Shown: positions 1 through 64,000 of the stretch, piece by piece | How positions within the stretch are numbered: position 1 is the first letter of the stretch | Layout: every line of letters starts with the position of its first letter | Source: Clostridiales bacterium | GTDB lineage: Bacteria > Bacillota > Clostridia > Peptostreptococcales > Acidaminobacteraceae | Reading direction: 5' to 3' | Assembly (NCBI GenBank): GCA_016342415.1 | Contig: JAEIOD010000016.1 | Coordinates: 1 to 64,000 of the forward strand | DNA: 64,000 bases | The notes under the pieces: model-generated | What the model was told of the DNA's origin: nothing | Database searches by the model: none | Seen by the model: only the letters and a program-made list of their open reading frames with translations | Made by a program: the position numbers and the translations under genes

Positions 1-18
1 TCACTACAATTATATCAT

Positions 19-57
19 AAAAAAAGTAGCGAAACCAGTGGAATCAATGGTTTGCCA
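19..57 (-). terminator. Intrinsic terminator downstream of lysC
   Basis: Read on the minus strand, an imperfect hairpin (GTGGC/AAACCA pairing with TGGTTT/CGCTAC, one bulge) is followed by seven T residues. It lies about 145 bases past the lysC stop and points the right way to end the lysA-lysC transcript. Positions 58-201 between it and lysC show no open frame or other element I can support. Confidence 0.6.
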
Positions 58-201
58 CTCTTAAAGTCATAATATTAAGTACTACATTTATTGATTTATG
101 TCAACATCTCTTAAGTTGGTGACATTGGTCGCTGATGACATCCTTTTTTTAGTGTAAGAATTTATATATTAAGGTGTGATGAAATAAAAAGTGTAGCCCT
201 T

Positions 202-1410
202 TTATTGTTCTAATTCATACGCTTTAGAAATGATTTCGATACTTCTTTGAACATCTGACTCAAGAATTGTATATGAAATACTGATTTCAGATGTTGTTAC
301 TTGATAGTAATTGATATTTTCTTCAGCAAAAAGTCTAAATATATTTGCGGCCACACCGGAATGGCTAACCATGCCAATACCGACTACAGAAAGTTTGACA
401 ATTTGGTCATTGGTGGTAATTTCGATGGTTTCCAATTCTTTTTTCATATTGCTGATGACTTCTTGAATTTCAATAACATCATTCTTTTCTGCTGTAAATG
501 AGACTGTGACATGACCATTATAAGGTGCTGCTATGGAAATCATATCAACATTAAGATTCTTACTCGCCAAATTCATAAAAAGATTCGCTATATTGGTTTG
601 CGAAAATGGCAGATGTTTTACTGAAGCCATAAGGCAGTTGTTATCTATCGAGACACCTGTAATTACTGTAGATTCCATAGTATTATTCCTTTCGATGATG
701 TGAGTACCCGGCAAAGTGGTATGACTTTTTCCAACATAAAGTGGCACTTTGAACTTATGTGCCATCTCAATGGCGCGTGTTTCTAACACATTGGCTCCTA
801 AACTGGCCATTTCCAACATTTCTACATAAGATATTGTATGTAGTTTCCTAGCTTTTGAATTGTACCTGGGATCAATCGTATAGATACCATCCACATCTGT
901 ATAGATTTCACACTTTGCCTTAAGAGAGGCAGCTAATGCAACTGCTGTCGTATCCGAACCACCTCGACCCAAAGTTGTAATATCTCCTGTAGCACTGATA
1001 CCTTGAAATCCTGCAACAACCACAATAGTACCCGCTTCTAAATGTTTTAAAATCAATTCCGATGCAATGGATTCAATTCGCGCTTTTGCATGGTGATCAG
1101 TGGTTTGAATACCTGCTTGAGCACCTGTCAAAGAGATGGCGTTACATCCCAGCTCCTTTAAAGCAGTTGAGAGTAAAGGAATAGTAACTTGTTCACCTGT
1201 AGCTAGAAGCATATCCAATTCTCTTTTAGAAGGAGTAGTACTTATTTCATGAATCATCTTTAAAAGACGATCAGTAGACTTACCCATTGCAGATACCACT
1301 ATAAGAAGCTGTTCACCCTGACAATGCCTGTCATTAATATTCTGTGCTATATTTTTTATTTGATCAATGGTGGCAACACTTGTACCACCAAACTTAAGTA
1401 CTGTTGTCAT
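202..1410 (-). CDS. lysC: Aspartokinase (aspartate kinase), lysine-pathway type
   Basis: Phosphorylates aspartate, the first committed step to lysine, threonine and methionine. The protein opens with the family signature KFGGTSVA, carries the GRGGSDTTA nucleotide/aspartate-binding motif near residue 150, and ends in paired ACT-type regulatory segments (about residues 255-400), so end-product inhibition is expected. I use the ATG at 1410 because AGGAGG sits just ahead of it, giving 402 residues; a frame-compatible TTG at 1425 lies inside the ribosome-binding region. The gene begins 8 bases after the lysA stop, so both are almost certainly on one lysine-riboswitch-controlled transcript. Its place beside lysA suggests the lysine-regulated isozyme. 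The exact inhibitor cannot be read from sequence. Confidence 0.93.
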   Translation of the reverse strand: MTTVLKFGGTSVATIDQIKNIAQNINDRHCQGEQLLIVVSAMGKSTDRLLKMIHEISTTPSKRELDMLLATGEQVTIPLLSTALKELGCNAISLTGAQAGIQTTDHHAKARIESIASELILKHLEAGTIVVVAGFQGISATGDITTLGRGGSDTTAVALAASLKAKCEIYTDVDGIYTIDPRYNSKARKLHTISYVEMLEMASLGANVLETRAIEMAHKFKVPLYVGKSHTTLPGTHIIERNNTMESTVITGVSIDNNCLMASVKHLPFSQTNIANLFMNLASKNLNVDMISIAAPYNGHVTVSFTAEKNDVIEIQEVISNMKKELETIEITTNDQIVKLSVVGIGMVSHSGVAANIFRLFAEENINYYQVTTSEISISYTILESDVQRSIEIISKAYELEQ

Positions 1411-1418
1411 ATGTCCTC

Positions 1419-2696
1419 CTAACAATCGAAGCGTATTAAATCATCATAAGTCTCTCTTTTTATAACGGTTCTGGCCGTTTGATTTTCAATCATGACCACT
1501 GCAGGTTTTGGTATTCGATTGTAATGACTGGCCATACTGTAATTGTATGCACCGGTGCTAGCCACTACTAAGAAGTCACCTTTTTTTACAGTTGGCAGTA
1601 AAATATCTTTGATTAAAACATCACCAGATTCACAACATTTCCCTGCGACAGTATAGAGTGTTTGGCTTGGTTGTGTCATTTTATTGCCCACACAAGCTTC
1701 ATATTCGGCTTGATAGAGGGCGGGTCTAATATTATCGGTCATACCTCCATCAACAAACAAATAATTTTTGCCGGATAAAGTAGTTTTAGTAAATCCTATC
1801 TCATAAATAGTTGAACCTGCATTTGCTACCAATAAACGACCAGGTTCAATCATCATCTTCTTGATTTTCAGGTTGTGTTTACTGATGTAACCGTAACATT
1901 GATTTAATAAATCTGTTAAGAATCCAAAGTCAGTGATGGGTTGATCTTTTGAATAATATACACCAAATCCACCACCTAGATTAAGTTCTGTCACATTCAG
2001 CTGGTATTTATGTTCCAATAATTTTATTTGATCTAACATCACAGCTGCCGCTTTTTCAAAAGAAGAAGCTTCGTGAATTTGAGATCCAATATGACAATGG
2101 AATCCTTTTAAGTTAATGTATTTTGAATCCACACAGCATTGAATTGCCTTATTTAAGTCGTATGACTCAAATGAAATACCGAATTTTGAGTCATCGTTTG
2201 CAGTTTGAATATACTCGTGTGTATGTGCTTCTATACCTGGATTGATTCGAATTAGAATGTTAACATGTTGATTCAAACTGTTGATATATTCAAGTTCCAT
2301 CAAGTTATCCACAACAATCCTATGAACCCCAGCATTTAGAGCCATATCGATTTCTTTTATGGACTTATTATTACCATGAAAATAAATGCGTTCCATGGGG
2401 AAGTTCGACGCCTTCGCGGTATGAAGTTCACCACCTGATACAACATCAAGCGCTAGATCCATTTCTTCAACCAAACTATATATGGCCTTTGATGAAAATG
2501 CTTTTGACGCATATAAAATTTCTGTTTCTAAAGTTTTATGTTTAAAAGAGTGTTTGAGTTTTTTGCATTGGTCCTTGATATAGTCACCGTCAATTACATA
2601 GAGGGGTGTTCCATAAGTTGATGCTAAGTCTGTTATGGAATGGTTGTTTAACTGCAACGTTTCATTTTCAATTGACATGTTACTAAAAAATTTCAT
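1419..2696 (-). CDS. lysA: Diaminopimelate decarboxylase
   Basis: PLP-dependent fold-type III enzyme that converts meso-diaminopimelate to lysine, the last biosynthetic step. Visible marks are YASKAF with the PLP lysine near residue 50, HCHIGSQ near residue 185, GGGFGVYY near residue 230, EPGR near residue 280 and the CESGD catalytic motif near residue 350. The ATG at 2696 is chosen because TTGGAGG precedes it; a longer reading would begin inside the upstream terminator hairpin. The 425-residue length is normal. It is the first gene of the lysA-lysC operon, and expression should be shut off by lysine through the leader at 2735-2945. Confidence 0.95.
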   Translation of the reverse strand: MKFFSNMSIENETLQLNNHSITDLASTYGTPLYVIDGDYIKDQCKKLKHSFKHKTLETEILYASKAFSSKAIYSLVEEMDLALDVVSGGELHTAKASNFPMERIYFHGNNKSIKEIDMALNAGVHRIVVDNLMELEYINSLNQHVNILIRINPGIEAHTHEYIQTANDDSKFGISFESYDLNKAIQCCVDSKYINLKGFHCHIGSQIHEASSFEKAAAVMLDQIKLLEHKYQLNVTELNLGGGFGVYYSKDQPITDFGFLTDLLNQCYGYISKHNLKIKKMMIEPGRLLVANAGSTIYEIGFTKTTLSGKNYLFVDGGMTDNIRPALYQAEYEACVGNKMTQPSQTLYTVAGKCCESGDVLIKDILLPTVKKGDFLVVASTGAYNYSMASHYNRIPKPAVVMIENQTARTVIKRETYDDLIRFDC

Positions 2697-2734
2697 TTGT
2701 GCCTCCAATAAGTTTTTCAGATTTACCCAGAAAT

Positions 2735-2768
2735 ACAAAAAACAGACATGCGTAAAAACATGCCTGTT
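2735..2768 (-). terminator. Riboswitch-controlled intrinsic terminator of lysA
   Basis: On the minus strand a 10-base-pair stem (AACAGGCATG with CATGTCTGTT) is followed by six T residues, about 40 bases before the lysA start. It lies directly downstream of the lysine aptamer, as expected for the off-state expression platform. The sequence between aptamer and stem (AACAGTCTTGAG on the plus strand) can form competing pairs with the aptamer 3' side. Confidence 0.85.
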
Positions 2769-2789
2769 AAAATAACAGTCTTGAGTTTA

Positions 2790-2945
2790 CCCAGCGTGAA
2801 ATAGCTCAACTAACATTTATTGGGTAATAAATGTTAGACAGTATTATGCATATTATACATAATCCCAACATACATGGTATGTTTCGGCGATTAACCCTTT
2901 CCATTTAGTACTCATTTTAATCGCGACCTCAGATGACACACAGTC
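2790..2945 (-). promoter_or_regulatory. Lysine riboswitch (L box) aptamer
   Basis: Read on the minus strand, the leader carries the conserved L-box segments in order: GAGGTCGCG, ATGAGTA, GGAAAGG, CGCCGAA, TGTTGGG, ACTGTC, then a long P5-type hairpin (AACATTTATT with AATAAATGTT) and GAGCTATTTC. The order and spacing match the lysine riboswitch family, and it stands before lysA-lysC. Lysine binding is expected to favour the terminator at 2735-2768. The outer P1 stem is the part I could place least well, so the ends are approximate. Confidence 0.9.
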
Positions 2946-2967
2946 TATTTAATTGATAATTAATGAA

Positions 2968-2996
2968 AGTATAAAGTATTCCAATTGTTTTGTAAA
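2968..2996 (-). promoter_or_regulatory. Sigma-A promoter of lysA-lysC
   Basis: TTTACA and TATACT are separated by exactly 17 bases on the minus strand, which puts transcription start near 2961, just upstream of the lysine aptamer. Confidence 0.8.
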
Positions 2997-3111
2997 CAAG
3001 TATTTTTATGATTTTCAATAAAAATGTGCTATATAACGATTAATTATTCTTTCAAATGATTAGTCTTAAGAAAAATGGTGTAAATATAAAGAATGGTAAA
3101 GGAGGTTATTT

Positions 3112-3465
3112 ATGAAAAAAATTTTAATTGTAGATGATGCAATGTTCATGAGAAGCACTTTGAAAATGATGTTGAGAAAAGAAAATTACGAAGTCGTTGG
3201 AGAAGCACAAAATGGCTTAGAAGCAATAGAGAAGTTTAAAACATTAAAGCCTGACATTGTTACACTTGATATTCATATGCCAGAGATGGGAGGCATCGAT
3301 ACACTTGAGATGATAATGAAGTTGGATTCTAATGCTAAAGTAGTTATGATTAGCGCTGCAGGAGATCAAAAGCATGTTTTAGATGCCTTGAAGTTAGGCG
3401 CTACCAATTTTATTATAAAACCGTTTTCAGAAGATAAAGTATTTCAAGTTATGAATAAAATATAG
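3112..3465 (+). CDS. cheY: Chemotaxis response regulator CheY
   Basis: Single-domain receiver of 117 residues that carries phosphate from CheA to the flagellar switch. It begins KKILIVDDAMFMRS with the acidic pair at residues 8-9, has the phosphoacceptor in TLDIHMPEMGG (Asp54) and the conserved lysine in FIIKPFSE near residue 104; the MFMR after the acidic pair is typical of CheY. TAAAGGAGG precedes the ATG. It is the first gene of a tight run with cheA and cheW (10-base gaps). No CheC, CheX or CheZ is visible in this operon, so dephosphorylation must be provided elsewhere. Confidence 0.92.
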   Translation: MKKILIVDDAMFMRSTLKMMLRKENYEVVGEAQNGLEAIEKFKTLKPDIVTLDIHMPEMGGIDTLEMIMKLDSNAKVVMISAAGDQKHVLDALKLGATNFIIKPFSEDKVFQVMNKI

Positions 3466-3475
3466 GAGGTATATT

Positions 3476-5503
3476 TTGGTAGCACATGATCCGATGATGG
3501 AAATGTATTTGTTTGAAACCAATCAATTGATTAATAAATTGGAACAGCTATGTATGGAGTCAGAAAAAAAACAAGATATATCTGAAGCTTTCGATGAAAT
3601 CTTTAGAATTATGCATACAGTAAAAGGTAATTCAATGATGATGTTACTAGAGGATATAGGAAAAGTAGCTCATCGTATTGAAGATTTATTTGATTACTTG
3701 AAAAAAGTTGAGTTATCAACGTCAGATATTGAAAAAGTATTGGACTATAATTTTGATGCCATTGATTTTTTTAAAGTAGAACTCGATAAATTGGAAAAAG
3801 GGGAGTTTGCGGATGGGCAATCAGATAATCTAGTAACTTCTATAGAGAAATATTTAAAGACTTTAAAAGAAGGTACTCCAACTCAAGATGAACCAATACC
3901 AAAGGTTAAAGAGACTCAAAGATATTTTATAGCACCTTCTAATACAATTAATAAAGTAGAGGAGGAGGGGGAAAATTTATTTTCAGCAAGATTATTTTTT
4001 GAAGTTGATGCACAGATGGAAAATGTCAGAGCCTTTTCCATTGCACATAATTTGAAAGACATAGTAGATAGTTTGGTTTTTATACCTGAAGATATCGTAG
4101 AAAATGAGATGAGTGCAGAATATATAAAAGCTGAAGGTTTCTATATGGTTGCCAAGTCGAATGAATCTAAGGTGATTATTGATGGCTTTTTCAAGGATTT
4201 GCCTTATATCGATCGTCATGAGTTTGAGTATCTAGATCAAGAAAAATATAATATGCTCATGACAGAAATTAGTGGTGTCCCAGAAGTCGTAGAAGAAATT
4301 GTAGTAACACAATCCGCTTCTGAAAAAACAGATGAAATAGTTCAAATAAAACAGAGCTTTATTAGTGTTGATGTCAATAAAGTGGATCAATTAATGGATC
4401 TTGTAGGAGAACTGGTTGTTGCTGAATCGATGGTCATTAATAATCAGGATTTGTCAGATTTGCAATTGAATAATTTTGAAAAGGCTTCTAGACAATTAAG
4501 ATTGGTAATAAATGAGATGCAAGATGTTATTATGTCTGTACGTATGGTACCTCTTACGATAACATTCCAAAAAATGAGTCGTATTGTTAGGGATATGAAG
4601 AAAAAAATTGGTAAAGAGGTCGTATTGGAACTTAATGGTGAAACTACTGAAGTAGACAAAAATGTTATTGAAAAAATTGGTGATCCACTGATGCATATTA
4701 TTAGAAATGCTGTGGATCACGGCATTGAAGATGAAGCCACTCGATTAGGTAGTGGAAAAGAAAGAGTGGGTAAAATAAGTTTGTCTGCAAAACATGTGGG
4801 TGGCAATGTTGTCATAAATGTCAAAGATGATGGTAAAGGATTAGACAAAGAGAAAATCTATGAAAAAGCTTTTGAAAAAGGCTTGTTAACGGATCCAATT
4901 GAAAGTTATTCAGACCAGGAAATATATGTGATGATTATGAATGCTGGATTTTCAACAAAATCTGAAGTCTCTGAGTTTTCTGGTCGCGGTGTTGGCATGG
5001 ATGTTGTCTCAAAAAATATTGATGCTTTAGGTGGTACAATTTTAATTGACAGTGAAAAAGGGAAAGGTTCAGAGATTTCGATACTGATACCTTTAACCCT
5101 AGCCATTGTTGACGGTATGATGATGAGAGTGGGAGAGTCGATATTCACTCTGCCGATTATGTCTATTAAAGAATCTTTTATAGTGGAACAGCATAAAGTC
5201 ATTAATGATCCTGAAGGTCAAGAAATGATTATGGTCAGAGGAGAATGTTATCCTTTAATTAGACTAAATGAACACTATGAAATTGAAGGAGATATAGAAA
5301 ATGAACAGGGCATTTTCGTGATGGTTGAACATGATGATAAACAAGTCTTATTATTTGCAGATGAGCTCATTGGAGAGCAACAAGTTGTGGTTAAGAGTTT
5401 ATCAAAGTATGTTAAAAAAGTGTCTGGTATTACAGGTTTTGCATTATTAGGTGATGGACGTATTAGTATGATATTGGATCCTTCAGGACTGATGATAGTA
5501 TAA
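3476..5503 (+). CDS. cheA: Chemotaxis histidine kinase CheA
   Basis: Kinase of the chemoreceptor array, 675 residues. Domains in order: an HPt (P1) domain with the phosphorylated His47 in the HTVKGN motif; a response-regulator-binding P2-like region (about 155-265); the P3 dimerisation helices (about 300-370); a GHKL ATPase with N box HIIRNAVDHGIED, DDGKGLD and the GRGVGMDVV lid motif; and a C-terminal CheW-like domain (about 545-675). The start is a TTG at 3476, five bases after AGGAGGT; no closer ATG fits. It is followed by cheW after 10 bases. All catalytic motifs look intact. Confidence 0.94.
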   Translation: MVAHDPMMEMYLFETNQLINKLEQLCMESEKKQDISEAFDEIFRIMHTVKGNSMMMLLEDIGKVAHRIEDLFDYLKKVELSTSDIEKVLDYNFDAIDFFKVELDKLEKGEFADGQSDNLVTSIEKYLKTLKEGTPTQDEPIPKVKETQRYFIAPSNTINKVEEEGENLFSARLFFEVDAQMENVRAFSIAHNLKDIVDSLVFIPEDIVENEMSAEYIKAEGFYMVAKSNESKVIIDGFFKDLPYIDRHEFEYLDQEKYNMLMTEISGVPEVVEEIVVTQSASEKTDEIVQIKQSFISVDVNKVDQLMDLVGELVVAESMVINNQDLSDLQLNNFEKASRQLRLVINEMQDVIMSVRMVPLTITFQKMSRIVRDMKKKIGKEVVLELNGETTEVDKNVIEKIGDPLMHIIRNAVDHGIEDEATRLGSGKERVGKISLSAKHVGGNVVINVKDDGKGLDKEKIYEKAFEKGLLTDPIESYSDQEIYVMIMNAGFSTKSEVSEFSGRGVGMDVVSKNIDALGGTILIDSEKGKGSEISILIPLTLAIVDGMMMRVGESIFTLPIMSIKESFIVEQHKVINDPEGQEMIMVRGECYPLIRLNEHYEIEGDIENEQGIFVMVEHDDKQVLLFADELIGEQQVVVKSLSKYVKKVSGITGFALLGDGRISMILDPSGLMIV

Positions 5504-5513
5504 AGAGGTTTTT

Positions 5514-5966
5514 ATGGAAAAAGAGTTGATTATAGAAGAAATAAGTGAAGAAGAAAAGTATTTGTTGTTTGCTATTGGAAACGATGTGTATGGTTTAGAC
5601 ATCAGATATGTAGAAGATATTATTGGTGTTCAAAACATTACTGTTGTACCTAAACAACCAAATTACGTAAAAGGCGTAATAAATCTAAGAGGGCAAATTA
5701 TGCCTGTTATAGATATCAGGATTAGATTTAATCAAAGTGAACGATTGTATGATGATAGGACTTGCATTGTTGTTATCAATGTATCCGATGCTGCTGTGGG
5801 TGTTGTTGTAGATCGAGTTCTAGAAGTGGTTAACATCCCAGAAATAACAGTACCACCTAGTTTTTCGGACACGAACCAGAATTTTATGACTGGTGTTGGA
5901 AATTATAATGATGGTGTTGTTTTATTAGTTGATTGTGAAGCGTTGCTTGAAGAAATAACGATATAG
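5514..5966 (+). CDS. cheW: Chemotaxis coupling protein CheW
   Basis: Single CheW domain of 150 residues that links CheA to methyl-accepting proteins. The sequence has the family features: YLLFAIGNDVYGLDI near the start, VVPKQPNYVKGVINLRGQIMPVIDI in the middle (residues about 46-70, with the NLRG turn) and a second beta-barrel half ending VLLVDCEALLEEI. AGAGG stands ahead of the ATG, and the next gene starts 8 bases after the stop. It should work with the CheA encoded just upstream and with the MCP at 18392, whose signalling tip is conserved. Confidence 0.93.
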   Translation: MEKELIIEEISEEEKYLLFAIGNDVYGLDIRYVEDIIGVQNITVVPKQPNYVKGVINLRGQIMPVIDIRIRFNQSERLYDDRTCIVVINVSDAAVGVVVDRVLEVVNIPEITVPPSFSDTNQNFMTGVGNYNDGVVLLVDCEALLEEITI

Positions 5967-5973
5967 GTGGTAT

Positions 5974-8900
5974 ATGGATAAACAATTATTAATTCATAAT
6001 AAAATACTGGATCATGGAAAAGATGGAGTTATAATCATCAACAAATTACATGATATTACATATGCAAATCGAAGTGCCCATGAGATATTGGAGACTGAAG
6101 TCTCTATTATTGATAAAAAAATTGGTGATGTATTTCGGATATATGATTACTATACTAAAGAAGATTATTCGGGACTCATTGAAAGTGTATTTAATACGCA
6201 TGAACCTACAGGTTTAAAAAAAGAAAGCGCCATTAGAACCTTTAAAGATAGATATATTTTCATTTCAGCTAGTATTTCGCCAATTATAGAAAATGAATTT
6301 GAAGGTGTTGTGATATTTTTTAAAGATATCATGCGGTTGAAAAACACAGAAAAGGAACTTACAAAATTCAGAAAAGCTTTTGAGAAAAGTATTGAATCGG
6401 TTATTATAACGGATAACAATTGGGTGATCGAATATGTTAACGAACGTGCAAAAACTAACTTCTGTGATTGTTATGAAAACAAACAATGTCATTTTTGGGA
6501 TATTGTTGATTATCAAATTACATTTGATGATAGAGATAGAATCTTAAGTATATTAGAAAAAAAAGACTATTGGATAGGAGAAATAAAGAAATCTGTAAAA
6601 AATGAAAGTTGGTTAAAAGTATCAATTATTGTTTTAAGAGATCTAGTTGGACAGATTATCAACTATGTAATATCTGAAGTGGATATAACTTATGAAAAAA
6701 CGTCTAAAAGACTTTTATTAAAAGAACGTAAAAGTTTGAGTACTATTATTGATAGTGCTCCTGTAGGCATGATGACTGTAACGCAAGACTATCAAGTGTT
6801 GCAAGTAAATGAAGAGTGTAGAACAATTTTGGGTATACCTCTTAAACGATCGGAGAATCTTCTTAAATTAGAAGAACAGTACAGTTGTTTAAAAAATATT
6901 TTAGATTTACTAGAACAAGTTATTGAAGATCATGAAAGCATCCGTAATTTTGAGTTTAGAATAAATGATGATGATGACAACAATAGACGGTGGATTAAGG
7001 CTCACGCAGAACCCGTCGAACTATCCGAACAGATGTGTATCCTTTTAATCTTTGAGGATGAGACGATAAAAAAAGAAATGGCTAAAACCATTGTAAGAAA
7101 TGAAAGGCAATTAAGATTTGTTACGGATCATATGCATGATACGATTACTCAAATATCAATGGGAGGCATCATAGAATACTGTAGTACCTCATATCAAATA
7201 CTTTTAGGGTATGATTCAGAGATGCTGAAGAATCATTTGATTTATGAAATAATTCATCAGGGAGATTTTGAAATTCTAAAGAGGATGATTTCAAAATGCG
7301 AGGAAACACGAACAAATGTGAAGTTTGAAATTAGATTTTTAAACAGTAAAAAGGAATCTGTATGGCTTGAAATCATGATGAAATATATAATGAATGATTT
7401 GAAAGCATCGCTTTTATTATTTGGTAGAGACGTTACACAAAGAAGAATTTCAGAACAAGAGATGATTCATTCAAAAGAAATTGCTGTAGCTGCCAATAAT
7501 GCAAAGTCAGAGTTTTTAGCAAATATGAGTCATGAGATCAGGACTCCTTTAAACGGAATCATTGGAATGGCAAATGTTTCATTGATGATTGAATCTGAAA
7601 AAAAACAAATAGACAATATCAATATGATCAAACATAGCGCCGAAAGTTTGTTAAGGATTATCAACAGCGTTTTAGACTTTTCGAAAATTGAAGCCGGTAA
7701 ACTGATTTTAGAAAATCATAGCTTTAATATGAAAAATGAAATTGATAAAATGAGTAAACCATTTTTAGTTCAAGCGGATCAAAAAGAAATTGAACTGAAT
7801 GTTGTTGTGGATCCTAAAATCAGCAATGTTTTGATTGGTGATCCTGTTAGGATGAACCAAATAGTAATTAATCTCTTAGGTAATGCTATAAAATTTACAG
7901 AGTTTGGTGTAGTAACTTGTCATGTGTCTCTTGAATCTGAAGATTCAAGCAAACAATGGATTATATTTGAAATTACAGATACTGGTATAGGAATTAAGGA
8001 TGAGCATAAGGGTAAAATATTTACGAGTTTTGCTCAGGCCGATGGATCAATTACAAGAAAGTTTGGTGGTACTGGTTTAGGTTTGAATATCACTAAAAAA
8101 ATAGTTGAAATGATGAAAGGTAAAATTCAGTTTACATCTAACTATGGAGAAGGTACATCATTCTTATGTAAATTACCATTTTTAAAAAGTCTGGATTCTC
8201 TTAATGAAGAGCGTAAGGAAAAAATTGTTGAAGCTGATACTGTTGGTGTAGGTTATAACATTTTGGTAGTTGAAGATGATGAAATTAATCAAAAGTTAGC
8301 TCAACGTTTATTAAAAAGAAAGGGATTTGGGATTACTCTTGCAAGTAATGGTCAAGAGGCTGTAAATATTTATGAAGCTGGTAGATTTGATCTGATTCTA
8401 ATGGATATTCAGATGCCGATTATGGATGGTATTACAGCGACTCAGAAAATAAGAGCACTAACGAACGAGAAGATTCCAATAATAGCATTAACAGCTTATG
8501 CAATAAAAGGTGATAGGGAGAAATTTTTAAGTAAAGGTATGGATGACTATATCTCTAAGCCTATAGATTTAGATGAATTTTATAAAATTTTGGAGAAACA
8601 TCTTAAACCAAAAAAAGAAGATGATTCATCTATTACAAGAATTTTAGATAAATTACAATCAGGTAATATGAGATCAAAAGATGATGAGTTTCATTTGATT
8701 ACAGCACATTTTGAGAAATTGAATATGCAACTCAAATATATTGCATCATCCATATCCAAGAAGCAATATGAGAAGTTAGAAGAGCGATGTTACGCCTTCA
8801 AAAATTATGTGACTTCTATTTCGTTAAATCATTTAAGAAAATTAATTTTTTCACTTGAGTTAGATATCAGAAAAGAAAATGATGAGAAAATATTGGAAAG

Positions 8901-8985
8901 TTTTAAATCAATAATTAATTATATTAATGAAAACAGTTCTGAAAAACTGAAAGGAGTAGAGGTAAATGAGAATATTAATAGCTGA
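5974..8985 (+). CDS. Hybrid histidine kinase: PAS domains, HisKA, HATPase, receiver, degenerate HPt
   Basis: Soluble 1003-residue sensor kinase with no membrane segment. About four PAS-like units occupy residues 10-490, some ending in the PAC-like pattern seen in DVTQRRISEQE. HisKA has the phosphorylated His520 in MSHEIRTPLNG, the ATPase has NLLGNAIKFTE, DTGIGI and GGTGLGL, and a receiver begins near residue 763 with VVEDDEIN and the acceptor Asp in LMDIQMPIMDG. The last 110 residues look like an HPt helical bundle, but the position of the phosphohistidine is Tyr940 in RCYAFKN. It lies 8 bases after cheW in the chemotaxis operon and overlaps the next receiver gene by 20 bases. The input signal is unknown; PAS domains suggest a cytoplasmic redox or ligand cue. 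Confidence 0.9.
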   Translation: MDKQLLIHNKILDHGKDGVIIINKLHDITYANRSAHEILETEVSIIDKKIGDVFRIYDYYTKEDYSGLIESVFNTHEPTGLKKESAIRTFKDRYIFISASISPIIENEFEGVVIFFKDIMRLKNTEKELTKFRKAFEKSIESVIITDNNWVIEYVNERAKTNFCDCYENKQCHFWDIVDYQITFDDRDRILSILEKKDYWIGEIKKSVKNESWLKVSIIVLRDLVGQIINYVISEVDITYEKTSKRLLLKERKSLSTIIDSAPVGMMTVTQDYQVLQVNEECRTILGIPLKRSENLLKLEEQYSCLKNILDLLEQVIEDHESIRNFEFRINDDDDNNRRWIKAHAEPVELSEQMCILLIFEDETIKKEMAKTIVRNERQLRFVTDHMHDTITQISMGGIIEYCSTSYQILLGYDSEMLKNHLIYEIIHQGDFEILKRMISKCEETRTNVKFEIRFLNSKKESVWLEIMMKYIMNDLKASLLLFGRDVTQRRISEQEMIHSKEIAVAANNAKSEFLANMSHEIRTPLNGIIGMANVSLMIESEKKQIDNINMIKHSAESLLRIINSVLDFSKIEAGKLILENHSFNMKNEIDKMSKPFLVQADQKEIELNVVVDPKISNVLIGDPVRMNQIVINLLGNAIKFTEFGVVTCHVSLESEDSSKQWIIFEITDTGIGIKDEHKGKIFTSFAQADGSITRKFGGTGLGLNITKKIVEMMKGKIQFTSNYGEGTSFLCKLPFLKSLDSLNEERKEKIVEADTVGVGYNILVVEDDEINQKLAQRLLKRKGFGITLASNGQEAVNIYEAGRFDLILMDIQMPIMDGITATQKIRALTNEKIPIIALTAYAIKGDREKFLSKGMDDYISKPIDLDEFYKILEKHLKPKKEDDSSITRILDKLQSGNMRSKDDEFHLITAHFEKLNMQLKYIASSISKKQYEKLEERCYAFKNYVTSISLNHLRKLIFSLELDIRKENDEKILESFKSIINYINENSSEKLKGVEVNENINS

Positions 8986-9364
8986 GGACGATTATGTAAG
9001 CAGAAAATTTTTATATAAATTTTTATCCACTTTTGGCGAATGCGATGTGACGGTAGATGGTATGGAAGCTATTGAAGTATTCTTATCTGCTTTGGAAAAC
9101 GGCAACTACTATGATTTGGTGTGTCTTGATATTATGATGCCGGAAGTTGATGGTGTAAAGGCGCTAAAAACGATTCGATTATTGGAGAAAGAAAGAGATA
9201 TACCAAAAGAAAATTGTAGTAAAATCATAATGACGACAGCATTGAATGATCCAGATGGGATTTTCAAAACCTATGAGTTAGGTTCTGAAGCTTATGCTGT
9301 TAAACCAATTGATACAGTAAAACTTGTTGAGGTTATGACAAAATTAGGTCTTATTGAAGTCTAG
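8966..9364 (+). CDS. Stand-alone receiver-domain response regulator
   Basis: A 132-residue receiver with no output domain. It shows the acidic patch in ILIAEDDYVSRKFL, the acceptor aspartate in CLDIMMPEVDG, the switch threonine in IIMTTALND and the lysine in YAVKPID. The ATG lies inside the 3' end of the hybrid kinase gene (20-base overlap) behind AAAGGAGTAGAGG, so translation is probably coupled and the kinase is the likely partner. The slightly long alpha2-alpha3 region resembles receivers that pair with hybrid kinases rather than CheY. It could act as a phosphate sink or bind another protein; the target cannot be seen. Confidence 0.88.
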   Translation: MRILIAEDDYVSRKFLYKFLSTFGECDVTVDGMEAIEVFLSALENGNYYDLVCLDIMMPEVDGVKALKTIRLLEKERDIPKENCSKIIMTTALNDPDGIFKTYELGSEAYAVKPIDTVKLVEVMTKLGLIEV

Positions 9365-9429
9365 ACAAAAGCCAACTTATCTGATAATATTATCTGATGT
9401 AGAAGACACGAAAATTAAAGGAGATTATC

Positions 9430-10173
9430 ATGGAAAACAAAGTATTAGCAGTTGTTGGTGATAGAGAAATTCGTCAATCAGATTTCGATACATTATTACA
9501 ACAAATAGGACCTCAAAGAGCAATGCAATTTCAATCACCGGAAGGTCAAAAACAATTATTAGACGAATTAATTCATCAAGAATTATTCTTAATTGATGGT
9601 AAAACAGCTAACATCGAAGAGACTGAAGAATTTAAAACAGAGCTTGAGTTTGTTAAAGATAACATGATCAAGCAATTTGCTATCAAAAACCTTTTAGATA
9701 ATGTATCTGTAGAAGATACTGAAATCGAAGCTTTTTATGGTGAAAATGCTGAGATGTTTAAAGATGCTGAAGCAGTTACAGCAAGCCACATTTTAGTTGA
9801 TACAGAAGAAAAAGCGCAAGCTGTCTTAGAAGAGTTAAAAGGCGAGAAATCATTTGAAGAAGCAGCTCTTGAGCATTCTTCTTGTCCTTCATCACAAAAT
9901 GGTGGTGATTTAGGTGAGTTCACTAGAGGTAGAATGGTTCCTGAGTTTGAAAATGCTGCATTTGCGATGGAAGTAAATGAAGTGAGTGGTGTTGTGCCAA
10001 CACAATTTGGTTTCCACATCATTAAAGTTACAGCTAAACAAGAAGCAAATCAAAAATCTTTTGAAGATGCTAAAGAAGAAATTGCTAATACAGTATTACT
10101 TAAGAAACAACAAGAAGTATACTTGGCAAAAGTTGATGAAATTAAAGCTAATGTTGCAGTAGAAATAAAGTAA
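9430..10173 (+). CDS. Parvulin-type peptidyl-prolyl cis-trans isomerase (PpiC family), cytoplasmic
   Basis: A 247-residue foldase with an N-terminal SurA/PrsA-like helical region (about 1-110) followed by a PpiC rotamase domain (about 115-210) containing ASHILVDTEEKA, SSQNGGDLGEF and FGFHIIKV, the usual parvulin signatures. There is no signal peptide or lipobox, unlike PrsA, so it probably acts on cytosolic proteins. AAAGGAG precedes the ATG. A clean terminator follows at 10181, so it is probably monocistronic or the end of the chemotaxis transcript; the 65 bases before it show no clear terminator. Confidence 0.88.
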   Translation: MENKVLAVVGDREIRQSDFDTLLQQIGPQRAMQFQSPEGQKQLLDELIHQELFLIDGKTANIEETEEFKTELEFVKDNMIKQFAIKNLLDNVSVEDTEIEAFYGENAEMFKDAEAVTASHILVDTEEKAQAVLEELKGEKSFEEAALEHSSCPSSQNGGDLGEFTRGRMVPEFENAAFAMEVNEVSGVVPTQFGFHIIKVTAKQEANQKSFEDAKEEIANTVLLKKQQEVYLAKVDEIKANVAVEIK

Positions 10174-10180
10174 TAAATTT

Positions 10181-10208
10181 AACGACCTAGTTTACTAGGT
10201 CGTTTTAA
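10181..10208 (+). terminator. Intrinsic terminator after the parvulin gene
   Basis: Perfect stem AACGACCTAG / CTAGGTCGTT with a TTTA loop followed by TTAAAT. The stem is symmetrical, so it may also stop transcription from the opposite side. Confidence 0.75.
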
Positions 10209-10386
10209 ATTCCATACTGGTTTGTAGTTGATCTGCAATAAACGAATGGAAATATCTGCTGAATCTTTCTTTAATAAGTTGATCCTTCTAGTTTCAAATC
10301 CTACCAAGTGAAAGGAAATACCTTTGCTTTCTAGAAATGTTTATATCCCAAACTTAACGATAGAGTTTACACTACGTGTCAAGTCA

Positions 10387-10412
10387 ATAAAAAAAGCAAT
10401 CCCAAGATTACT
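10387..10412 (-). terminator. Intrinsic terminator of the minus-strand receiver gene
   Basis: On the minus strand AGTAATC-TTGG-GATTGCT (7 pairs) is followed by eight T residues, a few bases past the stop of the gene at 10418. Confidence 0.75.
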
Positions 10413-10417
10413 TCAGT

Positions 10418-10792
10418 TTATTTGATATAATGAATGATTTTTTCTGCCAGCACTTCTTTATGATACTTCTTTATGATATATCCTTTAGCGCCTGAACTAA
10501 AAGCTCTTTCAATATCATCATCGTTCTCACTACCTGAATATATAACAAATGGAATGTTTTTATACTCGGCTGATTCACGTAAGGTGCGACACAGTTCTAT
10601 GCCAGTCATACCAGGCATATCAATATCGCTAAGAATTAAATTTGGAGTCAACTCGGATAACATTTGCAATGCTTCTATTCCAGAATAAACATCAATGACT
10701 TTAATATTATATGGTTTTAAGGTATCTTTGATAATAATATGCATAAATTTATTATCTGATACATATAGTACAGTTTGTTTTAACAGATTCAT
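10418..10792 (-). CDS. Single-domain receiver (CheY-like) with altered acidic pocket
   Basis: A 124-residue receiver with no output domain. The acceptor is in LSDIDMPGMTG, the switch serine in FVIYSGSEN and the lysine in YIIKKYHKE. At the N-terminus the usual VDDD/VDDE is VSDN, so one of the two magnesium-binding acids is replaced by serine; phosphorylation may be weaker than normal. CAGGAGG precedes the ATG, and the gene has its own promoter (10812-10841) and terminator, so it is monocistronic. No kinase is adjacent. It probably receives phosphate from a kinase encoded elsewhere or works by protein binding. Confidence 0.85.
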   Translation of the reverse strand: MNLLKQTVLYVSDNKFMHIIIKDTLKPYNIKVIDVYSGIEALQMLSELTPNLILSDIDMPGMTGIELCRTLRESAEYKNIPFVIYSGSENDDDIERAFSSGAKGYIIKKYHKEVLAEKIIHYIK

Positions 10793-10811
10793 GATTGCCT
10801 CCTGTACACTA

Positions 10812-10841
10812 ATAATACCCTGATTTGTACCTATTAATCAA
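10812..10841 (-). promoter_or_regulatory. Probable sigma-A promoter for the receiver gene at 10418
   Basis: TTGATT and TATTAT are spaced by 18 bases on the minus strand, about 20 bases ahead of the AGGAGG of the receiver gene. Confidence 0.5.
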
Positions 10842-10882
10842 GATTCAAGTATGATAATTATATTAAAATTTTTGCTCTGTTG

Positions 10883-10911
10883 TTTTGATTGCCTGTGATA
10901 TATAGTATAAT
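10883..10911 (+). promoter_or_regulatory. Probable sigma-A promoter for the 10949 operon
   Basis: A consensus TATAAT at 10906 is preceded at 17 bases by TTTTGA (or at 15 bases by TTGATT). It lies 38 bases before the start at 10949 and should drive the membrane protein, yhaM and plsC genes. Confidence 0.55.
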
Positions 10912-10948
10912 GTGAAAAGTTAGTAAAATATTAAAAGGAGAAATCTTT

Positions 10949-11380
10949 ATGAAATTAGTAAAAGCAGTTGCAGCAATACTGTTAGCCGTAATATTTGGGT
11001 TTATCACACGTTATTATATGTCATCAATTAACATGAGTGCAGTGGGTGAGTTTACACCAATCCCGCATTTTTTCCCTACAGTGGAATTGTCTTATAAAAT
11101 AAGCTTGTTATTGTTATTTGCCATATTTTTATTATTCTTTTCATACTTAATGCTGAAGAAATACTTTAACTTTGTGATTTCGATGCTTGGTATGGTTATA
11201 GGATTATCAAAATATAAAGCTGTGACAGAAGAATTTTTGCCAGTAGATATGGTCTTTGTTCCAGCTCTTTTAGAGTTTGGTATCAGATTATGCATATTTA
11301 TGGCTGTAGGTATTGCAGTACAATGGGTTGTTGATGGTGGATTAGCAGCTGTGAAATTAGTAAATAAGAATAAAAAGTAA
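10949..11380 (+). CDS. Small integral membrane protein of unknown function
   Basis: I do not recognise this 143-residue protein. It has a hydrophobic N-terminal segment (about 5-25) that could be a signal anchor, a second membrane helix at about 50-70 (ISLLLLFAIFLLFFSYLML), possibly a short one at 75-90, and a third at about 112-130. The C-terminus is lysine-rich. AAAAGGAG precedes the ATG. It is the first gene of a run with yhaM (13 bases downstream) and plsC. The neighbour plsC makes a membrane-lipid role conceivable, but nothing in the sequence shows it. Confidence 0.7.
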   Translation: MKLVKAVAAILLAVIFGFITRYYMSSINMSAVGEFTPIPHFFPTVELSYKISLLLLFAIFLLFFSYLMLKKYFNFVISMLGMVIGLSKYKAVTEEFLPVDMVFVPALLEFGIRLCIFMAVGIAVQWVVDGGLAAVKLVNKNKK

Positions 11381-11393
11381 TGGAGACGAAATT

Positions 11394-12353
11394 TTGGAAA
11401 AGAAAATAAGTGAATTTGTTGTTGGAGAAGAAGTTCAAGGCTTTTATATCATTAAAGCATTAAATGTTAAGACTTCAAGCAACAATAAGAAATATTTAGA
11501 TTTTACCTTAGCAGACAAAACAGGTGAAGTGAATTCAAAATTATGGGATGTAAAAGATGATTATGAGGAACTTTACAAAACAGGTGTGCTGGTTAAAGTA
11601 AGAGGTAACGTAACGTCATGGCAAAATGTTATACAGTTGAAGGTTACAAAGATAAGGTTGGTAAATGATGAGGACGACATCAATATCATCAACTATGTAC
11701 CGGCCGCACCGTTTGAGCCAGAAGAGATGTATGATGGATTAGAAACAACAATAGAAGCCTTTGAAAATGAACAGTTAAAAACATTGTTATTAGCAATTGT
11801 TAGAGACTATAAACCTAGATTGTTGACTGCACCTGCAGCAAAATCAAATCATCATGCGATAAGATCGGGACTCCTCTATCATATGAAACGTATGATAGAA
11901 ACGGGTAAAGCACTTTGTAAAGTGTATACTCACATAGATGAGGATTTATTGATTTCGGGGATTGTTCTTCATGATATGGAAAAAATTAATGAGATGGTTT
12001 CAGACGACTTAGGGATTGTATCAGAATATTCTAGAGAAGGACAACTTCTTGGTCATATCATTATGGGTGTTAAAAAGATTGATGAAATGTCTAAAAAATT
12101 AGGTGTAGATGAGGAGTTATCATTGGTATTACAGCATTTAGTGTTGTCTCATCATTATGAAGCTGATTTTGGATCACCGAAAAAGCCAATGTTGCCAGAA
12201 GGTGAACTCCTACATTATATCGATATGATTGATGCAAGAATGTACGATATGGAACTGGCTTATAGAGATACTCAAAGAGGAGAGTTTACACAACCGATTT
12301 GGGTTCTTGATAAGAGAAGATTGTATAACTTTAAAAAAGATTCGGAGGCTTAA
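11394..12353 (+). CDS. yhaM: YhaM-type 3'-5' exoribonuclease (OB-fold plus HD domain)
   Basis: A 319-residue protein with an N-terminal OB-fold nucleic-acid-binding domain (about 1-90, with LADKTGEVNSKLWD) and an HD phosphohydrolase domain (about 160-290) with SNHHAIRSGLLYH, VLHDMEKI and LVLSHH metal-binding motifs. This is the arrangement of the Firmicutes YhaM/CBF1 family, manganese-dependent exonucleases that trim a few bases from mRNA 3' ends. The start is a TTG at 11394, eight bases after GGAG. The stop is one base before the plsC start. An alternative is a related HD exonuclease of unknown substrate. Confidence 0.85.
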   Translation: MEKKISEFVVGEEVQGFYIIKALNVKTSSNNKKYLDFTLADKTGEVNSKLWDVKDDYEELYKTGVLVKVRGNVTSWQNVIQLKVTKIRLVNDEDDINIINYVPAAPFEPEEMYDGLETTIEAFENEQLKTLLLAIVRDYKPRLLTAPAAKSNHHAIRSGLLYHMKRMIETGKALCKVYTHIDEDLLISGIVLHDMEKINEMVSDDLGIVSEYSREGQLLGHIIMGVKKIDEMSKKLGVDEELSLVLQHLVLSHHYEADFGSPKKPMLPEGELLHYIDMIDARMYDMELAYRDTQRGEFTQPIWVLDKRRLYNFKKDSEA

Positions 12354-12354
12354 A

Positions 12355-13059
12355 TTGCGTACACTTATATGGTTTATTTATTTTGGGTTGTACTTATTGT
12401 TTTTATTACCGAAATACTTCATTGTAGGTTCTAAATTTAAGAAGGGTCAAAAAATAGAAGCTGATGTCCAAACAATAGTTACGAATTGGGCTAGACGATT
12501 AATAAAACTAACAGGAAGTAAAGTGACTGTCATTGGTGAAGACAAAATTCCTACAGATGTTCCAGTAGTATTTGTAGCCAATCATCAAAGTAATTTTGAT
12601 ATACCGTTACTATTAGGTTATATTAATAAGCCAAAGGGTTTTATTGCAAAAGCTGAAACAGAAAAAATGCCAATTGTTGGTGGCTGGATGAGATATCTGA
12701 GATGTGTATTTATGGATCGAAGCAATCCAAGAGCTGCATTAAAAGCTATTAAACAAGGTATAGAAATTGTAAAGAGTGGTTATTCGCTGGTTATATTCCC
12801 AGAAGGCACAAGAAGTGTTGATGGAAAACTTTCCGAATTCAAGCCAGGAAGTTTTAAGTTGGCGATGAAGGCAGAAGCGATGATTGTCCCTGTAACCATT
12901 TCAGGATCATTTGATATTATGAAAAAAGGTAGCATTAAAATTAAACCTGCTCAAGTAAAGATTACTATTTCAGATCCAGTACCATCTACAGGTTATGAGT
13001 CGACAGAATCTTATCTATTAAGAGAAAAAATTGCTGACATTATCCAATCAAATTTATAA
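12355..13059 (+). CDS. plsC: 1-acyl-sn-glycerol-3-phosphate acyltransferase (PlsC family)
   Basis: Acylates lysophosphatidic acid to phosphatidic acid at the membrane. The catalytic NHQSNFDIP (the HX4D box) and FPEGTRS are present with normal spacing, behind an N-terminal membrane helix (LIWFIYFGLYLLFLL). The true start is probably the TTG at 12355: CGGAGG stands just before it and it begins one base after the yhaM stop, suggesting coupled translation; a longer in-frame reading from 12229 would overlap yhaM heavily. The 234-residue length is normal. A strong terminator follows. Confidence 0.9.
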   Translation: MRTLIWFIYFGLYLLFLLPKYFIVGSKFKKGQKIEADVQTIVTNWARRLIKLTGSKVTVIGEDKIPTDVPVVFVANHQSNFDIPLLLGYINKPKGFIAKAETEKMPIVGGWMRYLRCVFMDRSNPRAALKAIKQGIEIVKSGYSLVIFPEGTRSVDGKLSEFKPGSFKLAMKAEAMIVPVTISGSFDIMKKGSIKIKPAQVKITISDPVPSTGYESTESYLLREKIADIIQSNL

Positions 13060-13063
13060 AGTA

Positions 13064-13094
13064 AATGCCTATCCGTACGGATAGGCATTCGTTT
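13064..13094 (+). terminator. Bidirectional terminator between plsC and the SEC-C gene
   Basis: Perfect 12-base-pair hairpin (AATGCCTATCCG / CGGATAGGCATT) followed by CGTTTT on the plus strand and TTTACTTTA on the other. It ends right at the stop of the convergent gene. Confidence 0.75.
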
Positions 13095-13594
13095 TACTTA
13101 TTTAAACAACATTTCTTGTATTTCTTACCACTACCACATGGGCAAGGTTCGTTTCTGCCGATTTTTTCTTCGTTTACAACAATATTATCTTTGTTGTAAG
13201 CTTTCTTAATCGCTTTTCTTTCTTCTACTGTCAAGATATCATCCCAAGCTGGAATATTGTATAACCAGTCTGCTTTAGCATTTAACATGTTGTAGTATAG
13301 TTTGTCCCATACAATAACTGCATCTACTTCAGATGATTCTTCTAAGGATTCTAAGTCCATTTCTGATTCTAAACTTGTGCTGATACCATCTAAGAAGCCT
13401 GCAAACTCAGTTGTAGTCATTTCAAATGAAGCTGCTAAATCAGTAACAGTTCCTTTTAAAGCAGTGTTCTTAGTTTCTATGATTGTTTCATAGTTTTTTT
13501 GTTCCTTTAAAAAATAATCTTGCCAGAACTTGTTGTACTCTTCTTGAGTAAACTCTTGATCGGTTAAATCTAACCATTTTTGAAAAATTGACAT
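13094..13594 (-). CDS. SEC-C metal-binding motif protein
   Basis: A 166-residue protein whose last 25 residues form a SEC-C zinc-binding motif ([16 protein letters not shown]), as at the end of SecA and in many small bacterial proteins. The N-terminal 140 residues are acidic and probably helical and are not recognised. GAGGTG stands before the ATG, and the gene has its own promoter at 13629-13657. SEC-C tails often bind ribosomes or other proteins, so a role in protein export or translation quality control is possible but not shown. Confidence 0.8.
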
Positions 13595-13628
13595 TCTTAC
13601 ACCTCGTATTCTAATTTTAACTTGTTAA

Positions 13629-13657
13629 AGTATATCATAGAGTTTGTGATTTCTCAA
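13629..13657 (-). promoter_or_regulatory. Sigma-A promoter of the SEC-C gene
   Basis: TTGAGA and TATACT with a 17-base spacer on the minus strand, 35 bases ahead of the start codon. Confidence 0.75.
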
Positions 13658-13672
13658 TCCTAAAAAAATATA

Positions 13673-13681
13673 TGTTATAAT
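13673..13681 (+). promoter_or_regulatory. Extended -10 promoter of the M32 carboxypeptidase gene
   Basis: TGTTATAAT, a TGn-extended consensus -10, lies 39 bases before the ATG at 13721. There is no good -35, as is usual for this promoter class. It diverges from the SEC-C promoter. Confidence 0.6.
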
Positions 13682-13720
13682 AACTCTGAAATGGGATATA
13701 ACTTAGTACGGAGGTGGAAT

Positions 13721-15223
13721 ATGAATTTAGAAAAACAGGTAGAACAATTTAAATCATTACAAGAAACATTATCAGCGTATCATATTGCTGGCAGCTTGAT
13801 TAACTGGGATATGTCAACTGGCGGTAGCAAAAAGGGTATGGGCTATAGAGCAAAAGCCATTGGTATCTTTACGATGAAAGCTTTTGAAATCCAAACAAGC
13901 GATGAAATGAAGACATGCTTAGACGTTATTGGCTCTCGTTTAGAAGACGTAGATGAAGTAATAAAACGCATGTATGTTTTACATAAAAAAGAATACGATA
14001 AAAATATGAAGATTCCTAAAGATGAAGCACGAGCTTATGCTGAACTTCAAGCTAAGTCTCAAATTATTTGGGAAGAAGCAAAAGAAGCACAAGATTATTC
14101 GATGTTCAAAGATATTTTAGGAGAGATAATCGAGTATCAAAAAAAGTTTGTTAACTATAGAGGATTTGAAGGACATCCGTACAATCCTTTACTGGATGAC
14201 TATGAAGAAGGCATGACTGTAGAAATACTAGACGAGTACTTCGAGAACTTAAAAAAACATATCGTTCCACTGTTAAAAGAGATTACAGCAACTGAATTAC
14301 CCTACAACACATCTTTTTTAACGAATTCATTTCCTGTAGATAAACAAAAGGAGTTCTGTATTAAGTTAATGGGTGATTTGGGATTTGATTATGATGCGGG
14401 TGAAGTAAAAGAAAGTGTTCATCCGTTTACCAATGGTCTTAATGTCAATGATGTTAGGTTAACTGTTAGATATTTTGAAAACCTAATGACCTCTTCCGTA
14501 TTTAGTGCGGCACATGAAGGTGGACATGCCATTTATGAGCAAAATATAGATCCTAAGTTTGAATTTACCGGATTGGATACAGGTGTTTCATCTGGTATAC
14601 ATGAATCACAATCAAGAACCTATGAAAATATTATTTGCAGGTCAAAAGCCTTTTGGAATTATTATTATCCAACATTAAAGACATTTTTCCCTGATGAGCT
14701 TTCTGAAGTGACGGTAGAGGATTTTTATGCTGGCATCAACAAAGTAGAAAATTCATTTATCAGAGTAGAAGCAGATGAGTTGACTTATTCTCTTCATATC
14801 ATTATTAGATATGAAATTGAAAAAGCAATCATGAGTGGTGAAGTGACAGTTGATAATTTACCAACGCTGTGGAATGAAAAAGTAAAAGAATACCTTGATC
14901 TAGACGTACCAAATGATGAACTTGGTGTTTTACAAGATGTTCATTGGTCGTTTGGTCTATTTGGATATTTCCCAACTTATTCAATTGGTAGTGCATATGC
15001 ATCACAATTCGCTTACTATTTAAAAGAAGCTGTAAACTTTGATGAAGATTTAGAGAAAGGTAATTACGAAAATGTTAATAATTGGCTTAAAGAACATATT
15101 CATCAATACGGATCACTTAAAACACCTGAGCAATTGATGATTGAAGCAACAGGAAAACGTTTCGACAGTAAATATTACGTAGAATATTTGACAAACAAGT
15201 ATAAATCTTTATATAATCTATAG
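13721..15223 (+). CDS. M32 family metallocarboxypeptidase (carboxypeptidase Taq)
   Basis: Zinc carboxypeptidase of 500 residues that removes C-terminal amino acids from peptides. The metal site is H265-E-G-G-H269 with the downstream HESQSR supplying the third ligand, the arrangement specific to the M32 family. No signal peptide, so it is cytoplasmic. I place the start at 13721 because CGGAGGTGG lies just before it, rather than at the in-frame ATG at 13691, which has no such site. It fits a peptide-using lifestyle with the opp locus at 40-53 kb. It is monocistronic. Confidence 0.92.
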   Translation: MNLEKQVEQFKSLQETLSAYHIAGSLINWDMSTGGSKKGMGYRAKAIGIFTMKAFEIQTSDEMKTCLDVIGSRLEDVDEVIKRMYVLHKKEYDKNMKIPKDEARAYAELQAKSQIIWEEAKEAQDYSMFKDILGEIIEYQKKFVNYRGFEGHPYNPLLDDYEEGMTVEILDEYFENLKKHIVPLLKEITATELPYNTSFLTNSFPVDKQKEFCIKLMGDLGFDYDAGEVKESVHPFTNGLNVNDVRLTVRYFENLMTSSVFSAAHEGGHAIYEQNIDPKFEFTGLDTGVSSGIHESQSRTYENIICRSKAFWNYYYPTLKTFFPDELSEVTVEDFYAGINKVENSFIRVEADELTYSLHIIIRYEIEKAIMSGEVTVDNLPTLWNEKVKEYLDLDVPNDELGVLQDVHWSFGLFGYFPTYSIGSAYASQFAYYLKEAVNFDEDLEKGNYENVNNWLKEHIHQYGSLKTPEQLMIEATGKRFDSKYYVEYLTNKYKSLYNL

Positions 15224-15262
15224 TGGGTACAGAATACACTATAGGGACAAAAACGTCCCTTT
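15218..15262 (+). terminator. Tandem hairpins after the M32 gene
   Basis: Two hairpins abut: CTATAGTG/CACTATAG overlapping the stop codon, and AGGGAC/GTCCCT (15243-15260) followed by only TTTG. The second is a plausible but weak intrinsic terminator. Confidence 0.45.
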
Positions 15263-15304
15263 GAATTAGATCAAAATAAAAATTATATACATTGGAGGAT
15301 TCTT

Positions 15305-16522
15305 ATGGAATTAAGAGGTAAAGTATTGGTCGCACAAGGTGGTGGACCAACTGCAGTTATTAACCAATCTATGGTAGGTGCTGTTTTAGAAAGTAGAAAA
15401 TTCCCACAAGTGACAGCTGTTTATGGTGCTGTCAATGGTGTGGAAGGTATTATGAATGAAGAGTTTGTTGACTTAACAAGAGAAACGACTCACAACTTGG
15501 AACAAGTTGCAATGACGCCATCTTCAGGTTTATGTTCTACAAGAATCAAGCCAGACGAAGACTATTGCAGAAGATTATTTGATGTAATGAAAGCACATGA
15601 TATCAGATATTTCTTCTATATCGGTGGAAACGATTCAAGTGATACGGTAAGAATTGTAAACGACGAAGCTAAAAAAGCCAACTATGAGTTCAGAGCAATT
15701 CATATTCCTAAGACAATTGATAATGACTTAGTAGAAAATGATCATACACCTGGATTCGGTTCAGCTGCAAGATTTGTTGCACAAGCATTTGCTGGTGTTA
15801 ACTTAGACAATAGAGCATTGGCTGGTGTATACATTGGTGTTGTTATGGGTAGACATGCTGGTTTCTTAACTGCTGCTTCTATCTTAGGTAAGAAATATCC
15901 AGATGATGGTCCGCATCTAATCTATGTACCAGAAGTAGCATTTGATATGGACAAATTCTTAGCTGATGTTAAGGCGACTTATGAGAAGTTTGGTCGTTGT
16001 ATCGTTGCAGTATCTGAAGGTATTCAAGATGCAGAGGGTAATGCAATCATTACTAAACTAATGGACACTGTTGAAAAAGACATGCATGGTAATGTTCAAT
16101 TATCCGGTACTGGTGCATTAGGTGATTTACTTGTTAAAGAAGTTAAAGAAAAATTAAACATTAGCCGTGTTAGAAGTGATACTTTCGGTTACTTACAAAG
16201 ATCATTCTTAGGTTGTGTTTCTGACGTTGACCAAAGAGAAGCAAGAGAAGTTGGTGAAAAAGCTGCTCACTTTGCCATTTGGGATAATGTAGATGGTTCA
16301 ATTGTAATTAAAAGAATCGGTGACTATGCTGTAGATTACAAATTAGTGCCACTTGAGATGATTGCTGCAAAGACTAAACATATGTCAATGGACTTCATCA
16401 ACGCTGATAAAAATGGTGTAACTCAAGAGTTTATAAACTACGTAAGACCTTTAGTAGGAACTAACTTACCTGAAGCGCATAGACTTAGAGCACCAAAAGT
16501 AGAAAAAATATTAAGAAAATAG
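15305..16522 (+). CDS. 6-phosphofructokinase, pyrophosphate-dependent type
   Basis: Glycolytic enzyme of 405 residues phosphorylating fructose 6-phosphate. The N-terminal QGGGPTAVIN, the GGND at 107-110 and PKTIDND (Lys136) are seen. In ATP-dependent enzymes these positions read GGDGS and PGTIDND. Asp in place of the second glycine and Lys in place of glycine are the known marks of pyrophosphate use, so the enzyme is likely reversible and PPi-dependent. TTGGAGG stands ahead of the ATG, and a strong terminator follows. Codon choice suggests high expression. Actual donor preference needs an enzyme assay. Confidence 0.88.
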   Translation: MELRGKVLVAQGGGPTAVINQSMVGAVLESRKFPQVTAVYGAVNGVEGIMNEEFVDLTRETTHNLEQVAMTPSSGLCSTRIKPDEDYCRRLFDVMKAHDIRYFFYIGGNDSSDTVRIVNDEAKKANYEFRAIHIPKTIDNDLVENDHTPGFGSAARFVAQAFAGVNLDNRALAGVYIGVVMGRHAGFLTAASILGKKYPDDGPHLIYVPEVAFDMDKFLADVKATYEKFGRCIVAVSEGIQDAEGNAIITKLMDTVEKDMHGNVQLSGTGALGDLLVKEVKEKLNISRVRSDTFGYLQRSFLGCVSDVDQREAREVGEKAAHFAIWDNVDGSIVIKRIGDYAVDYKLVPLEMIAAKTKHMSMDFINADKNGVTQEFINYVRPLVGTNLPEAHRLRAPKVEKILRK

Positions 16523-16527
16523 AATGG

Positions 16528-16554
16528 AAGGATGGCATAGCCATCCTTTTTTTT
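16528..16554 (+). terminator. Intrinsic terminator of the phosphofructokinase gene
   Basis: AAGGATGGC-ATA-GCCATCCTT stem followed by eight or more T residues directly after the stop codon. Confidence 0.9.
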
Positions 16555-16604
16555 ACTTCAATTTTAGGCTATAATAATAGTAATGTTTAGAAATGGAGTA
16601 GGAT

Positions 16605-17486
16605 ATGATTAAAATGGATGAAACGTTATTTGAGTTTGCAGAGGTACCATTAAAAGAATCACTGGAAAGTTTTTTTGAAGATCATAAAATAAAAGTCTTT
16701 GAAAAAAACAATCACAATTTAGAATACTATGATGCAGGGGACTCTGAGGTATTGATTATGATGCTTCCGAGTAGTAATGGTAACGCGGTTACATTTTTTA
16801 GATACATTCAAACGTTCAGTGAGCGCTTTAGAGTAGTTGTCCCTAATTATGAAGCAGGCGTGGATCTAAAAACACAGTGTGAGGGATTTTTAGAATTGGC
16901 TCGGTCGATACCACATAAAAAACTAATTCTCTTTGGTTATTCATTTGGGGGTGTTATCGCTCAGTTAATGACAAAGTTATCACCTAACGATATTGATAAA
17001 TTAATACTTCTCGACAGTGAAACCAAAACAGAGCATATAAATCCTATTTTGGTTAAGAAATTTGTAAAGAGTTATAAAAGATTGAATAGAACTTTAAAAT
17101 ACTTTTCAGTGAAATGGATGCATAAAAGTTTAAAGAAGAGAATTGCATTTGATGCAAAAATTGGTCTAGATGAGAATCAACATTTCTGGGAAGCGCTGTA
17201 CACACAAGTTTTACTGGAAACATCAAAAGATCGTATGAGACTTATTTATGATAATGTAAGAGAATTTTGGAGTGACTATGAATTATGTTCTGCAGATTTT
17301 GATACCTATAAAGGAAAGATACTTATATTAAATGTTGAAGGTTCAAAACAAAGAGTGGAAGTACAAGAACTCAGTCATCTGTTTAAGCAAGCAGATATTA
17401 AGAATTATGATAAAGGCTTTCGTATGTCTTTGGTGACATGTTACAATAATGTGATATCAGATGTTACGGATTTTTCGAATCTGTAA
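16605..17486 (+). CDS. Alpha/beta hydrolase
   Basis: A 293-residue alpha/beta hydrolase-fold protein. The nucleophile is Ser113 in GYSFGG, followed by a typical strand LILLDSE; the acid is likely in the ILNVEG region near residue 245. The catalytic histidine is not at an obvious place: the final segment has no clear GHF-type motif, so activity should not be assumed. The start at 16605 follows GGAGTAGG; an in-frame ATG three codons on is possible. A TATAAT at 16570 could be its promoter. The substrate is unknown. Confidence 0.75.
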   Translation: MIKMDETLFEFAEVPLKESLESFFEDHKIKVFEKNNHNLEYYDAGDSEVLIMMLPSSNGNAVTFFRYIQTFSERFRVVVPNYEAGVDLKTQCEGFLELARSIPHKKLILFGYSFGGVIAQLMTKLSPNDIDKLILLDSETKTEHINPILVKKFVKSYKRLNRTLKYFSVKWMHKSLKKRIAFDAKIGLDENQHFWEALYTQVLLETSKDRMRLIYDNVREFWSDYELCSADFDTYKGKILILNVEGSKQRVEVQELSHLFKQADIKNYDKGFRMSLVTCYNNVISDVTDFSNL

Positions 17487-17503
17487 CGTCTTGATGATAA
17501 GTA

Positions 17504-17512
17504 TGATATAAT
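17504..17512 (+). promoter_or_regulatory. Extended -10 promoter before the small peptide gene
   Basis: TGATATAAT, a TGn-extended consensus -10, 20 bases before the small open frame at 17532. It probably also serves the two genes downstream, which follow in close order. Confidence 0.6.
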
Positions 17513-17531
17513 TTATAAAAAGGAGAATAAC

Positions 17532-17624
17532 ATGAATAAGAAAACTAAAAAGGCTGTAGCTCTAGTATTAGTAGTGGCAATGGCAGCATTACCGGTTATG
17601 TCGTTTGTAATATCATTTTTCTAA
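17532..17624 (+). CDS. 30-residue hydrophobic membrane peptide
   Basis: A short frame with all the marks of a gene: an extended -10 promoter, AAAAAGGAG six bases ahead of an ATG, and a 30-residue product that opens with basic residues (MNKKTKKA) followed by a single hydrophobic helix ending FVISFF. It looks like a one-pass membrane peptide or a bare signal anchor. The next gene starts 15 bases downstream. I know no specific function; it may be a regulatory small membrane protein. Conservation in related genomes would settle whether it is real. Confidence 0.6.
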   Translation: MNKKTKKAVALVLVVAMAALPVMSFVISFF

Positions 17625-17639
17625 GATGGAGACAAAATT

Positions 17640-18368
17640 TTGAAAAAGATGATTGTTTTTTTAGTCTTTATAGCTTTTTGTTTTGGAGTATACTTTATTA
17701 CAAGTGAGGATGAAGTATCATTGCCATCGTTTCATTATATGGATGACTTTGATACTTTAGATCGTGACTTCTGGTACGTTGGCGAGTGGAAATCACTTTA
17801 TTCAGCTTATGATAAAGCCAAACTTAACAATAGCATATTGAAGCTAGAAATAGATGAAGTAGATAAAGGTCCCGTTTTATTATCAAAACCGATTGAAATA
17901 ATGAATGGTAATGTTTTGACCATTAAACGTCGTGTAAGAATGACTTATGCAAATAATCATTTTACTGGTGGTTTGGCTCTTATTGAAACTAAGGATGAAG
18001 GGCTTATTCCTTCTGCGCTTAATAATGACAATACTAATTTAGGAAATGGCATTGTATTGGTCGAATATGTTAATAGTTTTGAAGATGATTCAAAGAGACC
18101 TGGGCGTAATGTTTTTAGAATTTTACCGAGAAGTTGGGAATTTGATGATAACTTTGAACTCGTAGAACCGATTTTTAATGAATGGTTTGAAGAGGAAATC
18201 ATCTATGATACAACAGAAAAGACAATAACTTATAAGTTAAACGACAAAGAATACTTAGTTAAGAGTCAGGAAATGTTTGAAGAGAGAATACGCATTTATA
18301 TGCATGGATATGGTTTTGAAACTGGTCATATTGTTGAAATTGACTGGATAGAAATATCAATTGATTAA
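17640..18368 (+). CDS. Exported protein with a predicted beta-sandwich (concanavalin-like) domain
   Basis: A 242-residue protein with a basic start and hydrophobic N-terminal segment (residues 2-20) that should export or anchor it; the cysteine there lacks a lipobox. The rest is rich in alternating beta-type segments, opening with DDFDTLDRDFWYVGEW, a pattern often seen at the start of laminin-G or glycosidase-16-like sandwiches. No catalytic EXDXXE motif is present, so binding rather than hydrolysis is more likely. The start is a TTG at 17640 after GGAGAC. It lies between the small peptide gene and an MCP gene 23 bases downstream. A link to that receptor is only inferred. Confidence 0.6.
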   Translation: MKKMIVFLVFIAFCFGVYFITSEDEVSLPSFHYMDDFDTLDRDFWYVGEWKSLYSAYDKAKLNNSILKLEIDEVDKGPVLLSKPIEIMNGNVLTIKRRVRMTYANNHFTGGLALIETKDEGLIPSALNNDNTNLGNGIVLVEYVNSFEDDSKRPGRNVFRILPRSWEFDDNFELVEPIFNEWFEEEIIYDTTEKTITYKLNDKEYLVKSQEMFEERIRIYMHGYGFETGHIVEIDWIEISID

Positions 18369-18391
18369 GGTATGAAAACATGGAGGCGCTT

Positions 18392-20827
18392 ATGGTAAAA
18401 GATAATGAAAGGAAGTCACAAGAAGATTTTGTAGATATTGAAGATTTTAAAGATGAATCAGAAAATCAATTAAAAGATCAAGAAACTACAGAGGATTCAA
18501 ATGACCAGATATCTGAGGAACTTGAAAGTTCTGGAGATACAATTGAAGAGAATAAAGTTGAATCGGAGTTTGATTCAGAAACTTTAGAACTTATTTCAGA
18601 AGATATCAACGAAGATCACTCATTAGAATTTGAAGAAGCACCAAGTGTGGGTATTCCTGATGAACTGAAAAGAGAATCTGGCATGGATTTTGATGTGTCG
18701 AGTAAAGTTAAACCCCCAAAAAATAAAAAAATAAAAGAAAAAAAAGAGAAAGTTAAAAAAAATCATAAAGACAAGGTCAAAAGAATAAAAAAACATCATT
18801 CAACAAAATTAAAACTTGGCATTCACGGTATTAAAGTTCAAGTTGTAGGGATGTTGTTTCTGGCGATTTTGGTACCTATTGTTATAGTTGCGCTTACGGT
18901 ACTGTCTATGGTAAATGGTACCAATAAAGAAGATATCAATGCTTCTTCAATGATATTTGTAAATCAATCGTCACAACTGATTGAAGAAAAAACAACTGCA
19001 TTTATGCATGGATTGAATTCAACATTTGCAGAAATCAATGAAGCGGTTTTAGAAGATGGTGATAAAGCGACCATCTATAGAAATATTCTTAGTAAGTTTA
19101 AAAATTCATCAGATTATATTTATGAAGCATATTTAGTTACAGAAGATGGTATGAAACATTCATCAGCTGGTGTAAGCAGTCAAGTAAAGGAAGAAGTAGC
19201 AAGTGAACAATGGTATATTGATGCTTGGGAAAAAACTCTCGATATTGGCGAACCGGTAGTTGAATACAACAGATCTGTTTATAGAGTAACCAAGAAAATA
19301 AAAATAGGTATCAAACCTGCATTATTTGTTGCTGAGATAAATGTAAATGACATACTTGCCTTTTCAGAAGAGATTCAAGTTCTTGAACATGGTTATTCAA
19401 TGGTAGCTTCTCGTAGTGGTCTAATATTGTATCATCCGACACCTGAATTAATTGGTACATATTTAACCGATGATATTTATGACCGTCTTGATGTGGATAA
19501 AGAAAAAATAAATCCTGCTGAATATGAAGAACGTGAACGTGAAAATGGTTTGTTCTATAAATGGGATGCAGAAGGTGGAAAAGAAAGATATCTAACTTAT
19601 AAGCAAAATGAACACACAGGTTGGATTATCATGACAACCTTTGAAACGTCAGAAATAACAGGAAAGATTATACCGTTGTTTAAAGTTATAGCGATGACGG
19701 TATTAGGATTGTTGATTGTATTTACGATACTGGGATATGTTTTTGCCAATCGTATCACAAGACCTATTACACGATTAATCGAAAGAATGAAACAAGTTGA
19801 AAGTGGAGATCTTTCTGTTGAATTTAAAACTAGGTCAAAATCAGAAGTGAAAGTATTAGGTGATAGTTTTAACGTAATGATTTTACAACTTCGCGGTATT
19901 ATTACAAACTTAACTGAAGCCTTTGAAACGATTGAAACATTTGTAAACACATTAACCATGACGGTTGAACAAACAACTTTGGCCTCTAATGAAATTTCAA
20001 AATCCATGATTTCTGTTGCTGAAGGTGCCGAGGCACAAGCAATGAACTCGAATGAGTCTGTTGAAATGATAGATGATATGGATACAAAAATATTAGCGGT
20101 TAATAATTCTGCTATTGAGATCAAAGAGTCATCAGTAGATGCGATACTTATGAATGCCAATGGTTTAGAACTTGTAAGTAGTCTAAAAACAACATCTGAG
20201 CAGAATCTTGAGAAAACAAAGCTCGTCAGTGATGATATGAATTCTTTAAGTGAAAGAGTTTCAAAAATTACTGATATTATTAAATTAATAAATGATATTT
20301 CTAGACAAACCAACTTGCTGGCTTTGAATGCTTCTATTGAAGCGGCAAGGGCTGGTGAACATGGAAGAGGTTTTGCTGTAGTTGCAGATGAAGTTGGTAA
20401 GTTAGCAGAAGAAACCAGTCAGGCAGTACACGGTATAGATGATTTATTAAAAGCGATTTTGGCGGATGTTAAAAAAGCATCAGAATCAATTGACACTATG
20501 GAAGAAATAGCAACAAAACAAAGTGAACAAGTTGAAGCATCGACAACCATTTTTGAAGATGTATCAAAGTGGATTGATGAGATTGTTTTAAAAGTTGGTA
20601 ATATTGAAAATGATTTACAAGCTGCTGTAGCAAGTAAAGACGTGGTGGCCAATTCAATTAATGTTATCTCTGAAGTTGCACAGGATTCTTCAGCAGTTAG
20701 TGAGGAAGTATCTGCTGCAACTGAAGAACAGTTGGCTTCCCTAGAACAACTAGACACCAATACAAGAGAATTAAATGAAATGGTTCAGAGAATGACTAAG
20801 GATATTTCAAATCAATTTAAACTTTAA
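18392..20827 (+). CDS. Methyl-accepting chemotaxis protein with long charged cytoplasmic N-terminus
   Basis: Chemoreceptor of 811 residues. Residues 1-104 are strongly acidic, 105-141 are lysine-rich, and only then comes the first membrane helix (about 150-172). An extracellular dCache-like sensor (about 175-420) follows, then helix two, a HAMP domain with RITRPITRLI, and the long signalling coiled coil with a tip containing NLLALNASIEAARAGEHGRGFAVVADEV. Ordinary MCPs have only a few residues before the first helix. The start at 18392 is chosen because GGAGG precedes it by five bases. The ligand is unknown; the sensor should work through the CheA and CheW encoded at 3.5-6 kb. Confidence 0.92.
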   Translation: MVKDNERKSQEDFVDIEDFKDESENQLKDQETTEDSNDQISEELESSGDTIEENKVESEFDSETLELISEDINEDHSLEFEEAPSVGIPDELKRESGMDFDVSSKVKPPKNKKIKEKKEKVKKNHKDKVKRIKKHHSTKLKLGIHGIKVQVVGMLFLAILVPIVIVALTVLSMVNGTNKEDINASSMIFVNQSSQLIEEKTTAFMHGLNSTFAEINEAVLEDGDKATIYRNILSKFKNSSDYIYEAYLVTEDGMKHSSAGVSSQVKEEVASEQWYIDAWEKTLDIGEPVVEYNRSVYRVTKKIKIGIKPALFVAEINVNDILAFSEEIQVLEHGYSMVASRSGLILYHPTPELIGTYLTDDIYDRLDVDKEKINPAEYEERERENGLFYKWDAEGGKERYLTYKQNEHTGWIIMTTFETSEITGKIIPLFKVIAMTVLGLLIVFTILGYVFANRITRPITRLIERMKQVESGDLSVEFKTRSKSEVKVLGDSFNVMILQLRGIITNLTEAFETIETFVNTLTMTVEQTTLASNEISKSMISVAEGAEAQAMNSNESVEMIDDMDTKILAVNNSAIEIKESSVDAILMNANGLELVSSLKTTSEQNLEKTKLVSDDMNSLSERVSKITDIIKLINDISRQTNLLALNASIEAARAGEHGRGFAVVADEVGKLAEETSQAVHGIDDLLKAILADVKKASESIDTMEEIATKQSEQVEASTTIFEDVSKWIDEIVLKVGNIENDLQAAVASKDVVANSINVISEVAQDSSAVSEEVSAATEEQLASLEQLDTNTRELNEMVQRMTKDISNQFKL

Positions 20828-20828
20828 A

Positions 20829-20858
20829 AATAGAGGCCGATCGGCCTCTATTTCATTT
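20829..20858 (+). terminator. Bidirectional terminator between MCP and helicase genes
   Basis: Perfect stem AATAGAGGCCGA / TCGGCCTCTATT followed by TTCATTTT on the plus strand and by TTTTTAAAG on the minus strand. The helicase stop codon lies within the hairpin arm. Confidence 0.75.
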
Positions 20859-22938
20859 TCATTATTATTTTTGAATCCAGACAAAGTTCTGCAGACAGTA
20901 TTTTAGTTGTGTCTTTAAACTCAATCATCATTCGATCGTCATCAATATCAACTAGAATACCAACACCGAAAGACGTGTGAAGCAGTTTGTCTCCAATACA
21001 AAAGTCGATTGCAATTTTGGACTGTTTTTGAAGTCTATAGTTATCTGTTTGTAAGAGACTGCCAGCACCTTCTATAAATTCCTTAACAAAAGGAGAGGTT
21101 TTATTATATTTTCCATTTCTAAATTTAGTATGAACCAAAGAAATCCTGCTTTTAGCTCGGCTGAGTGCCACGTAGAATAAGCGACGCTCCTCCTCGAATA
21201 AACTTGAATCTCCCCTTTCCATGCATTCAGTAGCATGTTTTGATGGGAAAATATAGTCATCTAAATCAACAATATAAACGTGATCAAATTCTAAACCTTT
21301 TGATCCGTGCATTGTGAATAGTTTTAGAGCATGAGGGTTTTTATTGCTAGCGGCAGTAAAAAGAATCTTTTTTAAATCATTTAAACGGTCTAGGAATGAA
21401 ACGAGACTGTCAGTACCACGAGCTAAGACTTTCAAAATGTCGAGCGTTTTGTTTTGAGTTTCTAAAGAAAGATTGTTCTTTTTACAATGTTCAGTTAAAA
21501 ACGATTTGTAATTTAACTCATCTTCTATAAAATCAATTGCAGTTTCTGGTCGTAATTTACTTAAATATTCAAAGTTTGATTTTATTTTTCTAAGTGTTTT
21601 GAGTTTAAAGGGCTCTAAATTAGGTATTTGTATAAGTGTATCAAAGAGATTAATGCCATTGTAGTGGTCTTTGATATACTGTAACTGGACCTTTGACAAA
21701 TATGCGTTCATCTTGTAATAGATACGTTCAAAAGATTGAATGTCATTTGGAACCATTGCAACTTTCATAAAAGCCAAAATATCCTGCGTACACCAATTGT
21801 TGAAAAAGTGGTGTTTGAAATCTTTTATCACAAAATCTACATCTTCACGATTTAGTCGATCGGCCAAAGGTATCAAAGATACATTATTTCTAAATAAAAT
21901 GGCCTCGCTAGTCTCACTGTTTTTATGGGATTCAACGATATAACCTACTTGTTCTTCCGTTGTATCGGTGTAAATGAGTTTAATTTCAGCGCTTTGTTGA
22001 TGGTATGCTTGAAATGATTTCTGATGTCGTACTTTATTATTAGAAATAACATGATCACAAATCGAAATAATATCTTTTGATGATCTGTAATTGGTGCCTA
22101 ACAGATATCTTTTGGTGTTTGAATAATATGCTTCAATATTGACGATTGCTTCAGGATAAGCACCTCTAAAACCATAGATGCTTTGATCGTCATCAGCAAC
22201 CATATAGATATTCTGGTGTTTTTTAGCCAATAATTGTATGATTTCATGCTGTACTTTTGAGGTATCTTGACTTTCGTCGACTTGAATGAAATCAAACTTA
22301 TTCTGATAAAACTCTAATATTTGTGGTTTCTTTACAAACAAAGTATGACACATGGTCAACATATCATCGAAATCCATTAAGAATTGTTCTTTTTTGTAAG
22401 CTTCATATTTCAAATAGATATCAGAAAAATTATCGATCGTAGAGTCATACTCCTTAGAATCAATTAACATATTTTTAATATAACCAATACCAGAAGCCAA
22501 CTCTTCATAGATTTCATCATTCATAAATTTATGATTGATTTCTTTATAGATTTCTTTTAATAACTGTTGTTTTGATATTGGTGATTCTTTAGATTCCAAT
22601 AAGACGTAGTCTCTATTGATGGTTTTGAAATAAGATAATAAAACCGAATAACAGAATCTATGAATTGTCGAAAATCCAATTTTATAAGGCAATTGACTAA
22701 AGAGTGTATGATATCTTTCTTGCATGTCAAGGGCTGCGGCCTTAGAAAATGTTAATGATAATATACGTTTGGGATCAACATTGTGTTCATGTATCAACTG
22801 AACTGTTCTACATATTAGAATAGTGGTTTTACCAGAGCCGGGAACTGCTAGAACTAAAGCGGGCCCCGTATGATGATCAACCGCTTCTTTTTGAGCTTCA
22901 TTTAGTTTAAATGAAAGTGTTTCATTAAATATAGACAT
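20848..22938 (-). CDS. UvrD/PcrA-like superfamily 1 DNA helicase
   Basis: A 696-residue 3'-5' helicase. Motifs in order: LNEAQKEAV (Q motif), Walker A AVPGSGKTT, ILSLTFSKAAA, VDESQDTS (motif II), DDDQSIYGFRGA (III), NYRSS (IV), TMHGSKGLEFDHVYI (V) and RRLFYVALSRAK (VI). The last 50 residues form a Tudor-like tail (GDKLLHTSFGVGIL) like the RNA-polymerase-binding end of PcrA. The start at 22938 has AAAGGA ahead of it; a longer reading to 22974 lacks one. At 696 residues and with a divergent middle it may be a second PcrA/UvrD paralogue rather than the housekeeping copy. Confidence 0.88.
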   Translation of the reverse strand: MSIFNETLSFKLNEAQKEAVDHHTGPALVLAVPGSGKTTILICRTVQLIHEHNVDPKRILSLTFSKAAALDMQERYHTLFSQLPYKIGFSTIHRFCYSVLLSYFKTINRDYVLLESKESPISKQQLLKEIYKEINHKFMNDEIYEELASGIGYIKNMLIDSKEYDSTIDNFSDIYLKYEAYKKEQFLMDFDDMLTMCHTLFVKKPQILEFYQNKFDFIQVDESQDTSKVQHEIIQLLAKKHQNIYMVADDDQSIYGFRGAYPEAIVNIEAYYSNTKRYLLGTNYRSSKDIISICDHVISNNKVRHQKSFQAYHQQSAEIKLIYTDTTEEQVGYIVESHKNSETSEAILFRNNVSLIPLADRLNREDVDFVIKDFKHHFFNNWCTQDILAFMKVAMVPNDIQSFERIYYKMNAYLSKVQLQYIKDHYNGINLFDTLIQIPNLEPFKLKTLRKIKSNFEYLSKLRPETAIDFIEDELNYKSFLTEHCKKNNLSLETQNKTLDILKVLARGTDSLVSFLDRLNDLKKILFTAASNKNPHALKLFTMHGSKGLEFDHVYIVDLDDYIFPSKHATECMERGDSSLFEEERRLFYVALSRAKSRISLVHTKFRNGKYNKTSPFVKEFIEGAGSLLQTDNYRLQKQSKIAIDFCIGDKLLHTSFGVGILVDIDDDRMMIEFKDTTKILSAELCLDSKIIMKMK

Positions 22939-23095
22939 ATAATTTCCTTTACAATTGTATAAATTTCTTTTCAATTATATCATATATCTACCAATTTGAT
23001 GGACTTAATTCATAGTGAAAAGCAACCTAGCATTTCCAGTTGTTTAATGTTAATAGATTGTCTTAGTTATAAAGGTAAAAAATACGTAAAACCTA

Positions 23096-23124
23096 TTTAC
23101 ATAATGGGTTATATGATATAGTAT
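23096..23124 (+). promoter_or_regulatory. Sigma-A promoter of the tig-clpP-clpX cluster
   Basis: TTTACA and TAGTAT with a 17-base spacer, 94 bases before the tig start. I saw no CIRCE or CtsR repeat between it and the gene. Confidence 0.65.
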
Positions 23125-23217
23125 GTATAAGTGAATTAAAATTGCTATAAGCATGTCTTGAATTGATTACAATTCTGGAAGGGTTTTATATAAACAAATT
23201 ACTAGGAGGATCATAAA

Positions 23218-24504
23218 ATGAATTATGAATTACTAAACAAAGAGAATAATAAGGTTACAATCGGTATGAAAGTTGATGCTGAAGGATTTAATAAAGCAAT
23301 TAAAAATGCTTACATGAATGAAAGAAAGAAATTCAACATTCCTGGGTTCAGAAAAGGTAAAGCACCAAAGAGCATCATTGAAAAGCAATATGGCGAAGGT
23401 GTATTCTTTGAAGAAGCTGTTAATCTTCTTTTAAATGAACACTATCCAAAAGCAGTTGATGAGTTAAAGCTTGAAGTTGTAGATAGACCAGATGTTGATA
23501 TCAAAGAAATCAATCCAGAAACAGGTGTTGTTTTAGAGGCCATCGTTGATGTTAAGCCTGAAATTACACTTGCTAACTATAAAGGCATTGAAGTAGATAA
23601 AATTGAAAACCCTGTTACCGATGAAGCAGTTCAAGAAGAACTTGCTAAAGTTCAAGATCAAAATGGTCGTATAGTAACTTTAGAAGAAGGTACAGTAGTT
23701 GAGAAAGATGTTGCAAACATCAATTATGCTGGTTTCTTAGGTGAAGAGCAATTTGAAGGCGGTACTGCAGAAGGTCATGACCTTACTATTGGAGCAGGAC
23801 AATTTATCCCAGGTTTTGAAGAAGCACTAATTGGAGCTAAAGTTGGCGATGATGTAGATGTTAATGTAACTTTCCCGGAAGATTACCAAGCTGAACATTT
23901 AGCTGGACAAGCAGTTGTGTTCAAAGTAAAAGTGAATTCTATTTCTAGAAAAGAATTACCAGCTTTAGATGATGAGTTTGCTAAGGATGTTTCTGAGTTT
24001 GATACATTAGAAGAATACAAAGCTGATCTTAAGAAAATTATGGTAGAGCAAGCTGAGAATGCTGATAAAGCGGCACAAAGAGACAAAGTAATAGAAGCTG
24101 TTTCTGAATTAGTAGAAGTTGAAATCCCTCAAGGTATGATCGAAGGCGAAGTTGATCAAATGATTAGAGATTTCGGCATGCAATTACAGTACCAAGGTCT
24201 ACAATTAGATAAATACTTTGAATTAACAGGTTCAACTGTTGAAGACTTAAGAGGTCAAATGGGTGAAGATGCTAAGACAAGAGTTAAAACTAATTTAGTA
24301 ATCGAAAAAGTTAAGGAATTAGAGAACATTGAAGCATCTGAAGAAGACTTAAATACAGAGTTTGAAAAGTATGCTGAAATGCAAAAGCAAGATGTTGAAT
24401 CAATCAAGAAAATGTTTGAAACAGATAATTTTGAGTATATAAAGAATACGATTGCTATTAGAAAAACTGTTGATTTCTTAGTAGAAAATGCAAACTTAAA
24501 GTAG
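23218..24504 (+). CDS. tig: Trigger factor (ribosome-associated chaperone)
   Basis: Ribosome-bound folding factor with prolyl isomerase activity, 428 residues. The ribosome-docking signature FRKGKAPKSIIE lies at about residues 43-54, an FKBP-type domain spans about 150-240 (NINYAGFLGEEQFEGG, FIPGFEEALIGAKVGD) and helical arms make up the rest. AGGAGG precedes the ATG. It heads a cluster with clpP, clpX and lon, an order common in Firmicutes and proteobacteria, linking folding with degradation of misfolded protein. Confidence 0.96.
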   Translation: MNYELLNKENNKVTIGMKVDAEGFNKAIKNAYMNERKKFNIPGFRKGKAPKSIIEKQYGEGVFFEEAVNLLLNEHYPKAVDELKLEVVDRPDVDIKEINPETGVVLEAIVDVKPEITLANYKGIEVDKIENPVTDEAVQEELAKVQDQNGRIVTLEEGTVVEKDVANINYAGFLGEEQFEGGTAEGHDLTIGAGQFIPGFEEALIGAKVGDDVDVNVTFPEDYQAEHLAGQAVVFKVKVNSISRKELPALDDEFAKDVSEFDTLEEYKADLKKIMVEQAENADKAAQRDKVIEAVSELVEVEIPQGMIEGEVDQMIRDFGMQLQYQGLQLDKYFELTGSTVEDLRGQMGEDAKTRVKTNLVIEKVKELENIEASEEDLNTEFEKYAEMQKQDVESIKKMFETDNFEYIKNTIAIRKTVDFLVENANLK

Positions 24505-24539
24505 AGCTGTGACCTAAACAAAAAAAGGAGGTTTTAGCT

Positions 24540-25121
24540 ATGGCAACAATACCTTATGTAGTAGAACAAACTAATCGTGGAGAGAGAACTTATGATATAT
24601 ACTCTAGACTTTTAAAAGATAGAATTATCTTTTTAGGAGATGAGATTAATGATCATACAGCTAGTGTGGTTGTGGCACAATTACTATTTTTAGAAGCGGA
24701 TGATCCTGATAAGGACATTCACTTATATATCAATAGTCCTGGTGGTTCAATTACTTCTGGATTCGCTATCTATGATACGATGCAATATATTAAACCAGAT
24801 GTATCAACAATTTGTGTTGGTATGGCAGCAAGTATGGGTGCCTTCCTTTTAACAGCAGGTGCAAAAGGTAAGCGATACTGTTTACCGAATTCTGAGGTAA
24901 TGATTCACCAACCTTTAGGTGGGACACGTGGTCAAGCAACAGATATTATGATTCACGCTGAGAGAATTGTTAAAATGAAAGAAAAATTAAATCATATTAT
25001 TGCAGAAAAATCGGGTCAAGATTTTGAAAAAGTAATGGCAGATACTGAAAGAGATAATTTCTTATCTGCGGATGAAGCTTTAGAATATGGTTTAATAGAT
25101 AAGGTAATTACTTCAAGATAA
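24540..25121 (+). CDS. clpP: ATP-dependent Clp protease proteolytic subunit
   Basis: Serine protease subunit that forms the two-ring barrel used by ClpX. The catalytic triad is Ser98 (GMAASMGA), His123 (MIHQPLGG) and Asp172 (TERDNF), all at canonical positions in a 193-residue protein. AAAGGAGG precedes the ATG. It lies 35 bases after tig and 11 before clpX. The residues before the mature N-terminus are few, so processing should be minor. Confidence 0.97.
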
Positions 25122-25132
25122 GAGGTGACATT

Positions 25133-26386
25133 ATGTCAAAATATGAAGATAAAAAGCACTTGAGATGCTCATTTTGTGGTAAATCTCAAGATCAAGTTAA
25201 AAGATTGATAGCTGGTCCAAATGTCTACATTTGCGACGAGTGTATTGAGCTTTGTCAGGAAATCATCTCAGAAGAAGTAGAGGAACTGTATGATTTTGAT
25301 ATTGATAATCTTCCAAAGCCGATTGAAATCAATGAAACATTAAATGATTATGTTATTGGTCAAGATCGTGCAAAAAAAGCATTGTCAGTAGCAGTATACA
25401 ATCATTATAAAAGAATCAATCATAAAAGTGATGATGATATTGAACTACAAAAAAGTAATATCTTATTAATGGGACCAACAGGTTCTGGTAAAACTTTATT
25501 GGCTCAAACACTTGCTAAGATTCTAAATGTGCCATTTGCAATTGCGGATGCTACATCTTTAACTGAAGCAGGTTATGTCGGTGAGGATGTAGAAAACATT
25601 CTATTAAAGTTGATTCAAGCAGCAGATTATGATGTTGAAGCGGCTCAACGGGGTATTATTTACATTGATGAGATTGACAAAATCACAAGAAAATCTGAAA
25701 ATCCTTCAATTACAAGAGATGTAAGTGGTGAAGGTGTTCAGCAAGCACTTCTTAAAATGATTGAAGGTACAGTTGCTAATGTACCACCTCAAGGTGGTAG
25801 AAAGCATCCGCATCAAGAGTTTATCCAATTAGATACAACAAATATTTTGTTTATCTGTGGTGGTGCATTTGATGGGATTGACAAAATAATTGAAAAACGT
25901 ACTGGACAAAAAGCTTTAGGATTTGGAGCTGAAATCAGAAGTAAAGAAGATCTTGAGATGGGTGTTTTATTAGAAAAACTGGAAACGCAAGATTTGCTTA
26001 AATTTGGATTGATTCCTGAGTTTGTAGGTCGTTTACCAGTAGTGGTGTCACTTCATGAATTAACAGAAGAAGTTCTTGTTAGAATTTTAAGTGAACCTAA
26101 AAATGCTCTTGCAAAACAATACCATAAGTTATTTGAACTTGATGGTGTTGAACTGGAGTTTAACGAAGATGCTTTGGCTTCTATTGCAAAACTTGCGATT
26201 GATAGAAAAACAGGTGCGCGTGGTTTAAGAAGTATCATTGAAAAAGTTATGATGGATATTATGTATGATATTCCTTCTAGAGATGACGTTAAGAAGTGTG
26301 TGATTACAAAAGAGACAATTGAAAATCAACAACAACCAACGCTATTACTAGATAAAAAGAAAAAAGATAATGAAAATGCATCATAA
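25133..26386 (+). CDS. clpX: ClpX unfoldase subunit of ClpXP
   Basis: AAA+ unfoldase of 417 residues. The N-terminal zinc-binding domain has Cys12, Cys15, Cys34 and Cys37. Walker A is MGPTGSGKT near residue 114, Walker [11 protein letters not shown] near 175, and the ClpP-docking loop is expected near [11 protein letters not shown] around residue 260. It follows clpP by 11 bases and RBS AGAGGTG. A terminator hairpin follows at 26392, which would separate it from lon or make lon expression lower. Confidence 0.97.
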
Positions 26387-26391
26387 ATTAG

Positions 26392-26416
26392 AAACGAGTC
26401 CTAGGACTCGTTTTTA
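26392..26416 (+). terminator. Intrinsic terminator between clpX and lon
   Basis: Perfect stem AAACGAGTCCT / AGGACTCGTTT followed by five T residues. No clear sigma-A promoter was seen in the 30 bases before lon, so lon may depend on readthrough. Confidence 0.8.
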
Positions 26417-26443
26417 AAGCAAAATGAGGATGAGGAGACAATT

Positions 26444-28771
26444 ATGGAAATTGAAAACAAATTAAGAGAAATAGCTGTTATTCCATTAAGAGGATTAACA
26501 ATTTTTCCATATATGGTGATTCATTTTGATGTGGGTAGAGACAAATCGGTTAAAGCATTAGAAGAAGCGATGCTTCAAAATCAAAAAATCTTTTTAACCA
26601 CACAAAAAAATATTGAAACGGATGACCCTAATATTGATGAAATTCATGATATCGGTACACTTTGTAAAGTGAAGCAAATGTTGAAGCTTCCTGGAGATAC
26701 AATTAGAGTACTGGTTGAGGGATTGTCGCGTGCAAAAATAAAAGATATGATTCAAGAAATGCCATATATCAAGGTAACTATTGAAGAGTATCCGGACTAC
26801 GATTTTGAAATAGACCAAGAATGTGAAGCGTTAAAGCGATCAGTTCTTCAAACTTTTGAACGTTATGTGGAGTTAAATGCAAAAATAACACCAGATATTT
26901 TACTGACAGTTCGTGCTATTGATAATTGTGGTAGATTAGCAGATGTTATTGCATCAAATATTTCTTTGAAAATGGATCAAAAGCAAGTTCTTATAGAAGC
27001 GTTAACACCAAAGCTTCGTTTGGAAGTGCTTTATAAATATATATTAAATGAAATTGAAATCATTCAGGTAGAAAAGAAAATAAATGAGAAGGTGAAAAGC
27101 CAGATCAGTAAAATGCAAAAGGAATACTACTTGAAAGAACAGATCAAAGCCATTCGTGAAGAGCTTGGTGAAGACTATTCAAAAGATGAAGAAATTGAAG
27201 AATTAAATGAAAAACTAGAGAAATTAAAAGCTCCTAAAGCGGTTAAGGAAAAATTAGCTGGTGAGGTGAAAAAACTGGCTCTTTTGGCACCTAGTTCAGC
27301 TGAAAGTAACGTGATTAGGACGTATGTAAATTACATTATAGACTTACCATGGAATAAGATGACCAAAGACTCTTTAAATCTATCTAAATCAAGAATTATC
27401 CTTGATGAGGACCACTATGGTCTTAAAGAAGTTAAAGAGCGTGTACTCGAATATTTGGCGGTTAAACAACTGACTAAATCTATGAAAGGACCTATTATTT
27501 GTTTGGTAGGACCACCGGGAGTTGGAAAAACTTCTATAGCTAAATCGATTGCTAGATCTTTAAATCGTAAGTTCATTCGTATGTCTCTTGGTGGTGTACG
27601 TGATGAAGCTGAGATTAGAGGTCATAGAAGAACTTATATAGGTGCTATTCCAGGTCGTATTATGACTGCCATAAAAGAAGTAGGTTATAAGAATCCAGTT
27701 CTGTTATTTGATGAAATTGATAAATTGTCAAGTGACTTTAGAGGAGATCCTGCTTCAGCACTTTTAGAGGTTTTAGATCCAGAACAGAACAAAGAGTTTA
27801 CAGACCATTACTTGGAAATACCGTTTGATTTGTCAAAAGTAATGTTCATTACAACGGCAAACAGTTTGAATACGATACCAAGACCTTTGTTAGATAGAAT
27901 GGAAATCATTCAAGTGTCAGGTTACACTGAAAGAGAAAAACTTGAAATTGCTAAGAGATACTTAGTTTCTAAGCAACAGGAACTGCATGGTCTTAAATCG
28001 GAACAATTCAATTTGCCAGATGAAAGTATTAGACGTATTATTACTAATTATACAAGAGAATCTGGTGTAAGAGAGTTGGAAAGAAAGATTGCTAGATTAT
28101 TAAGAAAATTAGCTGTAGAAATTGTTGAGTATAACAGAGATTTTATTGATGTAACTAGAGATGAAGTCCCTACATTCTTAGATGCACCAATTTACAGTTA
28201 TGATGAAATAGAAGATAAAAGTCAAGTTGGTGTTGTTATGGGACTTGCTTGGACATCTGTTGGTGGAACAACTTTAAACATTGAAGTTGCAAAACTGTCT
28301 GGTAAAGGCAAACTTGTTTTAACAGGTCAACTTGGAGATGTTATGAAAGAATCTGCTAAAGCTGGGATGAGTTATATCAGATCAATTGCAGATAGATATA
28401 ATTTGGAACCTGATTTCCATGAGAAAATGGATATTCATATTCACATTCCAGAAGGTGCTACACCTAAAGATGGTCCATCTGCTGGTATTACAATGGCAAC
28501 AGCTGTTATTTCAGCGATTACTAATATTCCAGTGAGAAATGATATTGCAATGACAGGTGAAATCACCTTACGTGGTAGAGTTTTACCAATCGGTGGTCTT
28601 AAAGAAAAAACTTTGGCAGCTGAAAGAGCTGGTATTAAGAAAATTCTATTCCCGTATGAAAATATCAAAGACTTAAAAGAAGTTCCTGACTCAGTAAAAG
28701 AAAACGTTGAGTTGATACCTGTTAAAAACATGGACGAAGTACTTAAACATGCATTAGTAAAAGAGGCTTAA
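26444..28771 (+). CDS. lon: Lon protease (LonA)
   Basis: ATP-dependent protease of 775 residues with an N-terminal substrate-binding domain (1-200), coiled coil, AAA+ module with Walker [10 protein letters not shown] near residue 357 and Walker B LLFDEIDK, and a serine-lysine protease domain with Ser679 in PKDGPSAG and Lys722 in GGLKEK. Length and spacing are normal. The gene has its own RBS (GAGGAG) and ends two bases before engB. The LonB paralogue found in Bacillus between clpX and lonA is absent here. Confidence 0.97.
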
Positions 28772-28772
28772 G

Positions 28773-29411
28773 ATGAAGATTAAGAAAAGTGAATTTGTAA
28801 CAAGTGCTGTTACTAAAGATCAATATCCAGAAAGTACTCTTCCAGAAATTGCAATGGTTGGTCGGTCGAATGTCGGTAAATCATCATTAATTAACATGCT
28901 AATCAACAGAAAGAACTTAGCACGAACAAGTTCAACACCAGGTAAAACCCAATTGATCAACTTCTTTGACATTGATTCAAAGTTTACATTAGTTGATTTA
29001 CCAGGGTATGGGTATGCAAGAGTTTCCAAGGAACAGAAAAAAACTTGGGGAAAAATCATTGAAACCTATTTGAAAACAAGATCGAATCTATTAGAAGTTA
29101 TACTTCTAGTAGATTTAAGACATAAACCGACTGCAGAAGATATTGAGATGTACAAATGGATAAAAACATTTGGCTTCAACGGTATTGTAGTGGGTACAAA
29201 ACATGATAAAATAAAAAAGAGCCAATTGCAAAAACATATTAAAATTGTAAGAGATGCTCTAGGCATGGGTCAAGATGATGTTCTAGTGATGACTTCGATA
29301 ACGAACAGATATGGTAAATATGATGTTTGGGAGATTTTTAATGAATTGTTTGAAGTCAATGGCTATGATGTACATTTTGAACCACAACAGGGTGGTACCC
29401 AAAATGATTAA
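28773..29411 (+). CDS. engB: Ribosome biogenesis GTPase EngB/YsxC
   Basis: Essential GTPase of 212 residues acting in large-subunit assembly. G1 is GRSNVGKSS (residues 30-38), G2 TSSTPGKT, G3 DLPGYGYA, and G4 TKHDK, where other family members usually have TKxDK. It begins two bases after the lon stop and is the usual partner of lon in Firmicutes, so translation is probably coupled. The RBS lies in the lon 3' end (AAAGAGG). Confidence 0.95.
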   Translation: MKIKKSEFVTSAVTKDQYPESTLPEIAMVGRSNVGKSSLINMLINRKNLARTSSTPGKTQLINFFDIDSKFTLVDLPGYGYARVSKEQKKTWGKIIETYLKTRSNLLEVILLVDLRHKPTAEDIEMYKWIKTFGFNGIVVGTKHDKIKKSQLQKHIKIVRDALGMGQDDVLVMTSITNRYGKYDVWEIFNELFEVNGYDVHFEPQQGGTQND

Positions 29412-29423
29412 CAAGGAGGCAAA

Positions 29424-29942
29424 ATGAGTAATCCAATCGTAACGATTAAAATGACAACAGGAGAAGTTATTAAAGCTGAATTATATCCTGAGATAGCACC
29501 AAATACAGTAAACAACTTTATATCATTAATCAAAAAAGGTTTTTATGATGGTCTAATCTTCCATAGAGTTATTAAAGGCTTTATGTTACAAGGTGGTTGT
29601 CCAGAAGGTTCAGGAATGGGCGGACCTGGTTATGGCATCAAAGGTGAGTTTTTAGCCAATGGTTTTGAGAACCAATTGAAGCACACGGAAGGTGTGTTAT
29701 CGATGGCTAGATCGCAAATGCCTAACTCAGCAGGATCACAATTTTTCTTAATGCACAAAACATCTCCACATTTAGATGGATCTTATGCTGCATTTGGTAA
29801 AGTGTTTGAAGGTATGGATGTGGTCAACCAAATCGCTGAAGCTCCGACAGGTGCTATGGATAGACCGGTTAACGAGACTAAGATTGAATCGATGACAGTA
29901 GATACTTTAGGTGTAGAGTATCCTGAACCAGAAAAAATGTAA
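29424..29942 (+). CDS. ppiB: Cyclophilin-type peptidyl-prolyl cis-trans isomerase
   Basis: A 172-residue cytoplasmic cyclophilin. Active-site marks include FHRVIKGFMLQGG (the catalytic arginine), GVLSMARSQMPNSAGSQFFL and the tryptophan-loop region. No signal peptide. AAGGAGG precedes the ATG, 12 bases after engB, so it closes the lon-engB transcript; a strong terminator follows at 29949. Confidence 0.93.
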   Translation: MSNPIVTIKMTTGEVIKAELYPEIAPNTVNNFISLIKKGFYDGLIFHRVIKGFMLQGGCPEGSGMGGPGYGIKGEFLANGFENQLKHTEGVLSMARSQMPNSAGSQFFLMHKTSPHLDGSYAAFGKVFEGMDVVNQIAEAPTGAMDRPVNETKIESMTVDTLGVEYPEPEKM

Positions 29943-29948
29943 TAACAT

Positions 29949-29976
29949 ATCCCACCATTTGGTGGGATTTTTTTAT
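29949..29976 (+). terminator. Intrinsic terminator after ppiB
   Basis: ATCCCACC-ATTT-GGTGGGAT stem followed by seven T residues. Confidence 0.9.
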
Positions 29977-30007
29977 AAAAAAAACGACAGTGATTAAACT
30001 GTCGTTT
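29973..30007 (-). terminator. Intrinsic terminator of the aldolase gene
   Basis: On the minus strand AAAACGACAG-loop-CTGTCGTTTT followed by T residues and TTTATAAAAA. It lies back to back with the ppiB terminator. Confidence 0.85.
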
Positions 30008-30014
30008 TGCATTA

Positions 30015-30938
30015 TTATTTTCCAGAACCAAATACGTTGATGATTTTGTGCTTAACAAGTCTTGTTATTTCTGTTCTAGCTGGACCAACAAATTTTCTAG
30101 GATCAAATTCGCTTGGCTTCTCGTTGAATACTTTTCTGATTTGACCAGTAAAAGCAATTCTTAAGTCCGTGTCAACGTTAATTTTACAAACGCCCAATCT
30201 GTTTGCTTCTCTTAACATTTCATCTGGAACACCTTTAGATCCTTTAAGATCTGCACCATTGTCGTTACAAAGAGCTACAGCTTCTGGATAAACAGAAGAA
30301 GCGCCATGAAGTACTAATGGGAAGTTTGGTACTAATTCCATGATTTCTTTTAAGATACCATACTCTAACTTTGGCTCACCAGTGAATTTAACAGCACCAT
30401 GGCTAGTTCCTATAGCGATTGCTAATGAATCAACACCAGTTCTCTCTACGAACTCTTTAACTTGTTGTGGATCTGTGTAAGAAGAATCCTCTACTGATAC
30501 ATCAACGTCATCTTCAACACCAGCTAATCTACCAAGCTCTGCTTCAACAACAACGCCTCTAGCGTGAGCATATTCAACTACTTCTTTTGTTACTCTGATG
30601 TTTTCTTCGAAATCGTGGTGTGAACCATCAATCATTACTGAAGTAAATCCTAAATCAATAGCAGCTTTACATGCTTCGAAATCTGCACCGTGATCTAAGT
30701 GTAATGCAATATCAATTGTTGTATCTTCTACAGCCGCTTCAACTAACTTTTTTAAATAAGTTGGTCTAGCATATTTAATAGCTCCTGATGATACTTGTAA
30801 AATAACCGGAGAGTTTGTTTCTTGTGCTGCATCTACAATACCTTGAATAATCTCCATGTTATTAATGTTAAATGCACCAATAGCGTATCCGCCAGCATAT
30901 GCATCTGCAAACATTTGTTTCGTTGTAACTAATGCCAT
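30015..30938 (-). CDS. fba: Class II fructose-bisphosphate aldolase
   Basis: Zinc-dependent aldolase of 307 residues splitting fructose 1,6-bisphosphate. Zinc and catalytic motifs are visible: HLDHGAD near residue 82, MIDGSHHDFEEN, GRLAGVEDD, AIGTSHGAVKF and VLHGASSV. AGGAGG lies before the ATG at 30938; the longer reading has no RBS. It is transcribed alone. Dense, biased codon use suggests high expression, in keeping with a glycolytic enzyme. It works just downstream of the PPi-type phosphofructokinase at 15305. Confidence 0.95.
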   Translation of the reverse strand: MALVTTKQMFADAYAGGYAIGAFNINNMEIIQGIVDAAQETNSPVILQVSSGAIKYARPTYLKKLVEAAVEDTTIDIALHLDHGADFEACKAAIDLGFTSVMIDGSHHDFEENIRVTKEVVEYAHARGVVVEAELGRLAGVEDDVDVSVEDSSYTDPQQVKEFVERTGVDSLAIAIGTSHGAVKFTGEPKLEYGILKEIMELVPNFPLVLHGASSVYPEAVALCNDNGADLKGSKGVPDEMLREANRLGVCKINVDTDLRIAFTGQIRKVFNEKPSEFDPRKFVGPARTEITRLVKHKIINVFGSGK

Positions 30939-31169
30939 AATTGACCTCCTGTAATATATTTCCCAATGCTTTAAAAGCATACTTACCATATTCATACCAT
31001 AAAAAAGATATTATAAACGTTTTTATGTTACGGGATTTGTTGTATAATACTTCTTAGCAAACCCTTATATATAATACCATATAAATTTTAGAAAATAAAA
31101 AGATTTACAGGAAAAAGACCAGGAAAACGATTGCTAATTGTATAAATGCCGTTACAGGTAGGAGAAGCC

Positions 31170-32489
31170 ATGAAATTACCAGAAAAATTTGAAGAACAAA
31201 TGAAAGATCAGCTAAATGAATCATACGATGATTTTCTAAAAACTTATGGTGAAGAAACACATCGAGGTATTCGTGTGAATACGCTCAAAATATCTGTTGA
31301 AGAGTTTTTAAAAATCACACCATTTGAGTTGGAATCCATCCCATGGACGGATGATGGATTTTACATAAAAGACATAAGACCGGCAAAACACCCTCATTAT
31401 TTTGCAGGCCTTTATTATATTCAAGAACCGTCTGCTATGTTACCTGCAGTGGTATTAAATCCAACACATCAAGATGTGGTATTGGATTTATGTGCAGCAC
31501 CAGGTGGAAAAAGTATGCAACTGGCAGCGATGATGAAAAATCGAGGTTTATTGATTGCCAATGATATCAGTAGTAATAGATTAAGAGCACTGATTCGTAA
31601 TGCTGAACTTATGGGGGTCAAAAATTTAGTCGTATTAAATGAAAAACAAGATAAAATAAAAAATGCCCTGTATCATAAAGTGGATAAACTCTTAATTGAT
31701 GCACCTTGTTCAGGCGAAGGCATGTTTAAGAAACATGAGGATGCCATCAGTGCATATGAACATTATGATGTTGAAGCTTGTGTGAGTATGCAAGAGGCGA
31801 TACTTGACGATATTTTACACGTCTTAAACGGACAAGGCGAAGTGGTTTATTCGACTTGTACATTCAATATTTTTGAAAATGAGAACATGATACGTTATGC
31901 CATGAATCAAATGGACTTGGATTTAAAAGAAATACCCAAGGCATATGGATTTATTCCAGGAATAGGACTGAAGGAAGTCGCAAGGCTGTATCCTCATTTG
32001 ATTAGAGGGGAAGGACATTTTGCTGCTCATATGGTCAAAAAATCCGAAAAAGAATCGGTTCGCTTTGATAAAAGTATTGTAGCACCTCCAGATGCGCTAA
32101 TGGAATTTATGAAAGTCTATTTGAATCAACCACTTAAAGGACATTTTAAAGTTATTAAAGATAAAGTGTTTTTATTACCTGAAAGTATGTTATCATTTAG
32201 TTCTGTAAAAGTAGTGAAAACAGGTTGGTATATTGGTGAACTTAAGAAAAATAGATTTGAGCCATCGCATGCATTTGCTTTAGGTCTTAACAGGCATATG
32301 TTTAAACAAACCATTAATTTTGAAAGTGATTCAACAGAAGTAACAAAATATTTGAAATGCGAAACGATCTTTTGTGAAGGTCAAAAGGGGTACAATCTTA
32401 TTTGTGTGGATGGTTATCCTATCGGATGGGGAAAATGGGCCAATGGGAAGTTAAAGAATTTATATCCGTCAGCGTGGAGGTTGTCATGA
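31170..32489 (+). CDS. RsmF/NOL1-Nop2-Sun type rRNA 5-methylcytosine methyltransferase
   Basis: A 439-residue SAM-dependent RNA methyltransferase. It has the SAM-binding DLCAAPGGKSMQ, the PC motif DAPCSGEGMF and the TC motif YSTCTFN, the two-cysteine chemistry of the m5C family. The C-terminal 150 residues form a PUA-like RNA-binding part similar to RsmF/YebU. Start at 31170 is based on TAGGAG ahead of it. The stop overlaps the next start as ATGA, so the next pseudouridine synthase is co-translated. The exact rRNA position cannot be read from the sequence. Confidence 0.9.
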   Translation: MKLPEKFEEQMKDQLNESYDDFLKTYGEETHRGIRVNTLKISVEEFLKITPFELESIPWTDDGFYIKDIRPAKHPHYFAGLYYIQEPSAMLPAVVLNPTHQDVVLDLCAAPGGKSMQLAAMMKNRGLLIANDISSNRLRALIRNAELMGVKNLVVLNEKQDKIKNALYHKVDKLLIDAPCSGEGMFKKHEDAISAYEHYDVEACVSMQEAILDDILHVLNGQGEVVYSTCTFNIFENENMIRYAMNQMDLDLKEIPKAYGFIPGIGLKEVARLYPHLIRGEGHFAAHMVKKSEKESVRFDKSIVAPPDALMEFMKVYLNQPLKGHFKVIKDKVFLLPESMLSFSSVKVVKTGWYIGELKKNRFEPSHAFALGLNRHMFKQTINFESDSTEVTKYLKCETIFCEGQKGYNLICVDGYPIGWGKWANGKLKNLYPSAWRLS

Positions 32490-33202
32490 GATTAGATAAA
32501 TTTATTAGCAATATGGGTTTAGGAACAAGAAGTCAAGTAAAAAAAATGATTTCTAGAGGCAGAGTTGTCGTTAATGAAGAAGTTGTTAGAAAAACAGGAT
32601 TTATAATTAATCCAGATAGTGATGAGATTTTTCTGGATGAAATGCTTGTTGCATACGATGCTTATGTATATATTGTAATGAATAAACCGATAGATGTGAT
32701 TTCTGCTACAAATGATACCAGACATGAGACTGTTATTGATTTGGTAAAAGAAACTTATGGTAATAGAAAGTTATTTCCAGTAGGTCGATTGGACATTGAT
32801 ACAGAAGGGATGATTTTAATTACAGACGATGGTAAATGGAGCCATGATTTGATGTCGCCTAAAAAACATGTGAAGAAGAAATACTTCGCCCATGTAGCAG
32901 GTCGTGTTACTGAAAAGGAAATCGATTTATTCAAGTCGGGTGTTACTTTAACCGATGAAACACTTTGTCTACCTGGAGAACTTGAGATCATTAGTGTAGA
33001 AGATGGATTGTCTAAGGTCTACTTAACTATTACTGAAGGCAAGTTCCATCAAGTGAAAAGAATGTTTGAGGCAGTTGATATGGAAGTGACGTATTTAAAA
33101 CGTATTGAAATTGCTGGATTAGCTCTAGATGAAACCATTGAACTAGGAGATTATAGAGAACTTACAGAAGAAGAAATGGAAAAAATAAAGCTTGAAGATT
33201 AA
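32486..33202 (+). CDS. RsuA/RluB/RluF-family pseudouridine synthase
   Basis: A 238-residue enzyme with an N-terminal S4 RNA-binding domain (MRLDKFISNMGLGTRSQVKK) and a catalytic domain with GRLDIDTEGM, the aspartate of this family. It most resembles RsuA, the 16S rRNA U516 enzyme, but paralogues differ in target. GGAGG precedes the ATG at 32486, which overlaps the methyltransferase stop by four bases. A terminator stem overlaps its own stop codon. Confidence 0.9.
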   Translation: MRLDKFISNMGLGTRSQVKKMISRGRVVVNEEVVRKTGFIINPDSDEIFLDEMLVAYDAYVYIVMNKPIDVISATNDTRHETVIDLVKETYGNRKLFPVGRLDIDTEGMILITDDGKWSHDLMSPKKHVKKKYFAHVAGRVTEKEIDLFKSGVTLTDETLCLPGELEIISVEDGLSKVYLTITEGKFHQVKRMFEAVDMEVTYLKRIEIAGLALDETIELGDYRELTEEEMEKIKLED

Positions 33203-33217
33203 TCTTCAAGCTTTTGG
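33187..33217 (+). terminator. Bidirectional terminator overlapping the RsuA stop codon
   Basis: AAAGCTTGAAGAT / ATCTTCAAGCTTT stem followed by TT on the plus strand and TTTATTTTTTCC on the minus strand, so it serves both convergent genes. Confidence 0.7.
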
Positions 33218-33219
33218 TA

Positions 33220-33723
33220 TTATTGACCTGCAATGACATTGATGATTTCTTCCACGGTCATGCCTGTATTCAAGTTGAAATTACCAGCTCTTAATTTGTT
33301 ACCTAAATTCATTTCATCTAACTTTTGAATGAATGAATCCACACTATCGATTAGACCTTCAGCTTCAAGGTTGGTTGCAATCTTATAACCCGGTGAGCCT
33401 GGAGCAACTGTAAATGAAACATCTTTGATTTCTACTACTTGAGTTGTATCTTCTGTTTCTGTTGTGTCTGTGTCCTCAGGTACTATTTCAGTCACTGTAT
33501 CCTCAGGAGTTGTGTCAATAACTGTATTGATATCATCTATCGATGGTGTTGATGCATCATTAAAATCTGCAATAGCACTGTCGTCACGGGTTAAGTTTGA
33601 AAACCATGAGACTTGCATGGTATCTGTCAGTTTCCATGAAACTACGATGAATATTATAGCTATAATTAATAGTGAAAAGAATAAATCACTGATATCATAT
33701 AAAAAATCTTTTACCTTCTCCAT
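33220..33723 (-). CDS. Membrane-anchored MltG/YceG-like protein without catalytic domain
   Basis: A 167-residue protein with one N-terminal membrane helix (about 16-32), an acidic, threonine-rich linker with repeated ED-T motifs (about 55-105) and a C-terminal piece (about 108-167) ending GNFNLNTGMTVEEIINVIAGQ, which matches the LysM-like entry domain of the MltG/YceG endolytic transglycosylase family. The catalytic glutamate-bearing domain that follows it in MltG is missing. GGGAGGG precedes the ATG. Several Firmicutes carry such short YceG-like proteins. Cell-wall binding is likely; lytic activity is not. Confidence 0.7.
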   Translation of the reverse strand: MEKVKDFLYDISDLFFSLLIIAIIFIVVSWKLTDTMQVSWFSNLTRDDSAIADFNDASTPSIDDINTVIDTTPEDTVTEIVPEDTDTTETEDTTQVVEIKDVSFTVAPGSPGYKIATNLEAEGLIDSVDSFIQKLDEMNLGNKLRAGNFNLNTGMTVEEIINVIAGQ

Positions 33724-33859
33724 ATTGCCCTCCCAATCATCTAATAGAATACCATATTTCTAGAAAAAATACATCTAAATTCACTCTCGGTAATATGTTT
33801 TTAACATGTTGGATTTAAATGTCATTTTACTTTATAATATAATAGAACGGAGGATGATT

Positions 33860-34708
33860 TTGAGCTTGATAAAAAAACTAACACAAACAGATCATGAAAT
33901 AGTGAAATCCTATATTTATCAAAATTTCTGGGGTTGTATTGAAATTGCAAAAGTATTTGATAAAAATGGTCTTAAAAATAAATTATCAGATAAGAATTCA
34001 GGAGACTTTTTAGGTTTTTTTACAGATGAAAATAATCTAGAAGGTATTTTTGTTTTTACCAATAACAAACGATTTTTATTGCATGTTAAAAATAATGATG
34101 TGACTAAAAAAGTAGATTTGTTAAAAGCGATTAAATATTATAAACCAGAATATATGTCTGGACCTTCAAAACATGTGGAGATGGTTTGGCAGATGTTTGA
34201 AAGGACTGTAAAAAGGTATAAATACAGTAACAGTATGTATATGGTTTTAGAGGATTACCAAACACTACTGGATGAGTTTAAGGAAAATAGAAGCATCAGA
34301 GAGGCTTCAAAAGGAGATGCAAAGAAACAGATCAAGTTCTTCCTAGAGCTGGAAAAACACTTTGGAAGAAATCATATGACAATCAACCAATTGCAAAATC
34401 GAATTGTAGAACGTATTGGATTGAACGAGTATTTGGTTATTGACGATGGTATTCGGATTGTAGCACAAGGTTTCGTAGAAGATAAGATAAAAGCATTTTC
34501 TCAAATTGGTGGGATTTATACCACGCCTAAATTTAGAAACAATGGTTTTTCAAGATCCATCGTAGAGCATTTAAGTTACTACACGATACAAAAAGGCAAT
34601 ATTCCAATATTAGCAGTTTTAAAGGATAACATCTCTGCTATTAAGGTATATGAATCACTTCAGTTTAAAGCTAAAGTCGATTTTTCAATTATAGAATTAG
34701 AATTTTAA
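33860..34708 (+). CDS. GNAT-family N-acetyltransferase
   Basis: A 282-residue protein whose C-terminal third is a GNAT fold: IGGIYTTPKFRNNGFSRSIV contains the acetyl-CoA pyrophosphate loop, followed by NISAIKVYESLQF, the usual alpha4 motif. The N-terminal 150 residues are not recognised and may be a degenerate GNAT half. Start: GGAGG is followed six bases later by the TTG at 33860; the ATG at 33854 would overlap the ribosome site. It opens a run with RluC-like, HEPN, kinase and phosphatase genes. The substrate is unknown. Confidence 0.8.
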   Translation: MSLIKKLTQTDHEIVKSYIYQNFWGCIEIAKVFDKNGLKNKLSDKNSGDFLGFFTDENNLEGIFVFTNNKRFLLHVKNNDVTKKVDLLKAIKYYKPEYMSGPSKHVEMVWQMFERTVKRYKYSNSMYMVLEDYQTLLDEFKENRSIREASKGDAKKQIKFFLELEKHFGRNHMTINQLQNRIVERIGLNEYLVIDDGIRIVAQGFVEDKIKAFSQIGGIYTTPKFRNNGFSRSIVEHLSYYTIQKGNIPILAVLKDNISAIKVYESLQFKAKVDFSIIELEF

Positions 34709-34719
34709 AGGATGGCATC

Positions 34720-35616
34720 ATGAGAACAATTAGAGTGACAGAAAATGAAATGGATCAAAGATTGGATAGATTTTTAACCAAATATTTGAATAAAGCGACA
34801 AAAACGAATATCTTCAAATTGATTAGAAAAAAAAGAATAAGAGTCAATGGTTCACGTGCGGAGGAAAAATACTTTTTGCAACTGGGTGATGAAATTCAGA
34901 TACACTTGCATGAAGATGCAATAGATGAAATGATTAAACCGATTGAGATGATTGAAGCAGAAGAAATCAACTTGGATATTGTTTATGAAGATGACGACAT
35001 CTTAATTGTGAACAAACCGGTTGGACTTTTGACACATCCGGATTCTAAAGAATATAAAAATACTCTGGCTTCAAAAGTACAAGTATATCTGAAACACTTA
35101 ACTACAAGGACTTTCAGACCGGCTTCCATTCAAAGACTGGATAAAAATACAAGTGGTTTGGTGATTTTTGGTAAGAATTATGCCTCGCTCAAGAAATACA
35201 ATGAGTATATGCGAGAAAGAAAAATCGGAAAATTTTATTTGGCAGTTGTTTCAGGTAAGCCAAAAGATTCGGGAGAGGTTAAAGGTTATTTAACTAAAAA
35301 TGAAGCTACTAATAAAATTAGTATTTCAAAGAATGAGTCAGATGAAGCTAAATTTGTACATACAAAGTACAAATTATTGAAAACAAATGGGAAGTACAGT
35401 TTGTTGGAAGTTGAATTGTTAACTGGACGGACACATCAAATTAGAGGCTCGCTAGCCTATATTGGTCATCCTATTGTAGGTGATGTGAAATATGGTGGTG
35501 AACGTTTAGATCGTCAAAATCAATTGCTACATGCTTATAGAGTGGTAATTGAGGACAAGGAATATATGAAATCCTCTAAAGAAATAGAAGCATTTTTAAA
35601 ACAACAAAACATCTAG
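34720..35616 (+). CDS. RluA/RluC-family pseudouridine synthase
   Basis: Pseudouridine synthase of 298 residues acting on RNA. An S4 domain (residues 1-60) precedes the catalytic domain with the aspartate in QRLDKNTSGLVIF (family: HRLDxxTSG) and TGRTHQIR. It most resembles RluC/RluD type enzymes that modify 23S rRNA, but the target cannot be fixed from sequence. RBS AAAGGATG. It is 11 bases after the GNAT gene and 14 bases before the HEPN gene. Confidence 0.9.
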   Translation: MRTIRVTENEMDQRLDRFLTKYLNKATKTNIFKLIRKKRIRVNGSRAEEKYFLQLGDEIQIHLHEDAIDEMIKPIEMIEAEEINLDIVYEDDDILIVNKPVGLLTHPDSKEYKNTLASKVQVYLKHLTTRTFRPASIQRLDKNTSGLVIFGKNYASLKKYNEYMRERKIGKFYLAVVSGKPKDSGEVKGYLTKNEATNKISISKNESDEAKFVHTKYKLLKTNGKYSLLEVELLTGRTHQIRGSLAYIGHPIVGDVKYGGERLDRQNQLLHAYRVVIEDKEYMKSSKEIEAFLKQQNI

Positions 35617-35630
35617 ATTAAGGGGACAAT

Positions 35631-36404
35631 TTGAGCGAATATAAAACTATTAGACAATTGATTAATCGTTATGATTATGGTGGTGCGCTAGATTTATTAA
35701 AAGACTTGGATTTTGGAGAGACAGATGCTGCGGCGCTTGTCAACTCATGCAGATATGCCGTGAACTTTGACTTCAAAACAGCAAAACATATCCTAACGGA
35801 TTTACCAGAGGAGCGAAAAGCTCAAAGTGAAGTTAAGGTGATGATCAAGAATCTGGATTCTTTAATTGATGGACATCCTGATGCGATGTTTTCTGAGTTA
35901 ATGGAAAACATCAAGTTTCAGATTGTTAATGAAGAATATATAGATTTTCTGGGAAGAGTTTATCGTTTCAAAGAGGCCATATTAAAGTATATTTTTGTAA
36001 AGAATCATATAGGTAAGTCAAGATTTTCTTTGATATCATTGCACATGGAAAAAAGAGAAGTTCTTAAGAAACTTAGAAAAAAATATAAGATTTACAATTC
36101 AAATCTTATGTTTGGTATTACGACTTATATTCATCGTTATTTAAAAAAAGAATTCAAGTATAGTGAAATTGAAAAGATACTGAATTCTGATCATATGAAT
36201 TCATTAATAGAGCTTAGAAATGATTCGATAGTAGGTCATGGATTTAAAGGTGTCTCAGTAGATGATATATACAGGTTTTATGGTAATCCATATAATGTTT
36301 TAGATGATTTCGATAAATGTTTGAAAAAGTTGGATATTAAGTTGTTTAGATATAAATACAGTATTATCAATGAGTATATTGAAACTTTATTAGATGAACT
36401 ATAG
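35631..36404 (+). CDS. HEPN-domain protein, Csm6-HEPN-like, no CARF domain
   Basis: I infer a HEPN ribonuclease fold for this 257-residue helical protein. Residues 196-203 read R-N-D-S-I-V-G-H followed by GF, the R-X6-H pattern of HEPN nucleases, in an ELRN...HG context as in the C-terminal part of Csm6/Csx1 proteins. The N-terminal NRYDYGGALDLL (12-23) is also like the start of that domain. No CARF sensor, CRISPR array or cas gene is in the window, and no MNT-type antitoxin is adjacent. TTG start after AGGGGA. It is co-oriented between rluC-like and nucleoside-kinase-like genes with short gaps, so is probably co-transcribed. It could be an RNase, a toxin or an RNA-binding relic. Confidence 0.65.
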   Translation: MSEYKTIRQLINRYDYGGALDLLKDLDFGETDAAALVNSCRYAVNFDFKTAKHILTDLPEERKAQSEVKVMIKNLDSLIDGHPDAMFSELMENIKFQIVNEEYIDFLGRVYRFKEAILKYIFVKNHIGKSRFSLISLHMEKREVLKKLRKKYKIYNSNLMFGITTYIHRYLKKEFKYSEIEKILNSDHMNSLIELRNDSIVGHGFKGVSVDDIYRFYGNPYNVLDDFDKCLKKLDIKLFRYKYSIINEYIETLLDEL

Positions 36405-36417
36405 AAAGGAGTCTTTT

Positions 36418-38064
36418 ATGTTTAAAGTAACTATTGGAGATCAAATTAGTGAGTTTAATGAACCTGTTGTTTTAGAACGGATTTCTGAAGCTTATCAGAA
36501 TGAAGGGGCACCTCTTATAGTTGCTGCTCTGGTTGATAATAAATTAAGAGAACTTTTCTTTGAATTAAATGAGGATTGTGAGATTTCCTGGATTACATTG
36601 GAACATTCAGACGGTATTCGAATTTATCAAAGAACGTTATCATTTTTGTTTATACGAGCAGCCATGGAAGTTTTTAGAGAATTACATGTGAATGTTCGTC
36701 ACTCGTTGAGTAAAGGATTATACTGTGATTTCGACTATCATAGAGAATTAGATGAAAATGATATTTTAAAGATAAAAATTCGAATGGATGAGATTGTAAA
36801 AAGAGGTGAAGTGATTCATAAGGCTTCCGTTGAAGTTGAAGAGGCAAAAACCATTTTTGAGGATTTGAAATTTAGTTCTAAAGCGAAATTATTAAAATAT
36901 AGATCGCATGATTTTATCAACATCTACACTTGTGGTTGGATAAAAAACTATTTTTATGGTTATATGTTGCCTGATGTTAGTTATCTGAAGTGTTTCGATG
37001 TTATTAAATATGATGTTGGCGTTATATTAAGACATCCGACTACAGACTCGCCATTGGCACTTCCAACCTTTGAAGAACATAAAAAATTAGCCCAAACTTT
37101 TAGGGAATCAGAAGCATGGGGTGATATTGTGAGTGTTGGAAATGTTTTTGAACTTAATGATGAAATTGAAAAAGAAAATTATAAGGAACTGATGATATTG
37201 GGAGAAGCTTTACATGAAAAGAAAGTAGCTCAAATCGCAGATCAAATAACAAAAGCGAATAAAAAAGTAATTTTAATTGCCGGACCTTCATCATCTGGAA
37301 AAACAACATTTGCTAATAGACTTCGAATTCAATTAAAAGTAAATGGAATTAATCCGATAACTCTATCAACGGATGATTATTTTGTTGACAGACAGTTTAC
37401 ACCTGTAGATGAATATGGCAACATTGATTTTGAATCCATTGATGCCGTCGATGTTAAACAGTTCAACTTGGATTTGGCGAGTTTGGTTGCTGGAAAAGAA
37501 GTTGAATTACCAACTTTTAATTTTATTGAGGGCTGTAGAGAATACAATGGCAAGATGCTTCAGATTCACGAAAACCAACCCATTATCATAGAAGGTATAC
37601 ACGGATTAAATGAAAAATTGACCAATCAAATTGATGCAGAACATAAATTTAAAATCTATATCAGTGCTTTAACACAGCTTAATATTGATGATCATAATCG
37701 AATTCCTACAACTGATTCTAGGTTAATTAGGAGAATTGTTCGTGATAGCAAGTACCGAGGACATGATGCCGTTACTACTATTAGACTGTGGCCGTCTGTA
37801 AGACGTGGAGAAGAAAAAAATATATTTCCATTCCAAGAAGAAGCAGATGTTATTTTTAACTCAGCCCTTAGTTTTGAATTGGCAGTTTTAAAGAAACATG
37901 CAGAACCGCTTCTTGAGGCTATTTCGGAAACGGTTGATGAATATAAAGAAGCCAAACGGTTACTAAAGTTTCTCAGTTATTTTGAGTCTATTGATGATGA
38001 CACTTTGGTGCCGATAACATCAATCTTGAAAGAATTTATTGGTGGTAGTTATTTCACAGAATAA
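36418..38064 (+). CDS. Nucleoside (uridine)-kinase-like protein with N-terminal TGS/ThrRS-like domains
   Basis: A 548-residue protein of the Firmicutes type that joins a threonyl-tRNA-synthetase-like N-terminal half (about 1-250, TGS plus second-additional-domain-like) to a P-loop kinase (about 280-500). The kinase has AGPSSSGKTTFA, LSTDDYF and IIIEGIHGLNE, as in uridine and phosphoribulokinase families. The start is at 36418 because AGAAAGGAG lies before it; the longer reading overlaps the HEPN gene. It is 13 bases after the HEPN stop. The substrate in this family is not firmly known; uridine kinase is the usual guess. Confidence 0.82.
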   Translation: MFKVTIGDQISEFNEPVVLERISEAYQNEGAPLIVAALVDNKLRELFFELNEDCEISWITLEHSDGIRIYQRTLSFLFIRAAMEVFRELHVNVRHSLSKGLYCDFDYHRELDENDILKIKIRMDEIVKRGEVIHKASVEVEEAKTIFEDLKFSSKAKLLKYRSHDFINIYTCGWIKNYFYGYMLPDVSYLKCFDVIKYDVGVILRHPTTDSPLALPTFEEHKKLAQTFRESEAWGDIVSVGNVFELNDEIEKENYKELMILGEALHEKKVAQIADQITKANKKVILIAGPSSSGKTTFANRLRIQLKVNGINPITLSTDDYFVDRQFTPVDEYGNIDFESIDAVDVKQFNLDLASLVAGKEVELPTFNFIEGCREYNGKMLQIHENQPIIIEGIHGLNEKLTNQIDAEHKFKIYISALTQLNIDDHNRIPTTDSRLIRRIVRDSKYRGHDAVTTIRLWPSVRRGEEKNIFPFQEEADVIFNSALSFELAVLKKHAEPLLEAISETVDEYKEAKRLLKFLSYFESIDDDTLVPITSILKEFIGGSYFTE

Positions 38065-38077
38065 AAAGGGTTATTAA

Positions 38078-39733
38078 ATGAAATTTTTGAGAAAACTTTA
38101 TGAACAAGTATTTTACTCTGAATATGGAGAGTTGGCAACGACATCAATTTTGGTAACAAGTTTGTTTATTTTTATTTACTTATTTGAAATTCCAGTCATG
38201 TCAATGTTGAATAATATGGGGCTATTAAATCTGCCCTATGTTTTCGAGTTTGCATCAATTGTTACGATAATTCTTATCGTTAGTATTTGTAGTCGTGCTA
38301 TTAGGACTTCTAATGCGTTAAGGATGCTTATTTACACAATTTTTTTTGCTGTATCTGTAGGCGTTTCTTTTATAGCATTTTCAAATGTCTATTGGTTTGC
38401 TGATACAATCAGTTATGAAACCTTAACAGTCTTCTCTTCTTTGAGTAAATTTATATTTTCACTTGGTTTACTAGGAGGTGCTGCAGTACCGCTGACTATT
38501 AAAATGAAACAAAAAAAACAAGGTATTGTTCGTTTGATTATCTTAATCATATGGAGTTTTGCAGCTTTTATAATGTTAAAAATCACCAATAACAGAATGT
38601 TGTTGGATATATCTCATATCAGTATTAGATGGTATACCTTATTAGAGTACTTAACGGCGGTTATTTTAATAATAGCTTTTGCAATACATTTCAGATCTTA
38701 TACCATTGAAAAGAAAAAGTTTGTATTAAAGTTTATGAATGGTATTGCTATTTTAATCATTGCCCAAGTGGTACGATTAACTTTTATGAGATATACATTT
38801 GTATATCATTTAATCTATAGCTTGTATATGTTTATTGGCTATTACTATCTATATCATTCTCTATTTGAATATAATATTGTTACACCGGTTAATGAGTTGA
38901 TTAATGAGGAAAAGCAAATCAAACTATACGCTGAAAACTTAGAAGTCATTGTTGATAGGCGTACAACGGAAATGAGCAGCAATAACATGCGATTGATTCA
39001 AGAAATTGAATATGCAAAAAGTATTCAGCAGTCATTGCTACCTGCTAGAAAAGTAAATTTTAACAAAGTCATTTTTACATCGGAATATTTTCCTTGTGAA
39101 AGGCTAAGTGGTGATTTCTTCGATATTTATAGGTTAGATGATGATAATATTGGGATGTATGTATTAGATGTGTCGGGACATGGCGTTTCTGCGGCATTGA
39201 TGACGATGTTTTGCAACAACTATATCAAATCATCAGAGAAACTTATAATGAAATACAGAGGTTTAAAACCACATAGGAACCTAAAACACTTCTATGAAGA
39301 ATTTAATAAAATGAATTTTCCTGATGAAATGTACATGGTAATGTTCTTTGCATCTTATAATATTGAAAGTGGTATCTTAACTTATGCATCTGGTGGTATC
39401 AATTGTTACCCTTTATTAATGAGAAAAGATGGTACAAAAGAGTATTTGGATAAGAGCCAAGGTTTTCCTATTTGCAAGATGAGTGATTTCTTTACACCAA
39501 CTTATACCAGTGAAACCATTCAATTAACAAAGGGTGATCGAATTATTTTTTACACGGATGGATTGGTTGACAATGTTAAGAATGATACTATATCAGAAGA
39601 GTTGTTAGAAGAGGTCATGTATAATTACAGAGATTTGAGTTTGAAAAGCCTTAACAATAAAATAAAATCTTATATTCACACAGAGGATGGCTCAAATGAA
39701 GATGATATAACATATTTCATAATGGAAATATAG
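38078..39733 (+). CDS. Membrane PP2C (SpoIIE/RsbU-type) serine phosphatase
   Basis: A 551-residue protein with seven or eight membrane helices in residues 15-275, a short coiled coil (about 280-320, ending IEYAKSIQQSLLP) and a PP2C phosphatase (about 330-551). The metal-binding marks are RLSGDFFDIY, VLDVSGHGVSA and FYTDGLVD, as in RsbU and SpoIIE. Such enzymes dephosphorylate anti-anti-sigma factors; no STAS or anti-sigma gene is next to it, so the target must be elsewhere. No strong RBS is seen (AAAGGGTT), and it lies 14 bases after the kinase gene. A terminator follows at 39844. Confidence 0.88.
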   Translation: MKFLRKLYEQVFYSEYGELATTSILVTSLFIFIYLFEIPVMSMLNNMGLLNLPYVFEFASIVTIILIVSICSRAIRTSNALRMLIYTIFFAVSVGVSFIAFSNVYWFADTISYETLTVFSSLSKFIFSLGLLGGAAVPLTIKMKQKKQGIVRLIILIIWSFAAFIMLKITNNRMLLDISHISIRWYTLLEYLTAVILIIAFAIHFRSYTIEKKKFVLKFMNGIAILIIAQVVRLTFMRYTFVYHLIYSLYMFIGYYYLYHSLFEYNIVTPVNELINEEKQIKLYAENLEVIVDRRTTEMSSNNMRLIQEIEYAKSIQQSLLPARKVNFNKVIFTSEYFPCERLSGDFFDIYRLDDDNIGMYVLDVSGHGVSAALMTMFCNNYIKSSEKLIMKYRGLKPHRNLKHFYEEFNKMNFPDEMYMVMFFASYNIESGILTYASGGINCYPLLMRKDGTKEYLDKSQGFPICKMSDFFTPTYTSETIQLTKGDRIIFYTDGLVDNVKNDTISEELLEEVMYNYRDLSLKSLNNKIKSYIHTEDGSNEDDITYFIMEI

Positions 39734-39843
39734 TTTTTGAAATGTGAATGAGTTGTAACAAATACGTATTTTTTTGTCATAAGCTTATTACATAATAAAC
39801 ACAGACGAAAAGTATCTTTTAAGAATTTTATATATGATATTGC

Positions 39844-39892
39844 GAAAAGACCTGGATTGGCTATATAGCTAGTTTTCAAGGGTCTTTTTTAT
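39844..39892 (+). terminator. Intrinsic terminator after the PP2C gene
   Basis: GAAAAGACC pairs with GGTCTTTT across a loop holding a further TATATAG hairpin, followed by T residues. Confidence 0.7.
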
Positions 39893-39934
39893 AATATTCT
39901 GACAGTTGATGTGATGAATATATCCTACTATAAT
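39893..39934 (+). promoter_or_regulatory. Sigma-A promoter of oppA1 with CodY-like box
   Basis: TTGATG (39906) and TATAAT (39929) are 17 bases apart. AATATTCTGACAGTT at 39893-39907 matches 12 of 15 positions of the known CodY motif AATTTTCWGAAAATT and overlaps the -35, which would suit repression. Confidence 0.7.
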
Positions 39935-39987
39935 TGCAGGTGACAATAAGAGCCTTAACAGGCAAACTAATCTAAAGGGGGATTACA

Positions 39988-41760
39988 ATGTTTAAAAAAT
40001 CATTGATTTTACTTCTTACTGTAATTTTAGCATTATCAGCTGTTTTAGTTGGTTGTGGTGGAAACAACAATGAGAATGTAAATGATACAACAAATGAAAC
40101 AACAAACGCTACTGACAATGCAACAGAGAATACAAACAATTCTACAAATGATGCTACAGTAGAAGACAATACAGCGGAATTAGAAGCTGCTGCTGAAACT
40201 AATCCAGCAATCAACAGAGGTAACGTACTTACAGTTGCTGAAACTGGATTTGATGGTATTTTCAATCCAATCTTATACTCAAACAAAACAGATGCTAATA
40301 TTACTGATTTAGTATTCAACGGTTTGATCAAAGTTAACAAGAATGGTGAGTATGTACCTGATGTTGCTACTTGGGAAGTATCTGAAGATAAGTTAACTTA
40401 TACTTTCAGCATTACTCCAGGAATCAAATTCCACAATGGTGAAGAGTTAACTTCTGACGACGTTGCTTTTACATTCTATTCAATTGCTGATCCTGATTAT
40501 GTAGGTGCAAGAGGACCTGCTGTATCTGATATCGTAGGTGTTGAATCATATAGAAGTGGTGAAGCTGAAGCAATCGAAGGTATCAACGTAATTGATGATT
40601 ACACAATTGCTTTCACAATTGAAGAGCCAAATGTAAAGAAAATTACGGACTTCGGTTATGGAATCTTAAATAGAGACTACTATGGATTTGAATCAATGGA
40701 GGAATTAGAAGCATTAAATGCGACTCCAATGGGTACTGGTCCAATGATGTTCAAAGTTTATGAAGTAGGTCAATATGTAGAATTAACTACAAATGATGAT
40801 TACTTCGAAGGTAGAGCATACGTTGATGGTGTTATCTACAAAGTTGTTCCTGCTGCTACTGCAGCTGCTGCTGTAAACGCTGGTGACGTTGACGTTGCTC
40901 AAGTTTCTGCAAGTTTAGAAAACTATGATACAATGACTGAAGCTGGAATTGCTGAAGTACAAGAATTCTTAGGAAACTCTTACAGATATATCGGAATCAA
41001 CTTAAGATTAGAAAAATTCTCTGATAAGAGAGTTAGACAAGCATTATGGTATGGTCTTAACTTAAAAGACTTTATAGACGCTCAATGGGAAGGTTTTGCT
41101 GCACCATGTTTAGCACCAATTTCTCCAGTATCTTGGGCTTATCCTGACACTTCAGAGTTGAACAGTTATGACTTCAACCCAGAAAAAGCATCTGCATTAT
41201 TAGCTGAAGCTGGATGGGTTGATACTGATGGTGATGGAATCTTAGATAAAGATGGCGAAAAGTTATCAATCGTATGGACTTCATACAATGATGTTGACTG
41301 GCCTTTAAACCTAATCGCAGTTGCTAAAGAGAACTGGGGAGCATTAGGTATTGAATTAGAAGGATTATTAATGGAGTTTACAGCTGTTTCTGATTTAGTA
41401 TACGAAAAGCAAGACTTCGAGTTATACAACATGGGTTGGAGCTTAGCTATTGATCCAGATCCAACTGCAATCTTCGGTGAAGACGCTGATGTTCTTGGTG
41501 GATTTAACGCTATTGGTTTCCACCACGAAAGAGCTAACGAGATCTTCAGATTAGGTAGATCTGAATATGATCAAGCTAAGAGAGCTGAGTTATATGCTGA
41601 GTGGGCAAAAATTGCTAACGAAGAAGTTCCTTACATCTTCGTATCAATTGGAACTACAATTAACGGTGTTAACAACAGAGTTCACAATTTAGAGTTAGAC
41701 ACTTACGATGGTGTTGCTGCTCAAATTTTAGATATTGAGTTAGATCACTTAAATAAATAA
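39988..41760 (+). CDS. Oligopeptide ABC transporter substrate-binding lipoprotein, copy 1
   Basis: Extracellular family-5 solute-binding protein of 590 residues, the peptide receptor of the opp system. A lipoprotein signal ends at VGCGG (Cys23), followed by an asparagine/threonine-rich linker (about 24-60) and the binding domain beginning RGNVLTVAETGFDGIFNPI. AAAGGGGGA precedes the ATG. It shares almost all of residues 300-590 with the copies at 42266 and 46215. A strong terminator follows, so it is transcribed alone from the promoter at 39906. Highly biased codon use suggests abundant protein. Confidence 0.92.
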   Translation: MFKKSLILLLTVILALSAVLVGCGGNNNENVNDTTNETTNATDNATENTNNSTNDATVEDNTAELEAAAETNPAINRGNVLTVAETGFDGIFNPILYSNKTDANITDLVFNGLIKVNKNGEYVPDVATWEVSEDKLTYTFSITPGIKFHNGEELTSDDVAFTFYSIADPDYVGARGPAVSDIVGVESYRSGEAEAIEGINVIDDYTIAFTIEEPNVKKITDFGYGILNRDYYGFESMEELEALNATPMGTGPMMFKVYEVGQYVELTTNDDYFEGRAYVDGVIYKVVPAATAAAAVNAGDVDVAQVSASLENYDTMTEAGIAEVQEFLGNSYRYIGINLRLEKFSDKRVRQALWYGLNLKDFIDAQWEGFAAPCLAPISPVSWAYPDTSELNSYDFNPEKASALLAEAGWVDTDGDGILDKDGEKLSIVWTSYNDVDWPLNLIAVAKENWGALGIELEGLLMEFTAVSDLVYEKQDFELYNMGWSLAIDPDPTAIFGEDADVLGGFNAIGFHHERANEIFRLGRSEYDQAKRAELYAEWAKIANEEVPYIFVSIGTTINGVNNRVHNLELDTYDGVAAQILDIELDHLNK

Positions 41761-41765
41761 GTCTT

Positions 41766-41796
41766 AAAGCCCAGCTGATGCTGGGCTTTTTTTTTC
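41766..41796 (+). terminator. Intrinsic terminator after oppA1
   Basis: AAAGCCCAGC-TGAT-GCTGGGCTTT stem with more than eight T residues. Confidence 0.9.
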
Positions 41797-42265
41797 TATG
41801 AAAGTCAAAATACGCTTTCTGTAACAATTAAATAATTCAGTTATTTCAAAGTTTACTTAACCTAAAAATTATTTTTTATGTGTTAAGAACAGAGTGGAAA
41901 ATTAACCTTAACAAATTATGATAATCTAAATAAATGAATTTAATTTATAGAACTTGAACAGAAATAAAGCAGTCAAAAAAAAAAAGGAAGGTCATTTTAT
42001 TTCGGTTTTGTAACGAAATCGATGTAATTGTTAATAAAAAGACGTTTCTTAGATACATAGAAGACACATCTTTTTTAACAATTGTTAAATTATTTATGCG
42101 GATTAGTAACAATATTCTGACAATTCAGTCGTTTCAATGATTACGTGTTAAATATGTGTTTTTTCAACGGTTTGACCTTGTCGCCATTACCTTCTAAACT
42201 GTAAGTGTACATGTACGAGTATACAAACAAACGCATAGGATATTAATCGAAAAGGAGATGGTAGT
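41797..42265. other. Gene-free regulatory region before oppA2
   Basis: 470 bases without an open frame. It holds an A-rich tract near 41975, a perfect 14-base palindrome TTAACAATTGTTAA at 42075-42088, a CodY-like box at 42111 and the oppA2 promoter at 42172. Other stretches (41797-42070) are AT-rich with short direct repeats and no element I can name. Confidence 0.5.
42111..42200 (+). promoter_or_regulatory. oppA2 promoter and upstream CodY-like box
   Basis: AATATTCTGACAATT at 42111-42125 matches 13 of 15 positions of the CodY motif. TTGACC (42172) and TAAACT (42195) have a 17-base spacer. The box lies 46 bases ahead of the -35, so it could act differently from the sites at oppA1 and oppA4. 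Confidence 0.6.
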
Positions 42266-44032
42266 TTGAAAAAATCATTAATTATGTTATTAGTTATGGG
42301 ATTGATTGTGATGACTGTATTAGTAGGCTGTGGGGATACGTCTAATAATACTAACAATGTTGTTGCAAATAACCAAGTGGCTGAAGAAAACGAGCCCGCT
42401 AATACAAACAATCAAGAAACAGAAGTAAATGAAGAGAACGATGTTCAAGCTGAACTTGAAACATTGGCTGAGACAAACCCAGCTATAAGAAGAGGTAATG
42501 TATTAACTTATGGTGTTACTGGTTTAGACGGTAAGTTTAATCCTATCTTTTCAGATTCAAAAGATGATAGTGATGTTTGCGATCTTATCTTCAACGGTTT
42601 AGTAAAAGTTAATAAGAATGGTGAATTTGTACCAGACTTAGCAACGTGGACAGTATCAGAAGATAAGTTAACTTATACATTTTCAATCACTGAAGGTGTA
42701 AAATATCATAATGGTGATGAACTTAAAGCAGAAGATGTAAGATTCACATATTACACGATTGCCGATCCGGAATATGCAGGTGCAAGAGGTCCTGCAGTTG
42801 CTGATATCGTTGGTGTGAAGTCATATCAAGCTGGTGAGACAGATACAATCGAAGGTATTACAGTGATTGATGATTATACAATTTCTTTTACTATAGAAAC
42901 TAAAAATGTAAAGAAAATCGCTGATTTTGGTTATGGTATTTTGAACCCGAATTACTATGCTTTCGAAACAATGGAAGAATTACAACTTCTAAACAGTACG
43001 CCAATGGGTACTGGTCCAATGCAATTCAAGTCTTATGAAGTAGGACAATATGCAGAGTTAACTTCATTTGATGATTACTTCTTTGGAAGAGCATATATTG
43101 ATGGTGTTATTGTTAAAATTGTACCTAATGCTACTGCAGCAGCAGCGATCAACTCAGGTGATATCGATGTTATGGAAGTAACAGCAAGCTTAGAAAATTA
43201 TGACACAATGACAGAAGCTGGTGTAGCTGAGGTTCAAGAATATTTAGGAAACTCTTATAGATACATTGGATTTAACTTAAGACTTGATAAATTCTCTGAT
43301 AAGAGAGTAAGACAAGCATTATGGTATGGTCTTAACTTAAAAGACTTTATTGATGCTCAATGGGAAGGTTTTGCTGCACCATGTCTAGGACCGATTTCAC
43401 CAGTATCATGGGCATACCCGGATACAACGGAATTAACTAGTTATGATTTTGATCCTGCTAAAGCTGCTGCACTTTTAGAAGAAGCTGGCTGGGCAGATAC
43501 TGATGGTGATGGCGTATTAGATAAAGATGGCGAGAAATTTACAATTGTATGGACATCGTATAACGATGTTGATTGGCCTTTAAACTTAATCGCAGTTGCA
43601 AAAGAAAACTGGGGCGCATTAGGTATTGAACTTGAAGGTTTGTTAATGGAATTTGCTGCTGTTTCTGATTTAGTTTATGAGAAACAAGATTTTGAATTAT
43701 ACAACATGGGTTGGTCTTTAGCAATCGATCCAGATCCAACAGCAATCTTCGGAGAAGATGCAGATGCACTTGGTGGATTTAATGCAATTGGTTTCCATCA
43801 TGAAAGAGCAAATGAAATCTTTAGATTGGGTAAACAAGAGTATGATCAAGGAAAAAGAGCTGAGTTATATCACGAGTGGGCTCAAATTGCCAATGAAGAA
43901 GTACCTTACTTATTCGTATCAATAGGTACAGTAATCAATGGTGTGAACAACAGAGTTCATAATCTGGAAATGGATACTTATGATGGTATTGCAAGTCAAA
44001 TTTTAGACATTGAATTAGACTACTTAGATTAA
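42266..44032 (+). CDS. Oligopeptide-binding lipoprotein, copy 2
   Basis: Family-5 binding protein of 588 residues, paralogue of the ones at 39988 and 46215. The lipobox is LVGCG (Cys20 or so), then an asparagine/glutamate-rich linker, then RGNVLTYGVTGLDGKFNPIF. From LGNSYRYIGFNLRLDKFSDKR onward it is nearly the same protein as copies 1 and 4. The start is a TTG at 42266 about nine bases after AAAGGAGA; no upstream ATG fits. A hairpin separates it from the third binding protein 66 bases on, probably on the same transcript. Confidence 0.9.
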   Translation: MKKSLIMLLVMGLIVMTVLVGCGDTSNNTNNVVANNQVAEENEPANTNNQETEVNEENDVQAELETLAETNPAIRRGNVLTYGVTGLDGKFNPIFSDSKDDSDVCDLIFNGLVKVNKNGEFVPDLATWTVSEDKLTYTFSITEGVKYHNGDELKAEDVRFTYYTIADPEYAGARGPAVADIVGVKSYQAGETDTIEGITVIDDYTISFTIETKNVKKIADFGYGILNPNYYAFETMEELQLLNSTPMGTGPMQFKSYEVGQYAELTSFDDYFFGRAYIDGVIVKIVPNATAAAAINSGDIDVMEVTASLENYDTMTEAGVAEVQEYLGNSYRYIGFNLRLDKFSDKRVRQALWYGLNLKDFIDAQWEGFAAPCLGPISPVSWAYPDTTELTSYDFDPAKAAALLEEAGWADTDGDGVLDKDGEKFTIVWTSYNDVDWPLNLIAVAKENWGALGIELEGLLMEFAAVSDLVYEKQDFELYNMGWSLAIDPDPTAIFGEDADALGGFNAIGFHHERANEIFRLGKQEYDQGKRAELYHEWAQIANEEVPYLFVSIGTVINGVNNRVHNLEMDTYDGIASQILDIELDYLD

Positions 44033-44036
44033 TTTC

Positions 44037-44060
44037 AAAGAGTCTAGAAATAGACTCTTT
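44037..44060 (+). other. Hairpin between oppA2 and oppA3
   Basis: AAAGAGTCTA-GAAA-TAGACTCTTT stem with no T run after it. It may protect mRNA or attenuate weakly rather than terminate fully, since no promoter for oppA3 is evident. Confidence 0.55.
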
Positions 44061-44097
44061 ATAAACTTTTAAGCACAACAATAGGGAGGGTAATAAA

Positions 44098-45777
44098 ATG
44101 TTAAAAAAAATGTTTACATTGATGTTGGTATTTGCATTAGTCTTCTCATTATTTGTAGGTTGTGGAGAAAATAATACTGCTAATAATTCTAATAATGATG
44201 CTGTAAATAATACAGACTCAAATAACACTACAACTGATAACACAACAACAGATGATGATTCAACTGATGTAACTGAACCGACAGAGGAAATGGTTTTCAA
44301 CTGGAACCTTGGTGCGACAATTGAAACTTTAGATCCTGGTTTGAGTGCAGCTGTGAACTCAGGACATATTATCAACAACACATTTGAAGGTTTGATGAGA
44401 GAGGTCGATGGTAAGCCGGTATATGCTATGGCTGATAGTCATGAAGTATCTGAAGATGGTCTGGTTTATACATTCCACATCAGAGATGGTATGAAATGGT
44501 CAGATGGCAAAGCTGTAACAGCTTTCGATTTTGAATATGCTTGGAACAGAAACACTGATCCTGCTACAGCTTCAGATTATGCTTGGATTTTTGGTGAGTT
44601 TAATTATGACTCATGTAAGGCTATCGATGAGTCTACTTTCGAAGTTGTTTTATCAGCTCCTGCTGATTACTTTGTGGGACTAACTGGCTTCTCTACCTTA
44701 TTACCATTAAGACAAGATGCAGTTGAAGCAAAAGCCGATGGTGCTTGGGCGGCAGACCCAACTACAGTTATCTGTAATGGACCTTATATTTTAACTGAAT
44801 ATGTTCCTGGAGATAGAATTGTTCTAGAAAAGAACCCTATGTATTGGAAAACTGAAGAAGTTAAGATTGATAAAATCGTCGCTAAAATGATTAATGAAGG
44901 TACTGCAGCTTTAGCTGAGTATGAATCAGGCGGATTTGATTTTAATACAACAATTCCACCTGCGGAAGTACCAAGATTGTTAGTAGAAGATCCTACTTTC
45001 AGAATCGAAGCTAGACCGGGTACTTACTACATTAATTTAAATGCAAACCAAGTACCAGAACTACAAGACATTAGAGTTAGACAGGCTATGTCACTTGTTA
45101 TAGATAGAATAGCAATTACTGATATGCTCAATTCAGGAAACATTCCAGCAATCAACTTTATTCCTCCGGGAATCAAAGATGCAAATGGTGAGGATTTTTC
45201 TGATAAAGCATTGGCATATGGTGTTGATATCTATGATATGGACGGCAATATTGCTAAAGCTAAACAACTGATGACCGATGCTGGTTTTCCTAATGGCGAA
45301 GGATTCCCAACGCTTGAGTATGTAACAAACTCAACTGAAGGTCATTTACTGGTAGCGCAACAAATGCAAGATGCATTCCAAACTCAACTAGGGATTAACA
45401 TGGAAGTATCTTCAATGGAATTTGGTGTATTCCAAGAATTAAGAAAAACACATGAGTTCCAATTGGCTAGAGGTGGATGGATTGGTGACTACGTTGACCC
45501 ATTAACATTTATAGGTCTTTATATTACTGGATCACCACTTAACTCTCCAGAATGGTCAAATTTAGACTTTGATGCTTTGATAAAAGGTTCTGCTTCAGCT
45601 ATGGGACAAGAAAGATATGAAATGCTTGCAGAAGCTGAAAAGATTTTAGTTGAAGATGCATGGTTTATTCCAATTTACAACTACGTTGATCAAATTCACC
45701 AACAAGATTACTTGAAAGGTGTTGAAAGGACAGTTCTTGGTAAATTCTATTTTGGTAGAGCTTATTTAGATAAATAA
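44098..45777 (+). CDS. Peptide-binding lipoprotein of OppA/DppE type, copy 3 (divergent)
   Basis: Family-5 solute-binding lipoprotein of 559 residues, clearly different from the other three copies. Lipobox FVGCG near Cys18, an asparagine- and threonine-rich linker to residue 62, then FNWNLGATIETLDPGLSAAV and EYAWNR, the features of classic OppA/DppE peptide binders. GGGAGGG stands ahead of the ATG. It has no permease of its own and probably feeds OppBCDF downstream. A strong terminator follows. Confidence 0.9.
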   Translation: MLKKMFTLMLVFALVFSLFVGCGENNTANNSNNDAVNNTDSNNTTTDNTTTDDDSTDVTEPTEEMVFNWNLGATIETLDPGLSAAVNSGHIINNTFEGLMREVDGKPVYAMADSHEVSEDGLVYTFHIRDGMKWSDGKAVTAFDFEYAWNRNTDPATASDYAWIFGEFNYDSCKAIDESTFEVVLSAPADYFVGLTGFSTLLPLRQDAVEAKADGAWAADPTTVICNGPYILTEYVPGDRIVLEKNPMYWKTEEVKIDKIVAKMINEGTAALAEYESGGFDFNTTIPPAEVPRLLVEDPTFRIEARPGTYYINLNANQVPELQDIRVRQAMSLVIDRIAITDMLNSGNIPAINFIPPGIKDANGEDFSDKALAYGVDIYDMDGNIAKAKQLMTDAGFPNGEGFPTLEYVTNSTEGHLLVAQQMQDAFQTQLGINMEVSSMEFGVFQELRKTHEFQLARGGWIGDYVDPLTFIGLYITGSPLNSPEWSNLDFDALIKGSASAMGQERYEMLAEAEKILVEDAWFIPIYNYVDQIHQQDYLKGVERTVLGKFYFGRAYLDK

Positions 45778-45815
45778 TAATGTGTTTCCTAAAATAACAC
45801 TTATGATGAACTAGA

Positions 45816-45849
45816 ACCCCGTTATCTTAAATGATGACGGGTTTTTTTT
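45816..45849 (+). terminator. Intrinsic terminator after the third binding protein
   Basis: CCCGTTATC / GATGACGGG stem (9 pairs) followed by eight T residues. Confidence 0.85.
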
Positions 45850-46214
45850 GTGGACTTCATAATTGAAAACCTGACTCATTAGCGGGATATAATTAAAGTT
45901 GAAAATGAGCAAATATTAAGTTAGGTAATGTCTTGTTCAACGAGAAAATAATTTGTTTCATAGAAAACGTATTCATATCATTTTATTGTTTGACAGTAAA
46001 TAAAAAATGTTACAAAATCGAAATAATTTAGACTGATTGTTAAGAAAAGCATGCAATACGAGAGTGTTGAGCCTACAATTTGTTACATTTCTGAAATTTG
46101 ACGAAATAGTATAAAAATTATATAATACTTCATGTAAGTTGTTTCGAACATGAAACAATTAAACATTGCAAACTACGTAGGGTGGTTTGAAAACTAATCT
46201 AAGGGGGATTAAGA
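45850..46214. other. Gene-free regulatory region before oppA4
   Basis: 365 bases with no open frame. It holds the promoter and CodY-like box at 46085-46126, an inverted repeat at 46139-46158 and a leader ending ACTAATCTAAGGGGGATTA that also stands before oppA1. Positions 45850-46080 are AT-rich with nothing I can support. Confidence 0.5.
46085..46158 (+). promoter_or_regulatory. oppA4 promoter, CodY-like box and operator-like dyad
   Basis: TTGACG (46098) and TATAAT (46121) have a 17-base spacer. ACATTTCTGAAATTT at 46085-46099 matches 12 of 15 positions of the CodY motif and overlaps the -35. TTGTTTC-GAACAT-GAAACAA at 46139-46158 is a perfect 7-base inverted repeat just past the expected start of transcription. 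Confidence 0.7.
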
Positions 46215-47993
46215 ATGTTTAAAAAATCATTGATACTGTTATTAGTATTAGTTATGGTTCTTTCAGTAGCTTTAACAGGTTGCGGTGGAAACAATAACGA
46301 GGTTGCTAATGCAGGCGAAGAAACAAACGCTGTAGAAAACACAGAGAATACTACAGAAAATAATACAACTGAAGAAACTACAGTTGATGCTGAAGCTGAA
46401 AGACAAGCTGAATTAGCTGCTATGGCAGAAGCTAACCCAGCAATCAGAAGAGGTAACGTATTAACAGTTGGTATGTCATCATTTGATGGTGAGTTCAACC
46501 CAATCCTTTCTGACTCAGTATACGATTCAAACGTATGTGATTTAGTATTCAACGGTTTGGTAAAAGTTAATAAGAACGCTGAATTTGAAGCTGACTTGGC
46601 AACTTGGGAAGTTTCTGAAGATAACTTAACTTATACATTCAGCATTACTCCAGGCGTTAAGTTCCACAATGGAACAGAGTTAACTTCTAGAGACGTTGAG
46701 TTTACATTTTTAACAATTGCTAGTCCTGATTATATCGGTTCTAGAGGATCTGCAGTATCTGATATCGTTGGCGTTAAGGCGTTCAGAGCTGGAGAAACTG
46801 ATACAGTTGAAGGTATCAACGTAATCGATGATTACACGATCGCGTTTACTATTGAAGAGCCAAATGTGGCTAAGATTACTGATTTTGGTTATGGAATCTT
46901 ATCAGCTGATTACTATGCTTGGGATAATTTCGAGCAATTCGCTGAATTAAGTTCTGCTCCAATGGGTACAGGACCAATGAAGTTTGAAGTATTTGAAGTT
47001 GGACAATATGTTCAATTTACTACAAATGATGATTACTTCTTAGGAAAAGCAAATATTGATGGTGTTATCTTTAAGGTAGTTCCAGATGCTACAGTTGCTG
47101 CAGCAGTTAATGCTGGTGATGTGGATATCGCAGGTGTTTCTGCTAACTTAGAAAACTATGATACAATGACTGAGTCAGGAATCGCTGAAGTACAAGAATA
47201 CTTAGGAAACTCTTACAGATACATCGGATTCAACTTAAGATTAGACAAATTCTCTGATAAGAGAGTTAGACAAGCATTATGGTATGGTCTTAACTTAAAA
47301 GACTTTATCGACGCTCAATGGGAAGGTTTTGCTGCTCCATGTCTAGGACCTATTTCTCCAGTATCTTGGGCTTATCCTGATACTTCAGAATTAACTTCTT
47401 ATGACTACAACCCAGAAAAAGCGGCTGCTTTATTAGAAGAAGCTGGTTGGGCTGATACAGATGGCGACGGAATCTTAGATAAAGATGGCGAAAAATTATC
47501 AATCGTATGGACTTCATACAATGATGTTGACTGGCCTCTAAACTTAATCGCAGTTGCTAAAGAGAACTGGGGAGCATTAGGTGTTGAACTTGAAGGTTTA
47601 TTAATGGAATTTGCTGCAGTTGCTGATTTAGTTTACGAAAAGCAAGATTTCGAAATGTACAACATGGGTTGGTCTTTAGCAGTTGATCCAGATCCAACAC
47701 AAATCTTTGGAGAAGACGCTGACGTTCTTGGCGGATTCAATGCTATTGGTTTCCACCACGAAAGAGCTAACGAGATCTTCAGATTAGCTAACAAAGAATA
47801 TGACCAAGCTAAGAGAGCTGAATTATATCAAGAGTGGGCTAAAATTGCTAACGAAGAAGTACCTTACTTATTCGTTTCAATCGGTACTGTTATCAATGGT
47901 GTTAACAACAGAGTTCATAATTTAGAGTTAGATACATTTGATACTTTCATTTCTCAAATCTTAGATATCGAATTAGATTACCTAGCTGAATAA
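46215..47993 (+). CDS. oppA: Oligopeptide-binding lipoprotein, copy 4 (next to oppBCDF)
   Basis: Family-5 binding protein of 592 residues. Lipobox LTGCGG (Cys22-23), glutamate/asparagine/threonine-rich linker, binding domain from RGNVLTVGMSSFDGEFNPIL. The C-terminal half is nearly identical to copies 1 and 2 and shows the DTDGDGILDKDGEK calcium-loop-like stretch common to them. Its own promoter lies at 46098; the leader and first codons are close copies of those of copy 1. It is the binding-protein gene nearest the permease genes and so the likeliest original oppA. Confidence 0.92.
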   Translation: MFKKSLILLLVLVMVLSVALTGCGGNNNEVANAGEETNAVENTENTTENNTTEETTVDAEAERQAELAAMAEANPAIRRGNVLTVGMSSFDGEFNPILSDSVYDSNVCDLVFNGLVKVNKNAEFEADLATWEVSEDNLTYTFSITPGVKFHNGTELTSRDVEFTFLTIASPDYIGSRGSAVSDIVGVKAFRAGETDTVEGINVIDDYTIAFTIEEPNVAKITDFGYGILSADYYAWDNFEQFAELSSAPMGTGPMKFEVFEVGQYVQFTTNDDYFLGKANIDGVIFKVVPDATVAAAVNAGDVDIAGVSANLENYDTMTESGIAEVQEYLGNSYRYIGFNLRLDKFSDKRVRQALWYGLNLKDFIDAQWEGFAAPCLGPISPVSWAYPDTSELTSYDYNPEKAAALLEEAGWADTDGDGILDKDGEKLSIVWTSYNDVDWPLNLIAVAKENWGALGVELEGLLMEFAAVADLVYEKQDFEMYNMGWSLAVDPDPTQIFGEDADVLGGFNAIGFHHERANEIFRLANKEYDQAKRAELYQEWAKIANEEVPYLFVSIGTVINGVNNRVHNLELDTFDTFISQILDIELDYLAE

Positions 47994-48025
47994 TTAACTA
48001 ATTAAAATTTAAAGAAACATTACTT

Positions 48026-48052
48026 TATAGCCCGGCATAATGCCGGGCTATA
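48026..48052 (+). terminator. Hairpin between oppA4 and oppB
   Basis: TATAGCCCGGCA / TGCCGGGCTATA is a strong stem, but it is followed by TAAATG, not a T run. It probably lowers, rather than blocks, transcription into oppB and protects the oppA mRNA. A TATAAT-like hexamer at about 48124 has no good -35. Confidence 0.5.
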
Positions 48053-48256
48053 TAAATGTAAAGAAAATGTTAAAGAATATTAATTTTTTATTAACAGTAA
48101 TAAATATTTCTACACTAAATGTGTATATAATAAAACACACATGGGTCTTTGAATATGTTATTCTTAAATAGAATCATTTGTAACATATATATAGTTTTTA
48201 TATAGTTTCAAATAACAACATATTATAAGGAAGTATAACTTTGGGGAGGTAAAAAA

Positions 48257-49225
48257 ATGAGAACTTTTCTGATCAGGAGATTTTTGCAACTGATCCCTGT
48301 AATTTTCATGATTACGATCGCTGTTTATTTCATGAACGCTGCAGCGCCAGGTGATCCAACATCTAAAATGATGGACCCTAACATGACAGTTGAAGAAAAA
48401 CAGAGATTAAGAGAAAAATTCGATTTAGACAAGAGTGTAATCGAGCGATATGCTGCATGGGTTTCTGAGTTAGTGTTCCACCAAAACTTGGGTCATTCAA
48501 CTGCATATGGACAACCAGTTACAAAGGTAATCCAATTGTACATGTGGAATACATTTGTATTATCAGCTACGGCTTTATTAATTAGTATACTAATTGGTAT
48601 TCCGGCAGGTATAGTGTCCGCCACGAAACAGTACTCTTTATTCGATAACGCAGTAACGGTATTTGCATTTGCAGGTCGTTCAGTACCGGCATTCTTCTTT
48701 GGTTTAATGTTAATCAAAGTGTTTGCAATTGATTTAGGTTGGTTCCCGATTTCAGGTATGGCAGAACCAGGCTCTAAAGACATAGGTACTTGGCATTATA
48801 TGAAAGATGTAATGTATCACATGGTATTACCAGCATTAGTACTTGGATTACCAGGTGCAGCAGGTTACATGAGATTTACAAGAACGGCTATGCTTGAAGT
48901 AATTAGACAAGACTATGTTAGAACAGCAAGATCTAAAGGTTTAGCTGAGAAAGTTGTAATTTACAAGCATGCACTTAGAAATGCTTTAATTCCAATTATC
49001 ACTTTATTGGGCTTCGCTTTACCAGGACTATTTGGTGGTGCAATCATCACTGAAAAATTATTTGCTTGGCCAGGTCTAGGTACAATTGCTTTTAAAGCTG
49101 TTACAGATAGAGATTATCCTTTATTAATGGGTACAACTTTATTCTTCTCTATTTTAACATTAACAGGTAACTTACTAGCGGATATTTGCTATGGTTTAGC
49201 TGATCCAAGAATTAAGTACAACTAA
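48257..49225 (+). CDS. oppB: Oligopeptide ABC transporter permease OppB
   Basis: Membrane subunit of 322 residues with about six helices, the first at residues 8-28. The coupling-helix signature is in EVIRQDYVRTARSKGLAE followed by HALRNALIPIIT, as in all OppB/DppB permeases. GGGGAGG precedes the ATG. It is 13 bases from oppC. Unlike OppC here, its length is normal. Confidence 0.95.
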   Translation: MRTFLIRRFLQLIPVIFMITIAVYFMNAAAPGDPTSKMMDPNMTVEEKQRLREKFDLDKSVIERYAAWVSELVFHQNLGHSTAYGQPVTKVIQLYMWNTFVLSATALLISILIGIPAGIVSATKQYSLFDNAVTVFAFAGRSVPAFFFGLMLIKVFAIDLGWFPISGMAEPGSKDIGTWHYMKDVMYHMVLPALVLGLPGAAGYMRFTRTAMLEVIRQDYVRTARSKGLAEKVVIYKHALRNALIPIITLLGFALPGLFGGAIITEKLFAWPGLGTIAFKAVTDRDYPLLMGTTLFFSILTLTGNLLADICYGLADPRIKYN

Positions 49226-49238
49226 GGGGGGGAAGAAA

Positions 49239-51092
49239 ATGGTAGAAAACAAAAAAGCTCCAGAACAAGAGCAAGATGTTAGAACAAAAATTGAATCACC
49301 ATGGACTGTCTCTTTTAGAAGACTTAAGAAAAACAAAATGGCTTTAGTTTCATTAATAATATTAGTTGTTTTATCGACATTTGCAATCATAGCGCCGATA
49401 GTAACACCTTTCCATTACAATGAAGGTAACATGCCTGCTGGTAATATGCCTTGGAGATTAGATGTATATGAGTATGATTGGGAATTACCTGAAGAAGGTG
49501 TTTCTGGTAGTTATATAACAGTAAGACCAAATGACCATACGATTCATTTCTTAGATGACAATGGTAAATTTGTATTCAAAGAAGAACAAAAATCACAAGT
49601 TTCGACAGCTGATGATCCTGATATGAAGAGAGTTTACTTATCATTACATGATGAAGTTGAGCCGTCTACATTTACTGTGAAGTCAGATGAAACGGGTAAA
49701 ACATATATGTTCAGAGGAGATGACTTCACTTTAAGAGAAGTTGTTCAAGTAGAAGGTAACTTTATGGACTTCGTAGCTGACATAGAATCAGTTGAGTATG
49801 ATTTTGAAAATGCTTATGCTAAGTACGAGGCAAATGGGGATGTCATTGAAGTTAACTTTGCTGATGCTGTTAATCCAACGTTTATCGTAAATGGATTGGA
49901 GTATTTACTAAATGAAGATTTAAGCTTCCATTCTATTAAAGTTGATGATACGACTTATTACACAATTCGTGATGATAAAGAAGTTGCAATTGTTAATGTA
50001 GAAGGTGAAAAAGTTACAGTAGCTGAGAGATTAGCTCCAGTTGAAGTTAATACAGAAGAACAATATGTTCGTTATGAAGTTAATGGTGATGTAATTGAAC
50101 TAGCTCAAAAGAAAATGGGTCTTAAGACAGTTTCTGTTGTTACTTATAATGGTACTGTTCACAATGAGGAAAGTTCTAATAGAAGAACTGATGCATTAGA
50201 AGAAGAAGATGTTTCTGATTCAGTATCTGCTGAGTATAAGCAATTACAAAAAGACCACGATAAATTTAACAAATTAGCAGATAGAAAGAAAACTTATGCA
50301 ATCTACCACATTAATGGTCAAGAGATGATTATTGACTGGAGTGAGGAAGATGAAGATGGTTTAATTACGATTACTGCTGATGGTGAATTCTTAGAACAAG
50401 ATAGAAAAGGTAACAAATCATATATTTTAGGTACAGATAAAATTGGTAGATGTATTTACACTAGATTAGTTTACGGTGGAAGAATTTCACTTTCAGTTGG
50501 TTTGGTTGCAACAACTATCAACGTATTCTTAGGATTACTAATCGGTTCCATTTCTGGTTACTATGGTGGTATTGTAGATTCAATCATCATGAGACTTACA
50601 GAAGTAGTAATGGCATTCCCATTCTTACTTATCTGTATTACTATGTCAGTAATCTTAGGACCAAGTATTTACAATGTAATGTTAATCATCGGTTTGCTTG
50701 GCTGGCCAGGTATTTCAAGAATGATTCGTGCCCAAATCCTTTCATTAAGAGAACAAGAGTTTATGGAAGCAGCTACGGCATTAGGTATTAAAGACAGTAA
50801 CAAAATTACGCGCCACTTATGGCCAAACGTAATGGCAATGATCATTGTTTATGCGACATTAGGTATGTCAGGAGCAATCCTTTCAGAAGCAGGTTTATCT
50901 TTCCTTGGTCTTGGTGTTCAACCACCTAAAGCATCATGGGGTAACATGTTATCTAACTTAACGCAAAAGCAAATTGAGTCTATGCCATGGTTATGGATTC
51001 CAGCTGGTTTAGCTATCTTTGTTACAGTAATGAGCTTTAACATCCTTGGTGACGGTTTAAGAGATGCACTAGATCCAAAACTTAAAAAATAA
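49239..51092 (+). CDS. oppC: Oligopeptide ABC transporter permease OppC with large extracellular insertion
   Basis: Permease of 617 residues, about twice the usual 300. After a normal cytoplasmic start and first membrane helix (about 33-56), about 330 residues (62-390) of polar, beta-rich sequence are inserted before the conserved YILGTDKIGRCIYTRLVYGG. The rest is ordinary, with the coupling motif LREQEFMEAATALGIKDSNKI and five helices. The insert shows repeated YxxYEVNGDVIE-like units (near residues 190, 280 and 360), suggesting internal duplication. By topology it should sit outside the cell, where it may contact the binding proteins. AAGGGGGG precedes the ATG. Confidence 0.92.
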   Translation: MVENKKAPEQEQDVRTKIESPWTVSFRRLKKNKMALVSLIILVVLSTFAIIAPIVTPFHYNEGNMPAGNMPWRLDVYEYDWELPEEGVSGSYITVRPNDHTIHFLDDNGKFVFKEEQKSQVSTADDPDMKRVYLSLHDEVEPSTFTVKSDETGKTYMFRGDDFTLREVVQVEGNFMDFVADIESVEYDFENAYAKYEANGDVIEVNFADAVNPTFIVNGLEYLLNEDLSFHSIKVDDTTYYTIRDDKEVAIVNVEGEKVTVAERLAPVEVNTEEQYVRYEVNGDVIELAQKKMGLKTVSVVTYNGTVHNEESSNRRTDALEEEDVSDSVSAEYKQLQKDHDKFNKLADRKKTYAIYHINGQEMIIDWSEEDEDGLITITADGEFLEQDRKGNKSYILGTDKIGRCIYTRLVYGGRISLSVGLVATTINVFLGLLIGSISGYYGGIVDSIIMRLTEVVMAFPFLLICITMSVILGPSIYNVMLIIGLLGWPGISRMIRAQILSLREQEFMEAATALGIKDSNKITRHLWPNVMAMIIVYATLGMSGAILSEAGLSFLGLGVQPPKASWGNMLSNLTQKQIESMPWLWIPAGLAIFVTVMSFNILGDGLRDALDPKLKK

Positions 51093-51107
51093 TGGAGGTG
51101 AAAGGGA

Positions 51108-52091
51108 ATGTCTAAAAAAGTACTAGAAGTAAAAGGTTTAAAAACGTATTTCTATACTGAGGGTGGTTGTGTTAAAGCAATTGACGGTGTTGACTTTCAT
51201 GTAAATGAAGGTGAAACATTAGGTATAGTAGGTGAGTCTGGATGCGGTAAGAGTGTTACATCTATGTCCGTATTAAGATTAGTTCCGAATCCTCCAGGAG
51301 TTATTGAAGAAGGTGAAATCACTTTTGAAGGAAAGAAAATCTTAGAATTAAGTGAATCGGAAATGAGATCGATTAGAGGAAATGATATCTCTATGATATT
51401 CCAGGAACCAATGACTTCACTTAACCCAGTATTTACTGTAGGTTTTCAATTAAATGAAGTTTTAATGCTTCATAAAGGTTTAAGTAAAGAAGAAGCAAGA
51501 AAAGAAAGTATTGCTTTATTAGATACAGTTGGTATTCCAAGAGCTGACGAAGTAATTGATGATTACCCGTTTGCATTATCAGGTGGTATGAGACAGAGAG
51601 TTATGATCGCTATGGCGCTTGCATGTTCTCCAAAACTTCTTATCGCAGATGAGCCAACAACAGCGCTTGATGTAACAATTCAAGCACAGGTTCTTGAACT
51701 AATGAAGAACTTACAAAAAGATTACAACACAGCTATTATGTTTATCACGCATGACCTTAACGTTATCGCAGAAGTTGCTGATAGAGTTATCGTAATGTAT
51801 GCTGGTAGAGTAGTTGAAGAAGCAGATGTATTTGACTTATTTGATGAGGCGATGCATCCTTACACAATTGGATTAATGAATTCTAAGCCTGATATGGGTA
51901 CAAATGGTGATGAATTATATGCAATTCCAGGTACTGTACCAAATCCACTGTTTAGACCTGTAGGTTGTCAATTCAACACTAGATGTGAAAAGACTATGGA
52001 TATTTGTTTCAAGGAAGATGCTCCGTTACTTAACTTACCTAACGGTAGAAAAGTAAGATGCTGGTTATATGACAAAGGGGGAAATAAATAA
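51108..52091 (+). CDS. oppD: Oligopeptide ABC transporter ATP-binding protein OppD
   Basis: ATPase subunit of 327 residues. Walker [11 protein letters not shown] loop [12 protein letters not shown], signature LSGGMRQR, Walker [13 protein letters not shown] and the H loop FITHDLN are all intact. The C-terminal oligopeptide-transporter extension with four cysteine-like ligand positions ([12 protein letters not shown]...RCW) is present; in relatives it can bind an iron-sulfur cluster. AATGGAGGTGAAAG precedes the start. Its last base is shared with the oppF start, so translation is coupled. Confidence 0.95.
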
Positions 52092-53077
52092 TGAGTAATG
52101 TAGAAAATCAACCTATTATTCGTGTTGAAGGTCTTAAAAAGCATTTCCCAATTAGAGGTGGCGTTACAAGAAAAGTTGTAGGTCATGTTAGAGCCGTTGA
52201 TGGATTATCTTTTGATATTGAAGCAGGCGAGACTCTTGGTCTTGTTGGTGAGTCTGGTTGTGGTAAATCAACAACTGGTAGAACTTTAATCAGATTACTT
52301 GATGCGACTGAAGGTAAAGTAATTTATCAAGGTCAAAATATCATGGAATTATCTAAAAAAGAAATGAGAGAACTTAGAACTGAAGTTCAAATCATATTCC
52401 AGGATCCGTATTCTTCTCTTAACCCTAGAATGACAGTTGGTGAAATTGTTGGTGAAGCGTTAAAAGAGCATGGATTATTTAAAGGCAAAGAATTACAAAA
52501 TAAAGTTACAGAAACAATTGTTAAATGTGGTTTATCTCCTTATCATATTAAGAGATACCCTCATGAGTTTTCTGGTGGACAAAGACAAAGAATAGGTATT
52601 GCTAGAGCATTGGCTTTGGATCCTAAGTTTGTTGTTTGTGATGAAGCAGTATCTGCACTTGATGTATCAATTCAAGCTCAGGTAATCAACTTATTAAAAG
52701 ACTTGCAAAATGAAATGGATTTAACATACTTATTCATTTCGCATGACTTATCTGTAGTTAGATTCATTTCAGATAGAATAGCTGTAATGTACTTAGGTAA
52801 TATAGTTGAATTAGCTGAAAAGGATGAAATGTTCAATCGTCCTAAGCATCCATATACACAAGCTTTATTATCAGCTGTACCACCTTCACATCCTAGAGAT
52901 AGAAAAGAAAGAATTGTTCTGCAAGGTGACATTCCTTCACCAGCTAATCCACCGTCTGGGTGTAAATTCAGAACGCGTTGTCCTATGGCTGTAGAGAAAT
53001 GTTCTCAAGAAGTGCCTGAGTTAGTAGACTTAGGTGATAAACACTTTGTATCATGTCATTTAGTAAATGAATTATAA
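52091..53077 (+). CDS. oppF: Oligopeptide ABC transporter ATP-binding protein OppF
   Basis: Second ATPase of 328 residues. Walker [11 protein letters not shown] loop [14 protein letters not shown], signature FSGGQRQR, Walker [12 protein letters not shown] and H loop FISHDLS are present, with the C-terminal extension [14 protein letters not shown]. The start ATG overlaps the oppD stop (TAATG). Together with OppD it forms the heterodimeric motor of this peptide importer. The 3' end overlaps a small membrane-protein frame by 11 bases. Confidence 0.95.
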
Positions 53078-53258
53078 AGCAACTCATTCAGATGTTGGTC
53101 TTGATGACCAACATCTGGATATTAAAGATGAGATGGAGTTTACTTCACAGGATATCATGGCATTGATTATTGCAGCTCTACAATTTGTTTTACCAATTGT
53201 AGCACTAATCCTTACAGTACCTGCTATTCTCATGGTTTTGTTTCAAATATTTTATTAA
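53067..53258 (+). CDS. Small membrane protein at the end of the opp operon
   Basis: A 63-residue frame starting inside the oppF 3' end. It has an acidic cytoplasmic-type first half and one long hydrophobic helix (about 32-60) ending FQIFY. I do not recognise it. Evidence for coding is the tight overlap with oppF, the good amphipathic layout and the terminator 18 bases after the stop; evidence against is the weak RBS (TTAGTAAA) and lack of known homologue. If real it may stabilise or regulate the transporter. Confidence 0.55.
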
Positions 53259-53275
53259 CAGAATATTCTTTCTTG

Positions 53276-53307
53276 TAACTACATTATATGATGTGGTTAT
53301 TTTTTTT
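53276..53307 (+). terminator. Terminator of the opp operon
   Basis: TAACTACAT-TATATG-ATGTGGTTA stem (9 pairs) followed by eight T residues. Confidence 0.85.
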
Positions 53308-53341
53308 GAAAATCTGTGATACACTTATTTTGAGGTGACAA

Positions 53342-53896
53342 ATGAAAGAAGTTAACGAACTAATTGGAATCAATTTAAAAAAAATGCGAGAGGAACGTGG
53401 TTATAGCATCGGAAAATTATCAGAGATTGTACAAGTCAGTAAAAGTATGTTATCTCAAATAGAAAAAGGTGAAACCAATCCCTCGGTGGGTACGATTTGG
53501 AAGATTGCAAATGGTCTGAGAATTTCCTTTACATCTTTGCTAAATGAACCAACAGAAACCTTCAAAGTTGTTAGAAAATCTCAAATTAAACGATTAACAC
53601 AAGAAGATGAAAAATATGCAATATATCCATATTTTCCATATAGTTCAGATAAAAAGTTTGAAATGTATTCTGTTGAACTTGAAGCGGACTCCGAGCATTA
53701 CTCCGAAGCACATGTCAAGGGTGTTGAAGAGTATTTTATGGTCACAAAAGGAGAAATACAAGTTCAAATAGGTGTTGAAGAGATTACTTTAAATACTGGT
53801 GATGCGATTAATTTTTTAGCTGAAAAAGAACATCGTTATATCAATCAAAACAATGAAATTTCAACGGGTGTGATAATTTTATATTATAACGATTAA
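53342..53896 (+). CDS. XRE-family transcriptional regulator with cupin sensor domain
   Basis: A 184-residue regulator with an N-terminal helix-turn-helix (about 8-62, QVSKSMLSQIEKGETNPSVGTI) and a C-terminal cupin (about 110-180, with VKGVEEYFMVTKGE and LNTGDAINFLAEKEHRY). This is the layout of regulators that sense small metabolites such as amino acids or polyamines. GAGGTGACA precedes the ATG. It stands between the opp operon and the Kbl gene. An inverted repeat at 53901 overlaps the Kbl promoter just downstream, so it may control that gene. Confidence 0.88.
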   Translation: MKEVNELIGINLKKMREERGYSIGKLSEIVQVSKSMLSQIEKGETNPSVGTIWKIANGLRISFTSLLNEPTETFKVVRKSQIKRLTQEDEKYAIYPYFPYSSDKKFEMYSVELEADSEHYSEAHVKGVEEYFMVTKGEIQVQIGVEEITLNTGDAINFLAEKEHRYINQNNEISTGVIILYYND

Positions 53897-53900
53897 TTCT

Positions 53901-53939
53901 GTTCGATATATTGAACAACTGAGCAATTTATAGTACAAT
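53901..53939 (+). promoter_or_regulatory. Kbl promoter with overlapping inverted repeat
   Basis: TTGAAC (53911) and TACAAT (53934) with a 17-base spacer. GTTCGATATATTGAAC at 53901-53916 is an inverted repeat (GTTC/GAAC arms) that covers the -35 and could be an operator for the XRE-cupin protein encoded just upstream. Confidence 0.7.
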
Positions 53940-54009
53940 TGAGGTGTATTTTGAGAACAATTGTGAGAGCAATTATAATAATAAAGTGCTATGTGAAAGG
54001 AGTTCTTTA

Positions 54010-55197
54010 ATGAGTAATATTCATGATTTAAAGTATTTACAAGATAGTGTTCAGGGTTTAAAAGATCAAGGTGTTTATAGAAAACTACCAGTATTAGAGG
54101 GTGAAAATGGAGCAGAGATTATATTAAACGGAAAGTCTGTTATCAATTTATCATCTAATAACTACTTGGGATTTGCCAATCATCCAACTTTGAAAGCTGC
54201 TGCAATCAAAGCGGTTGAAAAGTACGGTGTTGGAGCAGGTGCTGTTAGAACAATCGTAGGTAACATGGATATCCATGAAGAATTGGAAGTGTTATTGGCT
54301 GAATTTAAAAGAGAAGAAGCTGCAATGGTATTCCAATCTGGTTTCAACTGTAATGCTGGTGTTATCCAAGCAATTACTACAAAAGGTGATTTAATTATTT
54401 CTGATGAGCTTAATCATGCGAGTATCATTGATGGTGTAAAACTTTCTAAAGCTGATAAGGCAATCTTTAAACATAGTGATATGGCTGATTTAAGAAGAGT
54501 TCTTGAAGAAAGAAGAAAAGACTACAATACTGTATTAATTATTACTGATGGTGTATTTAGCATGGATGGTGATTTAGCCAAATTACCTGAGATTGTTGAT
54601 TTAGCAGAGGAGTTCGAAGCATTAACATATGTAGATGATGCACATGGTTCAGGCGTATTAGGTGAGTGTGGTAGAGGTACTGTAGATCACTTTGGTTTAC
54701 ACGGTAGAGTTGATTTCTGTATTGGTACTTTGTCAAAAGGTATTGGCGTTATAGGCGGTTACTGTGCTGGTAAAAGTGTTATGAAAGAATGGTTGAGCCA
54801 CAGAGGACGTCCAATCTTATTTAGTACAGCATTACCACCTGCAGCAGTTATGCCAATTATTGAAGCAATAAAATTATTAATGAATTCAAGTGAATATACA
54901 GATAGATTATGGTCAAATGCAAGATTCTTTAAAGAAAAATTAGGCAAACTTGGATTTGATACAGGTAAAAGCGAAACACCTATTACTCCAGTTATTATTG
55001 GAGATGAGGCGAAATCTATGGAATTCTCTAGAAAATTACTAGAAAAAGGTGTTTATGTATCAGCAATTGTATTCCCAACTGTAGCCCTTGGTACTGGTAG
55101 AGTACGTTGTATGGTAACAGCAGGACATACAGAAGAGCAACTTTCAAAAGCTGTAGATGTATTTGAAGAAGTTGGTAAGGAAATGGGAATTATCTAA
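54010..55197 (+). CDS. kbl: Glycine C-acetyltransferase (2-amino-3-ketobutyrate CoA ligase) family
   Basis: PLP-dependent alpha-oxoamine synthase of 395 residues. Marks are [10 protein letters not shown], the histidine in [10 protein letters not shown] and the PLP lysine in [12 protein letters not shown]. The short N-terminus with [22 protein letters not shown] fits Kbl, which splits the threonine breakdown product to glycine and acetyl-CoA, better than BioF. I start at 54010 with GAAAGGAG ahead; the longer frame crosses the promoter. It is monocistronic with a clear terminator. In an amino acid fermenter it fits threonine/glycine use. BioF-like activity is the main alternative. Confidence 0.88.
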
Positions 55198-55206
55198 ATG
55201 TTACTT

Positions 55207-55238
55207 AAAAGTTAGCTAAGCTAACTTTTTTTCTTTTA
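55207..55238 (+). terminator. Intrinsic terminator after kbl
   Basis: AAAAGTTAGCT / AGCTAACTTTT stem followed by TTTCTTTT. Confidence 0.85.
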
Positions 55239-55243
55239 TTTAA

Positions 55244-55330
55244 TGTTATAATATAAATTAAGTGATAGCGAAGTCAAACTTCGGGTATATAGCTATAAAG
55301 CAAATAATTAGGCTACGCAGGAGGGAATAT
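55244..55330 (+). promoter_or_regulatory. Extended -10 promoter and structured leader of cheV
   Basis: TGTTATAAT at 55244-55252 is a TGn-extended -10. The ~70-base leader then holds GAAGT-CAA-ACTTC inside a GATAGC...GCTAT outer stem and a further AGC...GGCT pair ending close to the AGGAGG. The leader looks folded but I cannot assign it to a riboswitch family. Confidence 0.5.
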
Positions 55331-56236
55331 ATGGAAATTAATAAAGATGGAATTTTACTTGAAAGTGGAACGAATGAGGTTGAGATTCTGCGGTTTAAGG
55401 TAGCAGGGGAATTATATGCTATAAACGTTGTTAAGGTGAGTGAGTTGTTACATATTGACAATCTTGCTAAAGTACCTAATGCAGATATTGCGGTACCAGG
55501 TGTTTCTTTAATTCGTGGTGAAGTCATTACTATTATAGATATGCTTCAAGTATTAGAAGGCAGAAAAAATCCAGATGTTGGTAAGGCTATGACTTTGGTA
55601 TGTGAGTTCAATCAATTGAAGGTTGCATTTGCAATTGAAGAGGTGATTGGTATTTCTCGTATTACTTGGTCAGATATACAAAAACCTAATGATATCACGA
55701 ATACATCTCTAGTTATTGGTAATATTAATTACAATAACGAGATAGTAATGTTACTGGATTTTGAAAAGATTGTTATGGATATCAGTCCACAATCAGGTAT
55801 TAACCTAGATCGGATTGATAGAGTCGAATATAAAGATCGAACCAAATATAAAGTAATTTGTGCTGATGATTCACCGATGATTCGTGAAGTTCTACAAAGA
55901 ACTTTAACAAAAGCGGGATTTGGAAAACTGGTATTCTTTAATGACGGTTTAGAAGCATTTAATCATATTATGCAACTGTATAATGATCATGGTGCTGATT
56001 TTAAAGATTATGTCGATATATTGATTACTGATATAGAGATGCCGCAGTTGGATGGGCATACGTTGACGAGAAGAATAAAAGAACACCCAGTATTGAAAGA
56101 ATTACCTGTTGTTATTTTCTCTTCTCTGATTACTGAGGATTTAAAACATAAAGGTGATTCGGTTGGTGCTGATGGTCAAATGAGTAAACCGGAGATTGAT
56201 AAACTGGTAAATGAAATTGATAAATTGTTGGGATAA
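55331..56236 (+). CDS. cheV: Chemotaxis protein CheV (CheW-receiver fusion)
   Basis: Coupling protein of 301 residues with an N-terminal CheW domain (about 15-155, ILRFKVAGELYAINV, VIGNINYNNEIVMLLDFE) and a C-terminal receiver (about 175-300) with CADDSPMIRE, the acceptor in ITDIEMPQLDG, FSSLIT and MSKPEID. Phosphorylation by CheA tunes receptor coupling. GCAGGAGGG precedes the ATG at 55331. It is set apart from the cheYAW operon by 46 kb. Confidence 0.94.
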   Translation: MEINKDGILLESGTNEVEILRFKVAGELYAINVVKVSELLHIDNLAKVPNADIAVPGVSLIRGEVITIIDMLQVLEGRKNPDVGKAMTLVCEFNQLKVAFAIEEVIGISRITWSDIQKPNDITNTSLVIGNINYNNEIVMLLDFEKIVMDISPQSGINLDRIDRVEYKDRTKYKVICADDSPMIREVLQRTLTKAGFGKLVFFNDGLEAFNHIMQLYNDHGADFKDYVDILITDIEMPQLDGHTLTRRIKEHPVLKELPVVIFSSLITEDLKHKGDSVGADGQMSKPEIDKLVNEIDKLLG

Positions 56237-56244
56237 GTAATGTG

Positions 56245-56275
56245 AGACGTTGTTGATGCAGCGTCTTTTTCTTTT
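56245..56275 (+). terminator. Intrinsic terminator after cheV
   Basis: AGACGTTG-TTGATG-CAGCGTCT stem followed by TTTTTCTTTT. Confidence 0.8.
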
Positions 56276-56320
56276 GGTTAAATTATTCTCTTTCGGGTAT
56301 CTCTTGCTTAGGAGGTTCTT

Positions 56321-57607
56321 ATGAAAAAAATGTCATTAAAGGAAATTGTATTTGCGCTTATTGAGTCGATTGATTTGGTCAATTACTTGTTAAAAAATCA
56401 TCATAGACGAGTTGCGATTATAGCATATGAACTGGGTAAAATGATGGCGCTTGATAATGAAACTCTTCGAAGAATAGTGTTGGCTTCAGCCTTTCATGAT
56501 ATAGGTGCACTATATGTTAAAGAACGTGAGGATTTAATACGATTAGATGTAGAAAATCCACATCCTCATGCCATTAGAGGTGCAATACTTTTAAAAGAGT
56601 TTAATTACTTTGAAGAAATTTCAGATATTGTATTACATCATCATAGATATTGGGACGATGGTAGAGGTAGAATTTTTATGAGTAGAGAGGTTCCAATCGA
56701 AAGTTTTATCATTCATTTAGCAGACCGGATAGAAATTATATACGATGTAACTCAAAATTATTTCACTCAAATAGGAAATATAACAAATCAAATAGTGGAA
56801 CGAGAAGGAAAAATTTTTTCGCCTGAATGTGTTTCTGCTTTTAAGAAACTTTCAAAAAAGGAGCGTTTCTGGCTAGACTTAGAAACGATTTCATTCAACC
56901 AACTTTTGTATCAGGTTTTTGATGAAAAGGAAGACATTTTAATCGACTTAGAAGTTATCGAACATATCTCTCAATTATTCTCAAGTATAGTTGATTCTAG
57001 AAGTACTTATACTGCAAGTCACTCAAAAGCAGTTGGAGCTGTTGCATATGAACTCTGTCGTTTGTCGGGAATGAACGATGTCGTCTGTGAAAAAATGAAA
57101 ATAGCAGGTTTGTTACATGACTTGGGTAAGATTGCAATCCCTAATGAGATTGTAGAAAAAAAATCGAAATTAACCGATGATGAATTTCAGGTTATGAAGT
57201 CTCATGCTTATTATACAAATCAAATCTTAAAACGATTGGATGGATTAGATGATATCTGCAAATGGGCCTCAATGCATCATGAAAAAAGAGATGGACTGGG
57301 TTATCCTTTTCATATTGAGAATGATGATTTTACAATTGAGATAGATATACTGGCTTTGTCGGATGTTTTTACAGCACTCAGTGAAAACAGACCTTATCGT
57401 GATGGTCTGCCAAACGAGGAAATATTTGAATTGATAACAGAAGAGTTTAAAGAGTTTATCAATCCTGACTTATTAAGGGTTTTGACTGATAATATTGAAA
57501 TATTTAATAATATTAGGGAAGTTACTCAATTGAGAGTTTATAGCTTATACGATCAAAATTTAGAAAAGATCAGTCGCATGACTGATCAATTAAATAGTAT
57601 TCATTAA
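56321..57607 (+). CDS. Tandem HD / HD-GYP domain signalling phosphohydrolase
   Basis: A 428-residue cytoplasmic protein with two HD modules. The first (about 20-170) has HHRRVA, AFHDIGALYV and the HHHRYWDDGRG metal motif. The second (about 225-400) is an HD-GYP type with SHSKAVG, LLHDLGKIAIPNEI, HHEKRDGLGYP and ALSDVFTALSENRPYR. HD-GYP proteins commonly break down cyclic di-GMP. The second GYP reads GLGYP, a normal form. AGGAGG precedes the ATG. It converges with the gene at 57608 with no base between the stop codons. Confidence 0.85.
   Translation: MKKMSLKEIVFALIESIDLVNYLLKNHHRRVAIIAYELGKMMALDNETLRRIVLASAFHDIGALYVKEREDLIRLDVENPHPHAIRGAILLKEFNYFEEISDIVLHHHRYWDDGRGRIFMSREVPIESFIIHLADRIEIIYDVTQNYFTQIGNITNQIVEREGKIFSPECVSAFKKLSKKERFWLDLETISFNQLLYQVFDEKEDILIDLEVIEHISQLFSSIVDSRSTYTASHSKAVGAVAYELCRLSGMNDVVCEKMKIAGLLHDLGKIAIPNEIVEKKSKLTDDEFQVMKSHAYYTNQILKRLDGLDDICKWASMHHEKRDGLGYPFHIENDDFTIEIDILALSDVFTALSENRPYRDGLPNEEIFELITEEFKEFINPDLLRVLTDNIEIFNNIREVTQLRVYSLYDQNLEKISRMTDQLNSIH
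57560..57587 (-). terminator. Minus-strand terminator inside the HD-GYP 3' end
   Basis: GATCAGTC-GCAT-GACTGATC is a perfect stem; on the minus strand it is followed by TTTTCTAAATTTT. It lies 21 bases past the stop of the convergent regulator gene, within coding sequence of the HD-GYP gene. Confidence 0.6.
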
Positions 57608-58168
57608 TTAGAATGATGGTGGAGAAACAGCAAAAATTACCACTGATTCAATTGAATAAGGATTATACCATCGATGCATCATATTCGGTGGTATTTTTAT
57701 GCTGTCACCTTCTTCAAGTGTCAATTCAGAATCGTTTAAAAAAATGTGAACTTTTCCTTTTGAAACATAAGCAACTTCTTCACCTGTGTGTTTGAAATTA
57801 TCTTTTGAAGTATGACTTTGGGGTGAAAGTGTCATGATAGCCAACTCGACATCACCTTTTAAATCTGGAGAGAGTAATTCGTATGTAATTAGTTCATCAC
57901 CTTCTGAAGGAATGATCATTTGTTTTCTATCACTAGGTTTAATCACAAGGTTCTCTTTGATTTCATCTTCAATGAAAAAAGTAAATAAAGGCACATCGAG
58001 TACAAGTGCAATTGTCTTAAGTGTGTTTATTGATGGATTAGCCAATCCTCTTTCAAGTTGACTTAACATGGAAGCTGTAACCTTTGCCTCCTCAGCTAAA
58101 TCCTTGATTGTAAGCTTTTTAGATTTTCTCAAATCAGCTATTTTTTTTCCTATGTTTATTTCGCTCAT
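57608..58168 (-). CDS. XRE-family regulator with cupin sensor domain (second copy)
   Basis: A 186-residue regulator: helix-turn-helix at about 5-60 (KVTASMLSQLERGLANPSINTL) and a cupin at about 110-182 (HTGEEVAYVSKGKVHIFL, LEEGDSIKIPPNMMHRWYNP). It is a distant paralogue of the regulator at 53342. The ATG at 58168 has GAAAGGA ahead. It is divergent from the M24 peptidase gene, and such pairs are often regulator and target. The effector is unknown. Confidence 0.88.
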   Translation of the reverse strand: MSEINIGKKIADLRKSKKLTIKDLAEEAKVTASMLSQLERGLANPSINTLKTIALVLDVPLFTFFIEDEIKENLVIKPSDRKQMIIPSEGDELITYELLSPDLKGDVELAIMTLSPQSHTSKDNFKHTGEEVAYVSKGKVHIFLNDSELTLEEGDSIKIPPNMMHRWYNPYSIESVVIFAVSPPSF

Positions 58169-58191
58169 AACCAGTCCTTTCATACCCCTTT

Positions 58192-58200
58192 ATTATAGCA
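58192..58200 (-). promoter_or_regulatory. Extended -10 promoter of the XRE-cupin gene
   Basis: On the minus strand TGCTATAAT (TGn-extended consensus), 24 bases ahead of the start at 58168. The 135-base gap shared with the M24 gene also holds TTTATT/AATAAA arms. Confidence 0.55.
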
Positions 58201-58304
58201 TAGATTGAGTATTTATTATTTTGGATAGCTAAATAAAGTTCTATTATTTTTATTTGAATTATGATATGCTGATATCGATAAGTGTAAAAAAGGGGGTAAC
58301 TTAT

Positions 58305-59543
58305 ATGAATGAATTTTTTGTGAAAAATCGTGAGAATTTGTTGGAGAAATTGTCAGTTGGAGAAATGGCTATATTCTTCTCAGGTTCTGCACCACAAAGT
58401 ACAGCTGACAGTCATTATGACTTTAGACCAGATAAGAATTTTTACTATTTAACAGGGACTACTAGAGAGACATTTATTCTTGTGTTAACTAAACTTGAAG
58501 AAAAAACTGAATCAGTTTTATTTATTGAAAAACCTGATTATGATATCGAAAAGTGGGTTGGCAGAAAACTTACTATTGAACAAACTAAAGAAATATCTGG
58601 AATAGACGATATAAAGTATTTGACTGATTTTGATAACTGGTTAACACGTTCAATCTACTCGACTAAATTTGACAAGATGTATTTAGATTTACCAAGAATG
58701 AAATATAATGGTGAGATGACTCCAGCGATGTTATTTGCTCAAGATGCAAAGAAAAACTTCCCAGAACTAGATATAAAGAGTGTTCATAAGTTTATGAGCG
58801 AGTTAAGAATGATCAAATCTGATTTTGAAGTAGAAGAAATAAAAAAAGCACTTGATTTGACGCAACTGGGTTTAGAAAGTGTTATGAAAAATTTAAAACC
58901 AGGTGACTATGAATATGTGGTTGAATCTGAGTTTAGATACGCTATTAGAAAAAATGGTGCTGATACAAATGCATTCCCTACCATCGCAGCTTCAGGTGGA
59001 AATGCTGTTATTCTACATTATGTAGAAAACGATCAAATTATGAATGATGGGGACTTAATCTTAATGGATTTAGGTGCTCAATACAATCAATATGCTTCGG
59101 ATATTACAAGAACCTATCCAATCAATGGTAAGTATTCAGATAGACAAAAAACGTTATACAACATAGTTTTAAAGGCTAATGAAGAAGTTATCAAAATGAT
59201 GAAGCCGGGTCTTGCTTTTTCTGAATTAAATAAGAAATGCTCTGAAGTTTTAAGTGAGGAATTGATTAAAATTGGTTTGATTAAAGAAGCAAAGGAATTG
59301 TCTAAATATTATTACCATGGTGTCAGTCATTTTATGGGACTTGATGTACATGATCTTGGTTTTAGAGATGCTAAGTTAGAACCTGGAATGATTTTTACAG
59401 TTGAACCTGGATTATATGTAGCAGAAGAAAATATTGGTATTAGAATAGAAGATGATATTTTAATTACCGAAGAGGGTCATGTAAACTTATCCAAAGAAAT
59501 CATTAAGTCTGTAGAAGACATTGAAGCATTTATGGCTAAATAA
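58305..59543 (+). CDS. pepP: M24 family Xaa-Pro aminopeptidase
   Basis: Metallopeptidase of 412 residues that removes N-terminal residues linked to proline. The N-terminal creatinase-like domain (1-170) begins MNEFFVKNRENLLEK and has the FRPDKNFYYLTG motif. The catalytic domain has the metal ligands in LMDLGAQYNQYASDITRTYP, HGVSHFMGLDVHD, FTVEPGLY and GIRIEDD. The ATG at 58305 follows AAAGGGGGT. It is cytoplasmic and fits with peptide uptake by opp. A bidirectional terminator follows. Confidence 0.92.
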   Translation: MNEFFVKNRENLLEKLSVGEMAIFFSGSAPQSTADSHYDFRPDKNFYYLTGTTRETFILVLTKLEEKTESVLFIEKPDYDIEKWVGRKLTIEQTKEISGIDDIKYLTDFDNWLTRSIYSTKFDKMYLDLPRMKYNGEMTPAMLFAQDAKKNFPELDIKSVHKFMSELRMIKSDFEVEEIKKALDLTQLGLESVMKNLKPGDYEYVVESEFRYAIRKNGADTNAFPTIAASGGNAVILHYVENDQIMNDGDLILMDLGAQYNQYASDITRTYPINGKYSDRQKTLYNIVLKANEEVIKMMKPGLAFSELNKKCSEVLSEELIKIGLIKEAKELSKYYYHGVSHFMGLDVHDLGFRDAKLEPGMIFTVEPGLYVAEENIGIRIEDDILITEEGHVNLSKEIIKSVEDIEAFMAK

Positions 59544-59548
59544 AACAA

Positions 59549-59578
59549 AGAGGATAGCAATTGCTATCCTCTAATTTA
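59549..59578 (+). terminator. Bidirectional terminator between pepP and the LytTR gene
   Basis: AGAGGATAGCAA / TTGCTATCCTCT stem. It is followed by AATTTATTT on the plus strand and TTTGTTTTATTT on the minus strand; the LytTR stop codon lies at its edge. Confidence 0.75.
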
Positions 59579-60278
59579 TTTCCTTGATGAGTACTCTGAA
59601 CTCATCATAGTTATTTTTTGACAGAAGCGGTTTCATGTCAGTACCTCTCATAATAATTTCTAACGAAGTTCTTGAAAAGGGTTGTATGCTTTCAACTCTT
59701 AATATATTGACTGCAAATGATCTTGCACTTTTATAGATATACTTAGAATCAAGCAATTCCAACAGATCATTGAAAGCATAATCGGCTTCAATTTCTTCTT
59801 TTTCAGTATAAATGATAGACTTTCTTTTAAAGGCTTCAAGACAGATTATTTCAGAAATTCTGAGATGTCTGATATTTTTCTGTGACTTGACTTCGATTAT
59901 TTCTTCGGTAACATTTAGTTTCTTCGCAATTCTTTCTAAAGTTGTTTTTAATCTGCTGATATCGTAAGGCTTCTCTAAAAAGTCGCTGGCATAAACTTGA
60001 AATGCTTCTCTCATATATTCACCGTGAGAGGTTACATAAACGATTTCCAAATAAGGTAACTTTTCTCTCAATATTTTACCTAGTTCAATGCCGCTTAATC
60101 TAGGCATATCAATATCCATTATTACTAAATCAGGTGTTTCTTCTAAAACGGTCTCAAGGAAATCTTCGCTATCTAATGTTGAATAGACTAAATCAATATA
60201 ATCAAATTGCTCCAAGTGTTTAATAAGTGAATCCAGGATTTGTTTGTTATCATCGACTATAATTGTTTTAATTTTCAT
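59571..60278 (-). CDS. LytTR-family response regulator
   Basis: A 235-residue regulator. The receiver (1-120) has IIVDDNKQI, the acceptor in VIMDIDMPRLSG, the switch threonine in YVTSHGEY and FLEKPYD. The LytTR DNA-binding domain (about 135-235) has HLRISEIICLEAFKRKSIIY. It lies seven bases after the repeat protein gene and so is the second gene of that transcript. No LytS-type kinase is beside it; the partner gene upstream has a kinase-like but degenerate fold. Confidence 0.88.
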   Translation of the reverse strand: MKIKTIIVDDNKQILDSLIKHLEQFDYIDLVYSTLDSEDFLETVLEETPDLVIMDIDMPRLSGIELGKILREKLPYLEIVYVTSHGEYMREAFQVYASDFLEKPYDISRLKTTLERIAKKLNVTEEIIEVKSQKNIRHLRISEIICLEAFKRKSIIYTEKEEIEADYAFNDLLELLDSKYIYKSARSFAVNILRVESIQPFSRTSLEIIMRGTDMKPLLSKNNYDEFRVLIKEIN

Positions 60279-60285
60279 TTTCCAC

Positions 60286-62145
60286 CTACATATATGTACT
60301 AGAATAAAAGATTAATAACGATGTGATAATGATTAAAACAATGAAGAACAAAAGAAAAGTTGGTAAAAATCTCTTGTTACTCTTATTATTTGTAACATAT
60401 AAATCGCTATATTGCTTGTCATTTCTATCTAAAATCTCCTGTATTGGATCATCTGTGGCTTTATTTAAATGAATAGAATGGTGTTTTTCATCATGAAACG
60501 TGGTCTGATTCTCAACTGATACCTGTTCATTCATAGTATCTGTAATTATGATGTCTTCAAAATGTGGTTCACTTGGAATAATGTCATCGTTATCAGAAGA
60601 AGCTTTTGAAGGTGTTGGAATCAGTTCGTCTAAATCTTTCGACACTATTTCTGAATCAATTGTTTCAGAAATAGGATCATCTTTTATTTCAAATTCACTT
60701 GCTTCCAAAAGGTCATCAAAATCCTCGTCGCGTAATTTTGATGATTCGTCTAGTTTGTTATTTGAAATATCCTCAGAAGCGGTTAATACATCTTTTATAG
60801 AAGCTTTAATCAAATCATCCAAGTTTGGTACAATGGTTTCTGTTTCAGTGGTTTCCTCTTGTACATTCTCTATAACCTCAAAATCAGTAGAATTCAAAAG
60901 GTCATCAAAATCCTCGTCACGTAATTTTGATGATTCATCTAATTTGGTATTTGAAATATCCTCAGAAGCTGTTAATACATCTTTTATAGAAGCTTTAATC
61001 AACTCATCCAAGTTTGGTACAATGGTTTCGGTTTCAGTAATTTCCTCTTGTACATTCTCTATAACCTCAAAATCAGTAGAGTTCAAAAGGTCATCTAAAT
61101 CCTCGTTACCAAATTTTGACAATTCTTCAAAAGCATTGTCTAAAATTTCTTCGGAAGGGATGGATATATCTTCTATATCATCATCCAGTGATTCGATGAG
61201 AATTTCTTCATTTTTTTCTACCATCTCATCCAAATCAAAGTGAATAGTTTCCTCTTCTTCAATATTTTCTTCTATAATCTTAACATCATCCTCAACCAGC
61301 GTGATATCTTCTTCAAGTTCGTGTAGTAATTGGAGGATTTTGTCGGATTCATCTTCATCAGTTGATTCATCCTTTGAAGGTGATTCAAGCTCATCCGCAG
61401 CAGGTGCAATCACTCCTTTTGGAATACGGACTTGTTTATATGCTTCGATAATTGCATCTGTGTTTTGTGGTGTGTCAATGGAAGGACAATATAAAATAGC
61501 GTCTTCTCCTATAGTTGCTGCAACTACTTTAAATCTATTGTAAAGATCGTCGTAAGAATCATGAATATCATCAAAATTGAGTAATTGATAAATAAATTGT
61601 TGTAAACTTGACAGTTCACTCGTAAGTTTTTCTCGATGAAGTTGCAGAATCAATTCCAGAGTTTTACCGATTTCTCTAATTAGTTCGATTTGTGATATCT
61701 CTGCTTGAAATTCTTTTAGGAAAATATAATTACTAAATTTCAATATGCCGTTCTTAATAGTTAATTGATCACTTTGTATAAAAACCTTCTGCATAGCAAG
61801 TTCAAAAGAAGAAAAATCTGATAATTGATATAAAAAACTTTTAGCTAAGCGAATTCTTTCGTCTAAATCGAGCGAAACTTCTGTTAAAAAATCAGATAAT
61901 AAGGAAGCTTGCTCATACTGATTAACAACAGTGAATTCTTTATCAGCTTCATGTACAGATAGTAGATTATCTGTTATTTTTTTATACTGTTCCATAAACT
62001 TGTTGTTAATGTGTTCCGATTTATAAAGTTTGTTTATAATAACAATATCCTGATAATTACTGTTATCAATTCCCATAAGCACTGTCTGATACCTGTTTTC
62101 ATCAAAGGTATCAATGATATCATATTTTTTTAGCTCATCATTCAT
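60286..62145 (-). CDS. Tail-anchored pseudokinase-like protein with acidic tandem repeats
   Basis: A 619-residue protein I know by no name. Residues 1-235 resemble a protein-kinase fold: an N-lobe-like start (KYDIIDTFDEN), a hinge-like VVNQYEQASLLSDFL and a loop FIQSDQLTIKNGILKFSNY where HRD...N...DFG should be; all catalytic residues are missing. Residues 240-590 are very acidic and hold two copies of a 63-residue repeat plus partial ones. The last 25 residues are one membrane helix (LLFFIVLIIITSLLIFY) followed by a very short tail. The start at 62145 has TGGAG ahead. It precedes the LytTR regulator by seven bases. The pseudokinase fold is inferred from pattern only. Confidence 0.6.
   Translation of the reverse strand: MNDELKKYDIIDTFDENRYQTVLMGIDNSNYQDIVIINKLYKSEHINNKFMEQYKKITDNLLSVHEADKEFTVVNQYEQASLLSDFLTEVSLDLDERIRLAKSFLYQLSDFSSFELAMQKVFIQSDQLTIKNGILKFSNYIFLKEFQAEISQIELIREIGKTLELILQLHREKLTSELSSLQQFIYQLLNFDDIHDSYDDLYNRFKVVAATIGEDAILYCPSIDTPQNTDAIIEAYKQVRIPKGVIAPAADELESPSKDESTDEDESDKILQLLHELEEDITLVEDDVKIIEENIEEEETIHFDLDEMVEKNEEILIESLDDDIEDISIPSEEILDNAFEELSKFGNEDLDDLLNSTDFEVIENVQEEITETETIVPNLDELIKASIKDVLTASEDISNTKLDESSKLRDEDFDDLLNSTDFEVIENVQEETTETETIVPNLDDLIKASIKDVLTASEDISNNKLDESSKLRDEDFDDLLEASEFEIKDDPISETIDSEIVSKDLDELIPTPSKASSDNDDIIPSEPHFEDIIITDTMNEQVSVENQTTFHDEKHHSIHLNKATDDPIQEILDRNDKQYSDLYVTNNKSNKRFLPTFLLFFIVLIIITSLLIFYSSTYM
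60712..61089. repeat. 189-base tandem repeat, two copies with partial flanks
   Basis: The blocks 60712-60900 and 60901-61089 are direct repeats with a 189-base period (63 codons) and only a few differences, in frame within the acidic gene. The AAAGGTCATCNAAATCCTCG block occurs at 60708, 60897 and 61086, so a third partial copy is present. The close match suggests recent duplication and possible length variation between strains. Confidence 0.9.
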
Positions 62146-62181
62146 AAGTTTTCTCCATTTTAATGTAATATAGATATCACA

Positions 62182-62190
62182 ATTATAACA
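62182..62190 (-). promoter_or_regulatory. Extended -10 promoter of the pseudokinase-LytTR operon
   Basis: On the minus strand TGTTATAAT (TGn-extended consensus), 37 bases ahead of the start at 62145. Confidence 0.55.
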
Positions 62191-62348
62191 CAAAAGAGCA
62201 TAAGAAATCATTCATATTCTGTTCAACAAATTATGTATTAACATACGATTCAATTCATAACTGAATATTAAGAAAAATTAATAAAATTGAAGATGGATAT
62301 TTTTTGAAATATACTGAATTAGTAAGAACATTTAGAAAGTGGGGCGTG

Positions 62349-63749
62349 ATGAAACGGATTATTGGGATAGTATTATTTTGTCTAATTGCATTTGGTAGTG
62401 TGCAAATTGTTGAATATATAAAAGAAAATCAGTTAACAGAAAGTGAAAAAGCTTTAAAAGAGTACTTTGATGATGAAGGTCATGTAATCAGCATTTTGAT
62501 GCCGGAGTTTTATTACTATGGCAATCGAAATTATGGTGATATTCAATCTATAGCGAATATTATCACGATGAAGGAATTTGACTATGATGATAAAGTGACA
62601 ATTAAGATTATTGACTTAGATGTGGAAACCAGAGATGAGTATTTAAGAGAAAAAAATCTTTTGTTAAGCTCAGATAATGGTCCAACACTTATAATGGTTG
62701 ATTTAGAAGTAGAGTCAATAGATGAATATTTGGATTATGGTATTGCATTAGAAGTATCAGACAAACTAGAGAATTATGATAATATATATGAATTTCTAAG
62801 AGACGGATATTATGTAGCACTTGGCATGTTTAGTATTGGGACATTAATTGATACAGATGTTATTGAAGAGATGGGTGCAGAAGTACCAGATGCAAATTGG
62901 ACCAAAGAGGATTTTTATTCTCTTCAAGCAAAGTGGTTTGAGTCAAACCAGGTGTATATTGAGTACTTTGAGTTTGAACGAGTTTATAATTATCATTTTA
63001 TGGATGCTGAGTTTATTGATGTAACTGGAGTTGTTCGATTTAATACTGAGGAAAACGTAGATAAAATCATGGCAATCAGAGATCGATTTATTTCAGCGGA
63101 TTATGAACAATATGGTCAATTGGAACTCACACAACTTCAAAATATATTGAACCTTAATTTTGATGACGCATGGGAATGGAATAGTTATTTAATAAGGTTG
63201 AACAGTTATAATAATTTTGTCTTAACAGAAAGTATAAATGCTTTACATCCTTATAGTACATATCATCCGCTTTTGTATCGCCCTGTAAAGTTGTTACCTA
63301 CAGTTCACCGAGGAGAAAACAATGTTTCTGATCTCGGATTTATCGTTAACAGAAAAGGCAACAATTTAGAATATGGTTTGGACTTCTTGGATTTATTGAT
63401 ATCTGATAAATACCAGTTTTATATATATGAGAAGAAGCTTTTCAATGGTTTATCACCTAGTGTTTCAACACTGGAAGAGGAAATAAAGAATAAACATCCA
63501 AGACAAGTTGGTAATGTGGAAAAGAAAGTAGCGCCGTTTGCCTTTGAAACGAGAGATGCATTGATTGCAAGTTTATTAGATGGTACAAAAAAAGTACAGA
63601 GAAAATCGAGAGAGACAATCATATTAGAAGATTCGTTTAGAGAGTTTGTTGTAGAAATGTCATTTAACGAAAAGTATTTCACAAGAGAAGAAATTGAAGA
63701 AAAGCTCAGAAAGTTTGAACGAGAAGTATACTTGAAGTTGAATGAATAG
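62349..63749 (+). CDS. Membrane-anchored extracellular solute-binding protein (family 1 like)
   Basis: A 466-residue protein with an N-terminal hydrophobic segment (RIIGIVLFCLIAFGSVQIVEYI) and a long exported domain resembling family-1 carbohydrate-binding proteins (TLIMVDLEVESIDEYLDYGIALEVSDK, VPDANWTKEDFYSLQ). The cysteine in the first helix has no lipobox, so it is likely anchored by the helix. Start is uncertain: the ATG at 62349 gives a normal signal, while an in-frame TTG at 62304 with GGA ahead would add 15 residues. The next gene is a permease of the sugar ABC family 10 bases on. The substrate is unknown. Confidence 0.7.
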   Translation: MKRIIGIVLFCLIAFGSVQIVEYIKENQLTESEKALKEYFDDEGHVISILMPEFYYYGNRNYGDIQSIANIITMKEFDYDDKVTIKIIDLDVETRDEYLREKNLLLSSDNGPTLIMVDLEVESIDEYLDYGIALEVSDKLENYDNIYEFLRDGYYVALGMFSIGTLIDTDVIEEMGAEVPDANWTKEDFYSLQAKWFESNQVYIEYFEFERVYNYHFMDAEFIDVTGVVRFNTEENVDKIMAIRDRFISADYEQYGQLELTQLQNILNLNFDDAWEWNSYLIRLNSYNNFVLTESINALHPYSTYHPLLYRPVKLLPTVHRGENNVSDLGFIVNRKGNNLEYGLDFLDLLISDKYQFYIYEKKLFNGLSPSVSTLEEEIKNKHPRQVGNVEKKVAPFAFETRDALIASLLDGTKKVQRKSRETIILEDSFREFVVEMSFNEKYFTREEIEEKLRKFEREVYLKLNE

Positions 63750-63759
63750 TGAGGGTCAT

Positions 63760-64000
63760 ATGAAAAAATACAAAGCATATTTAATATTACTGCCTAGTTT
63801 GGTTGGTTTCTTTTTACTTTATATAATGCCCTTCTTTATCGGTATAAAATTTTCATTACAACGAAGCAGCTTCAATGATGAGTTTGTAGGATTGAGCAAT
63901 TACATAAAATTATTTGATAATGAAGCATTTGTACTGGCTTTAAAAAATAACATGGTTTTCATGGGAATTGCAATACCGACAATTATGGTTGTATCATTTG
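63760..64000 (+). CDS. Sugar-type ABC transporter permease, MalF/UgpA family (partial)
   Basis: Open to the window end; 80 residues are visible. It begins MKKYKAYLILLPSLVGFFL with a first membrane helix and the family pattern YIMPFFIGIKFSL...FVGLSNYIKLF, then a second hydrophobic stretch. GAGGG precedes the ATG, 10 bases after the binding-protein stop, so both are one transporter operon. The second permease and possibly an ATPase should follow beyond 64000. Confidence 0.85.
   Translation, partial: MKKYKAYLILLPSLVGFFLLYIMPFFIGIKFSLQRSSFNDEFVGLSNYIKLFDNEAFVLALKNNMVFMGIAIPTIMVVSF

Follow-up and report, generated by a model that had tools for sequence, protein, structure and literature searches.

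A Csm6-type HEPN protein without a CARF domain, predicted to be a vertically inherited cellular endoribonuclease in one order of Clostridia

In the literature, CRISPR-linked HEPN families of the Csm6/Csx1 kind carry a fused CARF domain and have ties to CRISPR or defence (PMC3710099, PMC12669027). Anantharaman et al. described four CRISPR-linked HEPN families, each of them CARF-fused (PMC3710099). In the EiCsm6 homodimer the HEPN domains jointly build a single composite site that includes R372, N373, H377 and R274, and basal RNase activity without cyclic oligoadenylate (cOA) is seen in some Csm6 enzymes (PMC7101355). HEPN RNases can also have a core cellular role rather than one in defence, as for the eukaryotic housekeeping proteins Las1 and the KEN domain of Ire1, which belong to different HEPN families (PMC3710099).

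Here we discuss a CARF-less HEPN protein encoded in a window of 64,000 nucleotides, the whole stretch analysed, from contig JAEIOD010000016.1 of a bacterium of the Acidaminobacteraceae (Table 1). It has the same full-length 6H+HEPN fold and R-X4-6-H motif as Csm6/Csx1 (profiles PDLC01509, TIGR02672, PF09670 and PF22206; structures 4rgp, 8pe3, 6tug and 5fsh), but differs from these effectors in the absence of CARF and of a type III locus, in its vertical inheritance, in its housekeeping neighbourhood and in strong purifying selection. HEPN-MNT pairs and RnlA/LsoA-type toxins are likewise stand-alone HEPN proteins with this motif; in contrast to them, the solo protein has no MNT or other antitoxin gene, matches the Csm6 6H+HEPN region and has no mobile copies in the collections searched. 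We found no description of a CARF-less Csm6 in the literature searched, the CARF classification of Makarova (2020) lying outside its scope, and relative to that literature a CARF-free, vertically inherited Csm6-type RNase, as predicted from sequence, appears to be new.

Table 1. Features at and around the HEPN gene (positions in the window)
Feature	Position	Strand	Basis
GNAT acetyltransferase, first of same-strand run	33806..34708	+	PF08445
RluD-type pseudouridine synthase (S4 + PseudoU_synth_2), upstream neighbour	34720..35616	+	Pfam; synteny
Shine-Dalgarno-like AAGGGGAC	35620..35627	+	sequence, just 5' of TTG start
CARF-less Csm6-type 6H+HEPN protein, predicted metal-independent endoribonuclease	35631..36404	+	PDLC01509; AF2 fold; R196/H203 in 60/60
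6H / TPR-like helical region, residues ~1-80; Y16, F46-D47-F48 conserved	35631..35870	+	PF22206 Csm6 6H 3e-4; helices 2-80; conservation
HEPN first long helix R109-V-Y-R112-F-K-E115-A-I-L-K119	35955..35987	+	conservation
Catalytic motif R196-X6-H203	36216..36239	+	invariant 60/60; PF09670 Csm6 HEPN match
Uridine-kinase-like protein, ThrRS-like N-terminal part; overlaps HEPN gene 11 nt	36394..38064	+	PF00485, NF004018, TIGR00418; synteny
Membrane sensor + SpoIIE/RsbU-type phosphatase, last of run	38078..39733	+	PF07228

Domain content, fold and catalytic residues

The open reading frame starts with TTG and its translation has 257 residues; it is confirmed as a real gene. In the PADLOC Csx1 model PDLC01509, residues 4-254 align to model positions 187-439 of 440 (E 6.1e-34), and the protein thus begins where CARF ends, at the CARF/6H boundary, without the N-terminal sensor; the RluD gene ends 14 nt 5' of it. 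The same boundary, with a start at model position ~180-195, is seen in the great majority of ~55 homologues, and other Csm6/Csx1 CARF-HEPN profile models concur for the window's protein. Its matches to the Pfam families Csm6 HEPN (PF09670) and Csm6 6H (PF22206) are slightly below the cut-offs, and the TIGR02672 equivalog scores 37 bits for a cut-off of 150.

The first-pass annotation had called the protein all-helical, and the AlphaFold2 model agrees, with 15 helices (mean pLDDT 95.4, pTM 0.91; a monomer built from an alignment of 42 sequences). When this model was compared with solved structures, as the annotation had proposed, a Csm6-type 6H+HEPN fold was found: over residues 1-255, 4rgp gave Z 16.9 (225 aligned, 3.4 A), followed by 8pe3 (15.7), 5yjc (15.2), 6tug (15.1) and 5fsh (12.9). 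The top nine entries are all Csm6 structures whose matches span the whole protein, a ranking subject to the usual caveat for helical proteins, and the best structure outside Csm6/Csx1 is a partial, TPR-like match (Z 9.7). The kinship to Csm6 was seen by fold comparison and by PADLOC, NCBIfam and Pfam profiles only; searches of solved structures by sequence, with a single sequence or a profile, found no Csm6, and a PHROGs search gave no match. With its helical bundle and conserved R-X4-6-H motif the protein belongs to the HEPN superfamily. PDLC01509 and the predicted fold (four Csm6 structures at Z 15-17) mark it as a complete 6H+HEPN half, lacking CARF, of a Csm6/Csx1 effector.

The residues R196-NDSIVG-H203 (R-X6-H) and NRYDYGGALDLL, on which the HEPN assignment had originally been based, are present in the translation. 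R196 and H203 proved invariant in 60 of 60 solo homologues, down to ~31% identity, and the motif is therefore, on sequence comparison, not due to chance. Also invariant in the solo proteins are G202, G204, R109, R112, E115, D105 and E89; N197 is replaced by H in some homologues. The nearest longer relatives (those of genomes G383, G782 and G968) have the R109/R112/E115 and F46/F48 positions in common with the solo form; they retain R196, H203, R109, R112, E115, D105 and E89, which thus count as inherited parts of the catalytic core of Csm6. These three relatives differ from the solo proteins at K119 and N247, which are invariant in the latter. For ten pairs of the HEPN gene dN/dS was 0.02-0.19, similar to the housekeeping neighbours, with many dS values near saturation.

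Inheritance pattern

Homologues were found in 55 of 118 genomes of relatives, counting one degraded remnant. The gene is present in 39 of the 41 genomes of the host's family, the two genomes without it being 63% and 70% complete, and it occurs, at one copy per genome, in this family and three more of the same order; it is absent from other families of the order, for an order-wide count of 90 of 394 genomes. It is also absent from a genome that is Clostridioides-like by its RpoB (reference 7l7b, from C. difficile). The remnant (G079:C3:98529-98924) lies between RluD and Udk genes and indicates that the HEPN gene can be lost.

Wider samples, with 391 genomes from the class and 348 from the phylum, yielded solo proteins of the same order and otherwise longer open reading frames (440-548 aa), apart from one case at a contig edge. 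The latter (G929, L124:6172-7083, - strand) is a 303-aa Csm6-like 6H+HEPN reading frame without CARF from another order, possibly truncated, with TrmI, GerM and metallo-beta-lactamase genes as neighbours; as a lone case, absent from seven genomes of its order, it was rejected as a second CARF-less lineage. Four of the longer relatives (G017, G112, G205 and G383) were scanned with PADLOC and all four are CARF-HEPN proteins; for those of G782, G968 and G1062 length was the only criterion.

In a tree made by a quick method the solo proteins lie on one side of the branch that separates them from the CARF-fused relatives, and families f3 (probably Peptostreptococcaceae), f5 and f11 each form one clade. 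Loss of CARF, rather than its gain, is the more economical reading of these sequences; it is not proven, since the tree has no root and very long branches lead to the CARF-fused proteins.

Proposed function and competing explanations

We consider it probable (roughly two chances in three) that the protein is a sensor-less CRISPR effector RNase that was exapted as a cellular endoribonuclease and is inherited vertically in one order of Clostridia. Its ancestor would have been a type III effector of the Csm6/Csx1 kind that lost the N-terminal CARF sensor; early in the history of the order with Acidaminobacteraceae, Caminicellaceae and probably Peptostreptococcaceae, its gene would have become fixed in the chromosome. 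If the protein behaves like Csm6, two molecules would pair as a homodimer whose composite R-X6-H site would cleave single-stranded RNA without metal. The expected activity is that of a dimeric, metal-independent endoribonuclease, because the R-N...H motif and the two invariant arginines on the first HEPN helix are kept. Switching by cOA in the known way would be impossible without CARF, and control would have to come from a low level of expression, from a partner protein or from the RNA substrate itself. Its function would most likely be endonucleolytic turnover or processing of cellular RNA, constitutive or triggered by stress, rather than phage defence; the vertical, slowly evolving and apparently non-mobile pattern favours such a role.

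HEPN RNases are usually toxins or abortive-infection proteins (PMC3710099), and an active CARF-free RNase would need some control. The protein could accordingly be a CRISPR-independent abortive-infection or stress toxin that is held in check by a partner, for example through acetylation by the GNAT protein whose gene opens the same-strand run, or by another inhibitor, until infection or stress releases it and growth stops. We regard this as unlikely, since the gene is vertical, near-universal in the family and as slow to evolve as housekeeping genes. Searches of 72,556 plasmid records, 50,697 phage records and viral contigs found no relative of the protein. Moreover, no partner gene is conserved across all HEPN loci (GNAT was recognized in 22 of 66) and no MNT nucleotidyltransferase, the antitoxin of HEPN-MNT pairs, was found among the neighbour clusters examined, the adjacent genes in the window encoding RluD and the uridine-kinase-like protein.

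That the HEPN fold is retained only as a non-catalytic RNA-binding or scaffold protein is quite improbable. Some HEPN families lack the motif and may bind RNA instead (PMC3710099), and K119 and N247, as residues specific to the solo form, might belong to a new surface; against this, neither catalytic residue varies, nor do the two flanking glycines, R109, R112 or E115. Of the two options offered by the first-pass annotation, RNase or RNA-binding factor, the former is the better fit, as the entire catalytic motif is conserved.

The nearest domain relatives are the Csm6/Csx1 proteins of type III loci, and a defence effector could in principle act in trans with a type III CRISPR or other oligonucleotide-signalling system. 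This reading is strongly disfavoured, as there is no CARF, and the gene is found in nearly all genomes of the family while type III RAMP/Cas7 proteins (PF03787) occur in 2 of 41. Among the 118 genomes, RAMPs are present in 8 of 55 with the HEPN gene and 11 of 63 without it (Fisher p 0.80); RAMPs were used for this test because the Cas10 model PDLC01293 missed a III-D-like locus in G017. In the host genome no RAMP/Cas7 and no true Cas10 were found: among its top three matches to the Cas10 palm (PF22335), Pfam identifies two as GGDEF diguanylate cyclases, and stops break the frame of the third. No CRISPR-like repeat array was seen within positions 30000-42000, and there was no match to a CRISPR RNA family in the window. 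The initial view of a stand-alone, CRISPR-independent HEPN protein, with neither CARF nor cas genes, an MNT partner or a CRISPR array seen nearby, is thus supported, and is strengthened by the four CARF-fused relatives scanned, which adjoin type III Cas10/Cas7 genes. As CARF and linkage to type III CRISPR-Cas were both looked for and not found, the protein is not itself a Csm6/Csx1 CRISPR effector, though its mode of action should be that of a Csm6 HEPN domain. Genome G017 encodes the solo form and, beside III-D-like Cas7 genes, also a separate CARF-HEPN protein (L087), a natural setting in which to compare both forms within the same cell.

A decaying Csm6 gene, which the missing CARF and the one real remnant might bring to mind, is refuted for the family as a whole by the low dN/dS and by reading frames that are intact in nearly all homologues.

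Returning to the exapted cellular endoribonuclease, a further-reaching version is that a CRISPR immune nuclease became a core endoribonuclease of an order, its sensor swapped for another control, as a bacterial counterpart of Las1 or Ire1. We put this forward tentatively, at slightly less than even odds; the gene is dispensable in some lineages, as the remnant, the families without it and the Clostridioides-like genome indicate, which counts against the exaptation reading in either version. A conserved CARF-free member suggests that cells can domesticate an RNase of collateral damage and keep its gene permanently; the question that follows is what restrains it now. Such a protein would also allow catalysis to be studied apart from cOA control in a 6H+HEPN enzyme that occurs naturally. 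With a PADLOC Csx1 match at E ~1e-33, homology scans may report CRISPR ancillary genes in CRISPR-free genomes.

Gene neighbourhood

The HEPN gene is the third of a same-strand cluster, GNAT-RluD-HEPN-Udk-RsbU, with gaps of 11, 14, -11 and 13 nt and no terminator-like site found on the + strand inside it. The cluster had been taken for a housekeeping RNA-modification operon, of which RluD is indeed a member, but RluD is the sole RNA-modification gene there; RsmF and RsuA-like genes lie upstream, cut off by a divergent gene (33220-33723, - strand). In relatives the gene typically lies beside RluD and/or the uridine-kinase-like gene, and the order RluD-HEPN-Udk recurs; outside the window's genus, many loci have signal peptidase I (LepB), a CBS-pair protein or other genes separating HEPN from Udk. 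In family f3, RluD was not recognized next to the HEPN gene, and the order HEPN-LepB-Udk is kept in most loci. The recurrent RluD and Udk neighbours are a hint at RNA or nucleotide metabolism.

The divergent gene, facing away from GNAT and RluD, encodes a short protein that probably has one membrane helix and has an end partly resembling YceG/MltG; in 48 of 66 loci its cluster is again found upstream. Elsewhere in the window, positions 2794-2940 (- strand) match the Lysine riboswitch (Rfam RF00168) with 65 bits.
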